Below are positions 1 to 64,000 of a DNA stretch of 64,000 nt, piece after piece; the first letter of the stretch is position 1, and every line of letters begins with the position of its first letter. A program made the position numbers and the translations under genes. This stretch comes from Lactiplantibacillus nangangensis (GTDB lineage: Bacteria; Bacillota; Bacilli; Lactobacillales; Lactobacillaceae), in assembly GCF_005405065.1 (NCBI RefSeq), contig NZ_BJDI01000001.1, forward strand, positions 248,001 through 312,000, written 5' to 3'. The notes beneath the pieces are model-generated. The model made no database searches. It saw nothing but the letters and a program-made list of their open reading frames with translations, and was not told where the DNA came from.

Positions 1-1781
1 GGGTTTGGGCGCCACAAGCACAGGCGGTGGCAGTCGTGGGGACGTTTAACGATTGGCAGCCAACCGCCTTGACCTTAGTTGGAACCACGGGAATTTGGCA
101 AGGTCGTTTGACGGACGTTCAAGCGGGGGACCTCTACAAGTTTCAGATCACAAGTCAGCGTGGTGAAAAACAACTCAAAATCGATCCATTCGCGCAACAA
201 TTTGAGCGGAAGCCTGGCGACGCGGCCGTCGTTTTGAAGCCGGTCGCACGGCAATGGCACGATAGCTTATGGTTGGCGCGGCGTAAAAAGTCACATCCGG
301 AGAATCGGCCGATCAATATTTATGAGGTGCATTTGGGCTCATGGCGCCGACATGATAATGGTGATTACTATACCTACGCAGAGTTGGCGGCGGAATTGAT
401 CCCGTATGCGCATCAGATGGGCTACTCTCACGTGGAGCTAATGCCGGTCATGGAACATTTGTTGGATGCGTCATGGGGCTACCAGCAGTTGGGCTATTTT
501 GCACCAACGAGTCGTTTCGGGACCCGCGAGGACTTTCTGAGTTTTGTCGATCAGTGCCATCAAGCCAATCTGGGCGTCATTGTCGATTGGGTGCCGGGTC
601 ATTTCATCCGTAACTATGACGCGCTCTATCAATATGACGGGACGCCAACTTATGAGTATGCAGATCCAGATCGCGCGGATAACCGGCGTTGGGGCGCTTG
701 GAATTTTGATCTCGGTAAGACGCAAGTTCAGAGTTTCTTGATCTCCAGTGCCTTGTATTGGCTCAACGATTGTCATTTGGATGGGTTACGGGTCGACGCC
801 GTCTCGAACATGTTGTATTTAGACTACGACGAGGGACGCGAAGGTCAAGTAAATCAATATGGTGATAATCGCAATTTGGCAGGCATCGCCTTTTTACAGG
901 AGTTGAATACGGAAGTCTTTCAACGGCATCCTGACGTCCTGATGATCGCCGAAGAATCCTCCGCCTATCCGCAAGTGACGGGCCGCGTTGATCAAGGTGG
1001 CCTCGGCTTTAATTTCAAGTGGAATATGGGCTGGATGCATGACACGTTAGACTTTTTTGAAATGGACCCCTTGTATCGGCATGACCATTTCAACTTGTTG
1101 ACGTTTGCGTTTGTTTACATGTTTGATGAACAGTTTATTTTGCCATTTTCACATGATGAAGTGGTGCATGGCAAGAAGTCTTTGATGCATAAAATGCCGG
1201 GGGATCGCTACAATCAATTTGCCAATTTACGGACAATGATGACTTATATGGCGGCGTTCCCTGGGAAACAGCTCAATTTCATGGGTTCCGAATGGGGGCA
1301 ATTTTTGGAATGGCGTGATTGGAGTCAGTTGGAATGGGTCGATCTAAAAGACCCACTCAACCATCAGATGCAGCAGTTTACGGCCGCGCTGAATCAGCTC
1401 TACCACGCGAACCGACCATTATGGGAACTCGATCATCAGCCAGCTGGGATCATTTATAGCAATACGGATGATGCCGCTAGTTCAACGTTTGGTTTCATCC
1501 GGCAAGCGAAGCGCAAGTATAGCTTTGTGGTCGCGGCCTTCAATTTTGTCCCAGTTGAACGGCGGCAGTACCGTATCGGAGTGCCGTACCCGGGTGAGTA
1601 TGAACTGTTGCTTAATACCGAAGCCAAAGCGTTTGGGGGAACTTGGACGCAGTTGGAAACCACTTTTACGGCGATCGATGAACCGTATAAGGGGCAACCA
1701 GCGAGTTTTGAAGTTACGCTGCCGGCCATGGGCGCGTTGCTCATCCGGCCGAGCAAAGTCAAAGGGGAGTCGAAAAAATGA
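1..1781 (+). CDS. glgB: 1,4-alpha-glucan branching enzyme GlgB (5' partial)
   Basis: GlgB makes the alpha-1,6 branches of glycogen. The reading frame is open to the left edge: codons from position 3 read VWAPQAQAV before a GTG at 27, and this is the usual WAP..A..V..VGDFNDW start of the N-terminal CBM48 domain. The gene therefore begins upstream of the window and the GTG at 27 is internal. GH13 motifs are visible in order: [18 protein letters not shown] (nucleophile Asp), MIAEESS (acid/base Glu) and FSHDEVVH. About 590 residues are present of the roughly 630 usual. The stop overlaps the glgC start by 4 bp (ATGA), so translation is coupled. First visible gene of the glycogen operon. Confidence 0.95.
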
Positions 1782-2917
1782 ATGATGAAATGTTAGGCAT
1801 TATCTTAGCCGGTGGTCAGGGGACCCGTCTGGGCAAGCTGACCAAGGGCACGGCCAAACCCGCGGTACCGTTTGGCGGCCGTTACCGGATCATTGATTTT
1901 ACATTGAGTAATTGCGCTAATTCTGGCGTCAATACGGTTGGCGTGATCACGCAGTATCAACCGCTAGAATTGAACGCGCACATTGGCAATGGGTCGAGCT
2001 GGGGCTTAGATGACTTAAACGGCGGGGTCACGGTGCTACAACCTTATTCATCCAGTGAGGGTGAAAAGTTCTTCGAAGGCACGGCGCACGCCATCTATCA
2101 AAATATTGAATATATCGATCAACAGAACCCGAAGTATTTGCTCGTCTTGTCTGGCGACCATATTTACAAAATGGATTACGATGCAATGCTCGATTATCAC
2201 AAGGCGAAGAAAGCCTCACTGACCGTCGGCGTTATTCCAGTCACGAAACAAGAAGCGAAGCGCTTTGGGATGATGAATACGGATGAAACCGACCGGATCA
2301 TTGAATTTGAAGAAAAGCCGGAACATCCGAAGAGCGACAAGGCGTCCATGGGGATCTACATCTTTAATTGGCCAACGCTGCGTGACTATTTAGTTAAGAG
2401 TTATGCGACGGATAAGTCGATGGAAGACTTCGGAAAAAATGTCATTCCATCCTACTTGGCGCACAATGAATCTGTCTATGCGTATGCCTTCAAGGGTTAC
2501 TGGCGCGACGTGGGGACGATCCAAAGCTTGTGGCAAGCCAACATGGAATTCTTGTCACCGCATAATCGCTTGAATATTGGCGATAATAACTGGCGGATCT
2601 ATTCTAAGGCGCAAGTGCTGCCGCCGATGTTCTTAACGGAGACGAGCCAAGTGAACAATTCAATGATCGTGGATAGTTGCTATGTCGCTGGGGAAGTCGA
2701 TCACTCGATCTTGTCGCAACGCGTCTCCGTTGGGATGGGTAGTCGGGTCGTCGACAGTATGGTGATGCCTGGCGCGACGATCGGGAAAAATGTGGTCATC
2801 GATCATGCGTTAGTCGGTGAAGAAGCCGTGATTGGCGATGATGCGATCGTGAAAGGCACGGCGACAGATATTGCCGTGGTTGGTTATGACGAAGTTGTGG
2901 GGGTGGAGAAACCATGA
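1778..2917 (+). CDS. glgC: glucose-1-phosphate adenylyltransferase GlgC
   Basis: GlgC makes ADP-glucose from glucose-1-phosphate and ATP, the committed step of bacterial glycogen synthesis. The 379 residues begin with the nucleotidyltransferase signature [11 protein letters not shown] followed by [11 protein letters not shown]. The C-terminal third contains the left-handed beta-helix repeats typical of the family ([20 protein letters not shown]). The ATG overlaps the glgB stop and the TGA overlaps the glgD ATG, so it sits in a tight operon. Firmicute GlgC normally works together with GlgD, encoded next. Confidence 0.96.
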
Positions 2918-4086
2918 AACGTGGAAGTGTAAGTGCAATCATCAACTTGGTGGAACCATGGGAAGCGTTGGAACCATTGACCAGCGAACGACCCGTGGGA
3001 ATGCTACCGTTTGGCGGCCGTTACCGGTTATTGGATTTTCCGTTATCGAGTGCCATTAATGCTGGCATTCAAAACGTAATGGTGACCTCGCCACGTTCTG
3101 GTCGTTCGGTTTCGGATCATTTGCGGAGTGGGCGTGACTGGAACCTCGATACGATTCGCGGGGGCCTATTCATGTACCCCTACAATGATTTGAAATTAGT
3201 CGCGCCAGAAAAAAAGGCCAAATTGATTCACCATTACTATGACAACTCAATTTTATTCTTAAAGCGCAGTCATAGTGAATATTCAGTGGTCATGAGCACG
3301 CGCAATGTGGGCAATATCGATTTGAAGGCGTTGCTCCGTTATCATGAGGAACGCGACAATCCGGTCACGACCGTTTATAAGAGTGTTGATCCCAACCAAT
3401 TAACTCCTAAAAATACGATTTTACAATTGACGGATAAGGGGATGGCGACAGCGGTGATCCCAACCGCCAAAGCTAAATTAGCTAAAACTGCTAAAAAAGC
3501 CGCCAAAAATATGGATATTTATTTAATGAGCACGGTGGACTTAATTGAGATCTTAGATGAGGCTAATCGGCGTGGTGACTTGATCAGCTTGGAAGAATTA
3601 ATGAAGCAAGCGGTCATTCAACACAATGCGAACGCGTTTGAATATACAGGCTTTCAAGCAAATATTCATGACTTGCCGAGTTACTTTGCGGCCAACATGG
3701 CGATTTTGGAAGAAGCCAACTTCCGGGCCCTCTTCTATAGCTCACGGCGAATCTACACGAAGGTTAAGAACGAAATTCCAACGTTCTTTGCGGAAGGCTC
3801 ACAATTCCGCGCTAGTCTGTGTGGGACTGGCGGTTACATTGAAGGCCAAGTTGACCACTCCGTCATCTTCAGAAATGTACTGATCAACCGTGGCAGTCAG
3901 ATCAAGGACTCTGTCATCATGCAAGGGACGCGTATTGGTGCTGGGACTAAGGTTGAGAACGTCATCATCGATAAGAATGTGGTGATCGGTCCGAACTTGG
4001 TTTTGAAAGGGACACCTACCGAACCGTTAGTCATCAGTAAGGGTGAACATATCTTTCGCCAAACGGAGGTGGTCACCAGTGACTAA
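2914..4086 (+). CDS. glgD: GlgD, regulatory/partner subunit of ADP-glucose pyrophosphorylase
   Basis: A 390-residue paralogue of GlgC. It keeps the fold landmarks ([23 protein letters not shown]-terminal hexapeptide repeats such as [22 protein letters not shown]) but lacks the catalytic GGxGTRLxxLT loop. The N-terminus reads [17 protein letters not shown] instead. In Firmicutes GlgD is known to be poorly active alone and to form a hetero-oligomer with GlgC, raising its activity. The ATG overlaps the glgC stop by 4 bp and the end overlaps glgA by 8 bp. Confidence 0.93.
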
Positions 4087-5518
4087 AGTGTTGTTTGCCG
4101 CTGCCGAAGCTGCGCCATTTTATAAGACTGGTGGGCTAGGCGACGTTAGTTTGGCCTTACCACAGGCGTTACGCGCGGCAAAGACGACGATTCGCGTCGT
4201 GATTCCGTACTATGAAGCCCTTTTTCCGGAAAAGTATCGTGATCAAGTCAAAGATGTCTTGCACTTTACGGTACAAGTCGGCGATAAAGCCCAGTATTGC
4301 GGGATTAAGACGCTAAAGCTGGCTGGGCTGACTTACTATCTGATCGATAATCAAGACTACTTTGGGCGTGAGGGGTTGTATGGCTACTGGGATGATGGGG
4401 AGCGGTTCGCGTTCTTCCAAATGGCAATCTGTGAAATGTTAGAGCGAGTCGACTATATTCCAGACGTACTCCACTTGAATGACTGGCACACAGCCTTTAT
4501 TCCGGTACTTTTGAAAGAAAAGTATTACTGGATCAAGGCTTATCGGCACATCAAGACTGTTTTGACGATTCACAATATGCAATTTCAAGGGATTTACGAT
4601 CCAATTATTTTGGACAGTTTGTTCAAGATCGGCTGGCAGACTTTTAATGAGGAAGGCATTGCCTTTTATGGGCAGGTCAACTTTTTGAAGGCTGGGATTA
4701 ATTTTGCGGATGCCGTCAATACAGTCTCACCAACTTATGCTCAGGAGATTCAAACGCCACAATTTGGGGAACGATTAGATGGTGTGTTGCGCGCGAATCA
4801 GGGTAAGTTGAGCGGCATTATGAATGGGATCGATATGAAATTGTACGACCCAGCCACGGATGCGGCCTTGACCGCAACGTATACGGCAAAAGATTTGGCG
4901 CCCAAAGCGCTCGACAAGGCGGCGCTACAAACGGCGGTCGGTTTGCCAGAAGCGGATGTGCCCGTTTTAGGGGTCGTGTCACGACTGACAACGCAAAAAG
5001 GGATGGATCTCTTGTTGGACGCGTTGGATGACTTTTTGAAGGCGCAGTCCGCGCAAGTGATCATCTTAGGAACGGGCGATCCCGCGTTAGAGCATGCGTT
5101 TGAAATTTATCAGTTGGCCTATCCAGACCAAGTTGCGGCGCAAATTAAGTTTGACGTGAAGTTAGCGCAACAGATCTATGCCGGGAGCGATATTTTCTTA
5201 ATGCCATCCGCTTTTGAACCATCCGGTTTATCACAAATGATGGCGATGCGTTATGGCACATTGCCGTTAGTCCATCTGGTTGGTGGATTGAAAGATACGG
5301 TGGTGCCGTATAACGAATACACCGGCGCGGGGACGGGGTTCGGCTTCGATGATTATACGCCGGCCGTGCTACGAAAAATGATGACGATGGCCGTGAACTT
5401 GTATACGCAAGATCCAACAGCTTGGCGGCAATTGCAGCAACAAGCGATGTTACCGGACTTTGGCTGGGCGAAGTCAGCCAAGAAGTACCAGCAAGTTTAT
5501 CAGACAATCATGAGTTAG
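4079..5518 (+). CDS. glgA: glycogen synthase GlgA (GT5)
   Basis: Transfers glucose from ADP-glucose to the growing alpha-1,4 chain. The 479-residue product starts [23 protein letters not shown], with the ADP-glucose-binding KTGGLGD loop at the N-terminus. The C-terminal Rossmann domain has GVVSRLTTQKGMD and PSAFEPSGLSQMMAM (catalytic Glu). The start chosen is GTG 4079, because GGAGGT lies at 4065-4070 with 8-nt spacing; an in-frame upstream ATG at 4043 lies inside glgD and has no such site. The gene overlaps the glgD stop by 8 bp. Typical GlgA length. Confidence 0.95.
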   Translation: MTKVLFAAAEAAPFYKTGGLGDVSLALPQALRAAKTTIRVVIPYYEALFPEKYRDQVKDVLHFTVQVGDKAQYCGIKTLKLAGLTYYLIDNQDYFGREGLYGYWDDGERFAFFQMAICEMLERVDYIPDVLHLNDWHTAFIPVLLKEKYYWIKAYRHIKTVLTIHNMQFQGIYDPIILDSLFKIGWQTFNEEGIAFYGQVNFLKAGINFADAVNTVSPTYAQEIQTPQFGERLDGVLRANQGKLSGIMNGIDMKLYDPATDAALTATYTAKDLAPKALDKAALQTAVGLPEADVPVLGVVSRLTTQKGMDLLLDALDDFLKAQSAQVIILGTGDPALEHAFEIYQLAYPDQVAAQIKFDVKLAQQIYAGSDIFLMPSAFEPSGLSQMMAMRYGTLPLVHLVGGLKDTVVPYNEYTGAGTGFGFDDYTPAVLRKMMTMAVNLYTQDPTAWRQLQQQAMLPDFGWAKSAKKYQQVYQTIMS

Positions 5519-5537
5519 GTCTCAGGGGGTGCAATTT

Positions 5538-7943
5538 TTGAAGTTAACATTAGCACAGTTTAAACGAGATTTTTTAGCAGAAATTAAAACGTTATATGCC
5601 ACGGATCTCAGCGATACGTCGTCGCTCGGCCAATTTATTGCGTTAGGGCATTTAGTTCGGCGCTATAACGGCTCACATTGGCAGGACACGGCGGAACGTT
5701 ATCGCAAACACGACCAAAAACAAGTTTATTATTTTTCCATTGAATTCTTGCCGGGGCGGCTATTGAGTTCTAATTTACTCAATTTAGGGCTGTTGGACAC
5801 GGTGCGTCAAGGACTGAGCGAACTTGGTCTAGATTTTAAGACCATCAGTGCCGCTGAACCAGATCCCGGGTTAGGAAACGGTGGCCTTGGCCGACTCGCG
5901 GCTTGCTACATGGATTCGATGGCGAGTCTGGGAATCGCTGGTAACGGGAACGGGATTCGGTACCGTTACGGCCTCTTCAAGCAAGTGTTCATGGATGGTT
6001 ATCAGGTGGAATTGCCCGACGATTGGTTGCGCAATGGGAACGTCTGGGAAGTCCGGCGTGAAAATAAAGCCTGTCTGGTTCGTTTTGGCGGGAACGTGTG
6101 GATGGCACCACAGCCTGACGGTAGCTTAAAGGCCATGTACGAGCACACTGACGACGTTTTGGCCGTCCCATATGACATTGGTATGATTGGTTATCAAAAT
6201 GACGTGACCAACACGCTACGCCTCTGGTCAGCGGAATTACCACCAAGTGCGGACAATAGTTACTATTCACAAGCCCAACGCGACCGCATCGATGACATCA
6301 CGAAGGTGCTCTACCCAGACGACTCTAATTCGGAAGGCCAAGCGCTACGCTTACGACAAGAATACTTCTTCTCATCCGCTGGTGTTCAAAGTATCTTGCG
6401 GCACTTTGGGTTACGGCATCAAGGCATGAAAGAACTTGCCAAAAAAGTGGCGATTCACATTAACGATACGCATCCGACACTCGTCATTCCAGAAATGATG
6501 CGGATCTTGCTGGACGACCATCACTGTTCTTGGGAAGTCGCTTGGGAGCTGACAACGAAGGTCATGAGTTACACCAACCACACGATCATGCAGGAAGCCT
6601 TGGAAACTTGGCCAATCGACATGTTCAAGGGGCTGCTACCACGGATCTATCAAATCGTGGTTGAAATCGATCGGCGTTATCGAGCAGCCAAGACACCGGT
6701 CTTTGGCGAAGACTTAGTTAATCGGACGGCACCGCTGGGCAATGGGCAAGTTCGGATGGCCTTTCTAGCGGTCATCGGTAGCCATAGCGTTAATGGCGTG
6801 GCGCCGTTGCATACGGAATTACTGAAAGCCGACGTGCTGCGCGACTTATATCAAGTCTACCCAGAACGCTTTAACAATAAGACGAACGGCATTACGATGC
6901 GGCGTTGGGTACAATTGGCGAATGAGCCGTTATCGACCTTGATCGATTCGAAGATTGGGCCAACTTGGCGGCAACAGCCGAACCAGTTGAAGACGCTGGC
7001 AGCTTATCAAAATGACGCGAAGTTCCTAAAGCAACTCACCGCGGTGAAGACGGAAAATAAGGTTGCGTTAGCGGCTTATATCAAGTCTGAGTTAGGAATT
7101 GACGTGCGAACGGATGCCATCTTTGATGTTCAGATCAAACGGCTGCACGCGTATAAGCGGCAATTATTACACGTCTTTGAGATTATTCGCGAATATTTGG
7201 CGATCAAAGACCATCCTGAAACGGTTGAACCGGCGCGGGTCCATGTCTTTGGCGCTAAAGCTGCTCCGAGTTATCACTACGCGAAGTCGATCATTAAATT
7301 GATCAACGCCTTGGCGGACCTCGTAAACCATGATCCCAAGGTCGGAGACCGCTTGAAGGTGGCCTTCATTCCGAATTACGGCGTCTCGCTGGGTGAGTTG
7401 ATCATTCCAGCAGCGGATGTCAGTGAACAGATTTCGACGGCCTCAAAAGAAGCCTCCGGGACGAGTAACATGAAGCTGATGGCGAATGGGGCCGTTTCCC
7501 TAGCGACCTTAGATGGGGCAAATATTGACATCATTGAGGCGGCTGGTGAAGGCAACGAGTATTCATTCGGCCTGACTGCCAAGGCGGTCTACGGTTACTA
7601 CGAACGTGGCGATTATCACGCGGCTGACTTTTATAATGCCGACCCCGAGCTCAAGCGGATCCTCGAAACATTAGTGGATGGCACGATTCCGGGCATCAGT
7701 ACGGAAGGGCGCGAAATTTACGACTCACTCTTACGCTACAATGATGAATACTTTGTGTTAGCGGACTATGAGAGTTATGTTCAGCAGCAGCAGCAGATCA
7801 GCGAAGATTTTCAAGATCAACAGTTATGGCAACATAAAGCCTTAGCGAATATTGCGGCCGCCGGGATTTTCTCGGCTGACTTAGCTGTGGCACGCTATAG
7901 TGAAGATATTTGGCAAGTCCCACACGCCAAATTACTCAATTAG
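5538..7943 (+). CDS. glgP: glycogen phosphorylase GlgP (GT35)
   Basis: Releases glucose-1-phosphate from glycogen ends using pyridoxal phosphate. Visible family motifs are LGNGGLGRLAACYMDSMASL, NDTHPTLVIPEMMRIL, FDVQIKRLHAYKRQLL and the PLP-lysine region ASGTSNMKLMANGAVSLAT. Length 801 residues, normal for the family. I prefer the TTG at 5538, since AGGGGGT at 5524-5530 then has a 7-nt spacing. The GTG at 5529 overlaps the ribosome-binding site itself. The gene lies 19 bp after glgA. Its presence with glgBCDA gives a complete store-and-release glycogen cycle. Confidence 0.95.
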   Translation: MKLTLAQFKRDFLAEIKTLYATDLSDTSSLGQFIALGHLVRRYNGSHWQDTAERYRKHDQKQVYYFSIEFLPGRLLSSNLLNLGLLDTVRQGLSELGLDFKTISAAEPDPGLGNGGLGRLAACYMDSMASLGIAGNGNGIRYRYGLFKQVFMDGYQVELPDDWLRNGNVWEVRRENKACLVRFGGNVWMAPQPDGSLKAMYEHTDDVLAVPYDIGMIGYQNDVTNTLRLWSAELPPSADNSYYSQAQRDRIDDITKVLYPDDSNSEGQALRLRQEYFFSSAGVQSILRHFGLRHQGMKELAKKVAIHINDTHPTLVIPEMMRILLDDHHCSWEVAWELTTKVMSYTNHTIMQEALETWPIDMFKGLLPRIYQIVVEIDRRYRAAKTPVFGEDLVNRTAPLGNGQVRMAFLAVIGSHSVNGVAPLHTELLKADVLRDLYQVYPERFNNKTNGITMRRWVQLANEPLSTLIDSKIGPTWRQQPNQLKTLAAYQNDAKFLKQLTAVKTENKVALAAYIKSELGIDVRTDAIFDVQIKRLHAYKRQLLHVFEIIREYLAIKDHPETVEPARVHVFGAKAAPSYHYAKSIIKLINALADLVNHDPKVGDRLKVAFIPNYGVSLGELIIPAADVSEQISTASKEASGTSNMKLMANGAVSLATLDGANIDIIEAAGEGNEYSFGLTAKAVYGYYERGDYHAADFYNADPELKRILETLVDGTIPGISTEGREIYDSLLRYNDEYFVLADYESYVQQQQQISEDFQDQQLWQHKALANIAAAGIFSADLAVARYSEDIWQVPHAKLLN

Positions 7944-7959
7944 AAAAGGAGGTCGGGGG

Positions 7960-9783
7960 ATGATGATACAACTCGAGTATGATTCGTTTCAACCCCAATA
8001 TAAAACCCCCTTTGGCGCCGTACCCCAGCAAACGCCGGTCCAATTCGCACTCAATGTGAAGACTAGCGCAACGATCGGACAAGTGACGCTGTGTATCGTG
8101 CACGATGGTCAGTGGGATGCGGAACACCTGCTGCCGATGACGGCCATAACGGCGACACGTTATCAGGTGAATTTTACGCCGACGCAAGCGGGACTCTATT
8201 TCTACTATTTTCAGGTCAGCACGAGTCGTGATACGGTCTTCTATGGTTGCGTTGACGGCGGTTATGGGGGCCGTGGCGTGCAATACGCGCGGCGTGAACA
8301 AGTCCAGATGTACCAGTTGACGACGCTCGCGGCTGTCGAAACTTTGCCTAAGTGGTATCGCGAAGGGGTGGCCTATCAAATCTTCGTGGATCGTTTCTAC
8401 AATGGCAATCCTGATGGTCACGTGAACGCGCCCAAGCCCAATAGTTTTATTTATGGGCGCGCGAGTGATCGACCGTTGTACGTCCGCGGGGCTGGTCAAG
8501 AGATTTTGCGCTGGGACTTCTTCGGCGGCAACCTGCGTGGTATTGAAGCTAAAATCCCCTACTTAAAGAAGTTAGGGGTGACGATCTTATATTTGACACC
8601 GATCTTTCAAGCGACGAGTAACCATCGCTATGATACCGGTGATTATCTGAAGATTGATCCTGTTTTGGGGGACCTATCCGATTTTGACCATTTAGTCCAT
8701 GCATTACACCAAGTCGGAATGCGGCTGATTTTGGACGGGGTCTTCAACCATGTTGGCGTCGATTCACGCTACTTTAACCGGAGTGGGCATTATGATACAG
8801 TCGGCGCCGCGCAAGCGCGGACGAGCCCATACTACCCTTGGTTTACCTTCATCAACTATCCAACCGAATACGATAGTTGGTGGGGTATCAGTGACTTGCC
8901 GACTGTGGATAAAGAAAATAAAGCTTATCGCGACTTTATTTTTGGCGCAGCCGATTCAGTGATCGATTATTGGACGTCGCGTGGCGTCGATGGCTGGCGT
9001 TTGGACGTGGCGGATGAGTTGCCAGATGACTTTATCGCGGGGATTCGACAAGCGTTAGACCATTATCCTGACAAGGTTTTGATTGGCGAAGTCTGGGAAG
9101 ACGCTTCTCACAAACTCGCTTATGGGCAACGCCGTCATTATTTAGAAGGTGGCGGGCTGCAAGCGGTGATGAATTACCCGTTACGGCGGTTGATCATCCA
9201 CGTTTTGACTGGCACAATGGCGCCCGTTGAGTGGTGGCGTGACTTGATGACGTTAAAGGAAAATTATCCTAAAACGACGTTCCAGTTCAATTTCAACAAT
9301 ATTGGGAGTCACGACACGCCACGCATCTTAACGATGTTACAAGAAGACATGGCGCGGCTGCGATTGGCGGTCGGCATGCTACTGACATTGCCCGGCGTCC
9401 CGTGTCTGTACTATGGTGACGAGGCTAAGATGACGGGCGGGAAAGATCCTGACAATCGCGCTTTTTATCCTTGGGCCAACGCCGATCTGGCTGAAATTCG
9501 GGTGGTAGAGCAGTGGACGCATTGGCGTCAAAACCATCCGTGGCTCAATACCGCTAATTTTGCGCCATTCTATTTAGCGGACTACGGTATTGGCTACGTT
9601 TACTGGCAAGACCAGCAACAGGTGCTAGTGGTGATCAATGTCACGACGATGACCCATGAGATTACCGCGGCCGCTTGTCAGTTAGACGTGGTTCCAGCCC
9701 AGCTGGCGACTGCGATCAAACGGCGGCTAGTTGGTCAAGCGCTGAGTGGCAACCAATTGCAACTTATTGAAAACTTTACTTGA
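7960..9783 (+). CDS. GH13 alpha-glucan hydrolase (neopullulanase/amylopullulanase-like)
   Basis: A 607-residue intracellular GH13 enzyme, probably trimming or debranching glycogen dextrins alongside GlgP. An N-terminal beta-sandwich-like region (residues 1-~125, neopullulanase-type) precedes the TIM barrel. Catalytic motifs are GVFNHVGV, GWRLDVADE (nucleophile), LIGEVWED (acid/base) and NIGSHDTPR. No signal peptide is evident. The start is ATG 7960, with AGGAGGT at 7947-7953. It is the last gene of the glg operon; in lactobacilli this position is commonly annotated apu or amy, but pullulanase versus alpha-amylase specificity cannot be decided from sequence, so no symbol is given. Confidence 0.85.
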   Translation: MMIQLEYDSFQPQYKTPFGAVPQQTPVQFALNVKTSATIGQVTLCIVHDGQWDAEHLLPMTAITATRYQVNFTPTQAGLYFYYFQVSTSRDTVFYGCVDGGYGGRGVQYARREQVQMYQLTTLAAVETLPKWYREGVAYQIFVDRFYNGNPDGHVNAPKPNSFIYGRASDRPLYVRGAGQEILRWDFFGGNLRGIEAKIPYLKKLGVTILYLTPIFQATSNHRYDTGDYLKIDPVLGDLSDFDHLVHALHQVGMRLILDGVFNHVGVDSRYFNRSGHYDTVGAAQARTSPYYPWFTFINYPTEYDSWWGISDLPTVDKENKAYRDFIFGAADSVIDYWTSRGVDGWRLDVADELPDDFIAGIRQALDHYPDKVLIGEVWEDASHKLAYGQRRHYLEGGGLQAVMNYPLRRLIIHVLTGTMAPVEWWRDLMTLKENYPKTTFQFNFNNIGSHDTPRILTMLQEDMARLRLAVGMLLTLPGVPCLYYGDEAKMTGGKDPDNRAFYPWANADLAEIRVVEQWTHWRQNHPWLNTANFAPFYLADYGIGYVYWQDQQQVLVVINVTTMTHEITAAACQLDVVPAQLATAIKRRLVGQALSGNQLQLIENFT

Positions 9784-9807
9784 AGTTTACATGAATACGA
9801 TAGTTTA

Positions 9808-9886
9808 GACGGGGACTAGTGGGTATATTGTAAAGGTACTTCTTAATCAGCACCCCGCGATTATGTCATTAAGAAGTATCCCCGTC
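9808..9886 (+). other. long interrupted inverted repeat after the glg operon
   Basis: Two nested exact arms: GACGGGGA at 9808-9815 pairs with TCCCCGTC at 9879-9886, and TACTTCTTAAT at 9837-9847 pairs with ATTAAGAAGTA at 9868-9878. On the right the arms are contiguous; on the left a 21-nt bulge separates them. No U-run follows, so it is not a simple terminator. It could be an RNA structure at the 3' end of the glg mRNA or a protein-binding dyad. Confidence 0.6.
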
Positions 9887-9904
9887 GATCCTTAAGAGAC
9901 GTAG

Positions 9905-9943
9905 AAAAAGTCATGACTTTCCTTGATTGGTCATGGCTTTTTT
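9905..9943 (+). terminator. rho-independent terminator of the glg operon
   Basis: AAAAAGTCATGAC at 9905-9917 pairs with GTCATGGCTTTTTT at 9930-9943 (one G-U), giving a stem followed by a T-run. It lies about 120 bp past the last glg gene and before the promoter of the next gene. Confidence 0.85.
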
Positions 9944-10005
9944 GATGTGTCCGTTTCTAGATGAAAGTGACAGACCCGATTTTCATAGCTGATCAGGTTC
10001 CGCGG

Positions 10006-10064
10006 TATAATAGACCTAGTGAAAACTGGCTTAAGGCCAGTTCTCAACTGTTTCACTAGGAGGT
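10006..10064 (+). promoter_or_regulatory. promoter -10 and hairpin leader of the HAD gene
   Basis: TATAAT at 10006-10011 is a perfect -10 box; no convincing -35 is seen 16-18 bp upstream. The short leader holds a 7-bp hairpin (AACTGGC 10024-10030 with GCCAGTT 10036-10042), then AGGAGGT at 10058-10064, 6 nt before the GTG start at 10071. Confidence 0.6.
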
Positions 10065-10070
10065 AATTGT

Positions 10071-10838
10071 GTGTACCAAGCAGTAGTATTTTTCGACCTG
10101 GATGGCACGTTGATGCAAGACGATAAAACGGTGGCCCCTAGCAGTGTTGCCGCAATTCATCAGCTCAAGGCCAATCATGTGCTACCAGTCATTGCGACCG
10201 GGCGCAACGTGTTTGAGGTCGCGGATATCATGCGACAGACCGGTATCGATTCGATCGTGAGTGCCAATGGGAGCTATGTGCAGTATGAAGGGCACTTTTT
10301 AACGGCCCATGAATTGGATAAGGGGTTACTTGAGGATATTACGCATTATGCCAATCAGCATCAGGATGCTTTGGCTTATTATAACGACGCCGGTTTTGCG
10401 TTAAGCCATCGCAATGCGTTGACAGTTGCGAATTATCGGAGTTTGGGACAAAAAGCCCGGGTGCAGCCAGACTTCTTTTTACGCGAACATATTCATTTTC
10501 TGCTGACATTTGACCCCATCAGTGCGGAAAAGTATCAATGGCGTTATCATGGCTATTTGAGATTCGTGCGGAATAATCCGCGAGCGCTCGATACGATGGC
10601 TTGGGGTGTTTCCAAGGCGACTGGGATTCGTGAGATTCTGGTCAAAGCTGGCCTCACCAACGTGCCAACGTACGCTTTTGGTGATGCGGCGAATGATTTG
10701 GAAATGTTCCAACTCGTGGATAAGCCAATTGCAATGGGAAATGGGTTAGCGAACGTTAAAAGTTTAGCGGCTTATATTACCACGGATAATATGCATGATG
10801 GCATTAAAAATGGGTTAGCTCATTTTGGGCTGATTTAG
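10071..10838 (+). CDS. Cof-type HAD-superfamily phosphatase
   Basis: A 255-residue HAD hydrolase of the Cof/YidA type (IIB cap), acting on small phosphorylated metabolites whose identity cannot be read from sequence. Motif I is VFFDLDGTLM (nucleophile Asp), motif II/III lies around ATGRN and the conserved Lys region, and motif IV is FGDAANDLEMF. Expected length for the family. The start is GTG 10071 with AGGAGGT 6 nt upstream. It stands alone between the glg terminator and the next kinase-like gene. Confidence 0.85.
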   Translation: MYQAVVFFDLDGTLMQDDKTVAPSSVAAIHQLKANHVLPVIATGRNVFEVADIMRQTGIDSIVSANGSYVQYEGHFLTAHELDKGLLEDITHYANQHQDALAYYNDAGFALSHRNALTVANYRSLGQKARVQPDFFLREHIHFLLTFDPISAEKYQWRYHGYLRFVRNNPRALDTMAWGVSKATGIREILVKAGLTNVPTYAFGDAANDLEMFQLVDKPIAMGNGLANVKSLAAYITTDNMHDGIKNGLAHFGLI

Positions 10839-10906
10839 GGGTAAAAAAACGGATTGACGCGTGACCAGTTTTGGCCTAACCTTGGCGTAAAAAGGGGTTG
10901 GGCGTT

Positions 10907-11395
10907 GTGAAATTGGTGGTTTTACGGGGGAATTCTGGTGCCGGGAAAACGACAACGGCACAAGCGTTATTGACACGTTTAGGTCCGACAACGTTACTAC
11001 TCAGTCAAGATACGATTCGGCGGGTGATTTTAAAAGCGCCGGATCGGGTTGGAACGCCAGCGATTACACTCATTCAGGCGTTGATTACTTGGGGACAAGA
11101 CCAGTCGTTTGAGACGATTATTTTAGAGGGTATTTTGAAAAAGTCAGTGTATGGGCCAATGTTAGCAACGTTGAAGCAACAGTGGGGCGCACAGATGCTG
11201 ACGGTCTACTTTGAGTTACCCTTTGAGGTTGCTTTAAAACGCAATCAGATGAAGCCCAATTCCTTTGACCAAGCCACTTTAATGAGCTGGTGGCAGGCTA
11301 ATGACTTACTCGGCTATGAAGATCTTCGTTTTGGACCAACAGTAACGTTGGACGAACAGGTGCAACTGATTACTGAAAAATTGAGTGTCTTATAG
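10907..11395 (+). CDS. P-loop kinase-like protein (zeta toxin/AAA-type ATP-binding)
   Basis: A 162-residue nucleotide-binding protein. It starts VKLVVLRGNSGAGKTTTA, a Walker A loop (GNSGAGKT) right at the N-terminus, with a later ETIILEGIL stretch where a Walker B/acidic element is expected. This resembles small kinases and the zeta-type P-loop family; the substrate is unknown. The start chosen is GTG 10907, as AAAAGGGG ends about 9 nt upstream; the TTG at 10898 lies inside that site. No antitoxin-like partner is adjacent, so a toxin role is not supported. Confidence 0.7.
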   Translation: MKLVVLRGNSGAGKTTTAQALLTRLGPTTLLLSQDTIRRVILKAPDRVGTPAITLIQALITWGQDQSFETIILEGILKKSVYGPMLATLKQQWGAQMLTVYFELPFEVALKRNQMKPNSFDQATLMSWWQANDLLGYEDLRFGPTVTLDEQVQLITEKLSVL

Positions 11396-11423
11396 CGCTG
11401 GATAGCTGAGCTTGCCGCTGCAG

Positions 11424-11554
11424 CCGAACTGGCTGACGCTGGAACGTGGTGGGCCGTTTGTGAGCCAAAGGGCGGTCTCACAAGCCAGCCTTTCACTAGG
11501 CCAGCAAACGACGCTGACCAAGTGAAATTTCACCACTGAGCATCAGCCAGTTCG
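11424..11554. repeat. hairpin-rich intergenic element with 12-bp inverted ends
   Basis: CGAACTGGCTGA at 11425-11436 is the exact reverse complement of TCAGCCAGTTCG at 11543-11554. Inside lie a hairpin TTGTGAGCC / GG(T)CTCACAA at 11458-11483, a CGTTTG/CAAACG pair, and the 12-bp palindrome GTGAAATTTCAC at 11522-11533. There is no reading frame of note. It looks like a structured dispersed repeat or RNA, not a gene. The rest of the gap to 11700 shows nothing I can name. Confidence 0.6.
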
Positions 11555-11700
11555 ACCTACGCTAGTGAAGAAGGACTATTTAGAACTAGTGCTAATAGGA
11601 CTAGCTTTCCTAGATATTAATGATTTGTCAGGTAGGCTTGGTGACTAGTCATAGACAAAAACACTTTAAAACTGATAAATTATCCTTTTTATAACAGTAC

Positions 11701-11738
11701 AAAGAAGCAGCTAACGTTACTGGCTAGCTGCTTCTTTT
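11701..11738 (+). terminator. stem-loop terminator
   Basis: AAAGAAGCAGCTA at 11701-11713 pairs with TAGCTGCTTCTTTT at 11725-11738, ending in a T-run. It can serve the kinase-like gene; the near-symmetric A/T flanks also allow the opposite direction. Confidence 0.8.
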
Positions 11739-11863
11739 GACGTGGAATGCTTCCCCTGATTCCTTTTAACCCCTTAGAGATTTGATTATTAGAGTAGTGG
11801 ATTAATCGTATAAATATTGGCGACCCTGCCTTTATTGATTTCAAGCAGGGCTTACTGACTACT

Positions 11864-12060
11864 GTTTAAAACAATTGTCTAGTCGGAGGTCGCCGTTGAT
11901 AGCATCGGTCGTGAAGGTGGCGTTTAGCTGGTGATTTTCCAGCCTTACACCACGGACCGTCCGGGACAATTGCGTTTTTGGCAACTGTTCCGGCGAGGGG
12001 CAAGACGTTCCTGGCTTGACCCGGTCCCGCGACCGCATGCCATCAGCGGCGACCGGAGAC
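11864..12060 (-). repeat. structured ~200-bp repeat, copy A
   Basis: Read on the minus strand this is a diverged copy of 15829-16030. Shared blocks include GGAACGTCTTGCCCCTCGCC and GACGGTCCGTGGTGTAAG. It can fold into a branched structure. The outer stem is GGTCGCCGCTGAT against ATCAACGGCGACC, and inner hairpins are TTGC/GCAA and GCTGG/CCAGC. The stems differ from copy B but remain paired, which points to a selected RNA or cruciform shape. An open frame here (11859-12065, minus) is not a credible gene. Lies directly downstream of pgmB. Confidence 0.75.
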
Positions 12061-12084
12061 GGCAACGCAAGTATAAGTCTGATT

Positions 12085-12134
12085 AAAAAATGACCCGTAA
12101 TGCCGCAATTAAGCAGTCATTACGAGTCATTTTT
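12085..12134 (-). terminator. terminator downstream of pgmB
   Basis: AAAAATGACCCGTAATG (12086-12102) and CATTACGAGTCATTTTT (12118-12134) form a long stem with one mismatch. Both flanks are A/T runs, so it can act in both directions. It lies 11 bp from the pgmB stop. Confidence 0.85.
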
Positions 12135-12145
12135 AAGCTAATGGA

Positions 12146-12817
12146 TTAAGCCATTGCAGCTTCGATATTACTTAAGGTTAGTTGAGCAGTTTCGGTGAAG
12201 TTGACGTCAGCAGCGGCTAAGACCTTTGGATCGCCAATCCCAACGGACGTCTCACCCGCACCGTTGATCGATTGAACGCCGGCTGCGGCATCTTCAACCC
12301 CGATACATTGAGCTGGATCTAAGTTGAGGATTTCAGCGCCCCGACGGAAAATTTCTGGATCGGGCTTGCCATGCTTCAAGCTAGCTGGGTCAACGGACTT
12401 AGTGAAGTAGTCGCTTAAACCTAAGTGCTTGAGGACTAATGGCGAGTTTTTAGAAGCTGAGGCCAATGAAAGCAAGTAGCCCTTAGCTTTTAAATCATCC
12501 AAAAACGCTTGAATGCCAGGTAAGATGTTGGCTGGTGTCATTTGCGCAACTAATTTCAAATAGTTGTCATTCTTTTCAGTTGCCAAGGCTTCTTTTTCGG
12601 CAGCCGTGAAATCATTTTCCTTATGATCACGTGCCAAAATCAAGTTTAGTGAATCCATCCGGCTAATGCCTTTCAACGCATCCGCTAAACTGTCATCCCA
12701 TTTAACGCCAACTTTGTCAGCGACTTGATGCCAAGCCTGACTGTGAAAAATCGACGTATCCGTAATAACCCCATCTAAATCAAAAACAAATCCTTTAATA
12801 TCAGCAAATTTTGCCAT
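12146..12817 (-). CDS. pgmB: beta-phosphoglucomutase PgmB
   Basis: Converts beta-glucose-1-phosphate, the product of maltose phosphorylase, to glucose-6-phosphate. The 223-residue HAD protein shows FDLDGVITDTS (nucleophile and general acid/base Asp), the Ser motif SLASASKN, Lys in HGKPDPEIF and the metal site GVEDAAAGVQSI. The start is ATG 12817 with AGGAGG upstream; the frame stays open further upstream into map but without an initiation site. It lies 13 bp after the map stop on the same strand, so the two enzymes of maltose phosphorolysis are co-transcribed. Confidence 0.95.
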   Translation of the reverse strand: MAKFADIKGFVFDLDGVITDTSIFHSQAWHQVADKVGVKWDDSLADALKGISRMDSLNLILARDHKENDFTAAEKEALATEKNDNYLKLVAQMTPANILPGIQAFLDDLKAKGYLLSLASASKNSPLVLKHLGLSDYFTKSVDPASLKHGKPDPEIFRRGAEILNLDPAQCIGVEDAAAGVQSINGAGETSVGIGDPKVLAAADVNFTETAQLTLSNIEAAMA

Positions 12818-12830
12818 TTGAAACTTCCTC

Positions 12831-15554
12831 CTAGTTATGAGCGTATGCCACGGTAAGTGGTTTCTTAGCTTGTAATTGATAATCTTTACCAGCAATCGTA
12901 ATCGACCGTTTTTGGTCGGCCGTGACCGTGACCTTTTCATGGTTAATGACAAACGTATAGTGGGCGCCGCGGAACGTGTGCTTGAACTTCAAAGCTTCCC
13001 AATGATCTGGTAATTGTGGCGCTACTTGTAGCTGATCTGCTAAAGCGCTGACACCACCAAAGTTCCGCGTTTCAAGTAATAACGTGGCACACATGACCCC
13101 AAGATGAATCCCTTCGGCGGTCGTCCCACCTTGAATGTCGTAGTAGTCCGAGAATAGCGCTTCTGAGAAGAGTGACCAAGCTTGGTCGTAGTTTTCATCC
13201 AGTTGATTTAGAACCGCATAGACGATTCGTGACAGCGTTGAGCCGTGGGTCGTCCGTTCCAAATAATATTGAATGTTGTGCGTCAAATATTCCTTTGGTA
13301 AGGTATAGCCGAGCTTTTCAATCAATTTCTGGACGGTTGGGACGTCAAAATTGTAAAAGGCCATCAACGCATCCGCTTGTTTAGCAACTTGGTAGGCATC
13401 TGGTGTCTTACCTTCCGCTTTGAGAATCCGGTCCATCCGCGAAATATCACCAAACTTTTGCCGATAAGCATGAAAATCTAATGTTGGTAAGTTGAAGTAG
13501 CCTTCAAATTGCGCAATAATCCCACTCTTGTTGATTTCCAGCGTTAACTTGTGACTGATGTCCGCCATTTTATTGGCGAGCTCGGTATTGAAAGCTGCTG
13601 CCGACGCCGCCTTTTGATAGGCAGCGTTGTCAAGCTGTTCACGCAATTGTGCGATCGTGTCGAACAGCCAAGCTACCATGAGATTGGTATAGGCATTATT
13701 TTTCAAGCCTGGTGTTTGGTTGTTCGGATAGTTTTCGTGAAATTCGTCCGGCCCCATGACGCCAGCGATACTGTAACGGCCAGTCGTCTCATCATAAGTC
13801 GCTTTACTGATCCAGAATTGCGCGATCGATAAGAGCATTTCCATCCCATATTTAGCTAGAAAATCAGTATCTTGCGTGATATGAGTGTATGTCCAAACAT
13901 CATACGCAATATCCAGTGAAACGTGCCGCTGTAACCGACTATTGTCGGGATCCCAAGCTTGGGTGATCGGGTTCAAATGGGTGAATTGCGCCTGTTCGTC
14001 ACCTTTTTGCGCGGATTGCCAAGGATACATTGCGCCGGCAAAGCCCGCGGCCTTCGCGTTAGCTCGAGCGGCCGGAAGTCGACGATAACGATACATTAAG
14101 AGTTGCTTGGCGAGTTCCGGTCGATGCAAACTGTAGAATGGCAACATGAACATTTCATCCCAGAACACATGACCCCGATAGGCTTCACCGTGTAGTCCGC
14201 GCGCCCCCGCAGAAGCGTCTAGTTGGCCACTTTCTAAGGCGGCCGTTGAGACAAGACTATGGTAGATGTTGACCCGAGTCAGTCGTTGGCTGGTCAGGTC
14301 GCCGCGAATTTTAATATCGGCATCATGCCAAGTTTTGGCCCAGTAGTCGCTGCTAGCTTTGACGGTATCGTCGAAGCTAGCTTGGGCTAGGGACGATTCT
14401 ACCGTGTTCAGCAACGTGTCGTTTGCCACATTGCTCGTCGCGATGACCACGTTTTTATCAAAGGTATAGGTCTGCCCAGCCTGCACTTCGACGGAAAGCG
14501 TCTGTTGCACACCCTGTGGCTGATTTTTGAGTTCGATTAGTTGGCTCGTCTCACAATCGGGGCTTGTTAATTTAGCACCAAAAGTGTAATTAATCTTGGA
14601 CGATTTAGTTTCGCCGGCGAGGGTCATTGTGTTCCCACAAGATTCCATACCTAATGTTTGTAAATGATGCTGGTCAAAAACATTATACCGACTAACGTTG
14701 CCGTTGACAACGCTTCCATCAATTTCGGAGTAGATTTGCAAGCTACCAGAGAAGTTGAGGGGGGTGACCGTGTAGCGAATGCTGAAACGGTGCCAGTCTT
14801 GCATATTAGCCAGTTTTTGCGATTGGACCTGCAGCATATGGCCGGATTGCAACTGAATTAGCATCGTTGTCGTCAAAATTCCAGTTTTTAAATCGAGACT
14901 CCGATAAACGTCTTGAACGTCGCGGTCGTTGATCGTAAACGGTTCTTGGTGATCGACCCCAAACGTGATAAATTGGGCGTTGGGCAGGTTGACTAGGTCT
15001 TCATTAACGACATCGTGATCTTTGATCGTCGTGGTTTCTTGGTCAAAGACACCGGCCACATAAGTGCCAGGATAATTATTTTTATCGGCACGCGCTTCGA
15101 CGTAGGCGCCGCGCAAGCCAAAGTAGCCGTTGCCGACTGTTAGCATGGCTTCTTGCCCGTTGTTACGGACGCCTTGATATTGACCATAATAGTCGAGGTG
15201 CCATTTTAAGTAAGTTTTTTTAGCTTTTACTGCGGCCACGAGTCCGTCTTGGTCGACGGCTGCGCGACTCACAACTGGAATATTTAGCAGATTGGTTAGT
15301 GCTAAACCAACGTCAATCCGATCGTAATTGACCCCCACAATTGTATCGGAAAAGGCGTAATCCAAGCCGTTTTCAAGAATCGCCGCGTCGAATTTGAGCC
15401 CCGCTAATCTGACTTTGATATTTTCTAGGTTATCGTTAATTGATTGGTCTGGATTGTAAGCAATCGCGTAACGGGTCGTTGCTGGGCCGTCAGCGCTTGG
15501 GTAGTAAGCAATGTTCATCGCATCGTTTTCAATTCGTAATTTAATCAGTTGCAT
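12831..15554 (-). CDS. maltose phosphorylase-type GH65 enzyme
   Basis: A 907-residue GH65 glycoside phosphorylase that should split maltose (or a related alpha-glucobiose) with phosphate into glucose and beta-glucose-1-phosphate. The catalytic motif VMGPDEFHE sits near residue 600, in a long (alpha/alpha)6-barrel region with DEMFMLPFYSLHRPELAKQLL ahead of it. The protein is about 150 residues longer than the commonest maltose phosphorylases, the extra lying at the N-terminus. The start is ATG 15554 with AAGGAG 8 nt upstream. Partner pgmB follows at 13 bp. Maltose is the likeliest substrate from the pairing, but trehalose, kojibiose or nigerose phosphorylases share the fold. Confidence 0.88.
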   Translation of the reverse strand: MQLIKLRIENDAMNIAYYPSADGPATTRYAIAYNPDQSINDNLENIKVRLAGLKFDAAILENGLDYAFSDTIVGVNYDRIDVGLALTNLLNIPVVSRAAVDQDGLVAAVKAKKTYLKWHLDYYGQYQGVRNNGQEAMLTVGNGYFGLRGAYVEARADKNNYPGTYVAGVFDQETTTIKDHDVVNEDLVNLPNAQFITFGVDHQEPFTINDRDVQDVYRSLDLKTGILTTTMLIQLQSGHMLQVQSQKLANMQDWHRFSIRYTVTPLNFSGSLQIYSEIDGSVVNGNVSRYNVFDQHHLQTLGMESCGNTMTLAGETKSSKINYTFGAKLTSPDCETSQLIELKNQPQGVQQTLSVEVQAGQTYTFDKNVVIATSNVANDTLLNTVESSLAQASFDDTVKASSDYWAKTWHDADIKIRGDLTSQRLTRVNIYHSLVSTAALESGQLDASAGARGLHGEAYRGHVFWDEMFMLPFYSLHRPELAKQLLMYRYRRLPAARANAKAAGFAGAMYPWQSAQKGDEQAQFTHLNPITQAWDPDNSRLQRHVSLDIAYDVWTYTHITQDTDFLAKYGMEMLLSIAQFWISKATYDETTGRYSIAGVMGPDEFHENYPNNQTPGLKNNAYTNLMVAWLFDTIAQLREQLDNAAYQKAASAAAFNTELANKMADISHKLTLEINKSGIIAQFEGYFNLPTLDFHAYRQKFGDISRMDRILKAEGKTPDAYQVAKQADALMAFYNFDVPTVQKLIEKLGYTLPKEYLTHNIQYYLERTTHGSTLSRIVYAVLNQLDENYDQAWSLFSEALFSDYYDIQGGTTAEGIHLGVMCATLLLETRNFGGVSALADQLQVAPQLPDHWEALKFKHTFRGAHYTFVINHEKVTVTADQKRSITIAGKDYQLQAKKPLTVAYAHN

Positions 15555-15828
15555 TGAATAACCACTCCTTAGTTAGTTGACTGAAAAAACGTCATAGATA
15601 AGTAGAAAAAGTTTATCTCACTATCAAGCCTAGACCAGATTTTTGGGTGTTTCAAATATTGTCACCGTCAGCGCGGTCCTGTTCGCAGAAAGATGAAATT
15701 AATAATTAAGTTGAATAAACTAGTGTGTTTACTTGCTTTCACGGGAGTTTTCAGGACGATAATTAAAGTTTGAAAGCTAATTCGTCCCGCTGCTTTAGTG
15801 ATTAGATAACGAAAGATAGTCGCTGATT

Positions 15829-16030
15829 GTCGCTTCCGGTTATTGCTGATAACATGCGGACGAGGGACCGGGGCAAGCCTTAGGAACGTCTTGCCCCTCG
15901 CCTGGAAGCTCTGCTGAGCCCGCAGATTTCCCAGACGGTCCGTGGTGTAAGACCGGAAAAGCACCGGTCAAACGCCACCCACACGCCCGATGCAATCAGC
16001 AACAGCCTTCAGCTAGTCAACTGTTTTAAG
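15829..16030 (+). repeat. structured ~200-bp repeat, copy B
   Basis: Plus-strand counterpart of copy A, so the two form imperfect inverted repeats about 4 kb apart around map-pgmB. Stems are kept by compensating changes: ACCGG/CCGGT here versus GCTGG/CCAGC in A, CTGC/GCAG versus TTGC/GCAA, and TTGCTGAT/ATCAGCAA versus CCGCTGAT/ATCAACGG. It also has a perfect GGGGCAAG/CTTGCCCC stem. The ~270 bp between this copy and map, and the ~210 bp after it, hold no gene I can support; the open frame at 15668-15964 (minus) is judged spurious. Confidence 0.75.
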
Positions 16031-16243
16031 TGATTAGCCAATCGTTCAGATAGCACACTGAATCTGGCTGACGAAGTGATACGAAATATAGGACCATCTT
16101 AGACATGGTCAATACTGATATTATTGGATTTATGAGTGATTTGTTATTTTCAATCTTTGGGACGGTAATTTAAGGGCTAGTGGGCGGGTTCGCGTCAAAT
16201 GTGTTCACTGAATGAAGCTTGGTGCCGACGTCAAAATGGCCGC

Positions 16244-16275
16244 AAAAAAGTGCCTGAAAAAAACTTCAGACACTT
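16244..16275 (-). terminator. terminator of the split-barrel protein gene
   Basis: On the minus strand AAGTGTCTGAA and TTCAGGCACTTTTTTG form a stem with a trailing T-run, overlapping the stop of the gene that ends at 16274. Confidence 0.8.
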
Positions 16276-16717
16276 AATGCAATGATGGCTCATCAGATTT
16301 TGGTAATAGTTCCAAATGATCCAGTGCCATCATTTGGCGGATCTTGATGCTAGCCGTTTGGAATTTAAGAATCACGGGATCATGATAGTTCAAACGACGC
16401 TGAAAGGGACTCAATTCTTTGCGCCAATCGGTCGTGAACTCAGTGTGACCAACAATTGTGAGCGTGCCTTTGAGCATTAGTGAAGAGTAATCAGCCAGTT
16501 GGTAACAAAATAACGTGGCATGATGGCAACGTTCAATATTTTTGACAGTGGTCGTTTGGCGACTAGTATAGAAGAAAAGTTGTTCTAAGTTGCGATCTAA
16601 GGGTAGCGGGCTTAGCGCTACGGTTGTTGGAAAGCCTTTTGAATCGATTGTGGCCACCGTGAACACTGCGGTCGCTTGGATCATATGTAGCGCAGCCTGA
16701 CGCGTGGTATGTTGCAT
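16274..16717 (-). CDS. pyridoxamine 5'-phosphate oxidase-like (FMN split-barrel) protein
   Basis: A 147-residue protein of the PNPOx-like split-barrel family. Features are AVFTVATIDSKGFPTTVALSPL at the N-terminus, FYTSRQTTTVKNIERCHHATLFCY in the middle and a short C-terminal helical tail. Members bind FMN or related cofactors and many have no known substrate. The start is ATG 16717, with AAGAAGG 8 nt upstream; a GTG nine bases earlier abuts that site. It stands alone next to the left end of the integrated element and is probably the ordinary chromosomal neighbour of the attachment site. Confidence 0.75.
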   Translation of the reverse strand: MQHTTRQAALHMIQATAVFTVATIDSKGFPTTVALSPLPLDRNLEQLFFYTSRQTTTVKNIERCHHATLFCYQLADYSSLMLKGTLTIVGHTEFTTDWRKELSPFQRRLNYHDPVILKFQTASIKIRQMMALDHLELLPKSDEPSLH

Positions 16718-16861
16718 GCGGATCACCTTCTTTGGTTCTAGTATGCCGGAAGTGGTCGGGACTTGTCATGCGTTATGCTCAAATTAGCGCGATTTTAGGG
16801 TATAAAAAAAATCAGCTCTCACGGTGGATTATCACGGCGTGAAAACTGATTAGTGGTTATG

Positions 16862-16877
16862 GATGGGCAGTCAGGGG
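16862..16877 (+). other. attL core
   Basis: GATGGGCAGTCAGGGG, identical to 31312-31327 at the 3' end of tRNA-Lys. The ~55 bp to its left also resembles the sequence left of attR (an AACCAGT/ACTGGTT-type terminator hairpin, here AATCAGC...CTGATT). This side therefore looks like the old tRNA 3' end and terminator displaced by integration. Confidence 0.85.
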
Positions 16878-16950
16878 TTTGAACCCAACTGAAACATAAA
16901 CGCTATTAAACCAGTGCTTATGCGGTGTTTCACGTGAGACTTTTTACCTT

Positions 16951-16975
16951 TGGCTTACCAATTGGCTTACTTTTA
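16951..16975 (+). repeat. left integrase arm-type repeat
   Basis: A 25-bp stretch holding TGGCTTAC twice, separated by AATT-type sequence and followed by TTTTA. It matches 31182-31206 in 24 of 25 positions, in direct orientation. Both lie inside the element about 75-105 bp from the att cores, as expected for integrase or excisionase arm sites. Confidence 0.6.
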
Positions 16976-17016
16976 CTATGAAGTGTTAAAATAACCCAGT
17001 TTCCTGCTAGAACTGA

Positions 17017-17127
17017 AAATGTTTTTTTTAACGTGGTACACGTGGTACACGCAGACAATCGTTGATATAACAACGTTTCAAAGCGCCCTAACGTGGTTCA
17101 TTACCCAGTACAACGTGGTACACTTAG
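17017..17127 (-). repeat. origin-like iteron repeat, left copy
   Basis: About 110 bp, reverse complement of 22011-22121 with about three substitutions. It carries ACGTGGTACAC iterons on both sides of an AT-rich dyad (CGTTGATATAACAACG). It sits between the integrase stop and attL. See the right copy for the interpretation. Confidence 0.75.
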
Positions 17128-17152
17128 TAAAAATTGTCTGAATATACCAAGT

Positions 17153-18307
17153 TTAAAAGCCTAAATAATTGGCTAACTTGTTGGCCGCCTGTTGATTTTG
17201 GCCATTAGTGACGTGCGTGTAAACATTTAGGGTTGTTGCAACGTCCTCATGGCCTAATCGGGTTTGTACTTCTTTAATGGTGGCACCAGCGGCAAACAGA
17301 GCGGAGGCGTGACTGTGTCGAAATCCATGTACGGTAATACTAGGGGTTAAGTGGTAGTCAGTGATGATCCGCTTTAACCACTTACCCGGAGTATTAAGTG
17401 ATTTAAAACCGTTCTTAGTGTTAGCAAAAACTAACTGATCCGGCTGTAACGTATTAAAACCTAAAAACAAATAATATTCACGTTGCTGTTTATGCCAGCG
17501 TTGTAATATTTCTACCGTCGTATTGTCTAAGCTGACAGTGCGGCGGCCCTTTTTTGTCTTAGGGGCTTGAATAATCTGCTTGCCGCGTTTCCCTTGGGTA
17601 AGTGTTTTATTAACCCGCAAGGTCTTATGGACAAAGTCAATATCTTGCCATGTCAGGGCTAAACACTCGCCACGTCGCACGCCTGCAAACGCTAGTACCC
17701 GGAAGAGACAATACTTTTCGGGTTCTTTTTGCTGGTCAATGCACTTGAAGAACGTCTTTAGTTGATCGCGATCCCAGAAGTTATCGGGCTTATCACCCCA
17801 ACTATCAGGCTTGACCGGCATTGTAATCATTCTAGCTGGATTATGTGTGATATAGCCGTGTTTTAAGCCGTATTCAAAGACTGATACCAGATAATTGTAC
17901 CAACGCTTGTAATTGTACGTGACTTCTTTAAACCATAGATTAACAGCACGCTGGCACTGGTTGACGGTGATGGTTCGTAACCGCTTGTTACCAAACAACG
18001 GCAAGATGTGATTATCGAACATACCAGCAGTCCTTGCCCAAGTGCTTTCACGAACGGTATTAATATACTGGTCGTACCATTCATGATAGACGTCAACGAA
18101 GAGAATATTGTTATCAACTGGTAAAACCGGTTCTTGCTGTAACTCTACTTCAATTCTGGATAAAGCAATACGAGCAGCGCTTTTTGATTTAAAGCCCCGA
18201 CGCCGGGTTGATTTCTTTTTACCAGTTTGAGGATCAACACCTAAATAAACTTGAAACTGATAACGGGTATTCCCGTCCTTGTCCTGATACTTCTTGATTG
18301 TTGCCAT
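17153..18307 (-). CDS. int: tyrosine-recombinase integrase
   Basis: A 384-residue phage-type integrase that inserts and excises the element at tRNA-Lys. Order: an N-terminal AP2-like arm-binding region (residues 1-~50, YQFQVYLGVDPQTGKK), a SAM-like core-binding domain (~60-165), and the catalytic domain with FAGVRRGECLALTW (Arg), HGFRHSHASAL (His-x-x-Arg) and LGHEDVATTLNVYTHV (Tyr near residue 368). The start is ATG 18307 behind GGAGG. It reads toward attL and lies about 275 bp from it, the usual placement. Confidence 0.95.
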   Translation of the reverse strand: MATIKKYQDKDGNTRYQFQVYLGVDPQTGKKKSTRRRGFKSKSAARIALSRIEVELQQEPVLPVDNNILFVDVYHEWYDQYINTVRESTWARTAGMFDNHILPLFGNKRLRTITVNQCQRAVNLWFKEVTYNYKRWYNYLVSVFEYGLKHGYITHNPARMITMPVKPDSWGDKPDNFWDRDQLKTFFKCIDQQKEPEKYCLFRVLAFAGVRRGECLALTWQDIDFVHKTLRVNKTLTQGKRGKQIIQAPKTKKGRRTVSLDNTTVEILQRWHKQQREYYLFLGFNTLQPDQLVFANTKNGFKSLNTPGKWLKRIITDYHLTPSITVHGFRHSHASALFAAGATIKEVQTRLGHEDVATTLNVYTHVTNGQNQQAANKLANYLGF

Positions 18308-18328
18308 TTATAATTTCCTCCATAACGT

Positions 18329-18343
18329 ACCGTGCGGGGGCAG
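18329..18343 (+). repeat. 15-bp direct repeat, copy 1 (second copy 19322-19336)
   Basis: ACCGTGCGGGGGCAG occurs here between int and the repressor gene and again at 19322-19336 just after the excisionase-like gene. A shorter, diverged relative (CGCGGGGCAGTGAC, read on the minus strand) lies near 31125-31140. Purpose unknown; it may be an operator or a recombination scar. Confidence 0.5.
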
Positions 18344-18364
18344 TGTTATGTAAGAAAACAATTA

Positions 18365-18982
18365 TTAAAAGTATATGTGCAAAAAATGGGACTCGCTGGT
18401 GTTTGAATAATTAAAAGAGAAAGTACCTTGTGTTGAAAATTCAGAATTAATAAACGCGTTGAAGTCGCAAAATATATCATTATTTTTATCAAAAGAGCTC
18501 ATTTCGTAATGACAGTTAATAATCAATTCATTTAATATGCTTTTCAAAGTTCGCTGTTGATTTCCCAAAATCAAACCGCCGATTGCTAAATTTAGATCTT
18601 TTTCCACTGATATTATTATTTTGTTCAGATTTTGGTTTTTTATATTCTGAAAAAAATCTATTTTAAACGTGGAATTGGTAATCAGATCAAAATTGATTGG
18701 AACAATATAGGAAAAGACTATGCTGCTTATCTCGTTACGAACCTTCTTTTTTTCAGAAGTTGGGGGAAGAATGGAATAGTTAGTAACGGCAGGCGCTAAT
18801 AAAGTGGAGACAGGACACTCTATAGAATTAGCGATTAGTTTTAGTGTGGAAAGTCTGGTATTATCAGGAATTTCATCGTTTTTTATGAGCCTGGCAATTG
18901 TAGCTTTAGATAATTGTGTATCATTTTGCAAATCCGTAAATGACATATGAAGTTCAAGCATGCGTGACCTTATGGGGTTCAA
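18365..18982 (-). CDS. XRE-family repressor-like regulator
   Basis: A 205-residue protein with an N-terminal lambda-type helix-turn-helix (residues ~8-60: MSFTDLQNDTQLSKATIARL ... LKLIANSIECPVSTLL). The ~140-residue C-terminal part is unfamiliar and rich in Asn/Ile/Phe. No Ser-Lys peptidase signature is visible, so it is not a LexA/CI-type self-cleaving repressor. In PICIs a non-cleaving master repressor is inactivated by a helper-phage protein. The start TTG 18982 has AGAAGG 8 nt upstream; ATG 18961 is an alternative. Divergent from the excisionase/replication operon. Confidence 0.75.
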   Translation of the reverse strand: MNPIRSRMLELHMSFTDLQNDTQLSKATIARLIKNDEIPDNTRLSTLKLIANSIECPVSTLLAPAVTNYSILPPTSEKKKVRNEISSIVFSYIVPINFDLITNSTFKIDFFQNIKNQNLNKIIISVEKDLNLAIGGLILGNQQRTLKSILNELIINCHYEMSSFDKNNDIFCDFNAFINSEFSTQGTFSFNYSNTSESHFLHIYF

Positions 18983-19042
18983 TTTGAATGCCTTCTTTCA
19001 GTTTTTTATAAGAAACCTATCTGAATAAATGGTATCACATAC

Positions 19043-19114
19043 TTGACTTCAAATGAACAACTATGTATCATAAGTTCAGTTAAAGAAACCAAATCGAGTT
19101 TTCGGTTTCTTTAA
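19043..19114 (+). promoter_or_regulatory. rightward promoter and 11-bp dyad of the element's control region
   Basis: TTGACT at 19043-19048 and TATCAT at 19066-19071 are spaced 17 bp. Immediately downstream TTAAAGAAACC (19080-19090) is mirrored exactly by GGTTTCTTTAA (19104-19114). No U-run follows, so the dyad is more likely an operator or attenuator than a terminator. It lies between the divergent repressor and excisionase genes. Confidence 0.65.
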
Positions 19115-19137
19115 TAAAACAGTAGGAGGCGGCAAAG

Positions 19138-19317
19138 ATGAATAACGAAAAAAATCAGTGGCTAACTTATCATCAAGTAATGGAAGAACTAAATATCGGC
19201 AGCGTGAATACAGTCTACAAGATGATTAAAGACGGCTTAAAGGTAACTAGCATTGGCAGACTAAAACGTATTGAACGCAAAGAGCTAGATAAGTATTTAG
19301 CCTCAAAAACAATTTAA
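19138..19317 (+). CDS. excisionase-like/AlpA-like HTH protein (59 aa)
   Basis: ATG at 19138 behind AGGAGG. The product runs MNNEKNQWLTYHQVMEELN, then IGSVNTVYKMIKDGLKVTSIG, then RLKRIERKELDKYLASKTI. This is the winged-helix HTH_17 pattern (LTYHQVMEELNI ... VYKMIKDG ... GRLKRIERKELDKYL) of excisionases and AlpA-type activators. First gene of the rightward operon, divergent from the repressor, so it probably drives excision and/or early transcription. Confidence 0.75.
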   Translation: MNNEKNQWLTYHQVMEELNIGSVNTVYKMIKDGLKVTSIGRLKRIERKELDKYLASKTI

Positions 19318-19359
19318 TTGCACCGTGCGGGGGCAGAGTGAATTTAAGGAGGTGATTTC

Positions 19360-19467
19360 ATGATAGCAACAGCAATTTTATGGGTAATCAAATTTATGAT
19401 TGTGTCGTTTGTTGGCAACGTGGCGTTTAAGTTAGTCAAGAACCCGCGTCGGTATTTTGGAATGTGA
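19360..19467 (+). CDS. small hydrophobic protein (35 aa)
   Basis: ATG 19360 follows a strong AAGGAGGTGA (19346-19355). The product is MIATAILWVIKFMIVSFVGN followed by VAFKLVKNPRRYFGM: one predicted membrane helix with a basic C-terminus. No family recognised. The strong ribosome-binding site makes translation likely. Could be a small membrane accessory protein of the element. Confidence 0.5.
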   Translation: MIATAILWVIKFMIVSFVGNVAFKLVKNPRRYFGM

Positions 19468-19477
19468 GGTCAGTCGC

Positions 19478-19555
19478 ATGGGAAAGCATACAAAAAAGGC
19501 CTACTTTACTTTGGACAGCAGTAGGTCGAAGAGATAATCAAAAATATGCTTTCCC
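19478..19555 (+). other. 19-codon open frame inside a large stem-loop
   Basis: GGGAAAGCATA (19480-19490) pairs exactly with TATGCTTTCCC (19545-19555), followed by TTATTTT. An inner CCTACT/AGTAGG pair also exists. ATG 19478 opens a 19-residue frame (MGKHTKKAYFTLDSSRSKR) ending at 19537, with GAGGT 6 nt upstream. It may be a leader peptide in an attenuator, or simply a terminator stem that happens to contain a frame. Confidence 0.45.
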
Positions 19556-19597
19556 TTATTTTAACACGTTAACACGGTTATATGAAGGGAATTTGTA

Positions 19598-19810
19598 ATG
19601 AAGAAAACTAAAGATTTAGATGAATTAGCGTTTGAGGCTGGATCACTCGTAACTTCAATAGATGCTTTAGATGATTTTGTCGATGTACACTTCGCTAGTA
19701 ACGATTATTCCGAAAAATTGAGTGGACTAATCACTGTCATAAAGCGATATGCAGAAGATCACTATGCAGATATTGATGAGCTTAATATGTTTGGCGGTGA
19801 TGAACAATGA
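19598..19810 (+). CDS. hypothetical acidic protein (70 aa)
   Basis: Seventy residues, acidic (KKTKDLDELAFEAGSLVTSI at the start, YADIDELNMFGGDEQ at the end), probably helical. Its stop overlaps the start of the prim-pol gene by 4 bp (ATGA), so it belongs to the replication operon. No known family recognised. Confidence 0.7.
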   Translation: MKKTKDLDELAFEAGSLVTSIDALDDFVDVHFASNDYSEKLSGLITVIKRYAEDHYADIDELNMFGGDEQ

Positions 19811-20607
19811 AAGAGTTCGCAACGCTTGATAAAGCCATTGAGCTGGCCCAACAAGGCTATGCGGTTTACCCACTAATTGAGAATACGAAGAAGCCACCTA
19901 AAGGGGTGGCCGGCTACCAAGACGCAACTAGTGACCAGAACACCATCTTCGCATGGTTTAAAAAGCACCCCACTTACAACTTAGGCTTGCGACTAGATTT
20001 ATCGGATTTATTAGTTGTTGATATTGATATGCACGAGCCAACTAAAAACGGTCGTAATAGCTTGGCACAACTATTTAAGCAAGGACAGACGTTACCGAAT
20101 GATACCTACATTGAACGGACGGCTAACGGCGGCGTCCATTACTTTTTGAAATACGCGGGGGCTAAGGTTCGCAAAGTTGACGTTTGGCCCGGTATTGACT
20201 TGCTAAGTGACTTCACGGTGATCGCACCAAGTGAGATTAACGGCAAAATGTATGAACCCTTAGACGGTCGAACCTTGGCTGATATTAAGCCGGCTCCTCA
20301 ATGGCTAATCGATAAGTTGGTGGGCCAAAAAGTGAACTGGCCGTCAGAACACGCCTGTACCACACGCCAAAAGAAGTATACCGGTCGCTTATTAGATGAA
20401 ATGGTAACCGGGACAACCCAAGGTAATCGCAATGCTTGGTTAACTAAAATTGCCGGTCGTATGTTTGGCGTCGGTGCTGCTCCCAAGACAGTCTATAACA
20501 TGCTGTCAGTGATCAATGATTCGTTCGTTGATCCGGCACTACCAAGCAAGGAAGTTAATGTGATTTTTCAATCCATTTTAAAACGAGAGAGTAAGGGGGT
20601 TCATTAA
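19807..20607 (+). CDS. bifunctional DNA primase/polymerase (prim-pol)
   Basis: A 266-residue replication protein of plasmids and satellites. The N-terminal prim-pol domain (residues ~5-170) shows LAQQGYAVYPLIENTKKPP, the catalytic LLVVDIDMH acidic pair, and ERTANGGVHYFLKY. The C-terminal ~70 residues (GRLLDEMVTGTTQGNRNAWL) resemble the PriCT-1 module. It primes replication of the excised element. Coupled at both ends: ATGA with the preceding gene, and its TAA overlaps the vapE ATG by one base. Confidence 0.9.
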   Translation: MKEFATLDKAIELAQQGYAVYPLIENTKKPPKGVAGYQDATSDQNTIFAWFKKHPTYNLGLRLDLSDLLVVDIDMHEPTKNGRNSLAQLFKQGQTLPNDTYIERTANGGVHYFLKYAGAKVRKVDVWPGIDLLSDFTVIAPSEINGKMYEPLDGRTLADIKPAPQWLIDKLVGQKVNWPSEHACTTRQKKYTGRLLDEMVTGTTQGNRNAWLTKIAGRMFGVGAAPKTVYNMLSVINDSFVDPALPSKEVNVIFQSILKRESKGVH

Positions 20608-22001
20608 TGGGCAAAGCAATGGATTTACCAGCAGAGACCCGAGAAGCGGCCAATAATGTTATCAAAATGCAACGTGACGCTGATTGGCAGAATGATTTCA
20701 AAAAAAATTCGGACGATGGGATCAAAACACAGTCTCTTTACAATATCCGTTTAATTATGGAACATGACGAAATGTTGAAAGGACTAGTTGTCTTTGACGA
20801 GTTCTCGGAACAAATTGTCAAAACACCACAAGCAGACAATTCACTGTTCAAAAAAGGTTTTTGGAATGATAGTGATGACACGTTATTGAGAAGTTATATT
20901 GAAGATCATTACAACTTGTTATTCAGCAAGGAAAACATTACCGACGCGGTAGTTACAGAGGCACGCCGCAAGACAATCAATCCGGTTAAGGCTCGTATTG
21001 AAGCGGTAGAATGGGACGGCCAGCCACGTGCTGAACGTTATTTCATTGATTACTTAGGTGCCGAAGATAATCATTACACCCGCACCATCACTAAGAAATG
21101 GCTAACTGGTCTTATTGCCCGGGCCTATGTTCCCGGAGTTAAGTTTGAAATTGTCCCTATCTTAGAGGGAAGCCAAGGACTTGGCAAGAGTACGGCTGGT
21201 AAGAATCTATACCCGGATAAATTCAATGATTCGTTGAAAGGAATGGGGAAGCAGAAAGACGATTATCAACAGTTACAAGGTAGTTGGATTATTGAAGTTG
21301 CCGAGCTTTCCGCCATGAAAAAAACGGACGTTGAGGGAATTAAAAATTTTATTAGTGCACAATCCGACACATATCGGAATAGTTACGGCCGCTATGCGTT
21401 GCCACACCCGCGTAAATGCGTATTTATTGGCACGACTAACCAAACCGACTATTTAAAGGACGCGACCGGTGAACGGCGATTCTATCCAATTAAATGTGGG
21501 GTCAACAAGGCTAAGCTAGATGTATGGCACCCGGACGAGAATTACATGCTTCAAGTATTGGCGGAGGCCATGTGCTGGTTTAAGAATGGCGAACCGCTAT
21601 ATCTGGATCAGGCCACCATGAAAGAGGCTAAGGCTTATCAGATGGCTGCGGAAGCTGTCGACCCTATGCGAGATGCCATCGAAGCGTTTTTAGCAATGGA
21701 AGTTCCCACAGATTGGGGAAAAATGAGTACCAGCTTAAAACAAAGCTATGTCAGTGACTACGGGCAGCAATCTAAGTGGCTACAAGATCAAGTTAGTAAT
21801 GAACGGAAACTACTCAATCAAACAACAACTCGGGAAATTATGGAAGTTGTCTTCCATAAAACAGTTGATCGTTATTTAACCGGGCGCACAAACTCGGAAG
21901 CTAAGCGAATCAAGTTATTAATGGACAATATGGACGGCTGGGAAGCTAAAAGAATTAGAATGAATGGCCAACGTCCACATGGGTATGTTCGCGTACAATG
22001 A
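20607..22001 (+). CDS. VapE-family superfamily-3 replication helicase
   Basis: A 464-residue virulence-associated-E-type ATPase acting as the replicative helicase or initiator of the element. Walker A is EGSQGLGKST (residues ~190-200), Walker B is WIIEVAELS, and the sensor is CVFIGTTNQTDYL followed by GERRFYPI. A pairing of prim-pol with VapE is standard for PICI replication modules. The origin-like iteron sequence begins about 10 bp after the stop, as in SaPI rep-ori organisation. Confidence 0.92.
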   Translation: MGKAMDLPAETREAANNVIKMQRDADWQNDFKKNSDDGIKTQSLYNIRLIMEHDEMLKGLVVFDEFSEQIVKTPQADNSLFKKGFWNDSDDTLLRSYIEDHYNLLFSKENITDAVVTEARRKTINPVKARIEAVEWDGQPRAERYFIDYLGAEDNHYTRTITKKWLTGLIARAYVPGVKFEIVPILEGSQGLGKSTAGKNLYPDKFNDSLKGMGKQKDDYQQLQGSWIIEVAELSAMKKTDVEGIKNFISAQSDTYRNSYGRYALPHPRKCVFIGTTNQTDYLKDATGERRFYPIKCGVNKAKLDVWHPDENYMLQVLAEAMCWFKNGEPLYLDQATMKEAKAYQMAAEAVDPMRDAIEAFLAMEVPTDWGKMSTSLKQSYVSDYGQQSKWLQDQVSNERKLLNQTTTREIMEVVFHKTVDRYLTGRTNSEAKRIKLLMDNMDGWEAKRIRMNGQRPHGYVRVQ

Positions 22002-22010
22002 TCGAAAATG

Positions 22011-22121
22011 CTAAGTGTACCACGTTGTACCGGGTAATGAACCACGTTAGGGCACTTTGAAACGTTGTTATATCAACGATTGTCTGCGTGTACCACGTGT
22101 ACCACGTTAAAAAGAACATTT
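22011..22121 (+). other. origin-like iteron sequence (candidate ori), right copy
   Basis: Several GTGTACCACG-type iterons (22016-22025; 22088-22097; 22097-22106) and half-sites (TTGTACC, GAACCACGT) flank an AT-rich dyad, CGTTGTTATATCAACG (22063-22078). The placement right after vapE and the iteron/AT-rich/iteron design match SaPI-type origins. A near-identical inverted copy lies at 17017-17127. Confidence 0.7.
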
Positions 22122-22143
22122 CCAAGTACAGGAGGAAACACGT

Positions 22144-22623
22144 ATGAAATGGCAAGAAATGCAATTATTGAGAGACACAAAATATAGCAGTTCAGAAAAT
22201 CTAAAAAAATTTGAAGACGTATTTAAGTTTGATAAATGTGCCGTGTATGAACGCCCACATAGTCTTGAAAAACTACTAGCAGGTGATCGTTCATACAATG
22301 CGGGTAATAAGTATGATACACCACCTTACCTTGGGGAGTGGCTGGATCATGCCGAATTACAAAAGGTAAGTGGAACTACACGAATTGTTGCAATTGCTCA
22401 TGATTATGGGCCGGCCGATAGCGTTCATAGAAAAATAGCGGAGCACGTCTTGTCGCTTGATTTAGTGGGCGTGATCTTTGATAGCAAAGTAGATTGGTAT
22501 TATCCCGGCCAGTCTTTACTAGTAATGATTATGAGCAAGGAAACATATAACTACTATTACTATGACCTGTTGGCAAATCGCCATGTTGTTGATGTAGTTA
22601 AGAGGGAATATTTTAGAGAATAA
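22144..22623 (+). CDS. hypothetical protein of the element (159 aa)
   Basis: Starts at ATG 22144 behind GGAGGAAACAC. No signal peptide and no domain that I recognise; it contains GTTRIVAIAHDYGPADSVHR and an unusual YNYYYYD run. It is the first gene after the origin-like sequence and is followed at 15 bp by another small frame, so it may be expressed with the packaging genes. Confidence 0.65.
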   Translation: MKWQEMQLLRDTKYSSSENLKKFEDVFKFDKCAVYERPHSLEKLLAGDRSYNAGNKYDTPPYLGEWLDHAELQKVSGTTRIVAIAHDYGPADSVHRKIAEHVLSLDLVGVIFDSKVDWYYPGQSLLVMIMSKETYNYYYYDLLANRHVVDVVKREYFRE

Positions 22624-22638
22624 AAGGAGTATAAAATA

Positions 22639-22830
22639 ATGAAAATTAAGATGGTACATGCTGATAATTTTGATGAACTTTTTTCAAGAGTTCGGGAAGT
22701 TGACAAAGCACAAGATATTGACGATGAGTTGATAGGCACTAGCATTGATTTTATCAAAGTGAGCGATTCGAAAATGATCTATTGTGAAGCATTGGTTTAT
22801 GGGACTGGTGACGACGATGAAGAACTATAA
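22639..22830 (+). CDS. hypothetical acidic protein (63 aa)
   Basis: Sixty-three residues, acidic (VREVDKAQDIDDELIGTS; ends GTGDDDEEL), with AAAGGAGT upstream. The 3' end overlaps the head-closure gene start by 14 bp. No family recognised. Confidence 0.6.
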   Translation: MKIKMVHADNFDELFSRVREVDKAQDIDDELIGTSIDFIKVSDSKMIYCEALVYGTGDDDEEL

Positions 22831-23155
22831 TCTAAGTCGACTAAATAAGCGGGTACAGTTTGGCACCGTTAAGTCAGTTGAAAATTTAATAAACGGCACA
22901 ACCAAGCAACAATTCGTGCCACTGTTCACTGTCTGGTGTGGTGAGTACACGTTGACCATCAGTAACACTATTAGCCTTACTGGTACGACTGCCACGACTA
23001 ACGAGCTAATTGCGGTGCGCCATGACGAACGAATCACGACAACCTTGGAAGCAATATTAGATGGGGTTACGTATCGCGTTGCTGGCGTTAGTTCTGATAG
23101 CGAGCTGAACGCCTATGACGTGATAACGCTGACCAAGGTTAATGGTCATGGCTAA
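22817..23155 (+). CDS. phage head closure / head-tail adaptor protein
   Basis: A 112-residue protein fitting the SPP1 gp16-like head-tail joining family. Features are LNKRVQFGTVKSVENLINGT at the N-terminus, a beta-barrel pattern, then EAILDGVTYRVAGVSSDSEL. It would seal the portal after DNA filling and offer the tail-docking surface. The start is taken as ATG 22817 (MKNYNLSRLNKR). Its position before HNH and terS, away from the connector, is unlike tailed prophages but usual in compact satellites. A borrowed tail must attach here. Confidence 0.7.
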   Translation: MKNYNLSRLNKRVQFGTVKSVENLINGTTKQQFVPLFTVWCGEYTLTISNTISLTGTTATTNELIAVRHDERITTTLEAILDGVTYRVAGVSSDSELNAYDVITLTKVNGHG

Positions 23156-23528
23156 ACCAGTGAAGATGTGTGAGCACCCTGGTTGTCGGACGCTAGTTGC
23201 TTATGATGTACGATACTGTGAGAGACACCGTAAGGCCACTAACAAGTTGCGCTACCATAAACGCATGTACGATTCAGCCGAGAGTAAGTACCAACAGTTC
23301 TACAAGTCGTCAGCATGGCGCAAGTTATCGCGGCGGTTTCTTGAAAGCAATCCGGTGTGTATACAGTGTTATCAAGATGGTATGATATGCAAGGCTAATG
23401 TGGTCGATCACGTTATTGAAATCAAAGACGATTGGTCACGTCGATTAGATGAAAGCAACCTACAACCATTGTGCTACCGACACCATAACCGGAAGACTAG
23501 ACTGGCTAGAGAACAACGAACTAAATAA
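23148..23528 (+). CDS. HNH endonuclease
   Basis: A 126-residue HNH nuclease. Zn-binding cysteines CEHPGC and CIQC, and the core VVDHVIEI ... NLQPLCYRHHNRKT, are clear. HNH proteins next to terS/terL are needed for cos-type DNA cleavage in HK97-like phages and cf-PICIs. The start is ATG 23148 (AAGG 9 nt upstream); ATG 23142 is also possible. It overlaps the head-closure stop by 8 bp. Confidence 0.9.
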   Translation: MAKPVKMCEHPGCRTLVAYDVRYCERHRKATNKLRYHKRMYDSAESKYQQFYKSSAWRKLSRRFLESNPVCIQCYQDGMICKANVVDHVIEIKDDWSRRLDESNLQPLCYRHHNRKTRLAREQRTK

Positions 23529-23534
23529 CCAATG

Positions 23535-23564
23535 AGTGTCGTGCTGAAAGGCGCGGCGCTTTTT
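23535..23564 (+). terminator. G-U-rich terminator after the HNH gene
   Basis: AGTGTCGTGC (23535-23544) pairs over ten positions with GCGCGGCGCT (23551-23560) using three G-U pairs, followed by TTTT. As DNA it is not palindromic but as RNA it folds well. Confidence 0.65.
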
Positions 23565-23569
23565 AGTTG

Positions 23570-23786
23570 AGCGGAATTTTCCGCTGAATGAATCAGACTG
23601 GCTAAGTTTAACTTAGGTAGTAGATCTGCGCAATACTGCGCTGAACTTTCAGCCGAGCTACTGAGTCGAAATTTTCGACCTAGTTAACCAACCCGCATTT
23701 TGCGTCTACGTTGCCAAAATTGGCAATGGACTGCGCCGATTTCTCGGCCGAGTGAACAATTAAAGTTGGCGGCTCAATTTTGAGCC
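23570..23786 (+). repeat. array of nine short hairpins upstream of terS
   Basis: Nine perfect stems of 4-7 bp with 2-4-nt loops occur in 217 bp: AGCGGAA/TTCCGCT (23570-23585), CTAAGT/ACTTAG (23602-23616), GCGCA/TGCGC (23628-23641), GCTGAA/TTCAGC (23640-23653), GTCGAA/TTCGAC (23665-23679), CGCA/TGCG (23694-23704), TTGCCAA/TTGGCAA (23711-23726), GCCGA/TCGGC (23735-23748) and GGCTCAA/TTGAGCC (23771-23786). Stem sequences differ while loops stay A/T-only or nearly so. No gene covers them. Confidence 0.8.
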
Positions 23787-24143
23787 ACGAGACTAATTCA
23801 AAACAACATGACAGCCCAGAAACGTTGATATGGGGGGGCTATGGTCGACCAAAAAGGAGCGAGCACACACTTTTTTGTTTATAAAAATCCCTTTTTTACT
23901 TTGATTTTTTGCTGATTTTGCTGGATTGTGAAATATCCTTACTAATAATGCGAAATTTAAACGAATAAAAAGTCAGGGGGAAACGTGTCAATATATACAT
24001 GTAATTATTTGCACTTTTTAGAGATATGTGCGATAATATAGATATAATAAACGGATTCTGGATATATGTATCAATCAGCCGCCTATGGGTATAACTCGTG
24101 GGGGCTTTTTGGTGCGTAAATTTAAACGAAAGGAGTGATCCGA
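23787..24143 (+). promoter_or_regulatory. non-coding region before terS: direct repeats, promoter, possible cos
   Basis: No gene is seen. A G-run (GGGGGGG) occurs near 23832-23838. The 13-mer AAATTTAAACGAA is repeated exactly at 23953-23965 and 24118-24130. A promoter candidate has TTGCAC 24009-24014, 17 bp, then GATAAT 24032-24037; a second -10 (TATAAT, 24043-24048) overlaps. A terminator-like AGCC...GGGGGCTTTTT stem ends near 24110. Cos sites of HNH-containing cos phages lie just upstream of terS, so the packaging site is probably here, but I cannot mark its cut point. Confidence 0.5.
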
Positions 24144-24617
24144 TTGGGTCGAAAAGTAAAACCCTTGGCTAGTATGAAAAAACATTTAACTAACGAAGAA
24201 CGCGACCAGCGCAAGGACGCCGAGACTGCCTTGTTTGATTATCCGGTGCTTGATTTAACCCCGCCGGATTGGTTACATGATCGGGCCTTGACTGAATGGC
24301 AACGGGTAGCGCCTTATTTAAAGGCCAATACTCCAATTAGTGAACTTGACCGAGCTATGTTAGCAAGCTACTGCCGCGCTTATGCAACAGTACAGACTTG
24401 CGAGAATGATATTCGTAAGAACGGACTGGTACAAACTAATTCAGAGACTGGTGTACGTAAAGCGAACCCTTACGTGGCTTTGCAATCGCAAGCAATAAAG
24501 GACCTAAAGTCCCTAGCTAATGATTTAGGCATGTCGCTATCTAGCCGAGCACGTATGGAATTAAACAAGCAAAAAGATGATAAACCCGAAGATACTTTTG
24601 AGGCGATGTTGTCATGA
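24144..24617 (+). CDS. terS: terminase small subunit (P27 family)
   Basis: A 157-residue DNA-recognition subunit of the packaging terminase. It starts MGRKVKPLASMKKHLTNEER, the usual opening of P27-type small terminases, and continues with DWLHDRALTEWQRVAPYL and a helical oligomerisation core. The start is TTG 24144, because AGGAG at 24131-24135 then has 8-nt spacing; the GTG at 24135 overlaps it. The stop overlaps the terL ATG by 4 bp. Encoding its own terminase means the element packages its DNA independently of helper terminase. Confidence 0.88.
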   Translation: MGRKVKPLASMKKHLTNEERDQRKDAETALFDYPVLDLTPPDWLHDRALTEWQRVAPYLKANTPISELDRAMLASYCRAYATVQTCENDIRKNGLVQTNSETGVRKANPYVALQSQAIKDLKSLANDLGMSLSSRARMELNKQKDDKPEDTFEAMLS

Positions 24618-26317
24618 TTGAATATGTTGACCAAGTATTATCGGGTCAAGTATTGGCTGGTCAAAAAATTAAATGGGCGTGTGAGCGATTTAAACGCGAT
24701 TTAAGCCGTTCTAAAGAAGCTAGCTTCCCGTTCTACTATGACGAAGACGAAGCGGCACAGGCGGTCAAATTTATCGAATTAATGCCTAAGACTGACGGTA
24801 GCCAACTCACCATGCAGCCATTTCAAAAATGGATTATTAGCGAACTGTATGGCTGGCGTGAAAAAACTACCGGTAACCGGCGTTATGATCGGGCGTTTAT
24901 TAGCATGGCTCGTAAGAACGGTAAAACCTATCTGGCTTCTGGCATGGCCGCTAATGGCCTTTTAAGAGAACGTCAGCCCGCCCGCAACCGAGAGATATTA
25001 TTCATCAGCAACGCCCTTAAACAAGCTAAATTGGGCTATAACATGCTTTCAAGTGGGTTAAGGCAAGTCCGTAAACAATCGAAGTACATGCGGCAACGAA
25101 TCAAGGTGCAGAAGCAAGCCATTACTGACTTAGAAACTGATTCGCAAGCCTTGGCCCTTGCCAGTGATACCAGTACGCTTGATGGTTATGCCGGGACGAC
25201 CGTTATTTTAGATGAATGGCACGAAGCTAAAGACCGCAAAGTGTACAACGTTTTAAAGTCTGGTCAAGCACAAGAAGATAACTCATTGCTGGCGGTGATT
25301 TCCACTTCAGGTCTTAACCTTAACGTTCCAATGCACGCCGAATATGAGATGTTGACGGACGTTTTAAAGGGGAAGATTGAAGCTGATCGCTACTTTGTGG
25401 CAATTTGGGAACTAGACGACCGCGAAGAAGTTTACGATCAAGCCAATTGGATTAAGGCCAACCCGTTGTTCAGTGAACCACACGTTAGGAAACGCATGAC
25501 GGAGAAAATTCAGGCCGATGTGGATCTTGCCATTAAGCAAAATAACCTTATTCCGGTGCTGACTAAGAACTTCAATCTGTGGCTGGAAGCCAGTGAGGAT
25601 AGTTATATTTCTGCTGACGATTGGGCCGCTGGTAAATTGGCAAAGGTGCCCGACTTACATAATCGTGACGCCTATATCGGGATTGATTTATCGAAAAGTA
25701 ACGACCTCACCGCGGTTAGTTGGCTCGTTCCAATTGGTAACGGTCAGTTTTATTGTGATAGTCATTCGTTTGTGGGTACTAAATATGGCCTCGATTCTAA
25801 GATTAAACGTGATGGCATTGATTACCGGTCAATGGAACGTGCTGGTGAGTGTAGTATCACCCGATTAGATAGCGGCATTATTGATTATGATGAGCTATTT
25901 GATTTTGTACAAAAACTAGTCGGGAAATACAACTGGAAAGTGAAAGCAATCGCTTATGACCCGTATAACGCGCAAACGTTAATTACAAAATTTGAGAAAT
26001 TAAGCTACCCACTATTTGAAGTACGGCAAGGAACTAAGACTTTGAATATTCCAACTCGTAATTTCCGTGATCAGCTTTACGATGACAAGATTAAACATAA
26101 CGGCAATAATATTCTTGCTTATGCGGTCAATAACGCCATCTTGAAAGTGATAAACAATGGCTGGCAACTGGATAAAGCCCGCAATAGTAACCGGATTGAC
26201 CCGATTGCGGCGTTGATTAACGCGTTTGTAGCTGGTATGGACTATTACCAAGAAAGTGAGGATCAACAGCATGCAGAAGATTACTACAAAACAGCGACTG
26301 CGGCAGATCTGTTCTGA
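24614..26317 (+). CDS. terL: terminase large subunit (HK97-type)
   Basis: A 567-residue packaging motor. The ATPase domain has MARKNGKTYLASG (Walker A-like) and TVILDEWHEA (Walker B plus catalytic Glu), with an ISTSG coupling motif. The nuclease domain has YIGIDLSKSNDLTAV and later RIDPIAALINAFVAGM acidic residues. Length is normal and the frame intact, so it is presumably active. Coupled to terS by ATGA. Confidence 0.94.
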   Translation: MIEYVDQVLSGQVLAGQKIKWACERFKRDLSRSKEASFPFYYDEDEAAQAVKFIELMPKTDGSQLTMQPFQKWIISELYGWREKTTGNRRYDRAFISMARKNGKTYLASGMAANGLLRERQPARNREILFISNALKQAKLGYNMLSSGLRQVRKQSKYMRQRIKVQKQAITDLETDSQALALASDTSTLDGYAGTTVILDEWHEAKDRKVYNVLKSGQAQEDNSLLAVISTSGLNLNVPMHAEYEMLTDVLKGKIEADRYFVAIWELDDREEVYDQANWIKANPLFSEPHVRKRMTEKIQADVDLAIKQNNLIPVLTKNFNLWLEASEDSYISADDWAAGKLAKVPDLHNRDAYIGIDLSKSNDLTAVSWLVPIGNGQFYCDSHSFVGTKYGLDSKIKRDGIDYRSMERAGECSITRLDSGIIDYDELFDFVQKLVGKYNWKVKAIAYDPYNAQTLITKFEKLSYPLFEVRQGTKTLNIPTRNFRDQLYDDKIKHNGNNILAYAVNNAILKVINNGWQLDKARNSNRIDPIAALINAFVAGMDYYQESEDQQHAEDYYKTATAADLF

Positions 26318-26471
26318 TTATGTACAAACGATCTTGTTGGTGCTTGGCTTAATCTGCTTAGTGATTGGTTTTGGTTGCTGGATCAGCTGGCAAGCGGGAT
26401 TAATATTGGCTGGTATAGCCATGATTCTGTTGGCCTTGCTAATTAATTATGAAAAGCAAAGAGGTGATTAA
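26271..26471 (+). CDS. small membrane protein between terL and portal (DUF1056-like)
   Basis: A 66-residue protein with two hydrophobic segments (TILLVLGLICLVIGFGCWI and AGLILAGIAMILLALLI) separated by a short turn. Small two-helix proteins at this exact place are common in lactic phages (DUF1056), role unknown. The start is ATG 26271 with GTGAGGA 8 nt upstream. It overlaps terL by 47 bp and abuts the portal gene. Confidence 0.7.
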   Translation: MQKITTKQRLRQICSDYVQTILLVLGLICLVIGFGCWISWQAGLILAGIAMILLALLINYEKQRGD

Positions 26472-27572
26472 ATGAGTTTTTTTGTTAAAAGTAATACCAC
26501 CAGCGGCACGCATGATCCGGTAGCCGACGCCTTGGTTAGTTTATCAAGTAACGACCCGTATACGTTTGTGAGTGCTGCGGTGTTGCGTAATAGTGATATT
26601 TATGCGGCAATTAATATTATTGCGAGTGATATTGCCAGCAACCCGATTGTTTGTGATACGGCCATTTTTAATACCATGATTAATCAGACTCCCAATAGTC
26701 AGATGGACGGGTACCATTTTAAATATGCGTTGGCGGCTAACCTGTTACTCAATGGTAATAGCTTTGCCGAGATTTTGCCTAATCATACCTTGAAATTGAT
26801 TGCCAATAACCAATTGACGGTTGAACAAGATGACGTCAGTGGGGCGTTGACCTACACCTATACCCCGATTGGCGGTAACAGTCGTCAGATCGCGCCTAAC
26901 AACATTTTACATTTTAAATATTTCACCAAAGACGGTGTATCGGGAATTAGTCCCCTATATGCCCTCAAAGATGAACGCCAGATTCAGTCGGCCGGCAATA
27001 AGTTGCTAACCGGCTTTTTTACTGCTGGTGTGCACGGAACCACGATTATTAAAGTCCATCAATCTGATTTAGGGCCGGAAGCTAAGGGCAATATTCGCAG
27101 CCAGTTTGATGAAGCCAATACGGGTGACAATGCAATCAATACGATTGTGACTGACGATACGATGGACATTAGCAACTTATCCTTAAATACCGATGTGTTA
27201 AAGCTGGTCAATTCTAATGACTGGACGACCCGACAAATTGCTAAAGCCTTTGGATTACCACCGGAGCGCTTAGGGGTTGAGAACGATCATTCTAACCAAG
27301 AGCAAAGTGGTGTGCAGTATCTACAAGGCACGTTACAACATTACTTTGATAGCTTTACCAGCGAACTATCGTTCAAGTTTGGTCATGACTTTACGTTTAA
27401 CACGGACAAGTTATTGAGCCTTGATCCACAAACGCAGCAAGCCCAAGCGGTGGCTGGTTTCACTGGCGGCGTTATGAGCCGTAACGAAGCTCGGGCCAAG
27501 ATTGGCTTGCCACCAACTGACGATGGCAATATTTTCTTAAACTTACAAAAGAATGGAGTGACTAATTCATGA
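26472..27572 (+). CDS. HK97-family portal protein
   Basis: A 366-residue portal. Recognisable are LRNSDIYAAINIIASDIASN, NGNSFAEILPN, LHFKYFTKDGVSGISPL and AKAFGLPPERLGVENDHSNQEQ. It forms the dodecameric ring for DNA entry and tail docking. AGAGGTGAT precedes the ATG. Its stop overlaps the next start by 4 bp. Slightly shorter than many portals (about 400 residues), mainly at the C-terminus. Confidence 0.92.
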   Translation: MSFFVKSNTTSGTHDPVADALVSLSSNDPYTFVSAAVLRNSDIYAAINIIASDIASNPIVCDTAIFNTMINQTPNSQMDGYHFKYALAANLLLNGNSFAEILPNHTLKLIANNQLTVEQDDVSGALTYTYTPIGGNSRQIAPNNILHFKYFTKDGVSGISPLYALKDERQIQSAGNKLLTGFFTAGVHGTTIIKVHQSDLGPEAKGNIRSQFDEANTGDNAINTIVTDDTMDISNLSLNTDVLKLVNSNDWTTRQIAKAFGLPPERLGVENDHSNQEQSGVQYLQGTLQHYFDSFTSELSFKFGHDFTFNTDKLLSLDPQTQQAQAVAGFTGGVMSRNEARAKIGLPPTDDGNIFLNLQKNGVTNS

Positions 27573-29098
27573 AACAAGACCGACGGTTAACGATTGACGC
27601 CGAATTGCGAGCACAAATGCCGCAGTCAGAAACACCCGAAGACGGGCCAGCTGAAAATTCAGCAGACCCGCAACCTAAAGATTCCCAAACAAGCAAGGGC
27701 AAAACAATTAGTGGTTATGCAATTGTATGGAACTCGCCAAGTAAAGACTTAGGTGGCTTCACTGAGGTTGTTACCCCCAAAGCCCTTGATGGTGTCGATT
27801 TATCAAACGTTCTTATGCTTAATAACCACGACTATACCCAAGTGTTAGCCAGTGCCAAGGCGGGCACATTAACGTTAGAAACGGACGACAAGGGGCTACA
27901 TTTCACCGCGCAGTTGCCGAATACGTCGTTTGCTAATGATGTTTACGAAGAAGTTCAAAGTGGGAACGTTGATTCCTGCTCGTTTGGCTTTGATAGTGAC
28001 GACGACACCGACGAATGGACTAAAGATGATGGAGGTAATATCACGCGCACCATTAATCAAGTTAAGAGCTTGTTCGATGTGTCAGTGGTAGCCGTTCCCG
28101 CTTATGACGATACCAATGTGCAAGTTGATACCCGTAGCTATGAAAAATTTATTAACCAAGAAAAGGAGCCTGACAACATGGCAAAACAAACAATTATTGA
28201 TCCTAACAGCAATGAAAACAAAACCGGTATTCCCGCCTTTGAACAATATGTGCGGACACACGGGGAAACACGGGACGGTTTAAAGACTGACGGTGCCAGT
28301 GCCGTTATTCCTAAGGAACTGATTACCCCCGTTTTCCAATTAAAGCAATCCAATTACAACCTCGCCCAATATGCGACGGTTAAGCAAGTTTCTAGTGGTT
28401 CCGGGACTTATCCAATTGCCACTAGTCAACAATCTGCGGTACTGGCTACTAAGGACGAACTAGCGGACATTGCCGATGTTGATGCGAACATGTTTACGGA
28501 AGTGCCGTTTGATGTGAAGACCCGGGCGGGTAAGATTGCCTTATCTAATGAAGTGGTCGAAGACGCCGAAGTTGATATTGTCAGCGAAGTTAAAACCCAA
28601 TTACAACAATTGGTTGATAACACGGACAACACGCAGATCATGGGACTGTTAACGGGTAGTAACTTTGCTAAAGCGACGGCCACCAGTATTGATGATCTTA
28701 AAAAGATTTTCAACGTGACGTTAGATCCCGCCTTGAGCAAGATGTGGCTAGTCAACCAATCCGGGTTCAATTACCTTGATACCTTGAAAGATTCCGAAGG
28801 CCGTTACTTATTACAGCCTAATCCAACAGCACCCAGTGGTTTCACCTTATTAGGGGCACCAGTCGTCATGATCAGTGATAAATTACTGGCTAACAATGCG
28901 GACGGGACGTTCCCAATGATTGTGGGGGACTTATCACAAGCCGTGGCTGTTTTCCGGCGTAACCAAGTAACCGCCCAATGGGACAAGTTCGACCAGTTCA
29001 GTCAAGGACTTTCCGTCATTGTGCGGAATGATTATGAAGTGATTGATAAGACCGCTGCAATTAACGTGGCGTTAGGAACCGCAACTGCTGGTAAATAA
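27569..29098 (+). CDS. fused prohead protease-major capsid protein (HK97 type)
   Basis: A 509-residue fusion. Residues ~40-190 are an HK97-type (S78-like) prohead protease: ISGYAIVWNSPSKDLGGFTE, LNNHDYTQVLAS (catalytic His) and VDSCSFGFD (Ser). Residues ~204-509 are an HK97-fold major capsid protein: DGASAVIPKELITPV, SDKLLANNADGTFPMIVGDL and IVRNDYEVIDKTAAINV. The shell of the satellite's own small head is therefore encoded here. An internal ATG at 28178 with its own strong ribosome-binding site should also give free capsid protein (306 residues). Confidence 0.9.
   Translation: MKQDRRLTIDAELRAQMPQSETPEDGPAENSADPQPKDSQTSKGKTISGYAIVWNSPSKDLGGFTEVVTPKALDGVDLSNVLMLNNHDYTQVLASAKAGTLTLETDDKGLHFTAQLPNTSFANDVYEEVQSGNVDSCSFGFDSDDDTDEWTKDDGGNITRTINQVKSLFDVSVVAVPAYDDTNVQVDTRSYEKFINQEKEPDNMAKQTIIDPNSNENKTGIPAFEQYVRTHGETRDGLKTDGASAVIPKELITPVFQLKQSNYNLAQYATVKQVSSGSGTYPIATSQQSAVLATKDELADIADVDANMFTEVPFDVKTRAGKIALSNEVVEDAEVDIVSEVKTQLQQLVDNTDNTQIMGLLTGSNFAKATATSIDDLKKIFNVTLDPALSKMWLVNQSGFNYLDTLKDSEGRYLLQPNPTAPSGFTLLGAPVVMISDKLLANNADGTFPMIVGDLSQAVAVFRRNQVTAQWDKFDQFSQGLSVIVRNDYEVIDKTAAINVALGTATAGK
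28162..28180 (+). promoter_or_regulatory. internal ribosome-binding site and in-frame start for capsid
   Basis: AAAAGGAG about 9 nt before ATG 28178, in frame at codon 204 of the fusion, exactly where the capsid domain begins (MAKQTIIDPNSNENK). Dual initiation would let one gene make both the fusion and free capsid subunits. Confidence 0.65.
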
Positions 29099-29129
29099 TC
29101 GTACCCACTTTTGGGGACGGCTATACAAA

Positions 29130-29197
29130 GGGGTGTCCATTTTAGACCCCCCCTATACATAAATTAAAACTAAGGGGGCACGATTCGTTCCCCCCCT
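29130..29197 (+). other. two G/C-rich hairpins between capsid and connector genes
   Basis: GGGGTGTC/GAC-CCC (29130-~29151) and GGGGGCACG/CGTTCCCCC (29174-~29195) with short loops, the second ending 10-15 nt before the AAGGAG of the connector gene. No clear U-run. They may reduce readthrough or block initiation to lower connector output relative to capsid. Confidence 0.5.
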
Positions 29198-29213
29198 AAA
29201 AAGGAGTGATTAC

Positions 29214-29483
29214 ATGGCTGTAACCGTTGATGATATTAAACTAAGCCTGCGAATTGATGTGACCGAAGATGATCCAATGATTAAAAGCTATTTAGACGCC
29301 GCCGAGGACTATGTTCAGACGGCCGTTAGCAAAAGTGAGGATTTGACTATCTACAAACAGTACGATTTTGCGGTGTCCTTGCTGACGCAATTCTGGTATC
29401 AAAACCGAGTAACTGATATGACAAAGACACCGTATCAAGTTGTCAGCATGATCCAACAATTGCGCGGCTTAGTAACAGGATAA
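29214..29483 (+). CDS. head-tail connector protein (gp6-like)
   Basis: An 89-residue protein of the HK97 gp6/SPP1 gp15-type connector family. Features are VTVDDIKLSLRIDVTEDDPMIKSYLDAAEDYV and FAVSLLTQFWYQNR. It builds the ring under the portal. Typical length. It is the last structural gene: no tail completion, tube, tape-measure or fibre genes follow. Confidence 0.88.
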   Translation: MAVTVDDIKLSLRIDVTEDDPMIKSYLDAAEDYVQTAVSKSEDLTIYKQYDFAVSLLTQFWYQNRVTDMTKTPYQVVSMIQQLRGLVTG

Positions 29484-29498
29484 GTTTTAAAGTGAATG

Positions 29499-29608
29499 TG
29501 TTTCATGTGAAACAATTATAAGTGAAAATATTTGTTTTAAGTGTTATAATATAAGTATTCATTGTGTTGATATTAGTCGGAACGGGGTGTAATAGCCCCG
29601 TTTTTTAA
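29499..29608 (+). promoter_or_regulatory. parS-like palindrome, promoter and terminator before arpU
   Basis: TGTTTCATGTGAAACA (29499-29514) matches the ParB site at 15 of 16 positions. Next comes TGTTATAAT with TATAAT at 29545-29550 (extended -10). Then ACGGGG/CCCCGT plus a T-run (about 29581-29606) forms a terminator or attenuator ahead of the next gene. The gap holds no gene. Confidence 0.6.
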
Positions 29609-29641
29609 TACATATATCTGGAACCAGAAAGTGTGATTCCA

Positions 29642-30001
29642 ATGCGCCAAGATGTTAAGAAAATTCGTAATTTATTAAAGCAATATGCCAAACTAAAACG
29701 TGATTTGACGGCTTTTAATCAAGTTTCTAGCCCCTCATTCGATGGAGTATCAAGCCATAGCAGCCGAAACGGTGCTGAAATCCGTCTGATAAACCATGTT
29801 GACCTGTCTTACCAGCTAAAAGAGGTCGAAGACGCCCTCAATGCAATTGATGATCCACAATATCAATTTATCTTACATGATTACATTATTGAGAAACGTT
29901 TCAGCCGGAATGAAGCCTGTGAACAATTATCGGTTAGCGTTAGCAAGTTTAACTATTTAAAGAACCAGGCGCTAGAAGTGTTCAAAAAGATTTATTCATA
30001 A
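29642..30001 (+). CDS. ArpU-family phage transcriptional regulator
   Basis: A 119-residue protein resembling ArpU/late-operon activators and sigma-70 region-4-like regulators. Features are VKKIRNLLKQYAKLKRDL, then LKEVEDALNAIDDPQYQFIL and the C-terminal HTH RFSRNEACEQLSVSVSKFNYLKNQALEVF. Start ATG 29642; GTG 29633 is an alternative. In phages this gene normally sits just before the terminase. Here it lies after the last structural gene with its own promoter. Confidence 0.7.
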   Translation: MRQDVKKIRNLLKQYAKLKRDLTAFNQVSSPSFDGVSSHSSRNGAEIRLINHVDLSYQLKEVEDALNAIDDPQYQFILHDYIIEKRFSRNEACEQLSVSVSKFNYLKNQALEVFKKIYS

Positions 30002-30059
30002 TGTTCCAAGTATGTTAGAATTCTTGTTGTAAGGAAGGTTTCCACAAGGAGGAATTCAC

Positions 30060-30527
30060 ATGTCAAAGGAGTATACCGCTGATACAATAGCGAAGTGGTT
30101 TTTAACAAGATCAAGTATGTCACCAAAGAAACTACAAAAAATGATATATTACGCTTACTCTTGGGTATTAACATTAATGAACGATAATTCTAGTGATTTA
30201 AAAAACAAACTTTTTGACGATGAATTTGAAGCTTGGGTTCATGGGCCGGTTATACCTTCTATTTATGCAAAATATGCAGACTATGGTTACCATGATATTG
30301 AAAAATATGTGGGGGAAGAATCTCCCAAAGTATCTGCTGATATAGAAGATATCTTGAATCAAGTTAATGATGTCTATGGTGGATATACTGCTGATGAATT
30401 GGAGAGTATGACACATCAAGAGACACCATGGAAAAATGCAAGGAATGGCTATAGTCCAATAGAGTTATGCCAGGAAGAAATTAGTGATCGTGATATCTAT
30501 GATTGCTATATTAAAAGAGTTGCATAA
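30060..30527 (+). CDS. Panacea-domain (DUF4065/SocA-like) protein, probable antitoxin
   Basis: A 155-residue DUF4065 protein. Features are TIAKWFLTRSSMSPKKLQKMIYYAYSW near the N-terminus and DDEFEAWVHGPVIPSIYAKY, the conserved EAWxxGPV core. This domain is the common antitoxin of the Panacea (PanAT) toxin-antitoxin family, and SocA is another member. AAGGAGG precedes the ATG. The next gene starts 2 nt after the stop. As a cargo pair beside attR it may stabilise the island or block competing phages. Confidence 0.8.
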   Translation: MSKEYTADTIAKWFLTRSSMSPKKLQKMIYYAYSWVLTLMNDNSSDLKNKLFDDEFEAWVHGPVIPSIYAKYADYGYHDIEKYVGEESPKVSADIEDILNQVNDVYGGYTADELESMTHQETPWKNARNGYSPIELCQEEISDRDIYDCYIKRVA

Positions 30528-30529
30528 TC

Positions 30530-31048
30530 ATGGGAGTTTCAAATTCAACTAATCCTAAAAAGAATGTAAAAGCTGATTATAACTTTAAAAAAAGAACTAA
30601 CGAGGTAAGCATTGAGTTAAATTCATATAAAAATTGGACTCACAGCTTAAGGGTCGGCGAATTTACTAACGAGTATCACGATAAAAGTGAAGTTGGGAAA
30701 GTTTATTACCAGTTAGTTGATAGGTTATTGCCCTTTGTAAAGGAAAAGGGTTCAGATATAAAACAGGAAAAACATTGTCATCTTCTGAGTGGAGACAAAA
30801 GAGAGCTAGCGACAAAAATAATAAATAAACTTCACAACAACTTGGATTTAGATGACGGAACTGAAATTTGGCAACTTTCCTGTGGCCAAGGTGTAAGGCT
30901 ACTAGCAGTTATTACATTTACCGATGATAGTGAAAATGTATATCCTCTTTTTTTAGACCCACATCATCTTATATACCCTGACGAGGCTCATAATCAGAAG
31001 GATTATAGTAAAAAAGTTTGTAAATTTAATCCCAGCAAATCTTATTGA
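30530..31048 (+). CDS. uncharacterised partner of the Panacea protein, candidate toxin
   Basis: 172 residues with no recognised family. A basic N-terminus (NPKKNVKADYNFKKRTN) and helical middle precede a beta-rich C-terminal part (TEIWQLSCGQGVRLLAVITF, then YPLFLDPHHLIYP). The latter is loosely like the core strands of RelE/ParE-type toxins; this is only a pattern impression. It has no ribosome-binding site of its own and starts 2 nt after the Panacea gene, so translation should be coupled. Terminator follows. Confidence 0.55.
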   Translation: MGVSNSTNPKKNVKADYNFKKRTNEVSIELNSYKNWTHSLRVGEFTNEYHDKSEVGKVYYQLVDRLLPFVKEKGSDIKQEKHCHLLSGDKRELATKIINKLHNNLDLDDGTEIWQLSCGQGVRLLAVITFTDDSENVYPLFLDPHHLIYPDEAHNQKDYSKKVCKFNPSKSY

Positions 31049-31054
31049 CATTGC

Positions 31055-31087
31055 TAACCAACTCAGTTATGAGCTGGTTATTTTTTT
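31055..31087 (+). terminator. terminator of the Panacea cassette
   Basis: AACCAACTC (31056-31064) and GAGCTGGTT (31071-31079) form a stem with one mismatch, then TATTTTTTT. Confidence 0.8.
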
Positions 31088-31181
31088 GCATTAAAAAAAC
31101 TGCTAACCAAAGTTGGCTAACAGTCACTGCCCCGCGCAAGTATTAAGTCACTGGAAACAGTGGCTTTTTTTGTTATATTTC

Positions 31182-31206
31182 TGGCTTACTAATTGGCTTA
31201 CTTTTA
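31182..31206 (+). repeat. right integrase arm-type repeat
   Basis: Direct repeat of 16951-16975 with one difference; two TGGCTTAC half-sites. It lies about 105 bp inside the right att core. Confidence 0.6.
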
Positions 31207-31311
31207 TTGAAAAAAGATGACAACTGATGATAACGGTGCTTGCATTTAAAATACAAAAAAACCAGTAATCACGGTGTTTTGACACTGCATGAAAACTGGT
31301 TAATGGTTTAT

Positions 31312-31327
31312 GATGGGCAGTCAGGGG
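31312..31327 (+). other. attR core within the tRNA-Lys 3' end
   Basis: GATGGGCAGTCAGGGG, identical to the left core. It covers the acceptor/T-stem 3' side of tRNA-Lys, so insertion leaves an intact tRNA at this end. Just left, an AACCAGT...ACTGGTT stem bounded by an A-run (minus-strand T-run) supplies a replacement tRNA terminator. Confidence 0.85.
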
Positions 31328-31386
31328 ATCGAACCCTGGACCCACGGATTAAGAGTCCGTTGCTCTGCCAGCTGAGCTAACTGCCC
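31314..31386 (-). tRNA. tRNA-Lys (anticodon CTT)
   Basis: Read on the minus strand: GGGCAGT acceptor, TAGCTCAGCTGGCAGAGC D-arm, anticodon arm CGGACTCTTAATCCG with loop CTCTTAA (anticodon CTT at 31353-31351), variable loop, GGGTTCGATCCC T-loop, ACTGCCC acceptor and discriminator A. It folds as a complete cloverleaf of 73 nt; CCA is not encoded. It is the integration target of the satellite. Confidence 0.97.
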
Positions 31387-31559
31387 ATAACTCAACAAAA
31401 AATATAATATCATGAAACGACGACGCTGACAATACTATTTTGCGTTTTTTTTCAAAAAAAGTGAACTTTTCTGTAAAATTAGACTTTCTTAGTACCATAA
31501 AAAGGGTCGTCGGGTTGCCGTCAAATCGCGGTATCATGAGGTTGGCAATCAAAGAAAGC

Positions 31560-31706
31560 CATGGTTATTTGTGATATACTAAAAATAGTGCTGAAAAGAA
31601 CTTTCAGCCGTCCAGACGCAGGCATGGTGTCCAGCACCCCTGCATTAATCGAAGCTTTACAAAAAATAGACTTGAACCTGTTTTCCCCTAAGGAGGAAGA
31701 ACCGTT
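31560..31706 (+). promoter_or_regulatory. walR leader region
   Basis: TATACT at 31575-31580 is a -10 candidate; no good -35 is seen. The leader then has a hairpin GCTGAAA/TTTCAGC (31590-31608) and a looser GCAGG...CCTGC pair. AAGGAGG lies 7-8 nt before the walR ATG. Confidence 0.5.
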
Positions 31707-32414
31707 ATGAAAAAAATCTTAGTTGTTGATGATGAGAAACCAATCTCGGATATTATGAAGTTTAATTTGACCAAAGAAGGTTATGAAGTCCACGTCGCTG
31801 CTGATGGCGAAGAAGCGTTACAAAAAGTGGAAGAAGTTCACCCTGATTTGATCTTGCTTGATTTAATGTTACCAAAAATGGATGGCCTCGAAGTGGCGCG
31901 TCAAGTTCGGAAAAATTATGACATGCCAATTATCATGGTCACGGCCAAAGATTCTGAGTTGGATAAAGTCTTGGGCTTGGAACTGGGGGCGGATGACTAT
32001 GTCACGAAGCCATTCTCAAATCGAGAATTAGTGGCCCGGGTCAAAGCTAACTTGCGGCGTCAAGGCACGCCAGCAGCGCAACCAGCCGAAGAAGAAACCA
32101 ATTCTGACATTGAAATTGGTGACCTAGTAATTCACCCCGACGCTTATATGGTTTCAAAGCGGGGAGACAATATTGAATTGACCCACCGTGAGTTCGAATT
32201 ACTCCATTACTTGGCCCAACATATCGGTCAAGTCATGACCCGTGAACATTTGTTACAAACGGTTTGGGGCTATGACTACTTTGGTGATGTCCGGACAGTC
32301 GATGTGACAGTGCGGCGGTTACGTGAAAAGGTCGAAGATAATCCTAGTCATCCCAAGTGGCTCGTCACACGCCGGGGTGTTGGCTATTATCTTCGCAATC
32401 CTGAAAATGAGTAG
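31707..32414 (+). CDS. walR: response regulator WalR (YycF)
   Basis: A 235-residue OmpR-family regulator controlling cell-wall metabolism genes in low-GC Gram-positives, usually essential. The receiver domain has VVDDEKPI, phospho-acceptor Asp52 in [13 protein letters not shown], and TAKDSE. The C-terminal winged helix has [12 protein letters not shown] and [18 protein letters not shown]. It heads the walRKHI operon; walK follows after 13 bp. Confidence 0.97.
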
Positions 32415-32427
32415 AGGTCGTTAAACC

Positions 32428-34302
32428 GTGTTGAAACTTAAGCGGAAGAATTTTTTTAAGACGATTAATTTTAAAATTGCGCTCGTATTCGCGTTATTAC
32501 TCGTAATTACGCTAGAAATTGTTGGCGCAATTTTTGTGCGTCAATTGGAAACGAAAAACTTGCAACAGTTTAAGACGCAAGTTCAGATTCCGACGTACAT
32601 CGATAACTCGTTAGCTGAACAACTGTCAACTAATAATACAGCGAAGGCTAATTCGCAAATTAAAACAATTCTGTCGGATTATAATAACTCTAATATTGAT
32701 GAGATTCGGATCATAGATAGTAAAGGGACGATCCGAGGCACGAATGATGTGAATGACCAATCGATTGTCGGTCAAAAGACGACCGATCGTAATGTCAAAA
32801 ATGCCATCTACAATAATCGTTCCTATACTAAAAATACGTATGATACGCAAAACAATGGGCGGTACTATATTTCAATTGTGCCGTTGTACAGCTCTAACTC
32901 AACGGGCAATAACAGCCAGTTGGTCGGGGTCTTGTACGTTCGAGCTAATATGAAGTCCGTTTATAATACGATCAACTCAATTATGAGTATCTTTGCGTTG
33001 GCTTCACTAGTGGCGATGGCGCTAGGTCTAGGGATTGCCATCATTATTGCCCGGGCAATTACGCGGCCGATTGAAGAAATGAAGCGGCAGACGCAACGGA
33101 TTGCTCGTGGCGACTATGCGGGTCAAGTCCGTGTCTATAGTGATGATGAATTGGGTCAATTGGCCGGCGCGATTAATAACTTGTCGATTCGGGTCGAAGA
33201 GTCGCAGGAATCCACTGAAGCAGAACGGCGACGGTTGGATAGTGTCCTGGCTCATATGAGTGATGGGGTCATTGCGACTGATCGGCGTGGAAATATTACG
33301 ATTATCAATGAAACGGCTTCGGATTTTGTCGATGTGACCGCTGAAAAAGCAATCGGTAATTCCATCTTAGATATGCTCAAGATTCGCGATGACTATTCGT
33401 TACGTGACCTGATTGAAAATCAAGATGAATTAACACTTGATTTCTCATCGAATGAACGTGACCTGATTTTGAATGCCTATTTCTCGCTAATTCAACGAGA
33501 ATCTGGGTTTATCAGTGGCTTGGTCTGTGTGTTACATGATGTGACGGAACAGCAGAAGATCGATAACGACCGAAAACAATTCGTTTCAAACGTGTCACAT
33601 GAATTGCGGACACCATTGACCAGTTTACGGAGCTACATCGAAGCGTTGAGTGATGGCGCGTGGAAAGATCCAGAAGTGGCCCCAGGTTTCTTAAAAGTGA
33701 CGCAAGAAGAAACTGATCGGATGATTCGGATGATCAATGAGTTACTCAGCTTGTCACGGATGGATTCTGGGACGACCCGAGTTGATATGGAATTGGTCAA
33801 TATCAATGAAATGTTCAATTATGTTTTAAATCGCTTTGATATGATCTTGAAAAAAGATGATAATCCGGCGAAATATTACACGATCAAACGGGAATTTACG
33901 AAACGGGATCTTTGGGTTGAAATTGATACCGATAAATTTACCCAAGTCCTGGATAACATTATGAACAACGCCATCAAGTATTCACCAGATGGTGGGGTCG
34001 TCACTTGTCGGTTACTAGAGACTCATAATCAGGTCATTATTAGTATTAGTGACCAAGGTTTGGGAATCCCACGGGCTGACTTGACCCACGTCTTTGACCG
34101 GTTTTTCCGGGTTGATAAGGCGCGGTCACGGGCCCAAGGTGGGACTGGGTTAGGCTTGGCAATTTCTAAGGAAGTTGTTCAAATGCTTGGCGGCCGGATT
34201 TGGGTCGACAGTGTTGAAGGCAAAGGCTCAACGTTCTATATTTCGTTGCCATATGAACCTTATGAAGAGGAGGATCTTTGGGATGACGACTCGCAAGCTT
34301 AG
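32428..34302 (+). CDS. walK: sensor histidine kinase WalK (YycG)
   Basis: A 624-residue membrane kinase. TM1 is at residues ~13-33, then an extracellular sensor domain, TM2 ~185-207, HAMP ~208-260, and PAS ~265-375. The HisKA domain has VSNVSHELRTPLTSLRS (phospho-His391), and the ATPase has NNAIKYSP, DQGLGIP and GGTGLGLAISK. The start is GTG 32428. The end overlaps walH by 20 bp. It phosphorylates WalR and is modulated by WalH/WalI. Confidence 0.97.
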   Translation: MLKLKRKNFFKTINFKIALVFALLLVITLEIVGAIFVRQLETKNLQQFKTQVQIPTYIDNSLAEQLSTNNTAKANSQIKTILSDYNNSNIDEIRIIDSKGTIRGTNDVNDQSIVGQKTTDRNVKNAIYNNRSYTKNTYDTQNNGRYYISIVPLYSSNSTGNNSQLVGVLYVRANMKSVYNTINSIMSIFALASLVAMALGLGIAIIIARAITRPIEEMKRQTQRIARGDYAGQVRVYSDDELGQLAGAINNLSIRVEESQESTEAERRRLDSVLAHMSDGVIATDRRGNITIINETASDFVDVTAEKAIGNSILDMLKIRDDYSLRDLIENQDELTLDFSSNERDLILNAYFSLIQRESGFISGLVCVLHDVTEQQKIDNDRKQFVSNVSHELRTPLTSLRSYIEALSDGAWKDPEVAPGFLKVTQEETDRMIRMINELLSLSRMDSGTTRVDMELVNINEMFNYVLNRFDMILKKDDNPAKYYTIKREFTKRDLWVEIDTDKFTQVLDNIMNNAIKYSPDGGVVTCRLLETHNQVIISISDQGLGIPRADLTHVFDRFFRVDKARSRAQGGTGLGLAISKEVVQMLGGRIWVDSVEGKGSTFYISLPYEPYEEEDLWDDDSQA

Positions 34303-35608
34303 ACGCCTCATTTTACCCATTACCTTAACCTTATTGATACTCCTTAGCGTGGGCTTGTCCGCGTATATTTGGACGAATCCGTCACGCTATGAACGTGAAA
34401 ATAAAGTTAGTACCGCCTCTTCCAACTCCACGTTAGCCACGCGGACACTCGACGATATTTATTTACCAACGCAGCTGGTCCATACGGATTCTGCCGGTAA
34501 ACAAACGTTGTTGATCAATAAAAATGTCAGTTTAGTCAGTCAATTCAAGGAACAGCTTAGCAAGTGGCAAGCGACCGGCATCGTCAAAGTCCGGGTCACG
34601 TCTGCCCAAAGCTATGCGGCGCTGTTGAATGGGGCCGATTCGTACGTGTTGAATTTTCCCGACAGTGTCACGGTCGCGTTATTCAATACGATTTTCAATC
34701 AAAATTTGAAGAATTATCGTTCCTCTGAATTCAGTCGCATTGTTATTCCGGTCAATGATACGGATCACTTATACTTGTTAAATGATAGTAAACATCAGAT
34801 TTATAGCGTGAAATTGAAAAAGAAATCGTTAAAATCGATGCGGAAATTTTTGCAAGCCAATAAAGTGACGGCAATTGCGGTCAAGATGAGTTACGAAGGC
34901 AATAATACGTATCTCGACTATACGCAACCGGTCACGATGCAGCATTATAGCTATTTAATGAACGAACAATCGGCCAGCGAACTCGCGAACCGTTTGTTGG
35001 ATGCAGATGGGAATTCGTCCGTTTCCGTGCGCACGCATAATGGTGAACAGATCTACACGACGGGGTCGTTTAAACGGATGACCGTCAACAATAAACTTGG
35101 GACGGTCTATTTCGAAGACTACAGTGATTCGGGCGATACGCGGCAGATTTCCTTTACCACGCAATTGCAGAAGAGTTATAGCCACCTCGTGAGTCTTGGC
35201 GTGCCGATGGATAATATTCGTTATTATGGTTACGATACGACGAGCAGTAGTGTTATTTACCGAAGTTACGTCGAAGGTTTCCCAATTTTCAATCAAACGG
35301 AAAACGGGGATGTCCGGATTCAGATGACGTCGAATGGGCTAGATCGGTATTACTTCTCACTCGATAGTTTACAAGTGCCGGTGCCAACCACGGGCAAACA
35401 GACTGCGGTGACGCTACCAAGTTCAACGAGTGTGTTGAAACAACTCGTCGCAGCTGGTTATAAAAATAATAAGATTGGTAGCATTGAATTAGGCTATCAA
35501 TGGTCGCAAAATAAGTCGTCCAAACTCGTGATCGACTTAACGCCGACGTATTACGTCTACTATAATGGGGCCTGGCGGACGTATACGTCGATGCTGAGCG
35601 GATCGTAA
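34283..35608 (+). CDS. walH: WalK regulator WalH (YycH)
   Basis: A 441-residue membrane-anchored extracytoplasmic protein: a basic start MTTRKLRRLILPITLTLLILL, one TM helix, then a large outer domain. With WalI it contacts WalK TM helices and sets kinase activity. Start ATG 34283 with GAGGAGGA upstream; it lies inside the walK 3' end. Longer in-frame extension upstream is in walK and rejected. Confidence 0.92.
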   Translation: MTTRKLRRLILPITLTLLILLSVGLSAYIWTNPSRYERENKVSTASSNSTLATRTLDDIYLPTQLVHTDSAGKQTLLINKNVSLVSQFKEQLSKWQATGIVKVRVTSAQSYAALLNGADSYVLNFPDSVTVALFNTIFNQNLKNYRSSEFSRIVIPVNDTDHLYLLNDSKHQIYSVKLKKKSLKSMRKFLQANKVTAIAVKMSYEGNNTYLDYTQPVTMQHYSYLMNEQSASELANRLLDADGNSSVSVRTHNGEQIYTTGSFKRMTVNNKLGTVYFEDYSDSGDTRQISFTTQLQKSYSHLVSLGVPMDNIRYYGYDTTSSSVIYRSYVEGFPIFNQTENGDVRIQMTSNGLDRYYFSLDSLQVPVPTTGKQTAVTLPSSTSVLKQLVAAGYKNNKIGSIELGYQWSQNKSSKLVIDLTPTYYVYYNGAWRTYTSMLSGS

Positions 35609-35621
35609 GGGGGCGCACGCA

Positions 35622-36488
35622 ATGAATTTTCGAAGAATTGAATGGATTTTCGTCATGGCGTTCGTCGTGCTCGATATTTTCCTGATTTACATGTTCGTTC
35701 AAACGAGCTCAGACGATTCGAGTACCAAATCGTCGAGTGATACGGCGACGACCGTCATTCGTGAAATGCGCGATGATAATATTAGTTTTAGTGATCCGAG
35801 CAGCAAAGAGGGCACGGGTTACTATATTGCTGGAAATAATGACAGTGGCTTAAAACAACATTTAGGTCAGTTAACTGAACAGACGGCGCGGCTCGTCACT
35901 AGCAGTAAATTGACGAGTACTTTGCACACGACGATGGCCGTGGATAAGGATAAACCGCAAGTGGATCTCGATGCGTTCGTGAAACAAAGTGTGAACGTGA
36001 TTCATGGCGATCAGTATGTTTATTCAGCCGCATTGTCGTCGGCCGGTGATTATGTGTACATCCAGAAAGTGGCGGATGGTGAAATTTTAACCGCGACTGG
36101 TCAGTTACATTTAATCGTGAATAAGAATCAACAATTGGTCAGCTACACGCAGTCTTACGTGAGTGATGTGAAGACCTTGCGTGAAAAAGCGGTCACCATC
36201 AGCGAAAAGAAAGCGTTAGTGGCGCTCTACCAATATAACCAAGTGTCGAATAACTCACGGATCGTTTGGAGCAAGCTCGGTTATTCGCGGCTATTGAAAT
36301 TGAAGGATAGCAGCGTTTATGTGCCGACTTGGATCTTTGCGGTGCGCAGTAAAAATAGTTCCAACTACAGCATTCATCGCATCAACGCCTTCACAGGGGC
36401 TGCGATGAAGAACGGTAGCACGGAAACGACCGCGGATGCCGCTAGTGTCGAGAGTAGCACCGTGGGGATGATTTGGCAGCAACAATAA
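35622..36488 (+). CDS. walI: WalK regulator WalI (YycI)
   Basis: A 288-residue protein with one N-terminal TM helix (IEWIFVMAFVVLDIFLIYMF) and an outer YycI domain (QQLVSYTQSYVSDVKTLREK, then VPTWIFAVRS). It partners WalH. AAGGGGG lies upstream, 13 bp after walH. It is followed by a terminator, so the operon is walRKHI with walJ separate or read-through. Confidence 0.92.
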   Translation: MNFRRIEWIFVMAFVVLDIFLIYMFVQTSSDDSSTKSSSDTATTVIREMRDDNISFSDPSSKEGTGYYIAGNNDSGLKQHLGQLTEQTARLVTSSKLTSTLHTTMAVDKDKPQVDLDAFVKQSVNVIHGDQYVYSAALSSAGDYVYIQKVADGEILTATGQLHLIVNKNQQLVSYTQSYVSDVKTLREKAVTISEKKALVALYQYNQVSNNSRIVWSKLGYSRLLKLKDSSVYVPTWIFAVRSKNSSNYSIHRINAFTGAAMKNGSTETTADAASVESSTVGMIWQQQ

Positions 36489-36501
36489 GGCTTTGTTCGA
36501 A

Positions 36502-36536
36502 GACGTCTGGGATTTTGAGTTCCGGGCGTTTTTTTA
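36502..36536 (+). terminator. terminator after walI
   Basis: ACGTCTGGGA and TTCCGGGCGT form a stem using G-U pairs, followed by seven Ts. Confidence 0.75.
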
Positions 36537-36650
36537 TTAGCCGAAACTAGGTTAGTTTGCTTGGGGGTCGCAGTCTTGCACTCTAGGCCTAAAAGCGTGT
36601 ATCATAACAACGGTAGTAGCTGAATTTCAGAGATGGGAAGAACCTAAATA

Positions 36651-37466
36651 ATGGTATTAAAATTAGCAACAGATCAAATGCAAGTTAGCGTGTTAGCTTC
36701 TGGGAGTACCGGAAACGTGACTTATATTGAAACACCTGAACATAAAGTGTTGGTCGATGCCGGATTGAGCGGTAAGAAAATCGCGAACCTGATGAGTTCG
36801 ATTGGGCGCGACATTAATGAAGTGGACAGTTTGTTTGTGACCCATGAACATACTGACCATTGTCATTCAGCCGGTATTTTAGCGCGTAAGTATGGCTTGG
36901 ACGTTTATGCGAACCAAGGGACTTGGGATGCAATGTCGAGTCGCATCGGCAACGTGCCAGCTGAATTAAAACACGTCTTTGATCCCGATACCACGTTAGG
37001 TTTAGGTGACTTGGATATTGAATCGTTCAGTGTGTCGCACGATGCCGCTGAACCGCAATTTTATGAATTGCACCACGCTGGTAAATCCTTCGTCATTATC
37101 ACGGATACGGGTTACGTGTCTGAACACGTTGAAGGGGTCATTAGCAACGCGGATGGGTATTTATTTGAATGTAATCATGATTTGGAAATGCTGCGGATGG
37201 GCCGCTATCCATGGCCGCTAAAACAGCGAATCCTCAGTGATGAAGGTCATTTATCCAATGAGGATAGCGCAAATGCGTTGATGGACGTGATCGGTCAGCG
37301 GACGAAGCGGATTTATTTAGGCCATCGGAGTCAGGATAATAATATGAAGACGTTAGCCCATTTAACGGTCGCTTCAATGATGAAAGAACACGATTTTGGG
37401 GTTGAACATGATTTCCAACTCTATGATACTGATCCTGAAACAGCAACCAAATTAGTGACCCTTTAG
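36651..37466 (+). CDS. walJ: WalJ (YycJ/VicX) metallo-beta-lactamase-fold nuclease
   Basis: A 271-residue MBL-fold protein, a 5'-3' exonuclease family linked to DNA repair, conserved beside walRK. Metal ligands are THEHTDHCHSAG, DTGYVSEH and the late LGHRSQDNN. The start ATG 36651 has a weak, distant GGAAG; ATG 36678 (MQVSVLASGSTGN) is an alternative that would match many homologues. Confidence 0.9.
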   Translation: MVLKLATDQMQVSVLASGSTGNVTYIETPEHKVLVDAGLSGKKIANLMSSIGRDINEVDSLFVTHEHTDHCHSAGILARKYGLDVYANQGTWDAMSSRIGNVPAELKHVFDPDTTLGLGDLDIESFSVSHDAAEPQFYELHHAGKSFVIITDTGYVSEHVEGVISNADGYLFECNHDLEMLRMGRYPWPLKQRILSDEGHLSNEDSANALMDVIGQRTKRIYLGHRSQDNNMKTLAHLTVASMMKEHDFGVEHDFQLYDTDPETATKLVTL

Positions 37467-37550
37467 AGACGATTTAACAGAGATTAAACTGTTCAGTCAT
37501 AGAAAAATCACACTTTTTAGCTAAACTTAACTTAAAACTTAGTACTCAGT

Positions 37551-37582
37551 AGGGAGGGATCGCGTTTCGACGCGAAATTATG
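37551..37582 (+). promoter_or_regulatory. htrA ribosome-binding site bridged by a UUCG-loop hairpin
   Basis: AGGGAGGGA (37551-37559) is 20 nt from the ATG at 37580, too far for normal initiation. The interval is a perfect hairpin TCGCGT-TTCG-ACGCGA (37560-37575) plus AATT. Folding would bring the Shine-Dalgarno to within about 4 nt of the start. Confidence 0.6.
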
Positions 37583-38842
37583 GCAAATAATTCATTAGTT
37601 AAAGTCGCTGTAACCGCGCTTGTTGCCGGTTTGTTAGGTGGCGGTGTGGCTTACGGTGGCATCAATTATCTTAGCAATAATAATGTCACGACATCTTCAA
37701 CCAGTGTGCCAACAGGATCCAACAAATCAGGGTCAACGGGGACTACTAACGTGAAGGTCAATGTCAGTTCCCAAGCCACAAAAGTCTTTAAGGATAATAA
37801 AGCGGCGGTAGTCTCGGTCATCAACTTGCAAAAGCAAAGTACCACTAGTGGTTGGAGCGGTATTTTGGGTGGCGATGACGGCTCATCGGATGATAGTTCG
37901 AGCTCCAGTTCTTCTAGCAATAGTAAGCTCCAGGAATATAGCGAAGGTTCCGGCCTGATCTATAAGAAGAGTGGTAACGTGGCCTATATCGTCACGAATA
38001 ACCACGTGGTCAGCGGGTCAAACGCGGTTCAAGTCATTATGAGTAATGGGACCAAGGTAGCTGCTAAGCTGGTTGGGACCGACTCGGTGACCGACTTAGC
38101 CGTCTTGAAGATCAATTCCGCTAAAGTGACGAAGACCGCTAGTTTCGGTAACTCTGATAATATCGAAGTTGGTGAAACGGCCTTGGCTATTGGCTCACCT
38201 TTAGGCTCAAACTACGCCACAACCTTAACGGAAGGGATCATTTCCGCGAAGAAACGGACGGTTGCGACGACAAACACCTCTGGTCAACAAACCGGTTATG
38301 CGACGGTTATCCAAACCGATACGGCGATTAACCCCGGAAACTCTGGTGGGCCGTTATTCAATTTAGCCGGCCAAGTTGTTGGGATCAACTCGATGAAGCT
38401 CTCGTCTGATAGTTCTGGGACTAGTGTTGAAGGGATGGGCTTTGCTATTCCAAGTAACGAAGTTGTTAAGATTATCAACGAGTTAGTTGCGAATGGTGAA
38501 GTTGTTCGGCCAGCGCTGGGTGTGGCGACGTATGATCTTGGTAATATCTCGTCTAGTGATCGTAAGTCAGTGTTGAAGCTGCCAACGAGCGTCTCTAAAG
38601 GGGTCGTTATCATGAAGACCTATAGTGGTTCACCAGCTAAGGCCGCTGGGTTATCGAAGTATGATGTAATCACTGAGCTAGGCGGTAAGAAGATTACGAG
38701 CTTAGCAACCTTGCGGACGGCGTTATATGATCACAAGGTCAATGATACGGTTACCGTGAAGTACTATCATAATGGATCGTTGAAGACGACAAATATGAAG
38801 CTAACGGAAACGACCAAAACGTTAAATAAACAAGCCAAGTAA
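37580..38842 (+). CDS. htrA: membrane-anchored serine protease HtrA (DegP-like)
   Basis: A 420-residue surface quality-control protease. An N-terminal TM anchor (VKVAVTALVAGLLGGGVAYG) and a Ser/Thr/Gly-rich low-complexity linker (residues ~35-115, including a SSDDSSSSSSSS stretch) lead to the trypsin-like domain: IVTNNHVVSG (His), TDLAVLKI (Asp), NPGNSGGPLF (Ser). A single PDZ domain occupies residues ~300-405. Own leader with an unusual bridged ribosome-binding site. Conserved downstream of walJ. Confidence 0.96.
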   Translation: MANNSLVKVAVTALVAGLLGGGVAYGGINYLSNNNVTTSSTSVPTGSNKSGSTGTTNVKVNVSSQATKVFKDNKAAVVSVINLQKQSTTSGWSGILGGDDGSSDDSSSSSSSSNSKLQEYSEGSGLIYKKSGNVAYIVTNNHVVSGSNAVQVIMSNGTKVAAKLVGTDSVTDLAVLKINSAKVTKTASFGNSDNIEVGETALAIGSPLGSNYATTLTEGIISAKKRTVATTNTSGQQTGYATVIQTDTAINPGNSGGPLFNLAGQVVGINSMKLSSDSSGTSVEGMGFAIPSNEVVKIINELVANGEVVRPALGVATYDLGNISSSDRKSVLKLPTSVSKGVVIMKTYSGSPAKAAGLSKYDVITELGGKKITSLATLRTALYDHKVNDTVTVKYYHNGSLKTTNMKLTETTKTLNKQAK

Positions 38843-38857
38843 AAATGAGGCTTTCAT

Positions 38858-38896
38858 AAGAGTGTTAAGATGCAATCGCGTCTTAACGCTCTTTTT
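38858..38896 (+). terminator. terminator after htrA
   Basis: AAGAGTGTTAAGATGC (38858-38873) and GCGTCTTAACGCTCTTTTT (38878-38896): a long stem plus T-run. Confidence 0.88.
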
Positions 38897-39040
38897 GTGT
38901 CAAAATTGGAAAACCCGAAGAAACGAGTTTCAAAACAGACTGTCAGGGGGATTTCACCGTTTTCTGGTTGCGAGAATCCGAACGAAGTCGCACGCGTCAC
39001 GCTGAACCATTTTTTGCCAGTGAAGGCGATGGGGGATAAA

Positions 39041-39354
39041 TGTGCATAACTTCGGGGATAACTTTTGTGGTAGGTTGTGGTAACTTATTAACAAGCGTCA
39101 GTCCGGCAATGCGGCTTGTTCAAAAGTTATCCACAGCGAGTGCTTTTGGCTGTGGACGAAATTTTTAAAATTTATTTTAATTACTGCCGATTGTTGATAT
39201 AATGGGATTTGTAACCGGCGTCTACGAACAAATGTTGCTGTGGAAAACTGTGGATAAGTCCGGATGAACTTGACAAAAAGGGTCTAAATAAATGTTGTGG
39301 CAAACATACGTTCAACACAACATATAGAAAACGGAGTTATGCACCTGTGGATAA
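39041..39354. other. DnaA-box cluster with AT-rich segment
   Basis: Consensus boxes (TTATNCACA or its complement) occur at 39041-39049, 39127-39135, 39249-39257 and 39346-39354, with a one-mismatch box at 39337-39345. An A/T-only-like stretch lies at about 39163-39183, and a -10-like TATAAT at 39199-39204. It sits in the 545-bp gap between htrA and rlmH, which otherwise holds no gene. It may titrate DnaA or regulate rlmH, or be an origin relic. Confidence 0.7.
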
Positions 39355-39387
39355 CTTTGTTGATAACTTGTGCAAAGGTGGTAAATT

Positions 39388-39867
39388 ATGAACATCAAAA
39401 TTATCTGTGTCGGAAAATTAAAGGAAAAATACTTCAAACAGGGGATTGCGGAATATGCGAAACGGATGAGTAAATTTGCAAAATTCCAAATTGTGGAGGT
39501 TCCCGATGAAAAGGCCCCTGAGTCATTAAGTAACGCAGAGATGGCTAATGTGATGGCAAAAGAAGGTGAACGCATCCTAGACAAGATCAAGGATCGTGAT
39601 TACGTGTATGCGTTGGCGATTTTGGGGAAAGAACGCTCAAGTGAAGAATTTGCGGCTGAAATCGATAAGTTAACGACCTATGGACACAGCGACATCGACT
39701 TTGTGATTGGTGGCTCGTTGGGATTAGCACCGGAAGTCTTGAAGCGCGCTGATACGCAGATTTCATTTGGCCGCTTTACGTTGCCTCATCAGTTGATGCG
39801 GTTGGTGCTGACGGAACAGGTTTATCGGGCGTTTATGATTAATATTGGGTCTCCGTATCACAAGTAA
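39388..39867 (+). CDS. rlmH: 23S rRNA pseudouridine-1915 N3-methyltransferase RlmH
   Basis: A 159-residue SPOUT methyltransferase. It starts [20 protein letters not shown]; the SAM-binding knot is [14 protein letters not shown] and it ends [19 protein letters not shown]. Exactly the family length. AAAGGTGG precedes the ATG. A usual origin-proximal gene in Firmicutes and the last core gene before the CRISPR accessory region. Confidence 0.97.
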
Positions 39868-39903
39868 TACAGATTTAACAAATTCAAGTGTGATAAAATA
39901 ACT

Positions 39904-39993
39904 TAATTCCCCACGTTTGTGGGGGTGATCCAATAGTTTTAAGTAGTGTACGGCATACAGTGCTGTATCTCCCTACATATGTGGGGGTGATTT
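39904..39993 (+). CRISPR. relic CRISPR: two degenerate repeats, one spacer
   Basis: Repeat-like units at 39904-39931 (TTCCCCACGTTTGTGGGGGT within) and about 39965-39993 (TCCCTACATATGTGGGGGTG within) start 61 bp apart, the exact period of the intact arrays. The stem CCCCAC/GTGGGG is fully paired in the first, unlike the main arrays. About 5.7 kb before cas3. Confidence 0.75.
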
Positions 39994-40047
39994 TTCGGTT
40001 AAATGTGTGTGTAATGCGATAAGAGTTCTTTTATTCATGAAAAATGG

Positions 40048-40094
40048 AAAGACTTATCTAAATTCTACCAATTTGAATTTAGATAAGTCTTTTT
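40048..40094. terminator. strong bidirectional terminator
   Basis: AAAGACTTATCTAAATTC and GAATTTAGATAAGTCTTT form an 18-bp perfect stem with a 9-nt loop, A-run on one side and T-run on the other. Confidence 0.88.
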
Positions 40095-40600
40095 ATTTCT
40101 AGTCGGTTTTTTTGACATGTACGGAAATACGCGAAATGTCTAGTTATCTAATAAAAAGTGCAAACTATTTTCTTGGTTGTCCAAGGCATTAAATGCACCA
40201 AGTACACGACGATTACTATAATTGCCAGAGTATTCAATAAAACACATAGGCACTACTAAAATTGAGTCTAAGTGTGACGGATGATTTTGGCTGGAAGATA
40301 GAATAATTTGAAATGTACATCATAATACTATGTTTATCCCCGTCCTGTGAGGGTATAGTATATTTCTTAAATTGAATAAGATTGTAGGTGATTTCACTCG
40401 ATAAATGGCAATTATTAACCAAGTAATTGTGGCTATCAATTTAGTTTAAAAAGAATCTATTTGGTGCTTCTTTATAAAATTTCGACGACAGTATGTTGGT
40501 GAAGTCAAAAAGAGGTTTGTTGGGTTAGATGCATATCGTCAGTTGAATTTTACCATGTAAATTAATATCACATTCCGAGTAATGTACACTTCTAAATACT
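40095..40600. other. gene-free A+T-rich interval
   Basis: No supported gene. A 35-codon minus-strand frame ending at about 40143 (CFIEYSGNYSNRRVLGAFNA within) may be the tail of a decayed gene of unknown family. No promoter is proposed. Confidence 0.4.
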
Positions 40601-40694
40601 ATGTTTTAAAATTTTTGTGGTATACTGGTACAGAACTGCTCATATAATCACTGAATACTTTATAAGGGGATGTTTCAAAGTATTGTTTAGTCAA

Positions 40695-41762
40695 ATGTTG
40701 ATCAAAAATATAATTACAGAAAAATTTGATGAATTATTAAAATATAGATTTATAGAGTATTTAAATCCTAGGGAATGGGCTATATTAACGTGGATTTTTA
40801 TAATACTTTTCGCGATGATGTTTCATTCTAACTTACGTAGCAGTTTATTGGATATTCTAAAATCAATTAGAGGGTTGATAATACAACCAGTGTTCATTGT
40901 ATTTTTTATATATCAGCTTATGTTGATGTTTGGTGCATGTTACTTTCATGTACAAGGAATTACTGTATCAGCAATGAAAGATTATCTGATACTATTCTTC
41001 TTTACAGTTGTACCGTTTTTAACAAAGGTAAAATTTAATATGTTTTGGAGAGCCTTAATTCAGAGCGTTGGTTTTGGTGCATTCGTTCAGTTCCTTTTAT
41101 CTACCTATACGTTTTCGTATGTTTGGGAATTTATACTAGTTCCTGTAACAACTATTATAGCTATAGTTGGTATTCAAGCAGAACATGAGAATTCAGTGCA
41201 AGTTGCAAAGATTTTAAATAGCGTATTAGGTGTCATTGGTATATTTTTCATTGTACATGCGGGATATTGTCTTATTAGTGATATTAAAATAACTTTTCAG
41301 CCAATTTTTTGGGAAGGGTATGTAATCGAACCAGTTACGTGGTTGGCAAATATTCCCTTAGTAATTTTGGCAATACCAATGGTTCAGTTTGATGTTATTG
41401 ATAATTTTCGGATTAAGAAGAAAAATATTTTTCGACTTCTAGGACATTCAATTAGTTTTATAGTTATAAGATTTTTTTATTTTGAGCTTGTGATATTGAA
41501 TGTCCGACGTTATGTCTTACACACGCACTTCGGAGGACTTGTTCAAAGTAGAATCCAAATTAGTTTAAAACAAGGTGTTTCAGAACGTCAAGCAAAAATG
41601 GTGCAACATCTCTACCAATACATGTTAGCCCCGCGCACGGACTATCCTGAGAAAAAACGCATAATTCCAATTAGGATAGAATGCCGAGAGATAGATGAAA
41701 ATGATTTTAAAATTCCTGTATATGAAATATCTAATTTATTGGACGAATATAAATTTAATTAA
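40695..41762 (+). CDS. multi-pass membrane protein, unknown function
   Basis: About 355 residues from ATG 40695; the frame is open from 40617 and TTG 40683 is another start, as none has a clear ribosome-binding site. Eight or so hydrophobic helices (AILTWIFIILFAMMF, LIIQPVFIVFFIYQL, YLILFFFTVVPFL, EFILVPVTTIIAIVGI, VLGVIGIFFIVHAGY and others) are followed by a ~90-residue soluble tail. The family is not recognised. Low G+C like its surroundings. The next gene (DUF2971) lies on the same strand, suggesting a defence or stress pair. Confidence 0.7.
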   Translation: MLIKNIITEKFDELLKYRFIEYLNPREWAILTWIFIILFAMMFHSNLRSSLLDILKSIRGLIIQPVFIVFFIYQLMLMFGACYFHVQGITVSAMKDYLILFFFTVVPFLTKVKFNMFWRALIQSVGFGAFVQFLLSTYTFSYVWEFILVPVTTIIAIVGIQAEHENSVQVAKILNSVLGVIGIFFIVHAGYCLISDIKITFQPIFWEGYVIEPVTWLANIPLVILAIPMVQFDVIDNFRIKKKNIFRLLGHSISFIVIRFFYFELVILNVRRYVLHTHFGGLVQSRIQISLKQGVSERQAKMVQHLYQYMLAPRTDYPEKKRIIPIRIECREIDENDFKIPVYEISNLLDEYKFN

Positions 41763-41940
41763 ATGGGATAGATAGCAAAGATAGAACTTAGGCATGATAC
41801 GGATTACTATATTCCAAATAAGTTGCACCACAAGTATATTGATAGATTGTCAGATTGAACCTTAATGGGTATGGGATTCCGTATTATAGGTGGTAAGAAA
41901 TCGGTTACGTATAGTTATAAAAATATTGAAGGTGTTTTTT

Positions 41941-42765
41941 ATGTCGTTGTATCACTATACAAGTGTTGATGTACTGGCGAGTATCTTAAAAAATAATGCA
42001 ATTCGTTTCAGTTCTTTGAGTCGTATGGATGATCCTGATGAAGTCCAAACTGTAGATTTTGATAATATTGGACGATTTTTGTATGCTTCTTGTTGGACTA
42101 ATATCAAAGATGAATCTATTCCCCAATGGAGTATGTATTCAAATGGAATGAAAGGGGTCAGAATTGAATTATCGGATGAACGTCCAAATTGTATTTTTCA
42201 AGTAGAAAAGAGACGTGATGATAATGGTAATTTGATGGAAGTGATGCCATTATTATTTGACTCCAAAGAGTATACAGTTAGTCCGCCATATATTCCGCAA
42301 TTAATTAAGATGAAATATACTGATGATATGGAAAAATTATTTCCAAAAGTATATATTCGTACGGAAACTGCTACAGGGTATGAAGAAAGCATTATGCTAA
42401 ATGATATAGGAAAATATAAGAGAAATGCCTGGTCATTTCAACACGAGGTTCGGTTTGTTTTCACTGCTGTACCATGGGAAAGAACAAAAGAGTTAATAAA
42501 GTTACAGGAAAATCTGCTGCATAACTTTAGTGGAGGATTAAATCCAGGCGATGCAGGATATGAATCAGACACCCCTATTAACAGATTAAGACTAATAGCT
42601 GATAAAAGTTTCATGGATGTTCCACTAAGCGATAATGTGACTTTCAAAATAGTTGCTGGTCCTAAGTGTAGTGATGGTCAGTTGGAACTTTTACAGCTCT
42701 TAAAAGAAAAGTACTCACGTATTGAAAGTGTCAAAATTAGTAAGTTAATGGGACACATTGTATAG
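41941..42765 (+). CDS. DUF2971-family protein
   Basis: 274 residues. The N-terminus reads SLYHYTSVDVLASILKNNAI then RFSSLSRMDDPDE, the hallmark of DUF2971, followed by SCWTNIKDESIPQWSMYSNG and AWSFQHEVRFVF. The H-Y-T start and the L-x-x-IL-x-N-x-IR pattern recall ADP-ribosyltransferase-fold families such as DarT; this is inference only. Start ATG 41941 with AAGGTG; longer in-frame starts lack it. Same strand as the membrane protein, 178 bp later, beside the CRISPR locus. Confidence 0.75.
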   Translation: MSLYHYTSVDVLASILKNNAIRFSSLSRMDDPDEVQTVDFDNIGRFLYASCWTNIKDESIPQWSMYSNGMKGVRIELSDERPNCIFQVEKRRDDNGNLMEVMPLLFDSKEYTVSPPYIPQLIKMKYTDDMEKLFPKVYIRTETATGYEESIMLNDIGKYKRNAWSFQHEVRFVFTAVPWERTKELIKLQENLLHNFSGGLNPGDAGYESDTPINRLRLIADKSFMDVPLSDNVTFKIVAGPKCSDGQLELLQLLKEKYSRIESVKISKLMGHIV

Positions 42766-43213
42766 ATATACTGTAACAGACTGATTTCATACAATATGGA
42801 GAGCTTGATTTCGAGTGAATCAGAAAATAGTGCCGTGATTGATGGCTGTCCAATTAGCTATTATGACAATGTAGATATTCAAGAGGTTATCTTCGTTAGC
42901 GCTTTATACCAATGATAATGAAGTTGCGGTGTGGCGCAATCATTATATTAGCTTGTGTGATTCGTGAACGGAGCGTATTTTGCATTTGTAGTGATTTAAT
43001 TGATGAACTGAACGTAGCAATGGTACGATTTTAGAATTAAAAAGTGTATGATCAAATTGCACGCAGATGATGTCAGAAGTTGCCGCAATAGAAGTTTTAA
43101 TTAAGTTGAAGAGCGTTGAACCAGCAGTGTCACGTAAATTGATCATTTTTGTTACGATTAATTGCATGTTCTGACTCAATTCGCTTTTTCGTGGACAAAT
43201 TTGCATTTGTATA

Positions 43214-43545
43214 ACTTTGAATTGATGCATCATCGTGATTCAGAATATGTCACGTTTATAGATGATGTTATGGGCGGAGCAGGTTCTAGCAAGCCAAGCG
43301 TATGCCTATCTTGATTTACAAGAAGATAAGATACACTTATGATTTCGGTGACGGTTGGGAACATAAGATTACCTTTAAATATATGCTGACTTTTGCTGAG
43401 GTTAAAGCGGTTCAAGTTCCCAGTTTTTTCGTGGAGTCGGGGTGCCAATTGTACTAAAGGATGGCTAAGCTGCCGAATTTGCATTACCGTTTGATTGCCA
43501 AGATTTGAATGATCAATTAGCTCTGTGGTCCTATACGGGCGAATA
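43214..43545 (+). pseudogene. decayed pRiA4b ORF-3-like gene
   Basis: One frame reads YDFGDGWEHKITFK, the signature of the plasmid pRiA4b ORF-3-like family; then, after a stop and frame changes, pieces such as ALPFDCQDLNDQLALWSYTG. Several disruptions show it is non-functional. The preceding 430 bp (42766-43213) shows only broken coding-like fragments. Confidence 0.55.
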
Positions 43546-43844
43546 ACTAATTCGTTCAGACAATTTAGGGTTGATGTCGAAACTTGATTAGAATGAGGCT
43601 AAAAAGGTGAATGCGTGTTGTGTTAAGTCCGTCTTGACGAACTTTTTTTATCGAGTTACTTTCCGATTTCTATGATTCATTACATTTGATGAGTGGTATT
43701 AAATGTCGATTTATTCATCGTATAGATGGTCATCGTCTGAGGGGGGACCGACTAAGCTGCTTTTGGTGATAAACTTATCTAATCGGAAGTCATTACGTGC
43801 TAGGAGCTTTCGTGAAGGGGCATTAGTTGCGCCAGTATAGCAAT

Positions 43845-44217
43845 TCAAGTGTTTCGGCGAAAGGTGTTAAAAGTAATTTTCTTTACTTGTGATAGTGCAC
43901 CAGGCGTATATCCATGGCCTTGTGCGCTTGGATGAAGGCCATACGCTAGTTCGGCAGATATTTGGTTATCAATGAAATTCCAAATAGCGATATTACCGAT
44001 GGGGTGGTCTTGTTTTCGGGAATAATGGCCCATGAAAAACTAGTGAGACTGTTGCCGACAATAATTTTTATAAGATGTTCTTGGGTATCCTGAATCGAAA
44101 TTCAAGTAGCCTGCCTTCCGCGGTAGCGATTTTTAAGTCAGTTCGATAGTTATGATAAAAGGATAAATCCGATTATTTTGGTGTGCATAATAGGACTGTG
44201 GGGATAGCAGTCATCAT
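43845..44217 (-). pseudogene. decayed GNAT acetyltransferase gene
   Basis: Minus-strand pieces resemble a RimJ/RimL-type GNAT: TAIPTVLLCTP, LKIATAEGRL and a longer IGNIAIWNFIDNQISAELAY followed by GLHPSAQGHGY (the usual acetyl-CoA loop start). Frames are broken and the C-terminal part is missing. The rest of 43546-44461 shows no gene. Confidence 0.55.
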
Positions 44218-44461
44218 GAGTTCCCTCTTTTTGAGTTATATTCTCCACTAAATTATGACTATGTCCAATGTGAGTGTTGGAATTAGAGGTTGGGTATTTT
44301 TATCGGTCCTGTACGGCAATTTTATGTGTTGTAAATTTGTTCATTGTTAAAGGCAAATTGCTGCTGTATGCTTGAAATGTGGTCTGAAGGTCAGGATGCA
44401 AGTTAATGTAATTTATTGATGTTGAAGATTGAAAATGCCGTTATATCAACGAATTTTTAGT

Positions 44462-45283
44462 GTATTCCCCACATACGTAGGGATGATCCTATTAGCCATT
44501 AGTTGGCCTCCTTTTGATTTTTGTATTCCCCACATACGTAGGGATGATCCTACTTCATCTCCAGCAAACACTTCACCAGTTAAGTATTCCCCACATACGT
44601 AGGGATGATCCTGATTTTTCCAGGATTGTCGCTTACTGGCAAACGTATTCCCCACATACGTAGGGATGATCCCTGCTGCAGCACATATCCCATCGGCTTA
44701 TCATCGTATTCCCCACATACGTAGGGATGATCCCGAGCTTGAAGCTACCAAAGCCACAGGGCTCGAGTATTCCCCACATACGTAGGGATGATCCTCACAC
44801 CAATTATTCCATCGAAATATGGTTATGGTATTCCCCACATACGTAGGGATGATCCTGATGAATCGATTAAGATGCTTGTTCTTGCATCGTATTCCCCACA
44901 TACGTAGGGATGATCCTGTTACACCGACAACGGCAGCAACAACCGGAATGTATTCCCCACATACGTAGGGATGATCCTCATCACTACTAACTCCCTCATG
45001 CAGATTCTGAGTATTCCCCACATACGTAGGGATGATCCTGATGATTGGGTTATCAGTGCTGCATTTAAAGGGTATTCCCCACATACGTAGGGATGATCCC
45101 GAACATGTCAATAAGTTATACGCCATAGCAAAGGTATTCCCCACATACGTAGGGATGATCCTAGTAATCGTTTCCTGAAGCACTGAATCATCCAGTATTC
45201 CCCACATACGTAGGGATGATCCTCGCACGCCAATGGTGTCAAGAAAATTCGTTGGGTGTTCCCCACATATTGTGGGGGTGATT
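44462..45283 (+). CRISPR. type I-E CRISPR array 1 (14 repeats, 13 spacers)
   Basis: The 28-nt repeat (29 if the near-constant following T/C is counted) begins GTATTCCCCAC, has loop ATAC and ends GTAGGGATGATCC. Starts are 44462, 44523, 44584, 44645, 44706, 44767, 44828, 44889, 44950, 45011, 45072, 45134, 45195 and 45256. The period is 61 bp with one 62. The first 13 repeats are identical; the last is diverged (GTGTTCCCCACATATTGTGG). Repeat orientation matches plus-strand transcription, with the leader to the left ending TTTTTAGT. Minus-strand frames through it are artefacts of the 61-bp period. Confidence 0.98.
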
Positions 45284-45737
45284 TTGATAAGAAATGGAAT
45301 TGTGATAAATCAGATCAAAATTTTGAATTACTAAAGTTGTATGGTGAAGTTGATAAACCTTTTCAGGCCCATTTACATCATGTTTAAGATAATTTTAAAG
45401 AAGAATGTGCAGATGCTGCAATTTATTTACCTGGTATAGCAGAGATTGGTGATGCAGATTTGGGAGAGGTGATTAGTGAAAAAGATGACTTTGAATGTGT
45501 TACGAAGATATGCTAACGATGGGCAAACAGGCCTCGCAGAAAAATAATTAGTTTCTCACGAAATGTATGCGTTTTCAGCCGATTAGCATATTACCAGTGT
45601 TGCTCAAAAATCATCAGCTTTTTTCAGGAACTTTCGTATTTATATAGTAATGGTACATTTTCATATTGTTTGAAAATGATTGATTTAGCGAAACAAACAT
45701 AGCAAACGGTTATATTGCGAAAGGTAGGGAAATACTT
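45284..45737 (+). other. gap between array 1 and cas3
   Basis: No intact gene. Coding-like pieces with stops (CADAAIYLPGIAEIGDADLG within) suggest a decayed gene. The cas promoter should lie here, but no clear -35/-10 pair is seen; AAAGGTAGGG precedes the cas3 ATG. Confidence 0.4.
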
Positions 45738-48503
45738 ATGGACGTAAAATTATCTGAACAAGCATCTGTTTTATGGGCGAAGAAGCGATCTGAAGATGGT
45801 CGACAATATTGGTTACCATTGATTATGCATCTGACGGATGCACAAAAGACGATCAATTGGCTGTTTAACCAGTGGTTGTGTGACGGCCAGCGACAAATAT
45901 TACAAGGGACTTTATCGGAAGAGGAGACGCAAAAACTAGTTAAATTCGTTGGCTTCATCCATGATATTGGAAAAGCAACGCCTGCTTTTCAAGCGAAACC
46001 ATCATATGATCGGGATGACTCGTTAGATGAACAATTGAAATCACAATTAGCTCATGGCGGTTTTCTTGATTTTGATGAATTACGCTTAGCTTCAGCAAAT
46101 AAGTCGCCGCATGCTCTCGCTGGCGAAGCCATTGTTGAGAATTTTGAAGTTCCAGAATCAATTGGGGCAATTATCGGTGGGCACCATGGTAAACCGGAAT
46201 TTGAGAGTCCGTACGATCAGTTAGATGACTATACAGCGAATTACTTTCAAAGCGACAATAAACCAGCGCTCCAGGCACCGTGGAAACATGTCCAAAAGGA
46301 ATTATTTAATTATGGACTGGTTACTTCGGGGTATCAGGTTGCTAGTGATGTACCTGAGATCAAGCAACCACAAGCCGTTATCTTAGAAGGACTACTTATC
46401 ATGGCCGATTGGTTAGCGTCCAGTGAATACTTAACTCAGGATCAGAGTATTCCGTTATTTCCACTGATTGAACTTGATCAATCTTGGCAAAATATTAATA
46501 TGACTGAGCGCTTTCGTCATGCGATGCAAGCCTGGGATTTAGGTGGAGAATGGGAGCCACAAAAGGTTAGTCTGGATGATCCTTATAAAGCGCGATGGGG
46601 ATTTGACGAGCGTCCCGTGCAAGAAAAAATGACGCAAGCAATCGAAGCCACCACCAATCCAGGCATGGTGATTGTGGAAGCGCCAATGGGACTAGGTAAA
46701 ACTGAAATTGCGCTGATTGCGGCCGAACAGCTAGCTTATAAAACTGGGCGGGATGGTATTTTTATGGGGCTACCAACTCAAGCAACGACCAATGCAATGT
46801 TTGATCGAGTTGAGGCTTGGGTGGACATTTTAGCTAAATCTCAAGACGAAAAATTTCAGATTAATCTGATGCATGGCAAGAAAATGTTTAATCAAAAATA
46901 TTTAGCACTGCCAAATGCGGTAAATGTCTATGCTGATGAAGGACAATCTGGTTCAGTGATCCTAAATTCATGGTTTTCCGGTAAAAAATCAATTTTAACG
47001 AAGTTTACAGTAGGGACAATTGATAATTTTCTGTTAATGGGATTGAAGCAGAAACACCTCTTCTTACGGCACTTGGGCTTTGCTGGCAAGGTCGTCATCA
47101 TTGATGAAGTCCATGCATATGATTGTTACATGGACTCGTACCTGTGCAAAGCAATCGAATGGTTAGGCACCTATCATGTGCCGATGGTTATCTTATCGGC
47201 GACTTTACCTAAGGATAAGCGAAATGTCTTATTGAAAGCCTATTTAAAAGGTAAGTACGGTAAATACTATGAGAAAAAATTAATCGCGCCAGCCGGTTGG
47301 GAAGAGACTGAGGCCTATCCATTACTCAGTATTTTAGATGGTCATCAGCTTAAGCAAGTTAAAGATTTCCCTGGTCTGAGTGACCAGCAGCCCCAGAAAT
47401 TACAAGTCCAACGATTGAATGAACCTGACGATGAGTTAATCTCGGCAGTTGTCACAAAGATTAGTGATGGTGGTATTGCCGGGATTGTTGTTAACACGGT
47501 CAAGCGTGCGCAGACATTGGCGAAATTGGTTCCGTCTGACATCAAACTCATGGTGTTACACTCTGCGTTTTTGGCCACTGACCGGACTGTTCAGGAAACA
47601 GCATTACAGGCGGCAATCGGCAAAAATGGTGAACGTCCTGATAAAATGATAGTCATTGGGACGCAGGTTTTGGAACAATCGTTAGATATCGATTTTGATG
47701 TACTCTACACGGACATTGCACCGATGGATTTGATTCTACAACGAGCCGGCCGCTTGCACCGACATCAGATTGCGCGGCCGAAAGATCTACAACAGCCACA
47801 ACTTTTCATTATGGGCATTCAAGCTCCAAATGATTATGGGCCTGGCAACAAAGCAGTTTACGGTAACTATTTACTGATGAAAACGGATCACTTTTTAGGC
47901 AATACAATTACGTTGCCGGATGATATTTCGCCACTAGTACAGCGAGTCTATGAGTCGAAAACGGACTCTGAAATTGACGGCATTGATGCGGTACGAGCTG
48001 AGTTTGATGATGAGATAACTAGGAAAACGAACAAAGCCACTGCCTTTCAAATTGATGATCCAAATCTTAGGATTGGCGAGACGATTCATGATTGGTTAGG
48101 GCGTAGTCTTGGCAATGTTGATAAGGATGAACAAAAGGCGAGTGCAGCAGTCCGTGATATTCAGGAAACGCTGGAAGTGATTCTTGTGCAACACACCGAT
48201 GAGGGCAATTTCTTGCTCGACGGTCGTAACTTAACAGGCGTTCAACCACAAGAGATTGCACAACAACTGGTCAGAATTCCCTTTGTTGTGACACCAGGAC
48301 CAGACAAAATTGAGCAAGCCATCAATGACTTGGAAAAATTGACTAGTCGCTATTTTGCTGGTTGGCAAAGTAACGTGTGGCTCAAAGGTGCGTTAGCTTT
48401 ACCGTTAGATCAGGACTTTTCAACGAGTTTTGAAGGCTGGCGGTTAGCTTATTCATCGCGGTTGGGACTTAGTTATGTAAAGGAGGATGATTATGGACAA
48501 TAA
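45738..48503 (+). CDS. cas3: CRISPR nuclease-helicase Cas3
   Basis: A 921-residue type I effector nuclease-helicase. The N-terminal HD nuclease has GFIHDIGKATPAFQ (His75-Asp76) and GGHHGKPEF. The SF2 helicase has EAPMGLGKTEIAL (Walker A, ~residue 315), VVIIDEVHAYD (DEVH, ~456), LSATLP and VIGTQVLEQSLDIDFD, then QRAGRLHRH. After Cascade opens a target, Cas3 degrades it. First gene of the cas operon; its 3' end overlaps casA by 11 bp. Confidence 0.98.
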   Translation: MDVKLSEQASVLWAKKRSEDGRQYWLPLIMHLTDAQKTINWLFNQWLCDGQRQILQGTLSEEETQKLVKFVGFIHDIGKATPAFQAKPSYDRDDSLDEQLKSQLAHGGFLDFDELRLASANKSPHALAGEAIVENFEVPESIGAIIGGHHGKPEFESPYDQLDDYTANYFQSDNKPALQAPWKHVQKELFNYGLVTSGYQVASDVPEIKQPQAVILEGLLIMADWLASSEYLTQDQSIPLFPLIELDQSWQNINMTERFRHAMQAWDLGGEWEPQKVSLDDPYKARWGFDERPVQEKMTQAIEATTNPGMVIVEAPMGLGKTEIALIAAEQLAYKTGRDGIFMGLPTQATTNAMFDRVEAWVDILAKSQDEKFQINLMHGKKMFNQKYLALPNAVNVYADEGQSGSVILNSWFSGKKSILTKFTVGTIDNFLLMGLKQKHLFLRHLGFAGKVVIIDEVHAYDCYMDSYLCKAIEWLGTYHVPMVILSATLPKDKRNVLLKAYLKGKYGKYYEKKLIAPAGWEETEAYPLLSILDGHQLKQVKDFPGLSDQQPQKLQVQRLNEPDDELISAVVTKISDGGIAGIVVNTVKRAQTLAKLVPSDIKLMVLHSAFLATDRTVQETALQAAIGKNGERPDKMIVIGTQVLEQSLDIDFDVLYTDIAPMDLILQRAGRLHRHQIARPKDLQQPQLFIMGIQAPNDYGPGNKAVYGNYLLMKTDHFLGNTITLPDDISPLVQRVYESKTDSEIDGIDAVRAEFDDEITRKTNKATAFQIDDPNLRIGETIHDWLGRSLGNVDKDEQKASAAVRDIQETLEVILVQHTDEGNFLLDGRNLTGVQPQEIAQQLVRIPFVVTPGPDKIEQAINDLEKLTSRYFAGWQSNVWLKGALALPLDQDFSTSFEGWRLAYSSRLGLSYVKEDDYGQ

Positions 48504-50193
48504 AAGTTTTAACTTGGTTACTGATCCATGGCTAAAAGTGATTGAAATACAGTCAAATCAGGAACGCACAGTTTCGCTGACGGAGTTATTTGAAAATAGT
48601 CAAAATTATCGACAGCTTGCCGGTGAAATGCATAGTCAGGACTTGGCGATTCTACGTTTGCTATTGGCCATTTTAACAACGGTCTATACGCGATTTGATA
48701 CAAATGGCGAGCTTTATTCATGGCTAGAGAAGGGAATAAACGAGTTAACTGTTGATCAGGAAATGTATGACGATACTGGTCAACATGACTTGCTAGCGAC
48801 TTGGAAAAGCTTACATCAAGCTGGTCATTTTTCTGAGATCGTTGTGCAATATTTGGAGCAGCATCAGAATCGGTTTGATTTCTTTGGTGAACAACCTTTT
48901 TATCAAGCGACAACTGAAGATTATGATGCTTTAGTGCCTGAAAATAAGCGAGTTGCGGCGGGTAAAGGCCAAGTATCGATTAAACAAATCAATCGACGGG
49001 TTTCCGAAAGTGCAAATACGCCAGCTATTTTCGCTCCGAAGTCGGGGGAAGCTAAGAACGAGATTCAGCTCGATGAACTTGTGCGCTGGGTCATTGCTTA
49101 TCAAAACTTTACCGGTGTGACTGATAAAACCAAAGTTGTTACGACTGAGAAGTTTTCTAATCCGGCCGGGTGGCTTTATCGGCTTAATCCAGTTTTTGTC
49201 AAAGGAGAATCGTTATTCGAAACCCTGATGTTAAATCTGGTCTTAATTAATACTCGAAAAAGTGATGCTGAGTATGTGTTCCAGAAGCCAGTTTGGGAGT
49301 ATCCAACGGTCCACGACTATGTTGAAATGCGGAAGAAACAGATTTTACCGGATAATTTAGCCGAATTATATACTGCTTGGTCACGGCTCTTGCATATTGA
49401 GTGGCGTGACAGTGGCCAACCTGCAATCTTCAGTGCGGGCATCCCAATGTTTGCAGCGGATAGTGCGTTGATTGAACCGATGACCACTTGGCGGCTAGAT
49501 AAGAAAACCAATGAATATCGGCCAGCACTTAAAGGTCTACAATCAGTCGGAATTGCGATGTGGCGTAACTTTGGACAGTATGTCAAGGTTAAGCAAGCAG
49601 ATGATATTCATGAGCCAGGAATGGTAATTTGGCTACGTAAACTTAAAAAAGAGCACTTGATTGCGCGGAATGCCCCATTGATTTTAAATTCGATTGCCTT
49701 GATTAGTGATGGCAATGCCACCTCACAATCACCAGCGGTTGAATTGATCGATGATATGCAATTGCAAGCAGATGTCCTATTTGATCCAGAAATTGCGGAC
49801 TATTGGCCAACACGAATTGAGGGCGTCATTGAACAGACGCAAACGGTCGGTAAAGATTATTATCATTTTGCCAGTGACATTGCGACAATTCGCAACGTTG
49901 AAACACGGCCATTTGCGAGTGCCCTGAGTGCTAAGTTTTATGATCGTTTAAATGAACCTTTCAAGCAATGGTTGGCAGGCTTAACAGGTGAAGATGATCG
50001 AGACGAAAAGATCAATTTGTGGAAAGATCAACTTAAAGAAATTACGACTCAAGCAGTGGCGGACGTGATGCAGTCGCCTTCACCACGCGATATTAAGGGA
50101 ATTTCAGGTGAAAAAGGACTGTTAAACATTTTTACGGCTAAAAACCGCTTAATGTTTAATTTACGGACGCATCTTGATCCAGAGAAAGGGTGA
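48493..50193 (+). CDS. casA: Cascade large subunit Cse1/Cas8e (CasA)
   Basis: A 566-residue type I-E large subunit, which reads the PAM and recruits Cas3. It opens SFNLVTDPWLKVIE, the conserved Cse1 start; later it has RFDFFGEQPFYQ and GISGEKGLLNIFTAKNRLMF. The start is ATG 48493 (AGGAGG with 6-nt spacing); the ATG at 48487 abuts that site. Confidence 0.96.
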   Translation: MDNKSFNLVTDPWLKVIEIQSNQERTVSLTELFENSQNYRQLAGEMHSQDLAILRLLLAILTTVYTRFDTNGELYSWLEKGINELTVDQEMYDDTGQHDLLATWKSLHQAGHFSEIVVQYLEQHQNRFDFFGEQPFYQATTEDYDALVPENKRVAAGKGQVSIKQINRRVSESANTPAIFAPKSGEAKNEIQLDELVRWVIAYQNFTGVTDKTKVVTTEKFSNPAGWLYRLNPVFVKGESLFETLMLNLVLINTRKSDAEYVFQKPVWEYPTVHDYVEMRKKQILPDNLAELYTAWSRLLHIEWRDSGQPAIFSAGIPMFAADSALIEPMTTWRLDKKTNEYRPALKGLQSVGIAMWRNFGQYVKVKQADDIHEPGMVIWLRKLKKEHLIARNAPLILNSIALISDGNATSQSPAVELIDDMQLQADVLFDPEIADYWPTRIEGVIEQTQTVGKDYYHFASDIATIRNVETRPFASALSAKFYDRLNEPFKQWLAGLTGEDDRDEKINLWKDQLKEITTQAVADVMQSPSPRDIKGISGEKGLLNIFTAKNRLMFNLRTHLDPEKG

Positions 50194-50202
50194 TGAAAAG
50201 TA

Positions 50203-50805
50203 ATGACTTATGAAATTGAAGCAACAACCAATCGAATTATTAAGTTGTTAAATCGGGATGGTAGTAACCGCGACAAAGCAACTTTGAGTAGCTTAATTAA
50301 TGCGCCGACAATTACAAGTCAGCGTGCGCAGGCGGTTTGGCCCATCTTGCTGGCCAATCTGGACGACACTCAGCTGAGTCATAATGGTGTGCCCACCCGA
50401 GGTGAAATTGCGGTCTATACGGCAATTCGCTTTTATGCAATTTATCAGCAAGGTCAGGAACAATTTGTTTACGCTAAAGCTAGCGGTGACCAACCGGATG
50501 GCGCTAAGTTTTTCTCAGCATTAGCGATTTTACGCCAAAAGGAAGAGACACGTAAAGCATTGGATAGCCGTGTTCAAGGTGTTCTATCAACGACTAATGC
50601 AGCTAGTGTGATTAACGGCCTTTCACATTTGAACAGTCTGCTAAAGGGACGTAACAAAACACAAAAAATAGACTTTGCTTGGCTCGCACAAGATTTATAT
50701 CGGTTACAAGCCAGTTACGAACAAGCAACACAAGTGCGATTACTTTGGGGACAACAATATTTTAGTATGAAACCAACAACCAAAACTGAAGGGGTAGAAA
50801 ACTAA
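50203..50805 (+). CDS. casB: Cascade small subunit Cse2/Cas11 (CasB)
   Basis: A 200-residue all-helical small subunit. Visible pieces are WPILLANLDDTQLSHNGVPT, EIAVYTAIRFYAIYQQGQEQ and FAWLAQDLYRLQ. Two copies normally line the Cascade belly and hold the displaced strand. It lies 9 bp after casA, and its last base overlaps the first base of cas7e. Confidence 0.92.
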   Translation: MTYEIEATTNRIIKLLNRDGSNRDKATLSSLINAPTITSQRAQAVWPILLANLDDTQLSHNGVPTRGEIAVYTAIRFYAIYQQGQEQFVYAKASGDQPDGAKFFSALAILRQKEETRKALDSRVQGVLSTTNAASVINGLSHLNSLLKGRNKTQKIDFAWLAQDLYRLQASYEQATQVRLLWGQQYFSMKPTTKTEGVEN

Positions 50806-51878
50806 TGACTAAAAAAAATTTATATGTTGACTTAAGTGTCTTACAAACAGTGCCATCATCAAATATTAATCGTGACGATGCTGGTGCGCCCAAAACGGCG
50901 TTATATGGTGGCGTGACACGAGCACGTGTTTCTTCGCAAAGTTGGAAAAGAGCTGTGAGATTAGCTTTCAAGGATGATAACGTGTCTATCGGAACACGCA
51001 CCAAGGAAGCGGCCAAATTATTGACTGCGAAATTAAAAGAGCTTGATTCAGCGATGACTGATGATGTCGCTGCGGATAAAACCAGTGAGCTCTTTAAAGC
51101 TGCTGGGATTAAACTGAACAAGGAAAACGAGACGGGCGCACTATTGCTGATCAGTCAGGGTCAGATTACGAAGTTAGCACAATATGCCATTGATAATGAA
51201 ACCTTGGATAAAAAAGAAGTTAAAGCGGTTTTAAACGGTGATCAATCGGTTGATTTAGCTTTATTTGGTCGGATGGTCGCGGATAATCCAGAATTGAATG
51301 TTGATGCTTCCGCGCAAGTGGCACATGCCGTTTCAACGCATGAAGTGGTTCCCGAATATGATTACTTCACGGCTTTGGATGATGAACAACCTGAAGATGC
51401 AACTGGCGCAGCGATGTTAGGAACCATTAACTTTAACTCGGCGACATTATATCGTTACGCTAATTTGAATATGGTTGAATTGGTGCATAACTTGGATGAA
51501 AAGGATGCGATTCAAGGTGCAAGCGCCTTTATTAAGGACTTCTTGTTATCCATGCCAAATGGTAAGCAGAATACATTTGCCAATAAAACACTACCAAGCT
51601 ATGTCATGATTACGATTCGGACGGATACCCCCGTCAATTTGGTATCGGCATTTGAAGAACCAGTGACGTCGAGAAATGGTTATGTGGAACCTTCGATTAA
51701 GCGGCTCGAAGCGGAATATGAAAGCACCTTACAATATGTCGACCAACCAATTTTAAATCTCGTATTAAGTAAGGATGACTCAAAAGTTGGTGAGAGAGTT
51801 GCCAATGTCACTGAACTTTTAGAGAAAGTCACGGCGGCTTTAACGAAGGCGGTTCAGGATGAAAACATTAACGATTAA
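50805..51878 (+). CDS. casC: Cascade backbone Cas7e (CasC/Cse4)
   Basis: A 357-residue RAMP backbone subunit, six copies per complex along the crRNA. The start LYVDLSVLQTVPSSNINRDD followed by GAPKTALYGGVTRARVSSQSWKRAVR is diagnostic. Usual length. The end overlaps casD by 20 bp. Confidence 0.97.
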   Translation: MTKKNLYVDLSVLQTVPSSNINRDDAGAPKTALYGGVTRARVSSQSWKRAVRLAFKDDNVSIGTRTKEAAKLLTAKLKELDSAMTDDVAADKTSELFKAAGIKLNKENETGALLLISQGQITKLAQYAIDNETLDKKEVKAVLNGDQSVDLALFGRMVADNPELNVDASAQVAHAVSTHEVVPEYDYFTALDDEQPEDATGAAMLGTINFNSATLYRYANLNMVELVHNLDEKDAIQGASAFIKDFLLSMPNGKQNTFANKTLPSYVMITIRTDTPVNLVSAFEEPVTSRNGYVEPSIKRLEAEYESTLQYVDQPILNLVLSKDDSKVGERVANVTELLEKVTAALTKAVQDENIND

Positions 51879-52560
51879 ATTAACAGCGCCATTGCAGTCA
51901 TATGGTAATGAGGCAACTTTTGAACGCCGGACCACGAATGACTATCCAACCAAAAGTGCCATGATTGGGATGGTTGCGGCTGCGTTAGGCTATCGTCGCA
52001 CTGATGAACGGATTTTAGACCTGAACGACTTAGATTTTGCGGTCAGAATCGATCAAGTTGGAAAAAATCTGACAGATTATCAAACGGTCGAGTGGAAGAA
52101 GAATACCCGGAAAATTACGTATCGTGATTATCTCCAAGACGCGGTTTTTGTCGTGGCACTTGGGAGTCAAGATGATCAGTTAATCGATGATATTAAGGTT
52201 GCTCTAAAGCATCCACATTTTCCACTGTTTTTAGGACGGCGTTCCAATGCACCTGCAGGCGTACTAGATATTCGTGATTTTCCGGATGAAACGCCAATCG
52301 CAGCTCTTCAAAAATTAACTTGGCAAGCGACTAAGCGGTATCAAAAAAATTGCCATAGTCAATCACTCGAAATCGTTGCTGATGCGAATCTAATACCAGC
52401 AGCTGCTAGTGCCATGGTGAAAGATCAGGTTGGTTCATTTGACCAACGTCACCGTAGTCATCGCTTTCGCGCTATTACTAAGACCAGAGTTGATCTCGAC
52501 AAGCTGGATGTGCAGGTCAACGAGCCTGAAACGCAGCATGATCCGATGAAATATCTCTAG
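51859..52560 (+). CDS. casD: Cascade subunit Cas5e (CasD)
   Basis: A 233-residue RAMP protein that caps the crRNA 5' handle. Features are LTIKLTAPLQSYGNEATFER, PTKSAMIGMVAAALGYRR and FPLFLGRRSNAPAG. It overlaps cas7e and is 14 bp before casE. Confidence 0.95.
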   Translation: MKTLTIKLTAPLQSYGNEATFERRTTNDYPTKSAMIGMVAAALGYRRTDERILDLNDLDFAVRIDQVGKNLTDYQTVEWKKNTRKITYRDYLQDAVFVVALGSQDDQLIDDIKVALKHPHFPLFLGRRSNAPAGVLDIRDFPDETPIAALQKLTWQATKRYQKNCHSQSLEIVADANLIPAAASAMVKDQVGSFDQRHRSHRFRAITKTRVDLDKLDVQVNEPETQHDPMKYL

Positions 52561-52574
52561 AAAGGAACAAGTGT

Positions 52575-55097
<2,523 letters not shown>

Positions 55098-55126
55098 GAA
55101 CCGCGGTATGACAATGTTTTTTTAGT

Positions 55127-55520
55127 GTATTCCCCACGTATGTAGGGATGATCCAACATGAAAATTAATGCTAAAAACTATTTCAAAGTATTCCCCACGT
55201 ATGTAGGGATGATCCTTACCTTGTAAATTCGTGTATTGATCTACAATAGTATTCCCCACGTATGTAGGGATGATCCCTAGCTTGGCGTCAATCATCATCT
55301 TCATGACAGGTATTCCCCACGTATGTAGGGATGATCCTTCGTCGACGTGGTACAAAACATTCAGCGTAATGTATTCCCCACGTATGTAGGGATGATCCTA
55401 CGAGAAAGTTCTGGATAAAACTAGACATTGAGTATTCCCCACGTATGTAGGGATGATCCTTAAACGTGTGAACTGCGATAGGGGATAGTCCAGTATTCCC
55501 CACGTATGTAGGGACGATTG
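55127..55520 (+). CRISPR. type I-E CRISPR array 2 (7 repeats, 6 spacers)
   Basis: The repeat is identical to array 1 except the four-base loop: GTAT instead of ATAC. Starts are 55127, 55188, 55249, 55310, 55371, 55432 and 55493, all 61 bp apart; the last repeat is diverged at its end (GGGACGATTG). The leader is only about 30 bp long after cas2, ends TTTTTAGT like that of array 1, and may extend into the cas2 3' end. Confidence 0.98.
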
Positions 55521-55576
55521 ATTACGTTGGTCAATGAAAAAATAGTCCGTCAAAATTTCAGTTGTAAGTAATCTAA

Positions 55577-55620
55577 AGCACCGCAACTCTTTTAAATTAA
55601 AAAAGTCGCAGTGCTCATTT
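55577..55620. terminator. bidirectional terminator after array 2
   Basis: AGCACCGCAACT (55577-55588) pairs with AGTCGCAGTGCT (55604-55615) using two wobble pairs, with A/T runs inside and outside. It separates the array from the convergent gene. Confidence 0.75.
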
Positions 55621-55629
55621 TATATTAGT

Positions 55630-56283
55630 TTAATTTTTTCGTTGTGGTTGCACCACGGTCAGAAAATCCGTCAATGCTTGTGGATCAGTCAATTGCCGAT
55701 TGCATTGGTTGCTATCACGACAAATATAATTACCTTTCTTGGTGTAAGTACCCAAGCCGGATGATTTAGTTGTCGATAGGAATAGCGCCACATTGCCAAT
55801 CGTTTGGCAAATGGCGCAAACGCCTTTGACCGTTTGGGGTGAAAGCTCGCCCTGAATGCCGATTAAACGGCCTTGATAGGGTGCGACAAGATATTTCTTT
55901 TGGTTACCACCATCATTCCAGCCCAAGTAAGTCAATTCATACCGTTTTAAGCCTGCCCATTCTGGTTGCTTTAACTTTTTCACTTTCCGAAAGAGTTTTG
56001 CGAGTTTCTTGGTCGAAAGTACGGGAAATGGATCCACCATTGGGACTAACAGCTCGAGTAACTTTGCGGCGGCTTTTCGTGATAAGCGGTCAGTTTCAAG
56101 GCCTGCTAAAAAATGTTGTGTGTTTAGCTCGTCACTCGGTAATAAAGGTGTGACACGCTCAATAGTTTTCGCACGCACAGCGAGGCGGACTTGAAAGTCA
56201 TTGACGGCCAAGTAGGCACTCGTCAAATCGTTGACTTGTTGAGTAATGTAATTGTATTCAGTGGTGGTAATTGTCGGTTTCAT
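55630..56283 (-). CDS. FusB/FusC-like EF-G-binding protein
   Basis: A 217-residue two-domain protein. The helical N-terminal domain (residues 1-~75, TEYNYITQQVNDLTSAYLAV) is followed by a C-terminal treble-clef zinc finger with CAICQTIGN ... CRDSNQCNRQL (four Cys). FusB-type proteins bind EF-G and free it from the ribosome, giving fusidic acid resistance in staphylococci; chromosomal relatives are widespread, with unproven roles. Start ATG 56283 behind AAAGGAA. Confidence 0.8.
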   Translation of the reverse strand: MKPTITTTEYNYITQQVNDLTSAYLAVNDFQVRLAVRAKTIERVTPLLPSDELNTQHFLAGLETDRLSRKAAAKLLELLVPMVDPFPVLSTKKLAKLFRKVKKLKQPEWAGLKRYELTYLGWNDGGNQKKYLVAPYQGRLIGIQGELSPQTVKGVCAICQTIGNVALFLSTTKSSGLGTYTKKGNYICRDSNQCNRQLTDPQALTDFLTVVQPQRKN

Positions 56284-56494
56284 AAATAAAATTCCTTTCA
56301 GATTCAAACCAAACACTTCTCTGAAAGGTATTGCAGAAAAGTGTCGCTAACAAGCAGCACTTTTCCGTACTAATAATGACGCCATCATCGTCGATCATCT
56401 CCTCATTCTGGCTGTAACAGCCGAAAAGTAGTATACATAAAAATTCATCAGTTGGCAACTGTGTCGCCGTTCCTGCTGATTCAAAACGAAACAA

Positions 56495-56510
56495 TGTTTC
56501 ACGTGAAACA
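56495..56510. other. parS: parS site (ParB/Spo0J-binding)
   Basis: TGTTTCACGTGAAACA, a perfect 16-bp palindrome matching the Firmicute parS consensus TGTTNCACGTGAAACA. It lies in the gap between two minus-strand genes. Confidence 0.9.
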
Positions 56511-56549
56511 AAAAAACTAGCCATTACTGACTAGTCGGAGAGATTCAAG

Positions 56550-56951
56550 TTAATACCAGTGGTGATGTTGCCAGAAACGTTTGGCGTTAGTCCATGACCC
56601 ATAACGACTAGCAACGTACTGATTGGCGCGGCGTTCTTGATTAACGGGTGAAAGGTTGCCGTGTAAGTATGATCTAAGTAATTGGTAACGACCGTAACAA
56701 CGGCCATTGCGTGCATTATAGCGGTAGCCAGATTCACGATAAGCAATCCAATTTTTAGCATTCTTTTGAGCTTTGGATAACCGTGAATTGATTCTGGCGA
56801 TTTGCCGCTTTTGACTGGCAGATAAACTAGCTGCTTGTGCCGTCACAGTTGCGGTCTGTGGGAAAATGGTTCCGGAAACGTTGGTCCCTAAACCAACGAG
56901 ACAACTAAGTAGTAATAAAACAGTCGCAATCTTAAGTTTGATATTTTTCAT
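56550..56951 (-). CDS. secreted Apf-like/transglycosylase-like cell-wall protein
   Basis: A 133-residue exported protein: signal peptide (KLKIATVLLLLSCLVGLGTN ... VTAQAAS), a basic linker, then a lysozyme-like C-terminal domain. The domain has WIAYRESGYRYNARNGRCYG, YQLLRSYLHGNLSPVNQE and RYGSWTNAKRFWQHHHWY. This matches the C-terminal domain of lactobacillus aggregation-promoting factors; the Glu in RESGY is the presumed catalytic residue. It is much shorter than typical Apf proteins, with no LysM domain. GGGGAAG precedes the ATG. Confidence 0.85.
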   Translation of the reverse strand: MKNIKLKIATVLLLLSCLVGLGTNVSGTIFPQTATVTAQAASLSASQKRQIARINSRLSKAQKNAKNWIAYRESGYRYNARNGRCYGRYQLLRSYLHGNLSPVNQERRANQYVASRYGSWTNAKRFWQHHHWY

Positions 56952-57131
56952 TTATGTAACTTCCCCGCTGATTATTTAACCCTATGGTAGCTATCATAGT
57001 GGGGAAGTATTGCAGGACTGTTATCAAAAAATTACCATGTCGTTAAAAATGATGACACTTGAAACAATTGGTTGCTTAAACGGGGCATTGATGGAGCAGT
57101 AGGGATGATCAAGTTAGTTGGCATAATAACC

Positions 57132-57172
57132 AAATAATGACGAAGCCAGTCAATTAGCTTCGTCATTATTTT
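57132..57172. terminator. bidirectional terminator after the HpaB-like gene
   Basis: AAATAATGACGAAGC and GCTTCGTCATTATTTT form a perfect 15-bp stem with a 10-nt loop. It touches the stop codon of the minus-strand gene. Confidence 0.88.
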
Positions 57173-58586
57173 AGTGATTTAAGAGTTGATCTAACATGGT
57201 ATTCCCAGCACTTAAATCTTCGTCCAAGTAGTGCTTGGAACGAATTCGCATGGGATCACCACCATGATAGTATTCGTACATTAATTGGCGTTGCCCGAAA
57301 CCGGAACTAGATAAGTCAAAGGCTAAATTGAGTAATTTAGACCGATCTTTAGCATCTGCTTGCGAAGTTGCTAGAGCCTTTTCCAAAATGGAGCCATTGT
57401 CGCCGTCGAATTCACCAAATCCAGGGACACCGACCATGGAGCCAGCTGCTAAGCGTTGCGTGACTTGCATGGCTTCTTCAAAGAAACCCGGAAGGCTCGC
57501 ACGAACGGCTAACAAGGCCTGTAAATCCGGCGTATAGATACCGAATTCATCCAATTGGCCGTTATCCTCAGAACGAGTGATCGTGCCCTTGATTAATTCC
57601 AAGTTCGCGGTTAAACGGCCCAGTTTTTCTTGGACGCCTAGGAAGTGGTCTAAACCTAAAGTGTGCGCGACGCGGATGGCGAGACTGGTGGCAAATTCAA
57701 GTTTCGTAATGCCACGGACCTCATCTTGGTGAGAGGTATGCCCGAAAATACCAGTTTCAATAAAGAATCGATTACTCATCTCGTAGTCGTTTTCCACGAA
57801 GACCTGATTCCAAGGAATGAAGGCGTGGTCGAAGACAATATAGGCGTCGATTTCGTCTAGGGCGTTACTGAGGGGATAATCGTCCTCAGTGTAACCGGGA
57901 TGATCAAGCAGTTTACGACAAATGATTTTCACGCCGGGGGTATTTAACGGTGTCGCAAAGGCTACCCCGTAGCTGGTGTCGCCTTTTTCTAGGAGCAACT
58001 CTGGTGGATTAAAGATAAGCAAGTCATCCGCGATCGGCGCCATTGTGTTGACCATTTTAGCGCCCGAGACAACGATACCGTCTGGCCGACGCTCGATCGT
58101 GTGCACGCCAGCATAGCCGCTTGGAATCGCGTTAATGGGCTTACTCCGGTCGAGTTGTGGATTTTGTAAGGCGTGACTGATGAAAATATCATTGGCTTTG
58201 ACCCATTCCGCATAGTGCTTGGCATTCTCGCCAAAGTTAGTGTACTGATTATGCCCTAAAAAGGCGCTCCGCTCCGCTAAAACGGCCATCCCGGTTGCCA
58301 AAAAGTCTGGCGTCCGACCAAGCATGCCGTTGTTCGCTTGGGCAATTTCTTGATAAGCTTGGTGTTTTTGACGTAAATCGTCAACGGTCCGGGGAACCTT
58401 ATAAGCGATGTCGTAGCGATGGCCATTTTCGACGTAGGTGTGGATGTCGGGATGCGACTTTTGCAAGGTATAGTATTGATTATTTAATGCTAAAGTTTTG
58501 CGAAAAATCGGAATATCCGCCACCTTAATTCGGTGACCATTCAGATAGACGGCGCGGCCGTCATCAAGTTCTTCAATTGTGTGCAT
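57171..58586 (-). CDS. 4-hydroxyphenylacetate 3-monooxygenase-family (HpaB-like) flavoprotein
   Basis: A 471-residue HpaB/PvcC-family enzyme using reduced flavin. The N-terminal domain starts HTIEELDDGRAVYLNGHRIK; the flavin-binding middle has GVAFATPLNTPGVKIICR and AYIVFDHAFIPWNQVFVEND; the helical C-terminal domain has FGEFDGDNGSILEKALATSQ and YEYYHGGDPMR. It may hydroxylate a phenol, but the family also includes dehydratase-like members, and no reductase partner (HpaC) is seen in the window. GGAGGAG precedes the ATG. Confidence 0.85.
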   Translation of the reverse strand: MHTIEELDDGRAVYLNGHRIKVADIPIFRKTLALNNQYYTLQKSHPDIHTYVENGHRYDIAYKVPRTVDDLRQKHQAYQEIAQANNGMLGRTPDFLATGMAVLAERSAFLGHNQYTNFGENAKHYAEWVKANDIFISHALQNPQLDRSKPINAIPSGYAGVHTIERRPDGIVVSGAKMVNTMAPIADDLLIFNPPELLLEKGDTSYGVAFATPLNTPGVKIICRKLLDHPGYTEDDYPLSNALDEIDAYIVFDHAFIPWNQVFVENDYEMSNRFFIETGIFGHTSHQDEVRGITKLEFATSLAIRVAHTLGLDHFLGVQEKLGRLTANLELIKGTITRSEDNGQLDEFGIYTPDLQALLAVRASLPGFFEEAMQVTQRLAAGSMVGVPGFGEFDGDNGSILEKALATSQADAKDRSKLLNLAFDLSSSGFGQRQLMYEYYHGGDPMRIRSKHYLDEDLSAGNTMLDQLLNH

Positions 58587-58626
58587 TTAAACTCCTCCTT
58601 TTGAGTCTCAAGACTAGCATACCAAA

Positions 58627-58640
58627 TTAAGCGCTTTCTT
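58627..58640 (-). promoter_or_regulatory. possible CcpA (cre) site upstream of the HpaB-like gene
   Basis: On the minus strand AGAAAGCGCTTAAT shares the palindromic GAAAGCGCTT core with the cre consensus but lacks the outer TG/CA. It lies 41-54 bp before the start codon. Confidence 0.3.
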
Positions 58641-58760
58641 AGACTGTAATCACGTAAACGATGAATATAATTGTTTTTCCGTTGAAAATTGCCTAATTTA
58701 GCAGGTAAAAAGGTGAGATATGGTACGCTATAGAGTAATTAAACCAAGGGATGGGGTAGC

Positions 58761-59342
58761 GTGACCACTGATGAAATTTTTCGTGCGATTCAGGCAGATC
58801 CACAAAATCAAGATTTTACCAAACAAGGGATTCAACCGTTGTATCATGTTGACGCCAATGCCAAAATTTTATTGATCAGTCAGGCGCCCAGTCGTCGAGC
58901 ACAAGCCACGATGACCTTCTGGGATGATGCTAGTGGTGATCGATTACGAGATTGGATGGGCGTGACCAAAGATCAGTTTTATCATGCTGGTAAAATCGCG
59001 GTCCTACCGCTGGACTTTTATTACCCTGGCAAACAGCCGCATGGTGGCGATCTACCGCCAAGGAAAGGTTTTGCCGATAAGTGGCATGCGCCATTACTGA
59101 AATTAATGCCGAACATTCAACTCACGTTATTGATTGGGGCATATGCGCAAAAGGCTTATTTACCGACTCGGCCGAAAACACTGACGGCGACGGTTGCGCA
59201 CTATGCCGACTATTTGCCGGATTATTTTCCGTTAGTCCACCCGTCACCCTTAAATTATGGCTGGCTAAATCAGCATCCATGGTTTCTGATAACGGTGGTA
59301 CCGGTATTGCAGCAACGTGTCGCTCAAATTATAAAAGAATAG
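58761..59342 (+). CDS. uracil-DNA glycosylase superfamily protein
   Basis: A 193-residue member of the UDG-like fold, not the classical Ung. Motifs are ILLISQAPSRRAQATMTFWD near the N-terminus (motif 1 region) and FPLVHPSPLNYGW (motif 2-like HPSP). A base-excision role is plausible, but the active-site residues are not those of proven enzymes, so activity is uncertain. Start GTG 58761 after GGGATGGGG. Twelve bp before the next gene. Confidence 0.75.
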   Translation: MTTDEIFRAIQADPQNQDFTKQGIQPLYHVDANAKILLISQAPSRRAQATMTFWDDASGDRLRDWMGVTKDQFYHAGKIAVLPLDFYYPGKQPHGGDLPPRKGFADKWHAPLLKLMPNIQLTLLIGAYAQKAYLPTRPKTLTATVAHYADYLPDYFPLVHPSPLNYGWLNQHPWFLITVVPVLQQRVAQIIKE

Positions 59343-59354
59343 GATATCAGTCAA

Positions 59355-60410
59355 ATGCCAACAAATAATGAGATAACTAAATATTGGTCAGATTTTCAAC
59401 AAGCCGATGAGTACAAGGCCTGTCAAGATTACCCAACACAGCAAGTTAAAGCGACTGTGGTCACATTTATGCAATCACTGCATACGAGTTTTAAAAAGTT
59501 ACGCCTTAGTGATATTAAAGCGATGTTTGAGGATTTATGGGGCATGACTTTGATGGATGACAATTCGAATGCCTTACCTTTTTTCAAGATGACCTATCAA
59601 ATTTTAGTCGCTTTCTTACAGTACCTAATCACCAATCAGAAGATTGAGGTGTCCGAATCTGAGTTAACCACTTTTCTAGAAAGCTTTGAAGAAGAAAATG
59701 GGCTGTTTTCAGATGATTACTATGGTGATGATGATTGGGATTGGACCGATGATTTTCCAGATCGTGACATTAACCAAGATCCTCATTTAGCCAACTGGCA
59801 AGCACGGACGGCACAGGATATTCAGGATTATACCGACGGTTGGCTGACGGCTTATTATCAGAGTAAGGCGTGGCAACAGCGGCCAGACGGCGTTGACCAA
59901 GAATTCTTAACGGTGGTCGTTAACGCTTTGGTTGAGCGGGGCTATGACCATTATCGCAAGACGCCTAAATCGTGGACGAAGTCGGTATTGGTCGCTATTT
60001 TAGCAACGACGATGGTCGATGATTTCGACTTTTCTGAGGCTGAGCTGCAGGCAATCGTCCCGATGCTCAATCAATTCTTGGCCTTTGTAGCGTCGCAAGG
60101 ATGGCTAAACGCTAAGCGGGCAGCCAATTATCAACGCTACTTGCAGTCAGGAGTTGCTAAGATGTTAGCGGCGGCTGAGAAGAAAGCAGCTGGACCAGAT
60201 CCATTAGATTTAGTTATTGACCAGATGCAACGTGAAGGCATCGACATTCAGGATTGGGATGCTGTTGAGGCTTACTTTGACCGCATGAAGGCGGATGGCT
60301 CGTATGATCAGTTGTTGCATGACATGTATGGTGATGATGACGACGATGGTACTACGCCAGATAATGTGGTGTCGTTAGACGATGCGCGCAAAGCTAAGCA
60401 TAAGCACTAG
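59355..60410 (+). CDS. hypothetical acidic protein (351 aa)
   Basis: 351 residues, soluble, strongly acidic with two Asp/Glu runs (EEENGLFSDDYYGDDDWDWT; YGDDDDDGTTPDN) and a basic tail (ARKAKHKH). Mostly helical by appearance. No recognised domain. It lies between a UDG-like gene and a TetM-like GTPase, 12 and 15 bp from them, so the three form one operon. Confidence 0.75.
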   Translation: MPTNNEITKYWSDFQQADEYKACQDYPTQQVKATVVTFMQSLHTSFKKLRLSDIKAMFEDLWGMTLMDDNSNALPFFKMTYQILVAFLQYLITNQKIEVSESELTTFLESFEEENGLFSDDYYGDDDWDWTDDFPDRDINQDPHLANWQARTAQDIQDYTDGWLTAYYQSKAWQQRPDGVDQEFLTVVVNALVERGYDHYRKTPKSWTKSVLVAILATTMVDDFDFSEAELQAIVPMLNQFLAFVASQGWLNAKRAANYQRYLQSGVAKMLAAAEKKAAGPDPLDLVIDQMQREGIDIQDWDAVEAYFDRMKADGSYDQLLHDMYGDDDDDGTTPDNVVSLDDARKAKHKH

Positions 60411-60425
60411 AAAGGGGGTCTAGAC

Positions 60426-62387
60426 ATGAAATCATTAGTTGCTGGCGTTATTGCCCACGTCGATGCCGGGAAAACGACCCTTTCAGAGGCGTTACTTTAT
60501 CGGACGGGAGCCTTGCGTCAGCTGGGGCGCGTGGATAATGGTGATGCTTTTCTTGATTCAGATGATTTGGAAAAACAGCGTGGCATTACGATTTTCTCAC
60601 ACCAAGCTAGTTTTAAAACGCCAGCTTTAGCCATGACGCTCTTAGATACACCGGGGCACGTGGATTTTGCTAGCCAAACGGAGCAAGTACTAAGCGTGCT
60701 TGATTATGCCATTTTGGTTGTTTCGGCGACCGATGGCATTCAAGGCTATACGCGGACACTTTGGCGATTACTTGAAAGATATCGTGTCCCGGTATTCATT
60801 TTTGTGAACAAAATGGACGTCGACGGTGTTAATCAACGCCAAGTTTTAAGCCAGTTACAAGCAGAACTCTCTGATAAGTGTGTCGCTTTTCAGACACCTG
60901 AACTTTCGGATGAAACTTATGAAGCTTTGGCACTGCAAGATGAAAGATTGCTGGATGAGTTCTTAGCGCACGGTAAACTTGCGGACACGGCTGTTCAAAA
61001 ATTAATTCAGACACGGTCGGCTTTCCCTTGTTATTTTGGATCGGCATTGAAGGTCGATGGGGTCGACGAGTTAATTGTCGGCTTAGAACGGTGGACGACA
61101 ACTGCGACTTATCCGACTGAATTTGGTGCCCGCGTTTTTAAAATTTCTTATGATGAGACTGGCGCACGGTTAACTTGGTTACGATTGACTGGTGGTCAGT
61201 TGGCAAATAAGGCAGTTATTCTAGGCGAACAAAAAGTCAATCAGATTCGAGTCTACAACGGCGTGAAATTTGAGATTCGACCAACGATTCAAGCCGGTGA
61301 CGTTTGTGCGATTCCAGGCTTAACCGGCACGTACCCGGGTCAGGGGTTAGGAACTTTGGCAGATGCTCAACGACCAGTGATGCAACCAGTTCTGACTTAT
61401 CGGCTAGATCCGAATGGTAATGACTTACATGCCTGTTTAGCTGCGATGCGACAATTAGAAGATGAGGACCCACAACTTAAAGTGACTTGGTCCAGTCAAT
61501 TACAAGAGTTACGTGTGCAACTCATGGGCACGATCCAACTTGAAGTTTTGCAACAACTTTTAAACGATCGTTTTCAGTTAGCTGTTAAATTTGTTGAAGG
61601 TAGCATTTTATATCAAGAAACGATTACACAAGCCGTTGAAGGGGTCGGGCACTTCGAACCATTACGACACTATGCCGAGGTGCATTTACTCCTACAACCG
61701 GCGCCACGCGGCAGTGGTTTAACGTTTAAGGCTGATTGTTCATTGGAAGTTTTAGGCAAGAATTGGCAACATCAAGTCTTATCTAATTTGCAAGCCAAGC
61801 CACAACTGGGTGTGTTGACTGGCTCACCATTGACTGATGTGAAGGTGACTTTGGTCGGTGGTCGATCTAGCAATGTGCATTCGGTTGGTGGCGATTTCCG
61901 TGAGGCAACTTGGCGGGCACTGCGTCAAGGCTTGATGATGTTGAAGCAGACAGAAAACTGTCAGTTGTTAGAACCGTGGTATCGGTTCAGCTTAACGGTT
62001 GGACAGGATCAGATTGGGCGTGCCATGACGGATATTCAGCGTATGCATGGGAGCTTTGACACCCCGGTGACGGACCAAACTGGTCACGCCACCTTAACTG
62101 GCACGGCGCCAGTTTCGGAAATGCAAGCTTACCCACAAACAGTGCGAGCGTATACTCATGGTCAAGGCCAATTAGAGTGCTTGATCGATGGTTATCGACC
62201 GTGCCATAATCAGGCAGAAGTGTTGGCTGCACAGGCTTATGATCCAGTCGGTGATTTGGAAAATACGCCAGATTCCGTCTTCTGTGCGCACGGTGCTGGT
62301 TATCCGGTGCCATGGGATCAAGTTCCGGCGATGGCGCATTTTCCGTATGTTTATAATGAAAGTATGTTAGTCAATTTGAGTGACTAA
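60426..62387 (+). CDS. TetM/EF-G-like translational GTPase (ribosomal protection type)
   Basis: A 653-residue GTPase. G1 is AHVDAGKTTLSEALL, switch I is EKQRGITIFSHQ, G3 is LDTPGHVDF, G4 is NKMD. Domains II-V follow, including VGGDFREATWRALRQGL. It resembles tetracycline ribosomal-protection proteins (TetM, TetO), but chromosomal lactobacillus relatives are not established as resistance genes. AAAGGGGG precedes the ATG. Last gene of a three-gene operon. Confidence 0.85.
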   Translation: MKSLVAGVIAHVDAGKTTLSEALLYRTGALRQLGRVDNGDAFLDSDDLEKQRGITIFSHQASFKTPALAMTLLDTPGHVDFASQTEQVLSVLDYAILVVSATDGIQGYTRTLWRLLERYRVPVFIFVNKMDVDGVNQRQVLSQLQAELSDKCVAFQTPELSDETYEALALQDERLLDEFLAHGKLADTAVQKLIQTRSAFPCYFGSALKVDGVDELIVGLERWTTTATYPTEFGARVFKISYDETGARLTWLRLTGGQLANKAVILGEQKVNQIRVYNGVKFEIRPTIQAGDVCAIPGLTGTYPGQGLGTLADAQRPVMQPVLTYRLDPNGNDLHACLAAMRQLEDEDPQLKVTWSSQLQELRVQLMGTIQLEVLQQLLNDRFQLAVKFVEGSILYQETITQAVEGVGHFEPLRHYAEVHLLLQPAPRGSGLTFKADCSLEVLGKNWQHQVLSNLQAKPQLGVLTGSPLTDVKVTLVGGRSSNVHSVGGDFREATWRALRQGLMMLKQTENCQLLEPWYRFSLTVGQDQIGRAMTDIQRMHGSFDTPVTDQTGHATLTGTAPVSEMQAYPQTVRAYTHGQGQLECLIDGYRPCHNQAEVLAAQAYDPVGDLENTPDSVFCAHGAGYPVPWDQVPAMAHFPYVYNESMLVNLSD

Positions 62388-62404
62388 TATTTGAGAAATA
62401 AAAA

Positions 62405-62902
62405 ATGGAGTTAGTATTAAATCTTGAAGACATTTATTTGCGGTTTCGAACGCAATTAATTGATAATCATTATGGCTATAGTGATGAATATTTTGATAAT
62501 TTAAAAGAATTTCGTGGTGAGATATTTATCAACGATAATTTAAATTATCATTTTAGGGGCTTCTGGGGATGGCCAGATGCAAATTCACTTGCAAAACTGT
62601 GCCAAGAGTTTTTAAAGGGAACATTAACAAAGTCTGTTCAATACTTTTCAGAAAGTATTGAAGAAGAATCGGCATTTGAAGTGTGTTTTGACCCTCTAAA
62701 TTCATCTGTTTGTTGGAAAACTTTTTTATATAATCAACATGACGAGTTAACAGAACACGGAATTACGTTGACCTTAACTGATGAAAGCTGTAAAGCTTTG
62801 GCAGTGTACTTGGCTTTACAGACGGGAACAGTGGCTTATGATGATCCACAGATTATAAAGTATATCCAACAAGGTATGTTAGTGGAACAATCAGGTTTCT
62901 AA
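62405..62902 (+). CDS. hypothetical protein (165 aa)
   Basis: 165 residues, soluble, aromatic and acidic (NHYGYSDEYFDNLKEF; YHFRGFWGWPDANSL). No recognised family; it has the look of small immunity-type or DUF proteins. There is no clear ribosome-binding site (18 bp after the previous stop), and G+C is lower than its neighbours, so it may be a later arrival. Confidence 0.6.
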   Translation: MELVLNLEDIYLRFRTQLIDNHYGYSDEYFDNLKEFRGEIFINDNLNYHFRGFWGWPDANSLAKLCQEFLKGTLTKSVQYFSESIEEESAFEVCFDPLNSSVCWKTFLYNQHDELTEHGITLTLTDESCKALAVYLALQTGTVAYDDPQIIKYIQQGMLVEQSGF

Positions 62903-62951
62903 ATAAGAAGTACTAACCTACCTTTATTGTCAGGTTAGTACTTCTTATTTT
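62902..62951. terminator. bidirectional terminator
   Basis: AATAAGAAGTACTAACCT and AGGTTAGTACTTCTTATT form an 18-bp perfect stem with flanking A/T runs, between convergent genes. Confidence 0.9.
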
Positions 62952-63401
62952 TTAGTTTGGATAAACGACATGGAATCTTTCTAAAACCATTGATGCGGAA
63001 TTAGGGTCAAACTTTTGACCAACTGACGCGTATTCTTGTTTGAAAAAGGTGTCATGGGCCTGACGCCAATAAGCGTAACTACGATCACCTTCGCCCTCGT
63101 GATAGGCATGGTCAGCATCGACTGCCGCGTAAGCTTTGATTTCGACTGAGTCCGTCTTAGTCACACAGATGGGGTCATTTTGGCTATTCAAGATGACGTC
63201 ATAGGCGCCCGCTTGCGGCAATGGTTCATCAGTTTCATATAAATCATACGCGCTGGTCGTAGCGGTTTTGATGCCAGTCAAAACTAGCTTGGCAAGGTCG
63301 TCCGCATCAACGCCGAATTGATAGGCGCTTTGTAAGGTAGTTGTCGCAGGCAGATTCAATACTGATTTAGCTTGTTCGAAAAAGGTTTCTGGGTTCATCA
63401 T
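62952..63401 (-). CDS. ASCH-domain protein
   Basis: A 149-residue ASCH (PUA-like fold) protein. Features are LTGIKTATTSAYDLYETDEP (the conserved G-x-K-x-x-T turn), PQAGAYDVILNSQNDPICVT, and the late AYWRQAHDTFFKQEY. ASCH proteins bind RNA and some are ribonucleases or amidohydrolases; the role here is unknown. Start is the first of two adjacent ATGs, behind AGGAGA. Confidence 0.85.
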   Translation of the reverse strand: MMNPETFFEQAKSVLNLPATTTLQSAYQFGVDADDLAKLVLTGIKTATTSAYDLYETDEPLPQAGAYDVILNSQNDPICVTKTDSVEIKAYAAVDADHAYHEGEGDRSYAYWRQAHDTFFKQEYASVGQKFDPNSASMVLERFHVVYPN

Positions 63402-63439
63402 GAGGTCTCCTATCTAGTTGAGCTAATTATACGCTAAAA

Positions 63440-63455
63440 TGTTTCACGTGAAACA
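63440..63455. other. parS: parS site (ParB/Spo0J-binding)
   Basis: A second perfect TGTTTCACGTGAAACA, 6.9 kb from the first. Between the ASCH gene and the alcohol dehydrogenase promoter. Confidence 0.9.
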
Positions 63456-63475
63456 AACTCAATTTTTTAAAAGGC

Positions 63476-63506
63476 TTGCCTTAAAGTCCACTTTAAGGGG
63501 TAGGCT
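63476..63506 (+). promoter_or_regulatory. MerR-type promoter/operator of the alcohol dehydrogenase gene
   Basis: TTGCCT (63476-63481) and TAGGCT (63501-63506) are separated by 19 bp, the over-long spacer of MerR-controlled promoters. The spacer is filled by the perfect dyad CCTTAAAGT, CC, ACTTTAAGG (63479-63498). Confidence 0.7.
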
Positions 63507-63590
63507 ACAATTGTTAGGATAATTAACTTTTCTCGACGGGCTAGTGCTAACTCGTTACAATTAAACTAAATGAATTTGGAGATGGTAGTG

Positions 63591-64000
63591 ATGAAAACTG
63601 CAGTATTTGTCGAACCTGGAAAAATGGTTGTTCAAGACTTACCCAAGGCGCAAGTCAAGCAACCGACTGACGCCGTATTGAAAATCGTACGGGCTTGTGT
63701 CTGCGGATCAGACCTCTGGTGGTATCGTGGCATTTCTAAGCGCCAAGCGAATAGTCCCGTGGGTCATGAAGCGATTGGTATTGTCGAATCAGTCGGTACG
63801 GCGGTTACCAATGTTAAACCCGGTGATTTTGTGATTGCGCCATTTACCCATGGGTGCGGTCATTGTGCAGCCTGTTTAGCTGGCTTTGATGGTGATTGTT
63901 TAAACAAGACTGATGATGAGATTGTTGGCTATCAAGGGGAATATCTGCGTTTTAAAAATGCTGATTGGGCATTGGTGAAGATTCCCGGTCAACCCGCTGA
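63591..64000 (+). CDS. zinc-dependent alcohol dehydrogenase (3' partial)
   Basis: The first 136 residues of an MDR-family zinc dehydrogenase. They show VCGSDLWWYRG (catalytic Zn Cys-Ser-Asp), NSPVGHEAIGIVESVG (GHE), and the structural-zinc loop HGCGHCAACLAGFDGDC (four Cys). GGAGATGG precedes the ATG. The frame runs off the window. A MerR-type promoter upstream suggests control by an aldehyde- or thiol-sensing MerR regulator outside the window. Confidence 0.9.
   Translation, partial: MKTAVFVEPGKMVVQDLPKAQVKQPTDAVLKIVRACVCGSDLWWYRGISKRQANSPVGHEAIGIVESVGTAVTNVKPGDFVIAPFTHGCGHCAACLAGFDGDCLNKTDDEIVGYQGEYLRFKNADWALVKIPGQPA

Follow-up and report, generated by a model that had tools for sequence, protein, structure and literature searches.

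Structured mobile repeats on both sides of the maltose phosphorylase genes in Lactiplantibacillus nangangensis

REP elements are palindromic repeats found outside of genes at gene 3' ends (cf. PMC3733652). In the Bacillus cereus group, the repeats bcr1-bcr18 are 100-400 bp long, reach up to about 130 copies, are mobile and restricted to this group (PMC6542083). The BOX, RUP and SPRITE repeats of Streptococcus pneumoniae are modular, and one element can be nested in another (PMC10969869). ISPepr1 elements measure 1500-1600 bp, have ends of the type YT-AA-YTT---A and are flanked by direct repeats of 7-8 bp (PMC2266710, Table 1). Here, we describe repeats that share traits with all of them.

The window, i.e. 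the entire 64,000-nt stretch of L. nangangensis DNA that was analysed, contains two diverged repeat blocks. As the original prediction had it, they are inverted about pgmB-map (11866-12065 on the plus strand, 15827-16029 on the minus strand) and display 77-78% identity over two main blocks; one 21-nt block is identical. The region comprises the following features:

11412-11564, minus strand: R2 module, divergent to R1 copy 1 (covariance model R2, 159.9 bits), with a counterpart at the same place in L. daoliensis
11875-12065, plus strand: R1 module copy 1, A-type (covariance model R1, 202 bits; boundaries from 25 A-type copies)
12086-12134, no strand: bidirectional terminator-like hairpin composed of A-tract, stem and T-tract (inverted repeat)
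12146-15554, minus strand: pgmB and maltose phosphorylase genes, context only (ORFs; collinear in relatives)
15754-15762, no strand: target-site duplication, low side, GGACGATAA (sequence reading; 8 of 9 positions identical to the high-side copy)
15763-16159, minus strand: decayed 397-bp MITE carrying R1 copy 2 (TIR scan and sequence reading)
15763-15775 and 16148-16159: ends of this MITE, TTAAAGTTTGAAA and TTTCAATCTTTG, each with 2 mismatches to CTAAAGGTTGAAA (TIR scan)
15827-16020, minus strand: R1 module copy 2, B-type, inside the MITE (covariance model R1, 207.4 bits)
16160-16168, no strand: target-site duplication, high side, GGACGGTAA (sequence reading)

Three stems had been predicted to differ in sequence and yet remain paired. 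The first (GCTGG 11927/CCAGC 11939 in copy 1 versus ACCGG/CCGGT in copy 2) and the second (TTGC 11970/GCAA 11981 versus CTGC/GCAG) are present as proposed. The third (CCGTTGAT 11893/ATCAGCGG 12042 versus TTGCTGAT/ATCAGCAA) is present as well, except that its copy 1 sequence had been given from the opposite strand: it contains a C.A mismatch on that strand and a G.U pair on the folding strand. Both copies have the same closed fold, a long outer stem with three hairpins. In a shuffle test, z was -6.7 for copy 1 and -5.7 for copy 2, and none of 200 shuffles was as stable. Since the genome holds 86 copies, chance is excluded for the two-block observation.

These 86 places, full or nearly full, were obtained in the 2.9-Mb genome above 80 bits with a covariance model of R1 (194 positions, 64 pairs) built from 55 own-genome copies, which corresponds to about one per 34 kb. 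A further 39 matches, which are faint opposite-strand echoes of these places, and three fragments are not counted. BLAST searches with each of the window copies yielded at least about 40 matches. R1 is present in 14 of the 60 genomes searched, the own genome included: 13 of 21 Lactiplantibacillus genomes and one genome of another genus in the family. Searched more deeply, some of the R1-bearing genomes gave more than 100 matches. An R1 window copy found no match in the phage and plasmid collections. The original prediction had recognised no known family, and Rfam agrees: a scan of the whole window returned only a tRNA above the gathering threshold and, at low threshold, nothing credible (best hit msiK, 19.1 bits versus a gathering threshold of 33). 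A literature search covering mainly open-access papers yielded no description of the repeat in Lactobacillus or Lactiplantibacillus. Apparently, these repeats represent a large and so far undescribed mobile superfamily in Lactiplantibacillus, with extragenic modules of 150-200 nt.

The second family, R2, was met by searching the sequence adjoining R1 copy 1 in the same gap; this related structured repeat (11412-11564) had been overlooked in the original prediction. The termini of R2 and R1 are alike (TAGC..GG(stem)CC..GCGGCAA), and their interiors differ. Each covariance model matches members of the other family, and therefore, both are treated as one superfamily. Among 28 own-genome R2 copies, 27 of 54 pairs are compensated, and G.U cells outnumber A.C cells by 79 to 15. 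R2 is found in 19 of 21 Lactiplantibacillus genomes and has about as many matches in the own genome as R1. Relatives are located on plasmids of L. plantarum, L. paraplantarum, L. pentosus and Ligilactobacillus, with no annotation under the match. Modules occur alone, inside MITEs or, frequently, in divergent inverted pairs with the GCGGCAA ends pointing outward. Such pairs generate giant palindromes, as in a 541-bp element with -233 kcal/mol.

That the modules belong to a mobile structured family is almost certain. Mobility had been suggested in the original prediction and is borne out by TIRs, target duplications and an empty site. In the relative G020, R1 copies are nearly identical over up to 541-544 bp, have sharp ends (CTAAAGGTTGAAA...TTTCAACCTTTAG) and are flanked by 7-10-bp duplications of unrelated sequence, among them CAAAATAA, TCTAGGTT and ACCAAGTAA. 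The same genome harbours an intact IS with these ends (1567 bp, G020:C1:64426-65992, duplication ATAGGAG). Its single 457-aa ORF encodes a DDE transposase with the Pfam domains DDE_5 and DDE_Tnp_1; a Y-(2)-R-(3)-E-(6)-K motif, YARRWQIEGYFKIAK, can be read from the translation. Judged on tabulated features rather than ISfinder sequences, this IS fits the ISPepr1 subgroup of the IS4 family, with CTAAAGGTTGAAA agreeing at 7 of 8 conserved positions. The B-type copies are MITEs: they are non-coding, share their TIRs with the IS and are bordered by target duplications, and those in G020 measure 362-544 bp. Window copy 2, with a decayed TIR and a 9-bp target duplication, is one of them. An intact homologue of the G020 transposase is not found in the window genome. 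A further sign of mobility is a divergent R2 pair at one own-genome site, which in G020 is empty, with a few bases instead of about 360.

Of the two window copies, only copy 2 has recognisable transposon ends. In the 25 A-type copies, window copy 1 included, TIRs within 600 nt do not exceed chance, no target duplication recurs at a consistent distance, and conservation ends at the module ends. Old insertions could have lost both TIRs and duplications. In G019, R2-type module pairs reside between other inverted ends, ACGCGTTGTGCTA...TAGCACAACGCGT; the target duplications sought there were not clear. Because the packaging in G019 has different ends and the A-type copies lack them, the module is separable from the transposon ends. 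The original prediction was to be refuted if the blocks belonged to a known IS or MITE whose ends derive from a transposase. This is half the case: copy 2 lies in a MITE with IS4/ISPepr1-type ends; for this MITE or its module, no earlier description was found, and copy 1 is devoid of such ends.

The conserved fold with heavy compensatory change that had been proposed from two copies is confirmed in both the own-genome set and a set from 11 genomes. All 55 own-genome R1 copies share one common three-hairpin fold, and in a sequence-only alignment, 97.8% of the paired cells are standard pairs. In this alignment, 27 of 64 pairs are changed on both sides, with 235 doubly changed cells versus 70 in shuffles; subfamilies A and B explain part of this covariation, and some pairs occur in three or four types. 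When the partner is slid by 1-3 columns, the doubly changed cells drop to 28-43. A second alignment, of 49 R1 matches from 11 genomes, was fitted to the covariance model and is biased in its favour. Here, 61 of 64 pairs show changes on both sides in at least one place (785 cells versus 213 shuffled and 74-145 in the slid controls). In the 55 own copies, the wobble cells comprise 181 G.U and 40 A.C, and this excess of G.U implicates one strand. The folding strand is the more stable one in 54 of the 55.

Copies were also compared in place. Flanked by a PTS IIA and a beta-glucosidase gene (names read from translations only), one divergent R2 pair is kept in the own genome, in G009 and in G011, and for the most part also in G020. 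Within this pair, G011 has an inserted R1 module (MITE). Orthologs of the first member have 2-6 compensated pairs and 1-7 one-sided breaks, those of the second member no compensated pair and 3-5 one-sided breaks. With this small test, the orthologs modestly support selection in place. At the window R2 site, which is 64% identical between the own genome and L. songbeiensis, 15 pairs are compensated, two broken on both sides and one on one side; this could be replacement instead of descent in place. All in all, selection on the fold is very likely. The fold is kept by compensatory change, and one MITE type carries the ends of an IS4-family ISPepr1-like element. The original prediction had left the choice between an RNA family and a mobile repeat. 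It is a mobile repeat with a conserved fold, and the two options are not exclusive.

R1 insertions are extragenic, mostly at gene 3' ends and often beside terminators. Context could be read for 75 of 76 own copies: the gap is convergent in 35 cases, co-directional in 36 and divergent in 4. Of the 36 copies in co-directional gaps, 30 have their folding strand antisense to the genes and 6 have it sense (p = 7e-5), where gene calls follow a longest-ORF heuristic and copies share ancestry. Window copy 2 belongs to the sense-oriented minority. Among 76 copies, 29 have a terminator-like hairpin no more than about 110 nt from the right end, and 7 have one equally close to the left end. The hairpin at 12086-12134 is located just beyond the right end of R1 copy 1, and a similar placement is seen in other copies.

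Probably, the modules are REP/BIME-like extragenic structural elements that spread by MITE transposition and that, should they act at all, do so at transcript ends. The module would travel as a MITE passenger with the transposase acting in trans, and it would be kept because its structure is harmless or, as in REP/BIME, useful at transcript ends. More tentatively, and on the grounds of analogy, a structure at or past the transcript 3' end might limit read-through or decay. A simple read-through role in the 3' UTR is poorly fitted since, relative to the upstream gene, the strand that folds better mostly runs antisense. With this orientation, an antisense RNA, a role at the DNA level or selection against insertion in the sense direction can be envisaged as well.

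Alternatively, the fold might be selected at the DNA level, with hairpins or cruciforms aiding transposition, targeting of the terminator side or repair escape, and without any role for the host. The modules are indeed mobile, insert beside terminator hairpins in biased orientation and form, as inverted pairs, the giant palindromes described above. However, they are packaged with different ends (CTAAAGG in G020, ACGCGTTGTGCTA in G019), A-type copies without such ends still keep the fold, and copies that stay in place keep their pairing. Furthermore, IS4-type DDE transposons are not known to depend on internal structure. Altogether, we regard an exclusively DNA-level explanation as unlikely.

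A module could also be the mobile gene of a trans-acting small RNA, whose transcript would come from the folding strand and stop at the bidirectional terminator next to it. A terminator reads away from the right end in 18 of 76 copies, and a promoter-like site (10/12, 16112-16085) lies ahead of copy 2. Promoter-like sites are, however, no commoner than in shuffles: the scan of both gaps found two in each versus about one expected. The strand-specific conservation of G.U pairs and the conserved hairpin-loop motifs would suit an sRNA; the loops vary, though, between subfamilies, and about 100 diverged copies per genome would be unusual for one sRNA. This makes an sRNA gene a rather improbable reading. 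Another reading, likewise improbable, is that unrelated transposons, with IS4-type ends in one species group and other inverted ends in another, have repeatedly packaged the module as an independent structured passenger because its RNA or its folded single strand guides the site or manner of insertion, close to terminators and in a single orientation.

The covariation might also be neutral if template switching in quasi-palindromes repeatedly corrected an arm to match its partner. Such a process acts on near-perfect inverted repeats, and all stems are of this kind; inverted module pairs also lie close together. Correction would, however, erase wobbles and loops, while G.U is nearly invariant in R1 columns 97-122 (54 of 55 copies) and R2 columns 103-109 (27 of 28 copies), and unpaired internal loops persist at the same positions among copies. 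Moreover, between own and G020 orthologs, unpaired positions change more often than pairs (16/54 versus 6/53). A neutral origin of the covariation is therefore very unlikely.

The original prediction had also described the repeats as flanking the map operon and had asked whether the 4-kb segment is inverted in other strains. Neither a link to the operon nor an invertible segment is supported. The genes between 8.0 and 16.9 kb share order and orientation with their counterparts in L. pingfangensis, L. daoliensis, L. dongliensis and L. songbeiensis, whereas the repeats at both sites vary among species, and each gap has its own insertion history. In gap 1, L. daoliensis has kept R2 (88% identity in BLAST, flanking genes 80-82%) without R1, L. 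pingfangensis carries a full MITE with a TTTGTTA duplication, L. songbeiensis an R2, and other relatives have R1- or R2-like members. In gap 2, L. daoliensis has a MITE reversed relative to the genes, opposite to the window copy, and L. pingfangensis a diverged R1-like module. Because gene order is preserved and the insertions in the gaps differ or face the opposite way, the symmetric repeats around pgmB-map are accidental. Two inverted copies flanking pgmB-map are all that speaks for the repeats delimiting a 4-kb map segment able to invert or transpose, and with 86 R1 copies and about as many R2 matches such flanking pairs are expected, so that this idea can practically be discarded; inversion is refuted for the four relatives compared.

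Should the shaping of 3' ends prove true, the modules would affect expression genome-wide. Should they be purely selfish, they would show with unusual clarity a transposon passenger conserved in secondary structure and not in sequence. In this genus of food and probiotic use, to which L. plantarum and L. pentosus belong, genomes seem to hold tens to more than 100 unannotated copies each. The strong covariation provides ready-made annotation models, and the repeats offer a natural experiment on structured MITEs.

Compared with REP/BIME, the modules have a similar placement: they are extragenic, located at gene 3' ends, rare in divergent gaps, palindromic and often arranged in inverted pairs. 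The unit is different. Instead of 20-40 nt with a GTAG or CGTC tag, the modules comprise 150-200 nt with several hairpins and end with TAGC/GCGGCAA. With bcr1-bcr18 they have in common size, copy number, mobility and restriction to one group. By description, the two differ in that the mobility of bcr is tied to a TTTAT motif, whereas IS4-type TIRs and 7-10-bp duplications are found here. BOX, RUP and SPRITE are likewise modular intergenic stem-loop repeats with elements nested in one another; they are set apart, again by description and as far as known, by termini, lengths and fold. IS4/ISPepr1 MITEs are short non-coding elements with TIRs and 7-10-bp duplications, too, and the partner IS is present in G020. 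Unlike in those, the interior here is a conserved structured module that is not derived from the IS, and this module is also met free of these ends and, in G019, enclosed by different ones. New here, insofar as no earlier description was found, are the MITE and the module; MITE-borne, structured and 3'-end-biased repeats are a kind already known.

Upstream of the maltose phosphorylase gene map, the MITE of the window (target duplications 15754-15762 and 16160-16168) is oriented opposite to that of the relative daoliensis (map locus L165, 5100-6000). The target position is almost identical for both, and the duplications at the window and daoliensis elements end in ..GTCC and ..GTCCT. The opposed orientations can be read either as inversion in place or as recurrent insertion. 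In pingfangensis, map is preceded by a module:

L161 5594-5779, diverged R1-like module (93 bits)

Its stem sequence differs almost wholly. Paired modules of the sister type R2 are housed in G019, another genome compared, in elements of ~950 bp (loci L248 and L254), which have terminal repeats of a different kind, ACGCGTTGTGCTA...TAGCACAACGCGT.

Further features of the window bound or lie within a putative integrated island:

16805-16886 and 31255-31336, direct repeats (79%)
17153-18307, integrase-like ORF enclosed by these repeats
31314-31386, tRNA gene overlapped by the second direct repeat
16999-17127 and 22011-22139, inverted repeat within the putative island (129 nt, 93% complementary)

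The direct repeats look like att sites of an integrated island of 14 kb.

Two CRISPR arrays are also found in the window:

44462-45270, CRISPR array 1
55127-55524, CRISPR array 2

Their 28-nt repeats (GTATTCCCCACATACGTAGGGATGATCC, spacing 61 nt) are near-identical between the arrays, and both appear to be type I-E-like.
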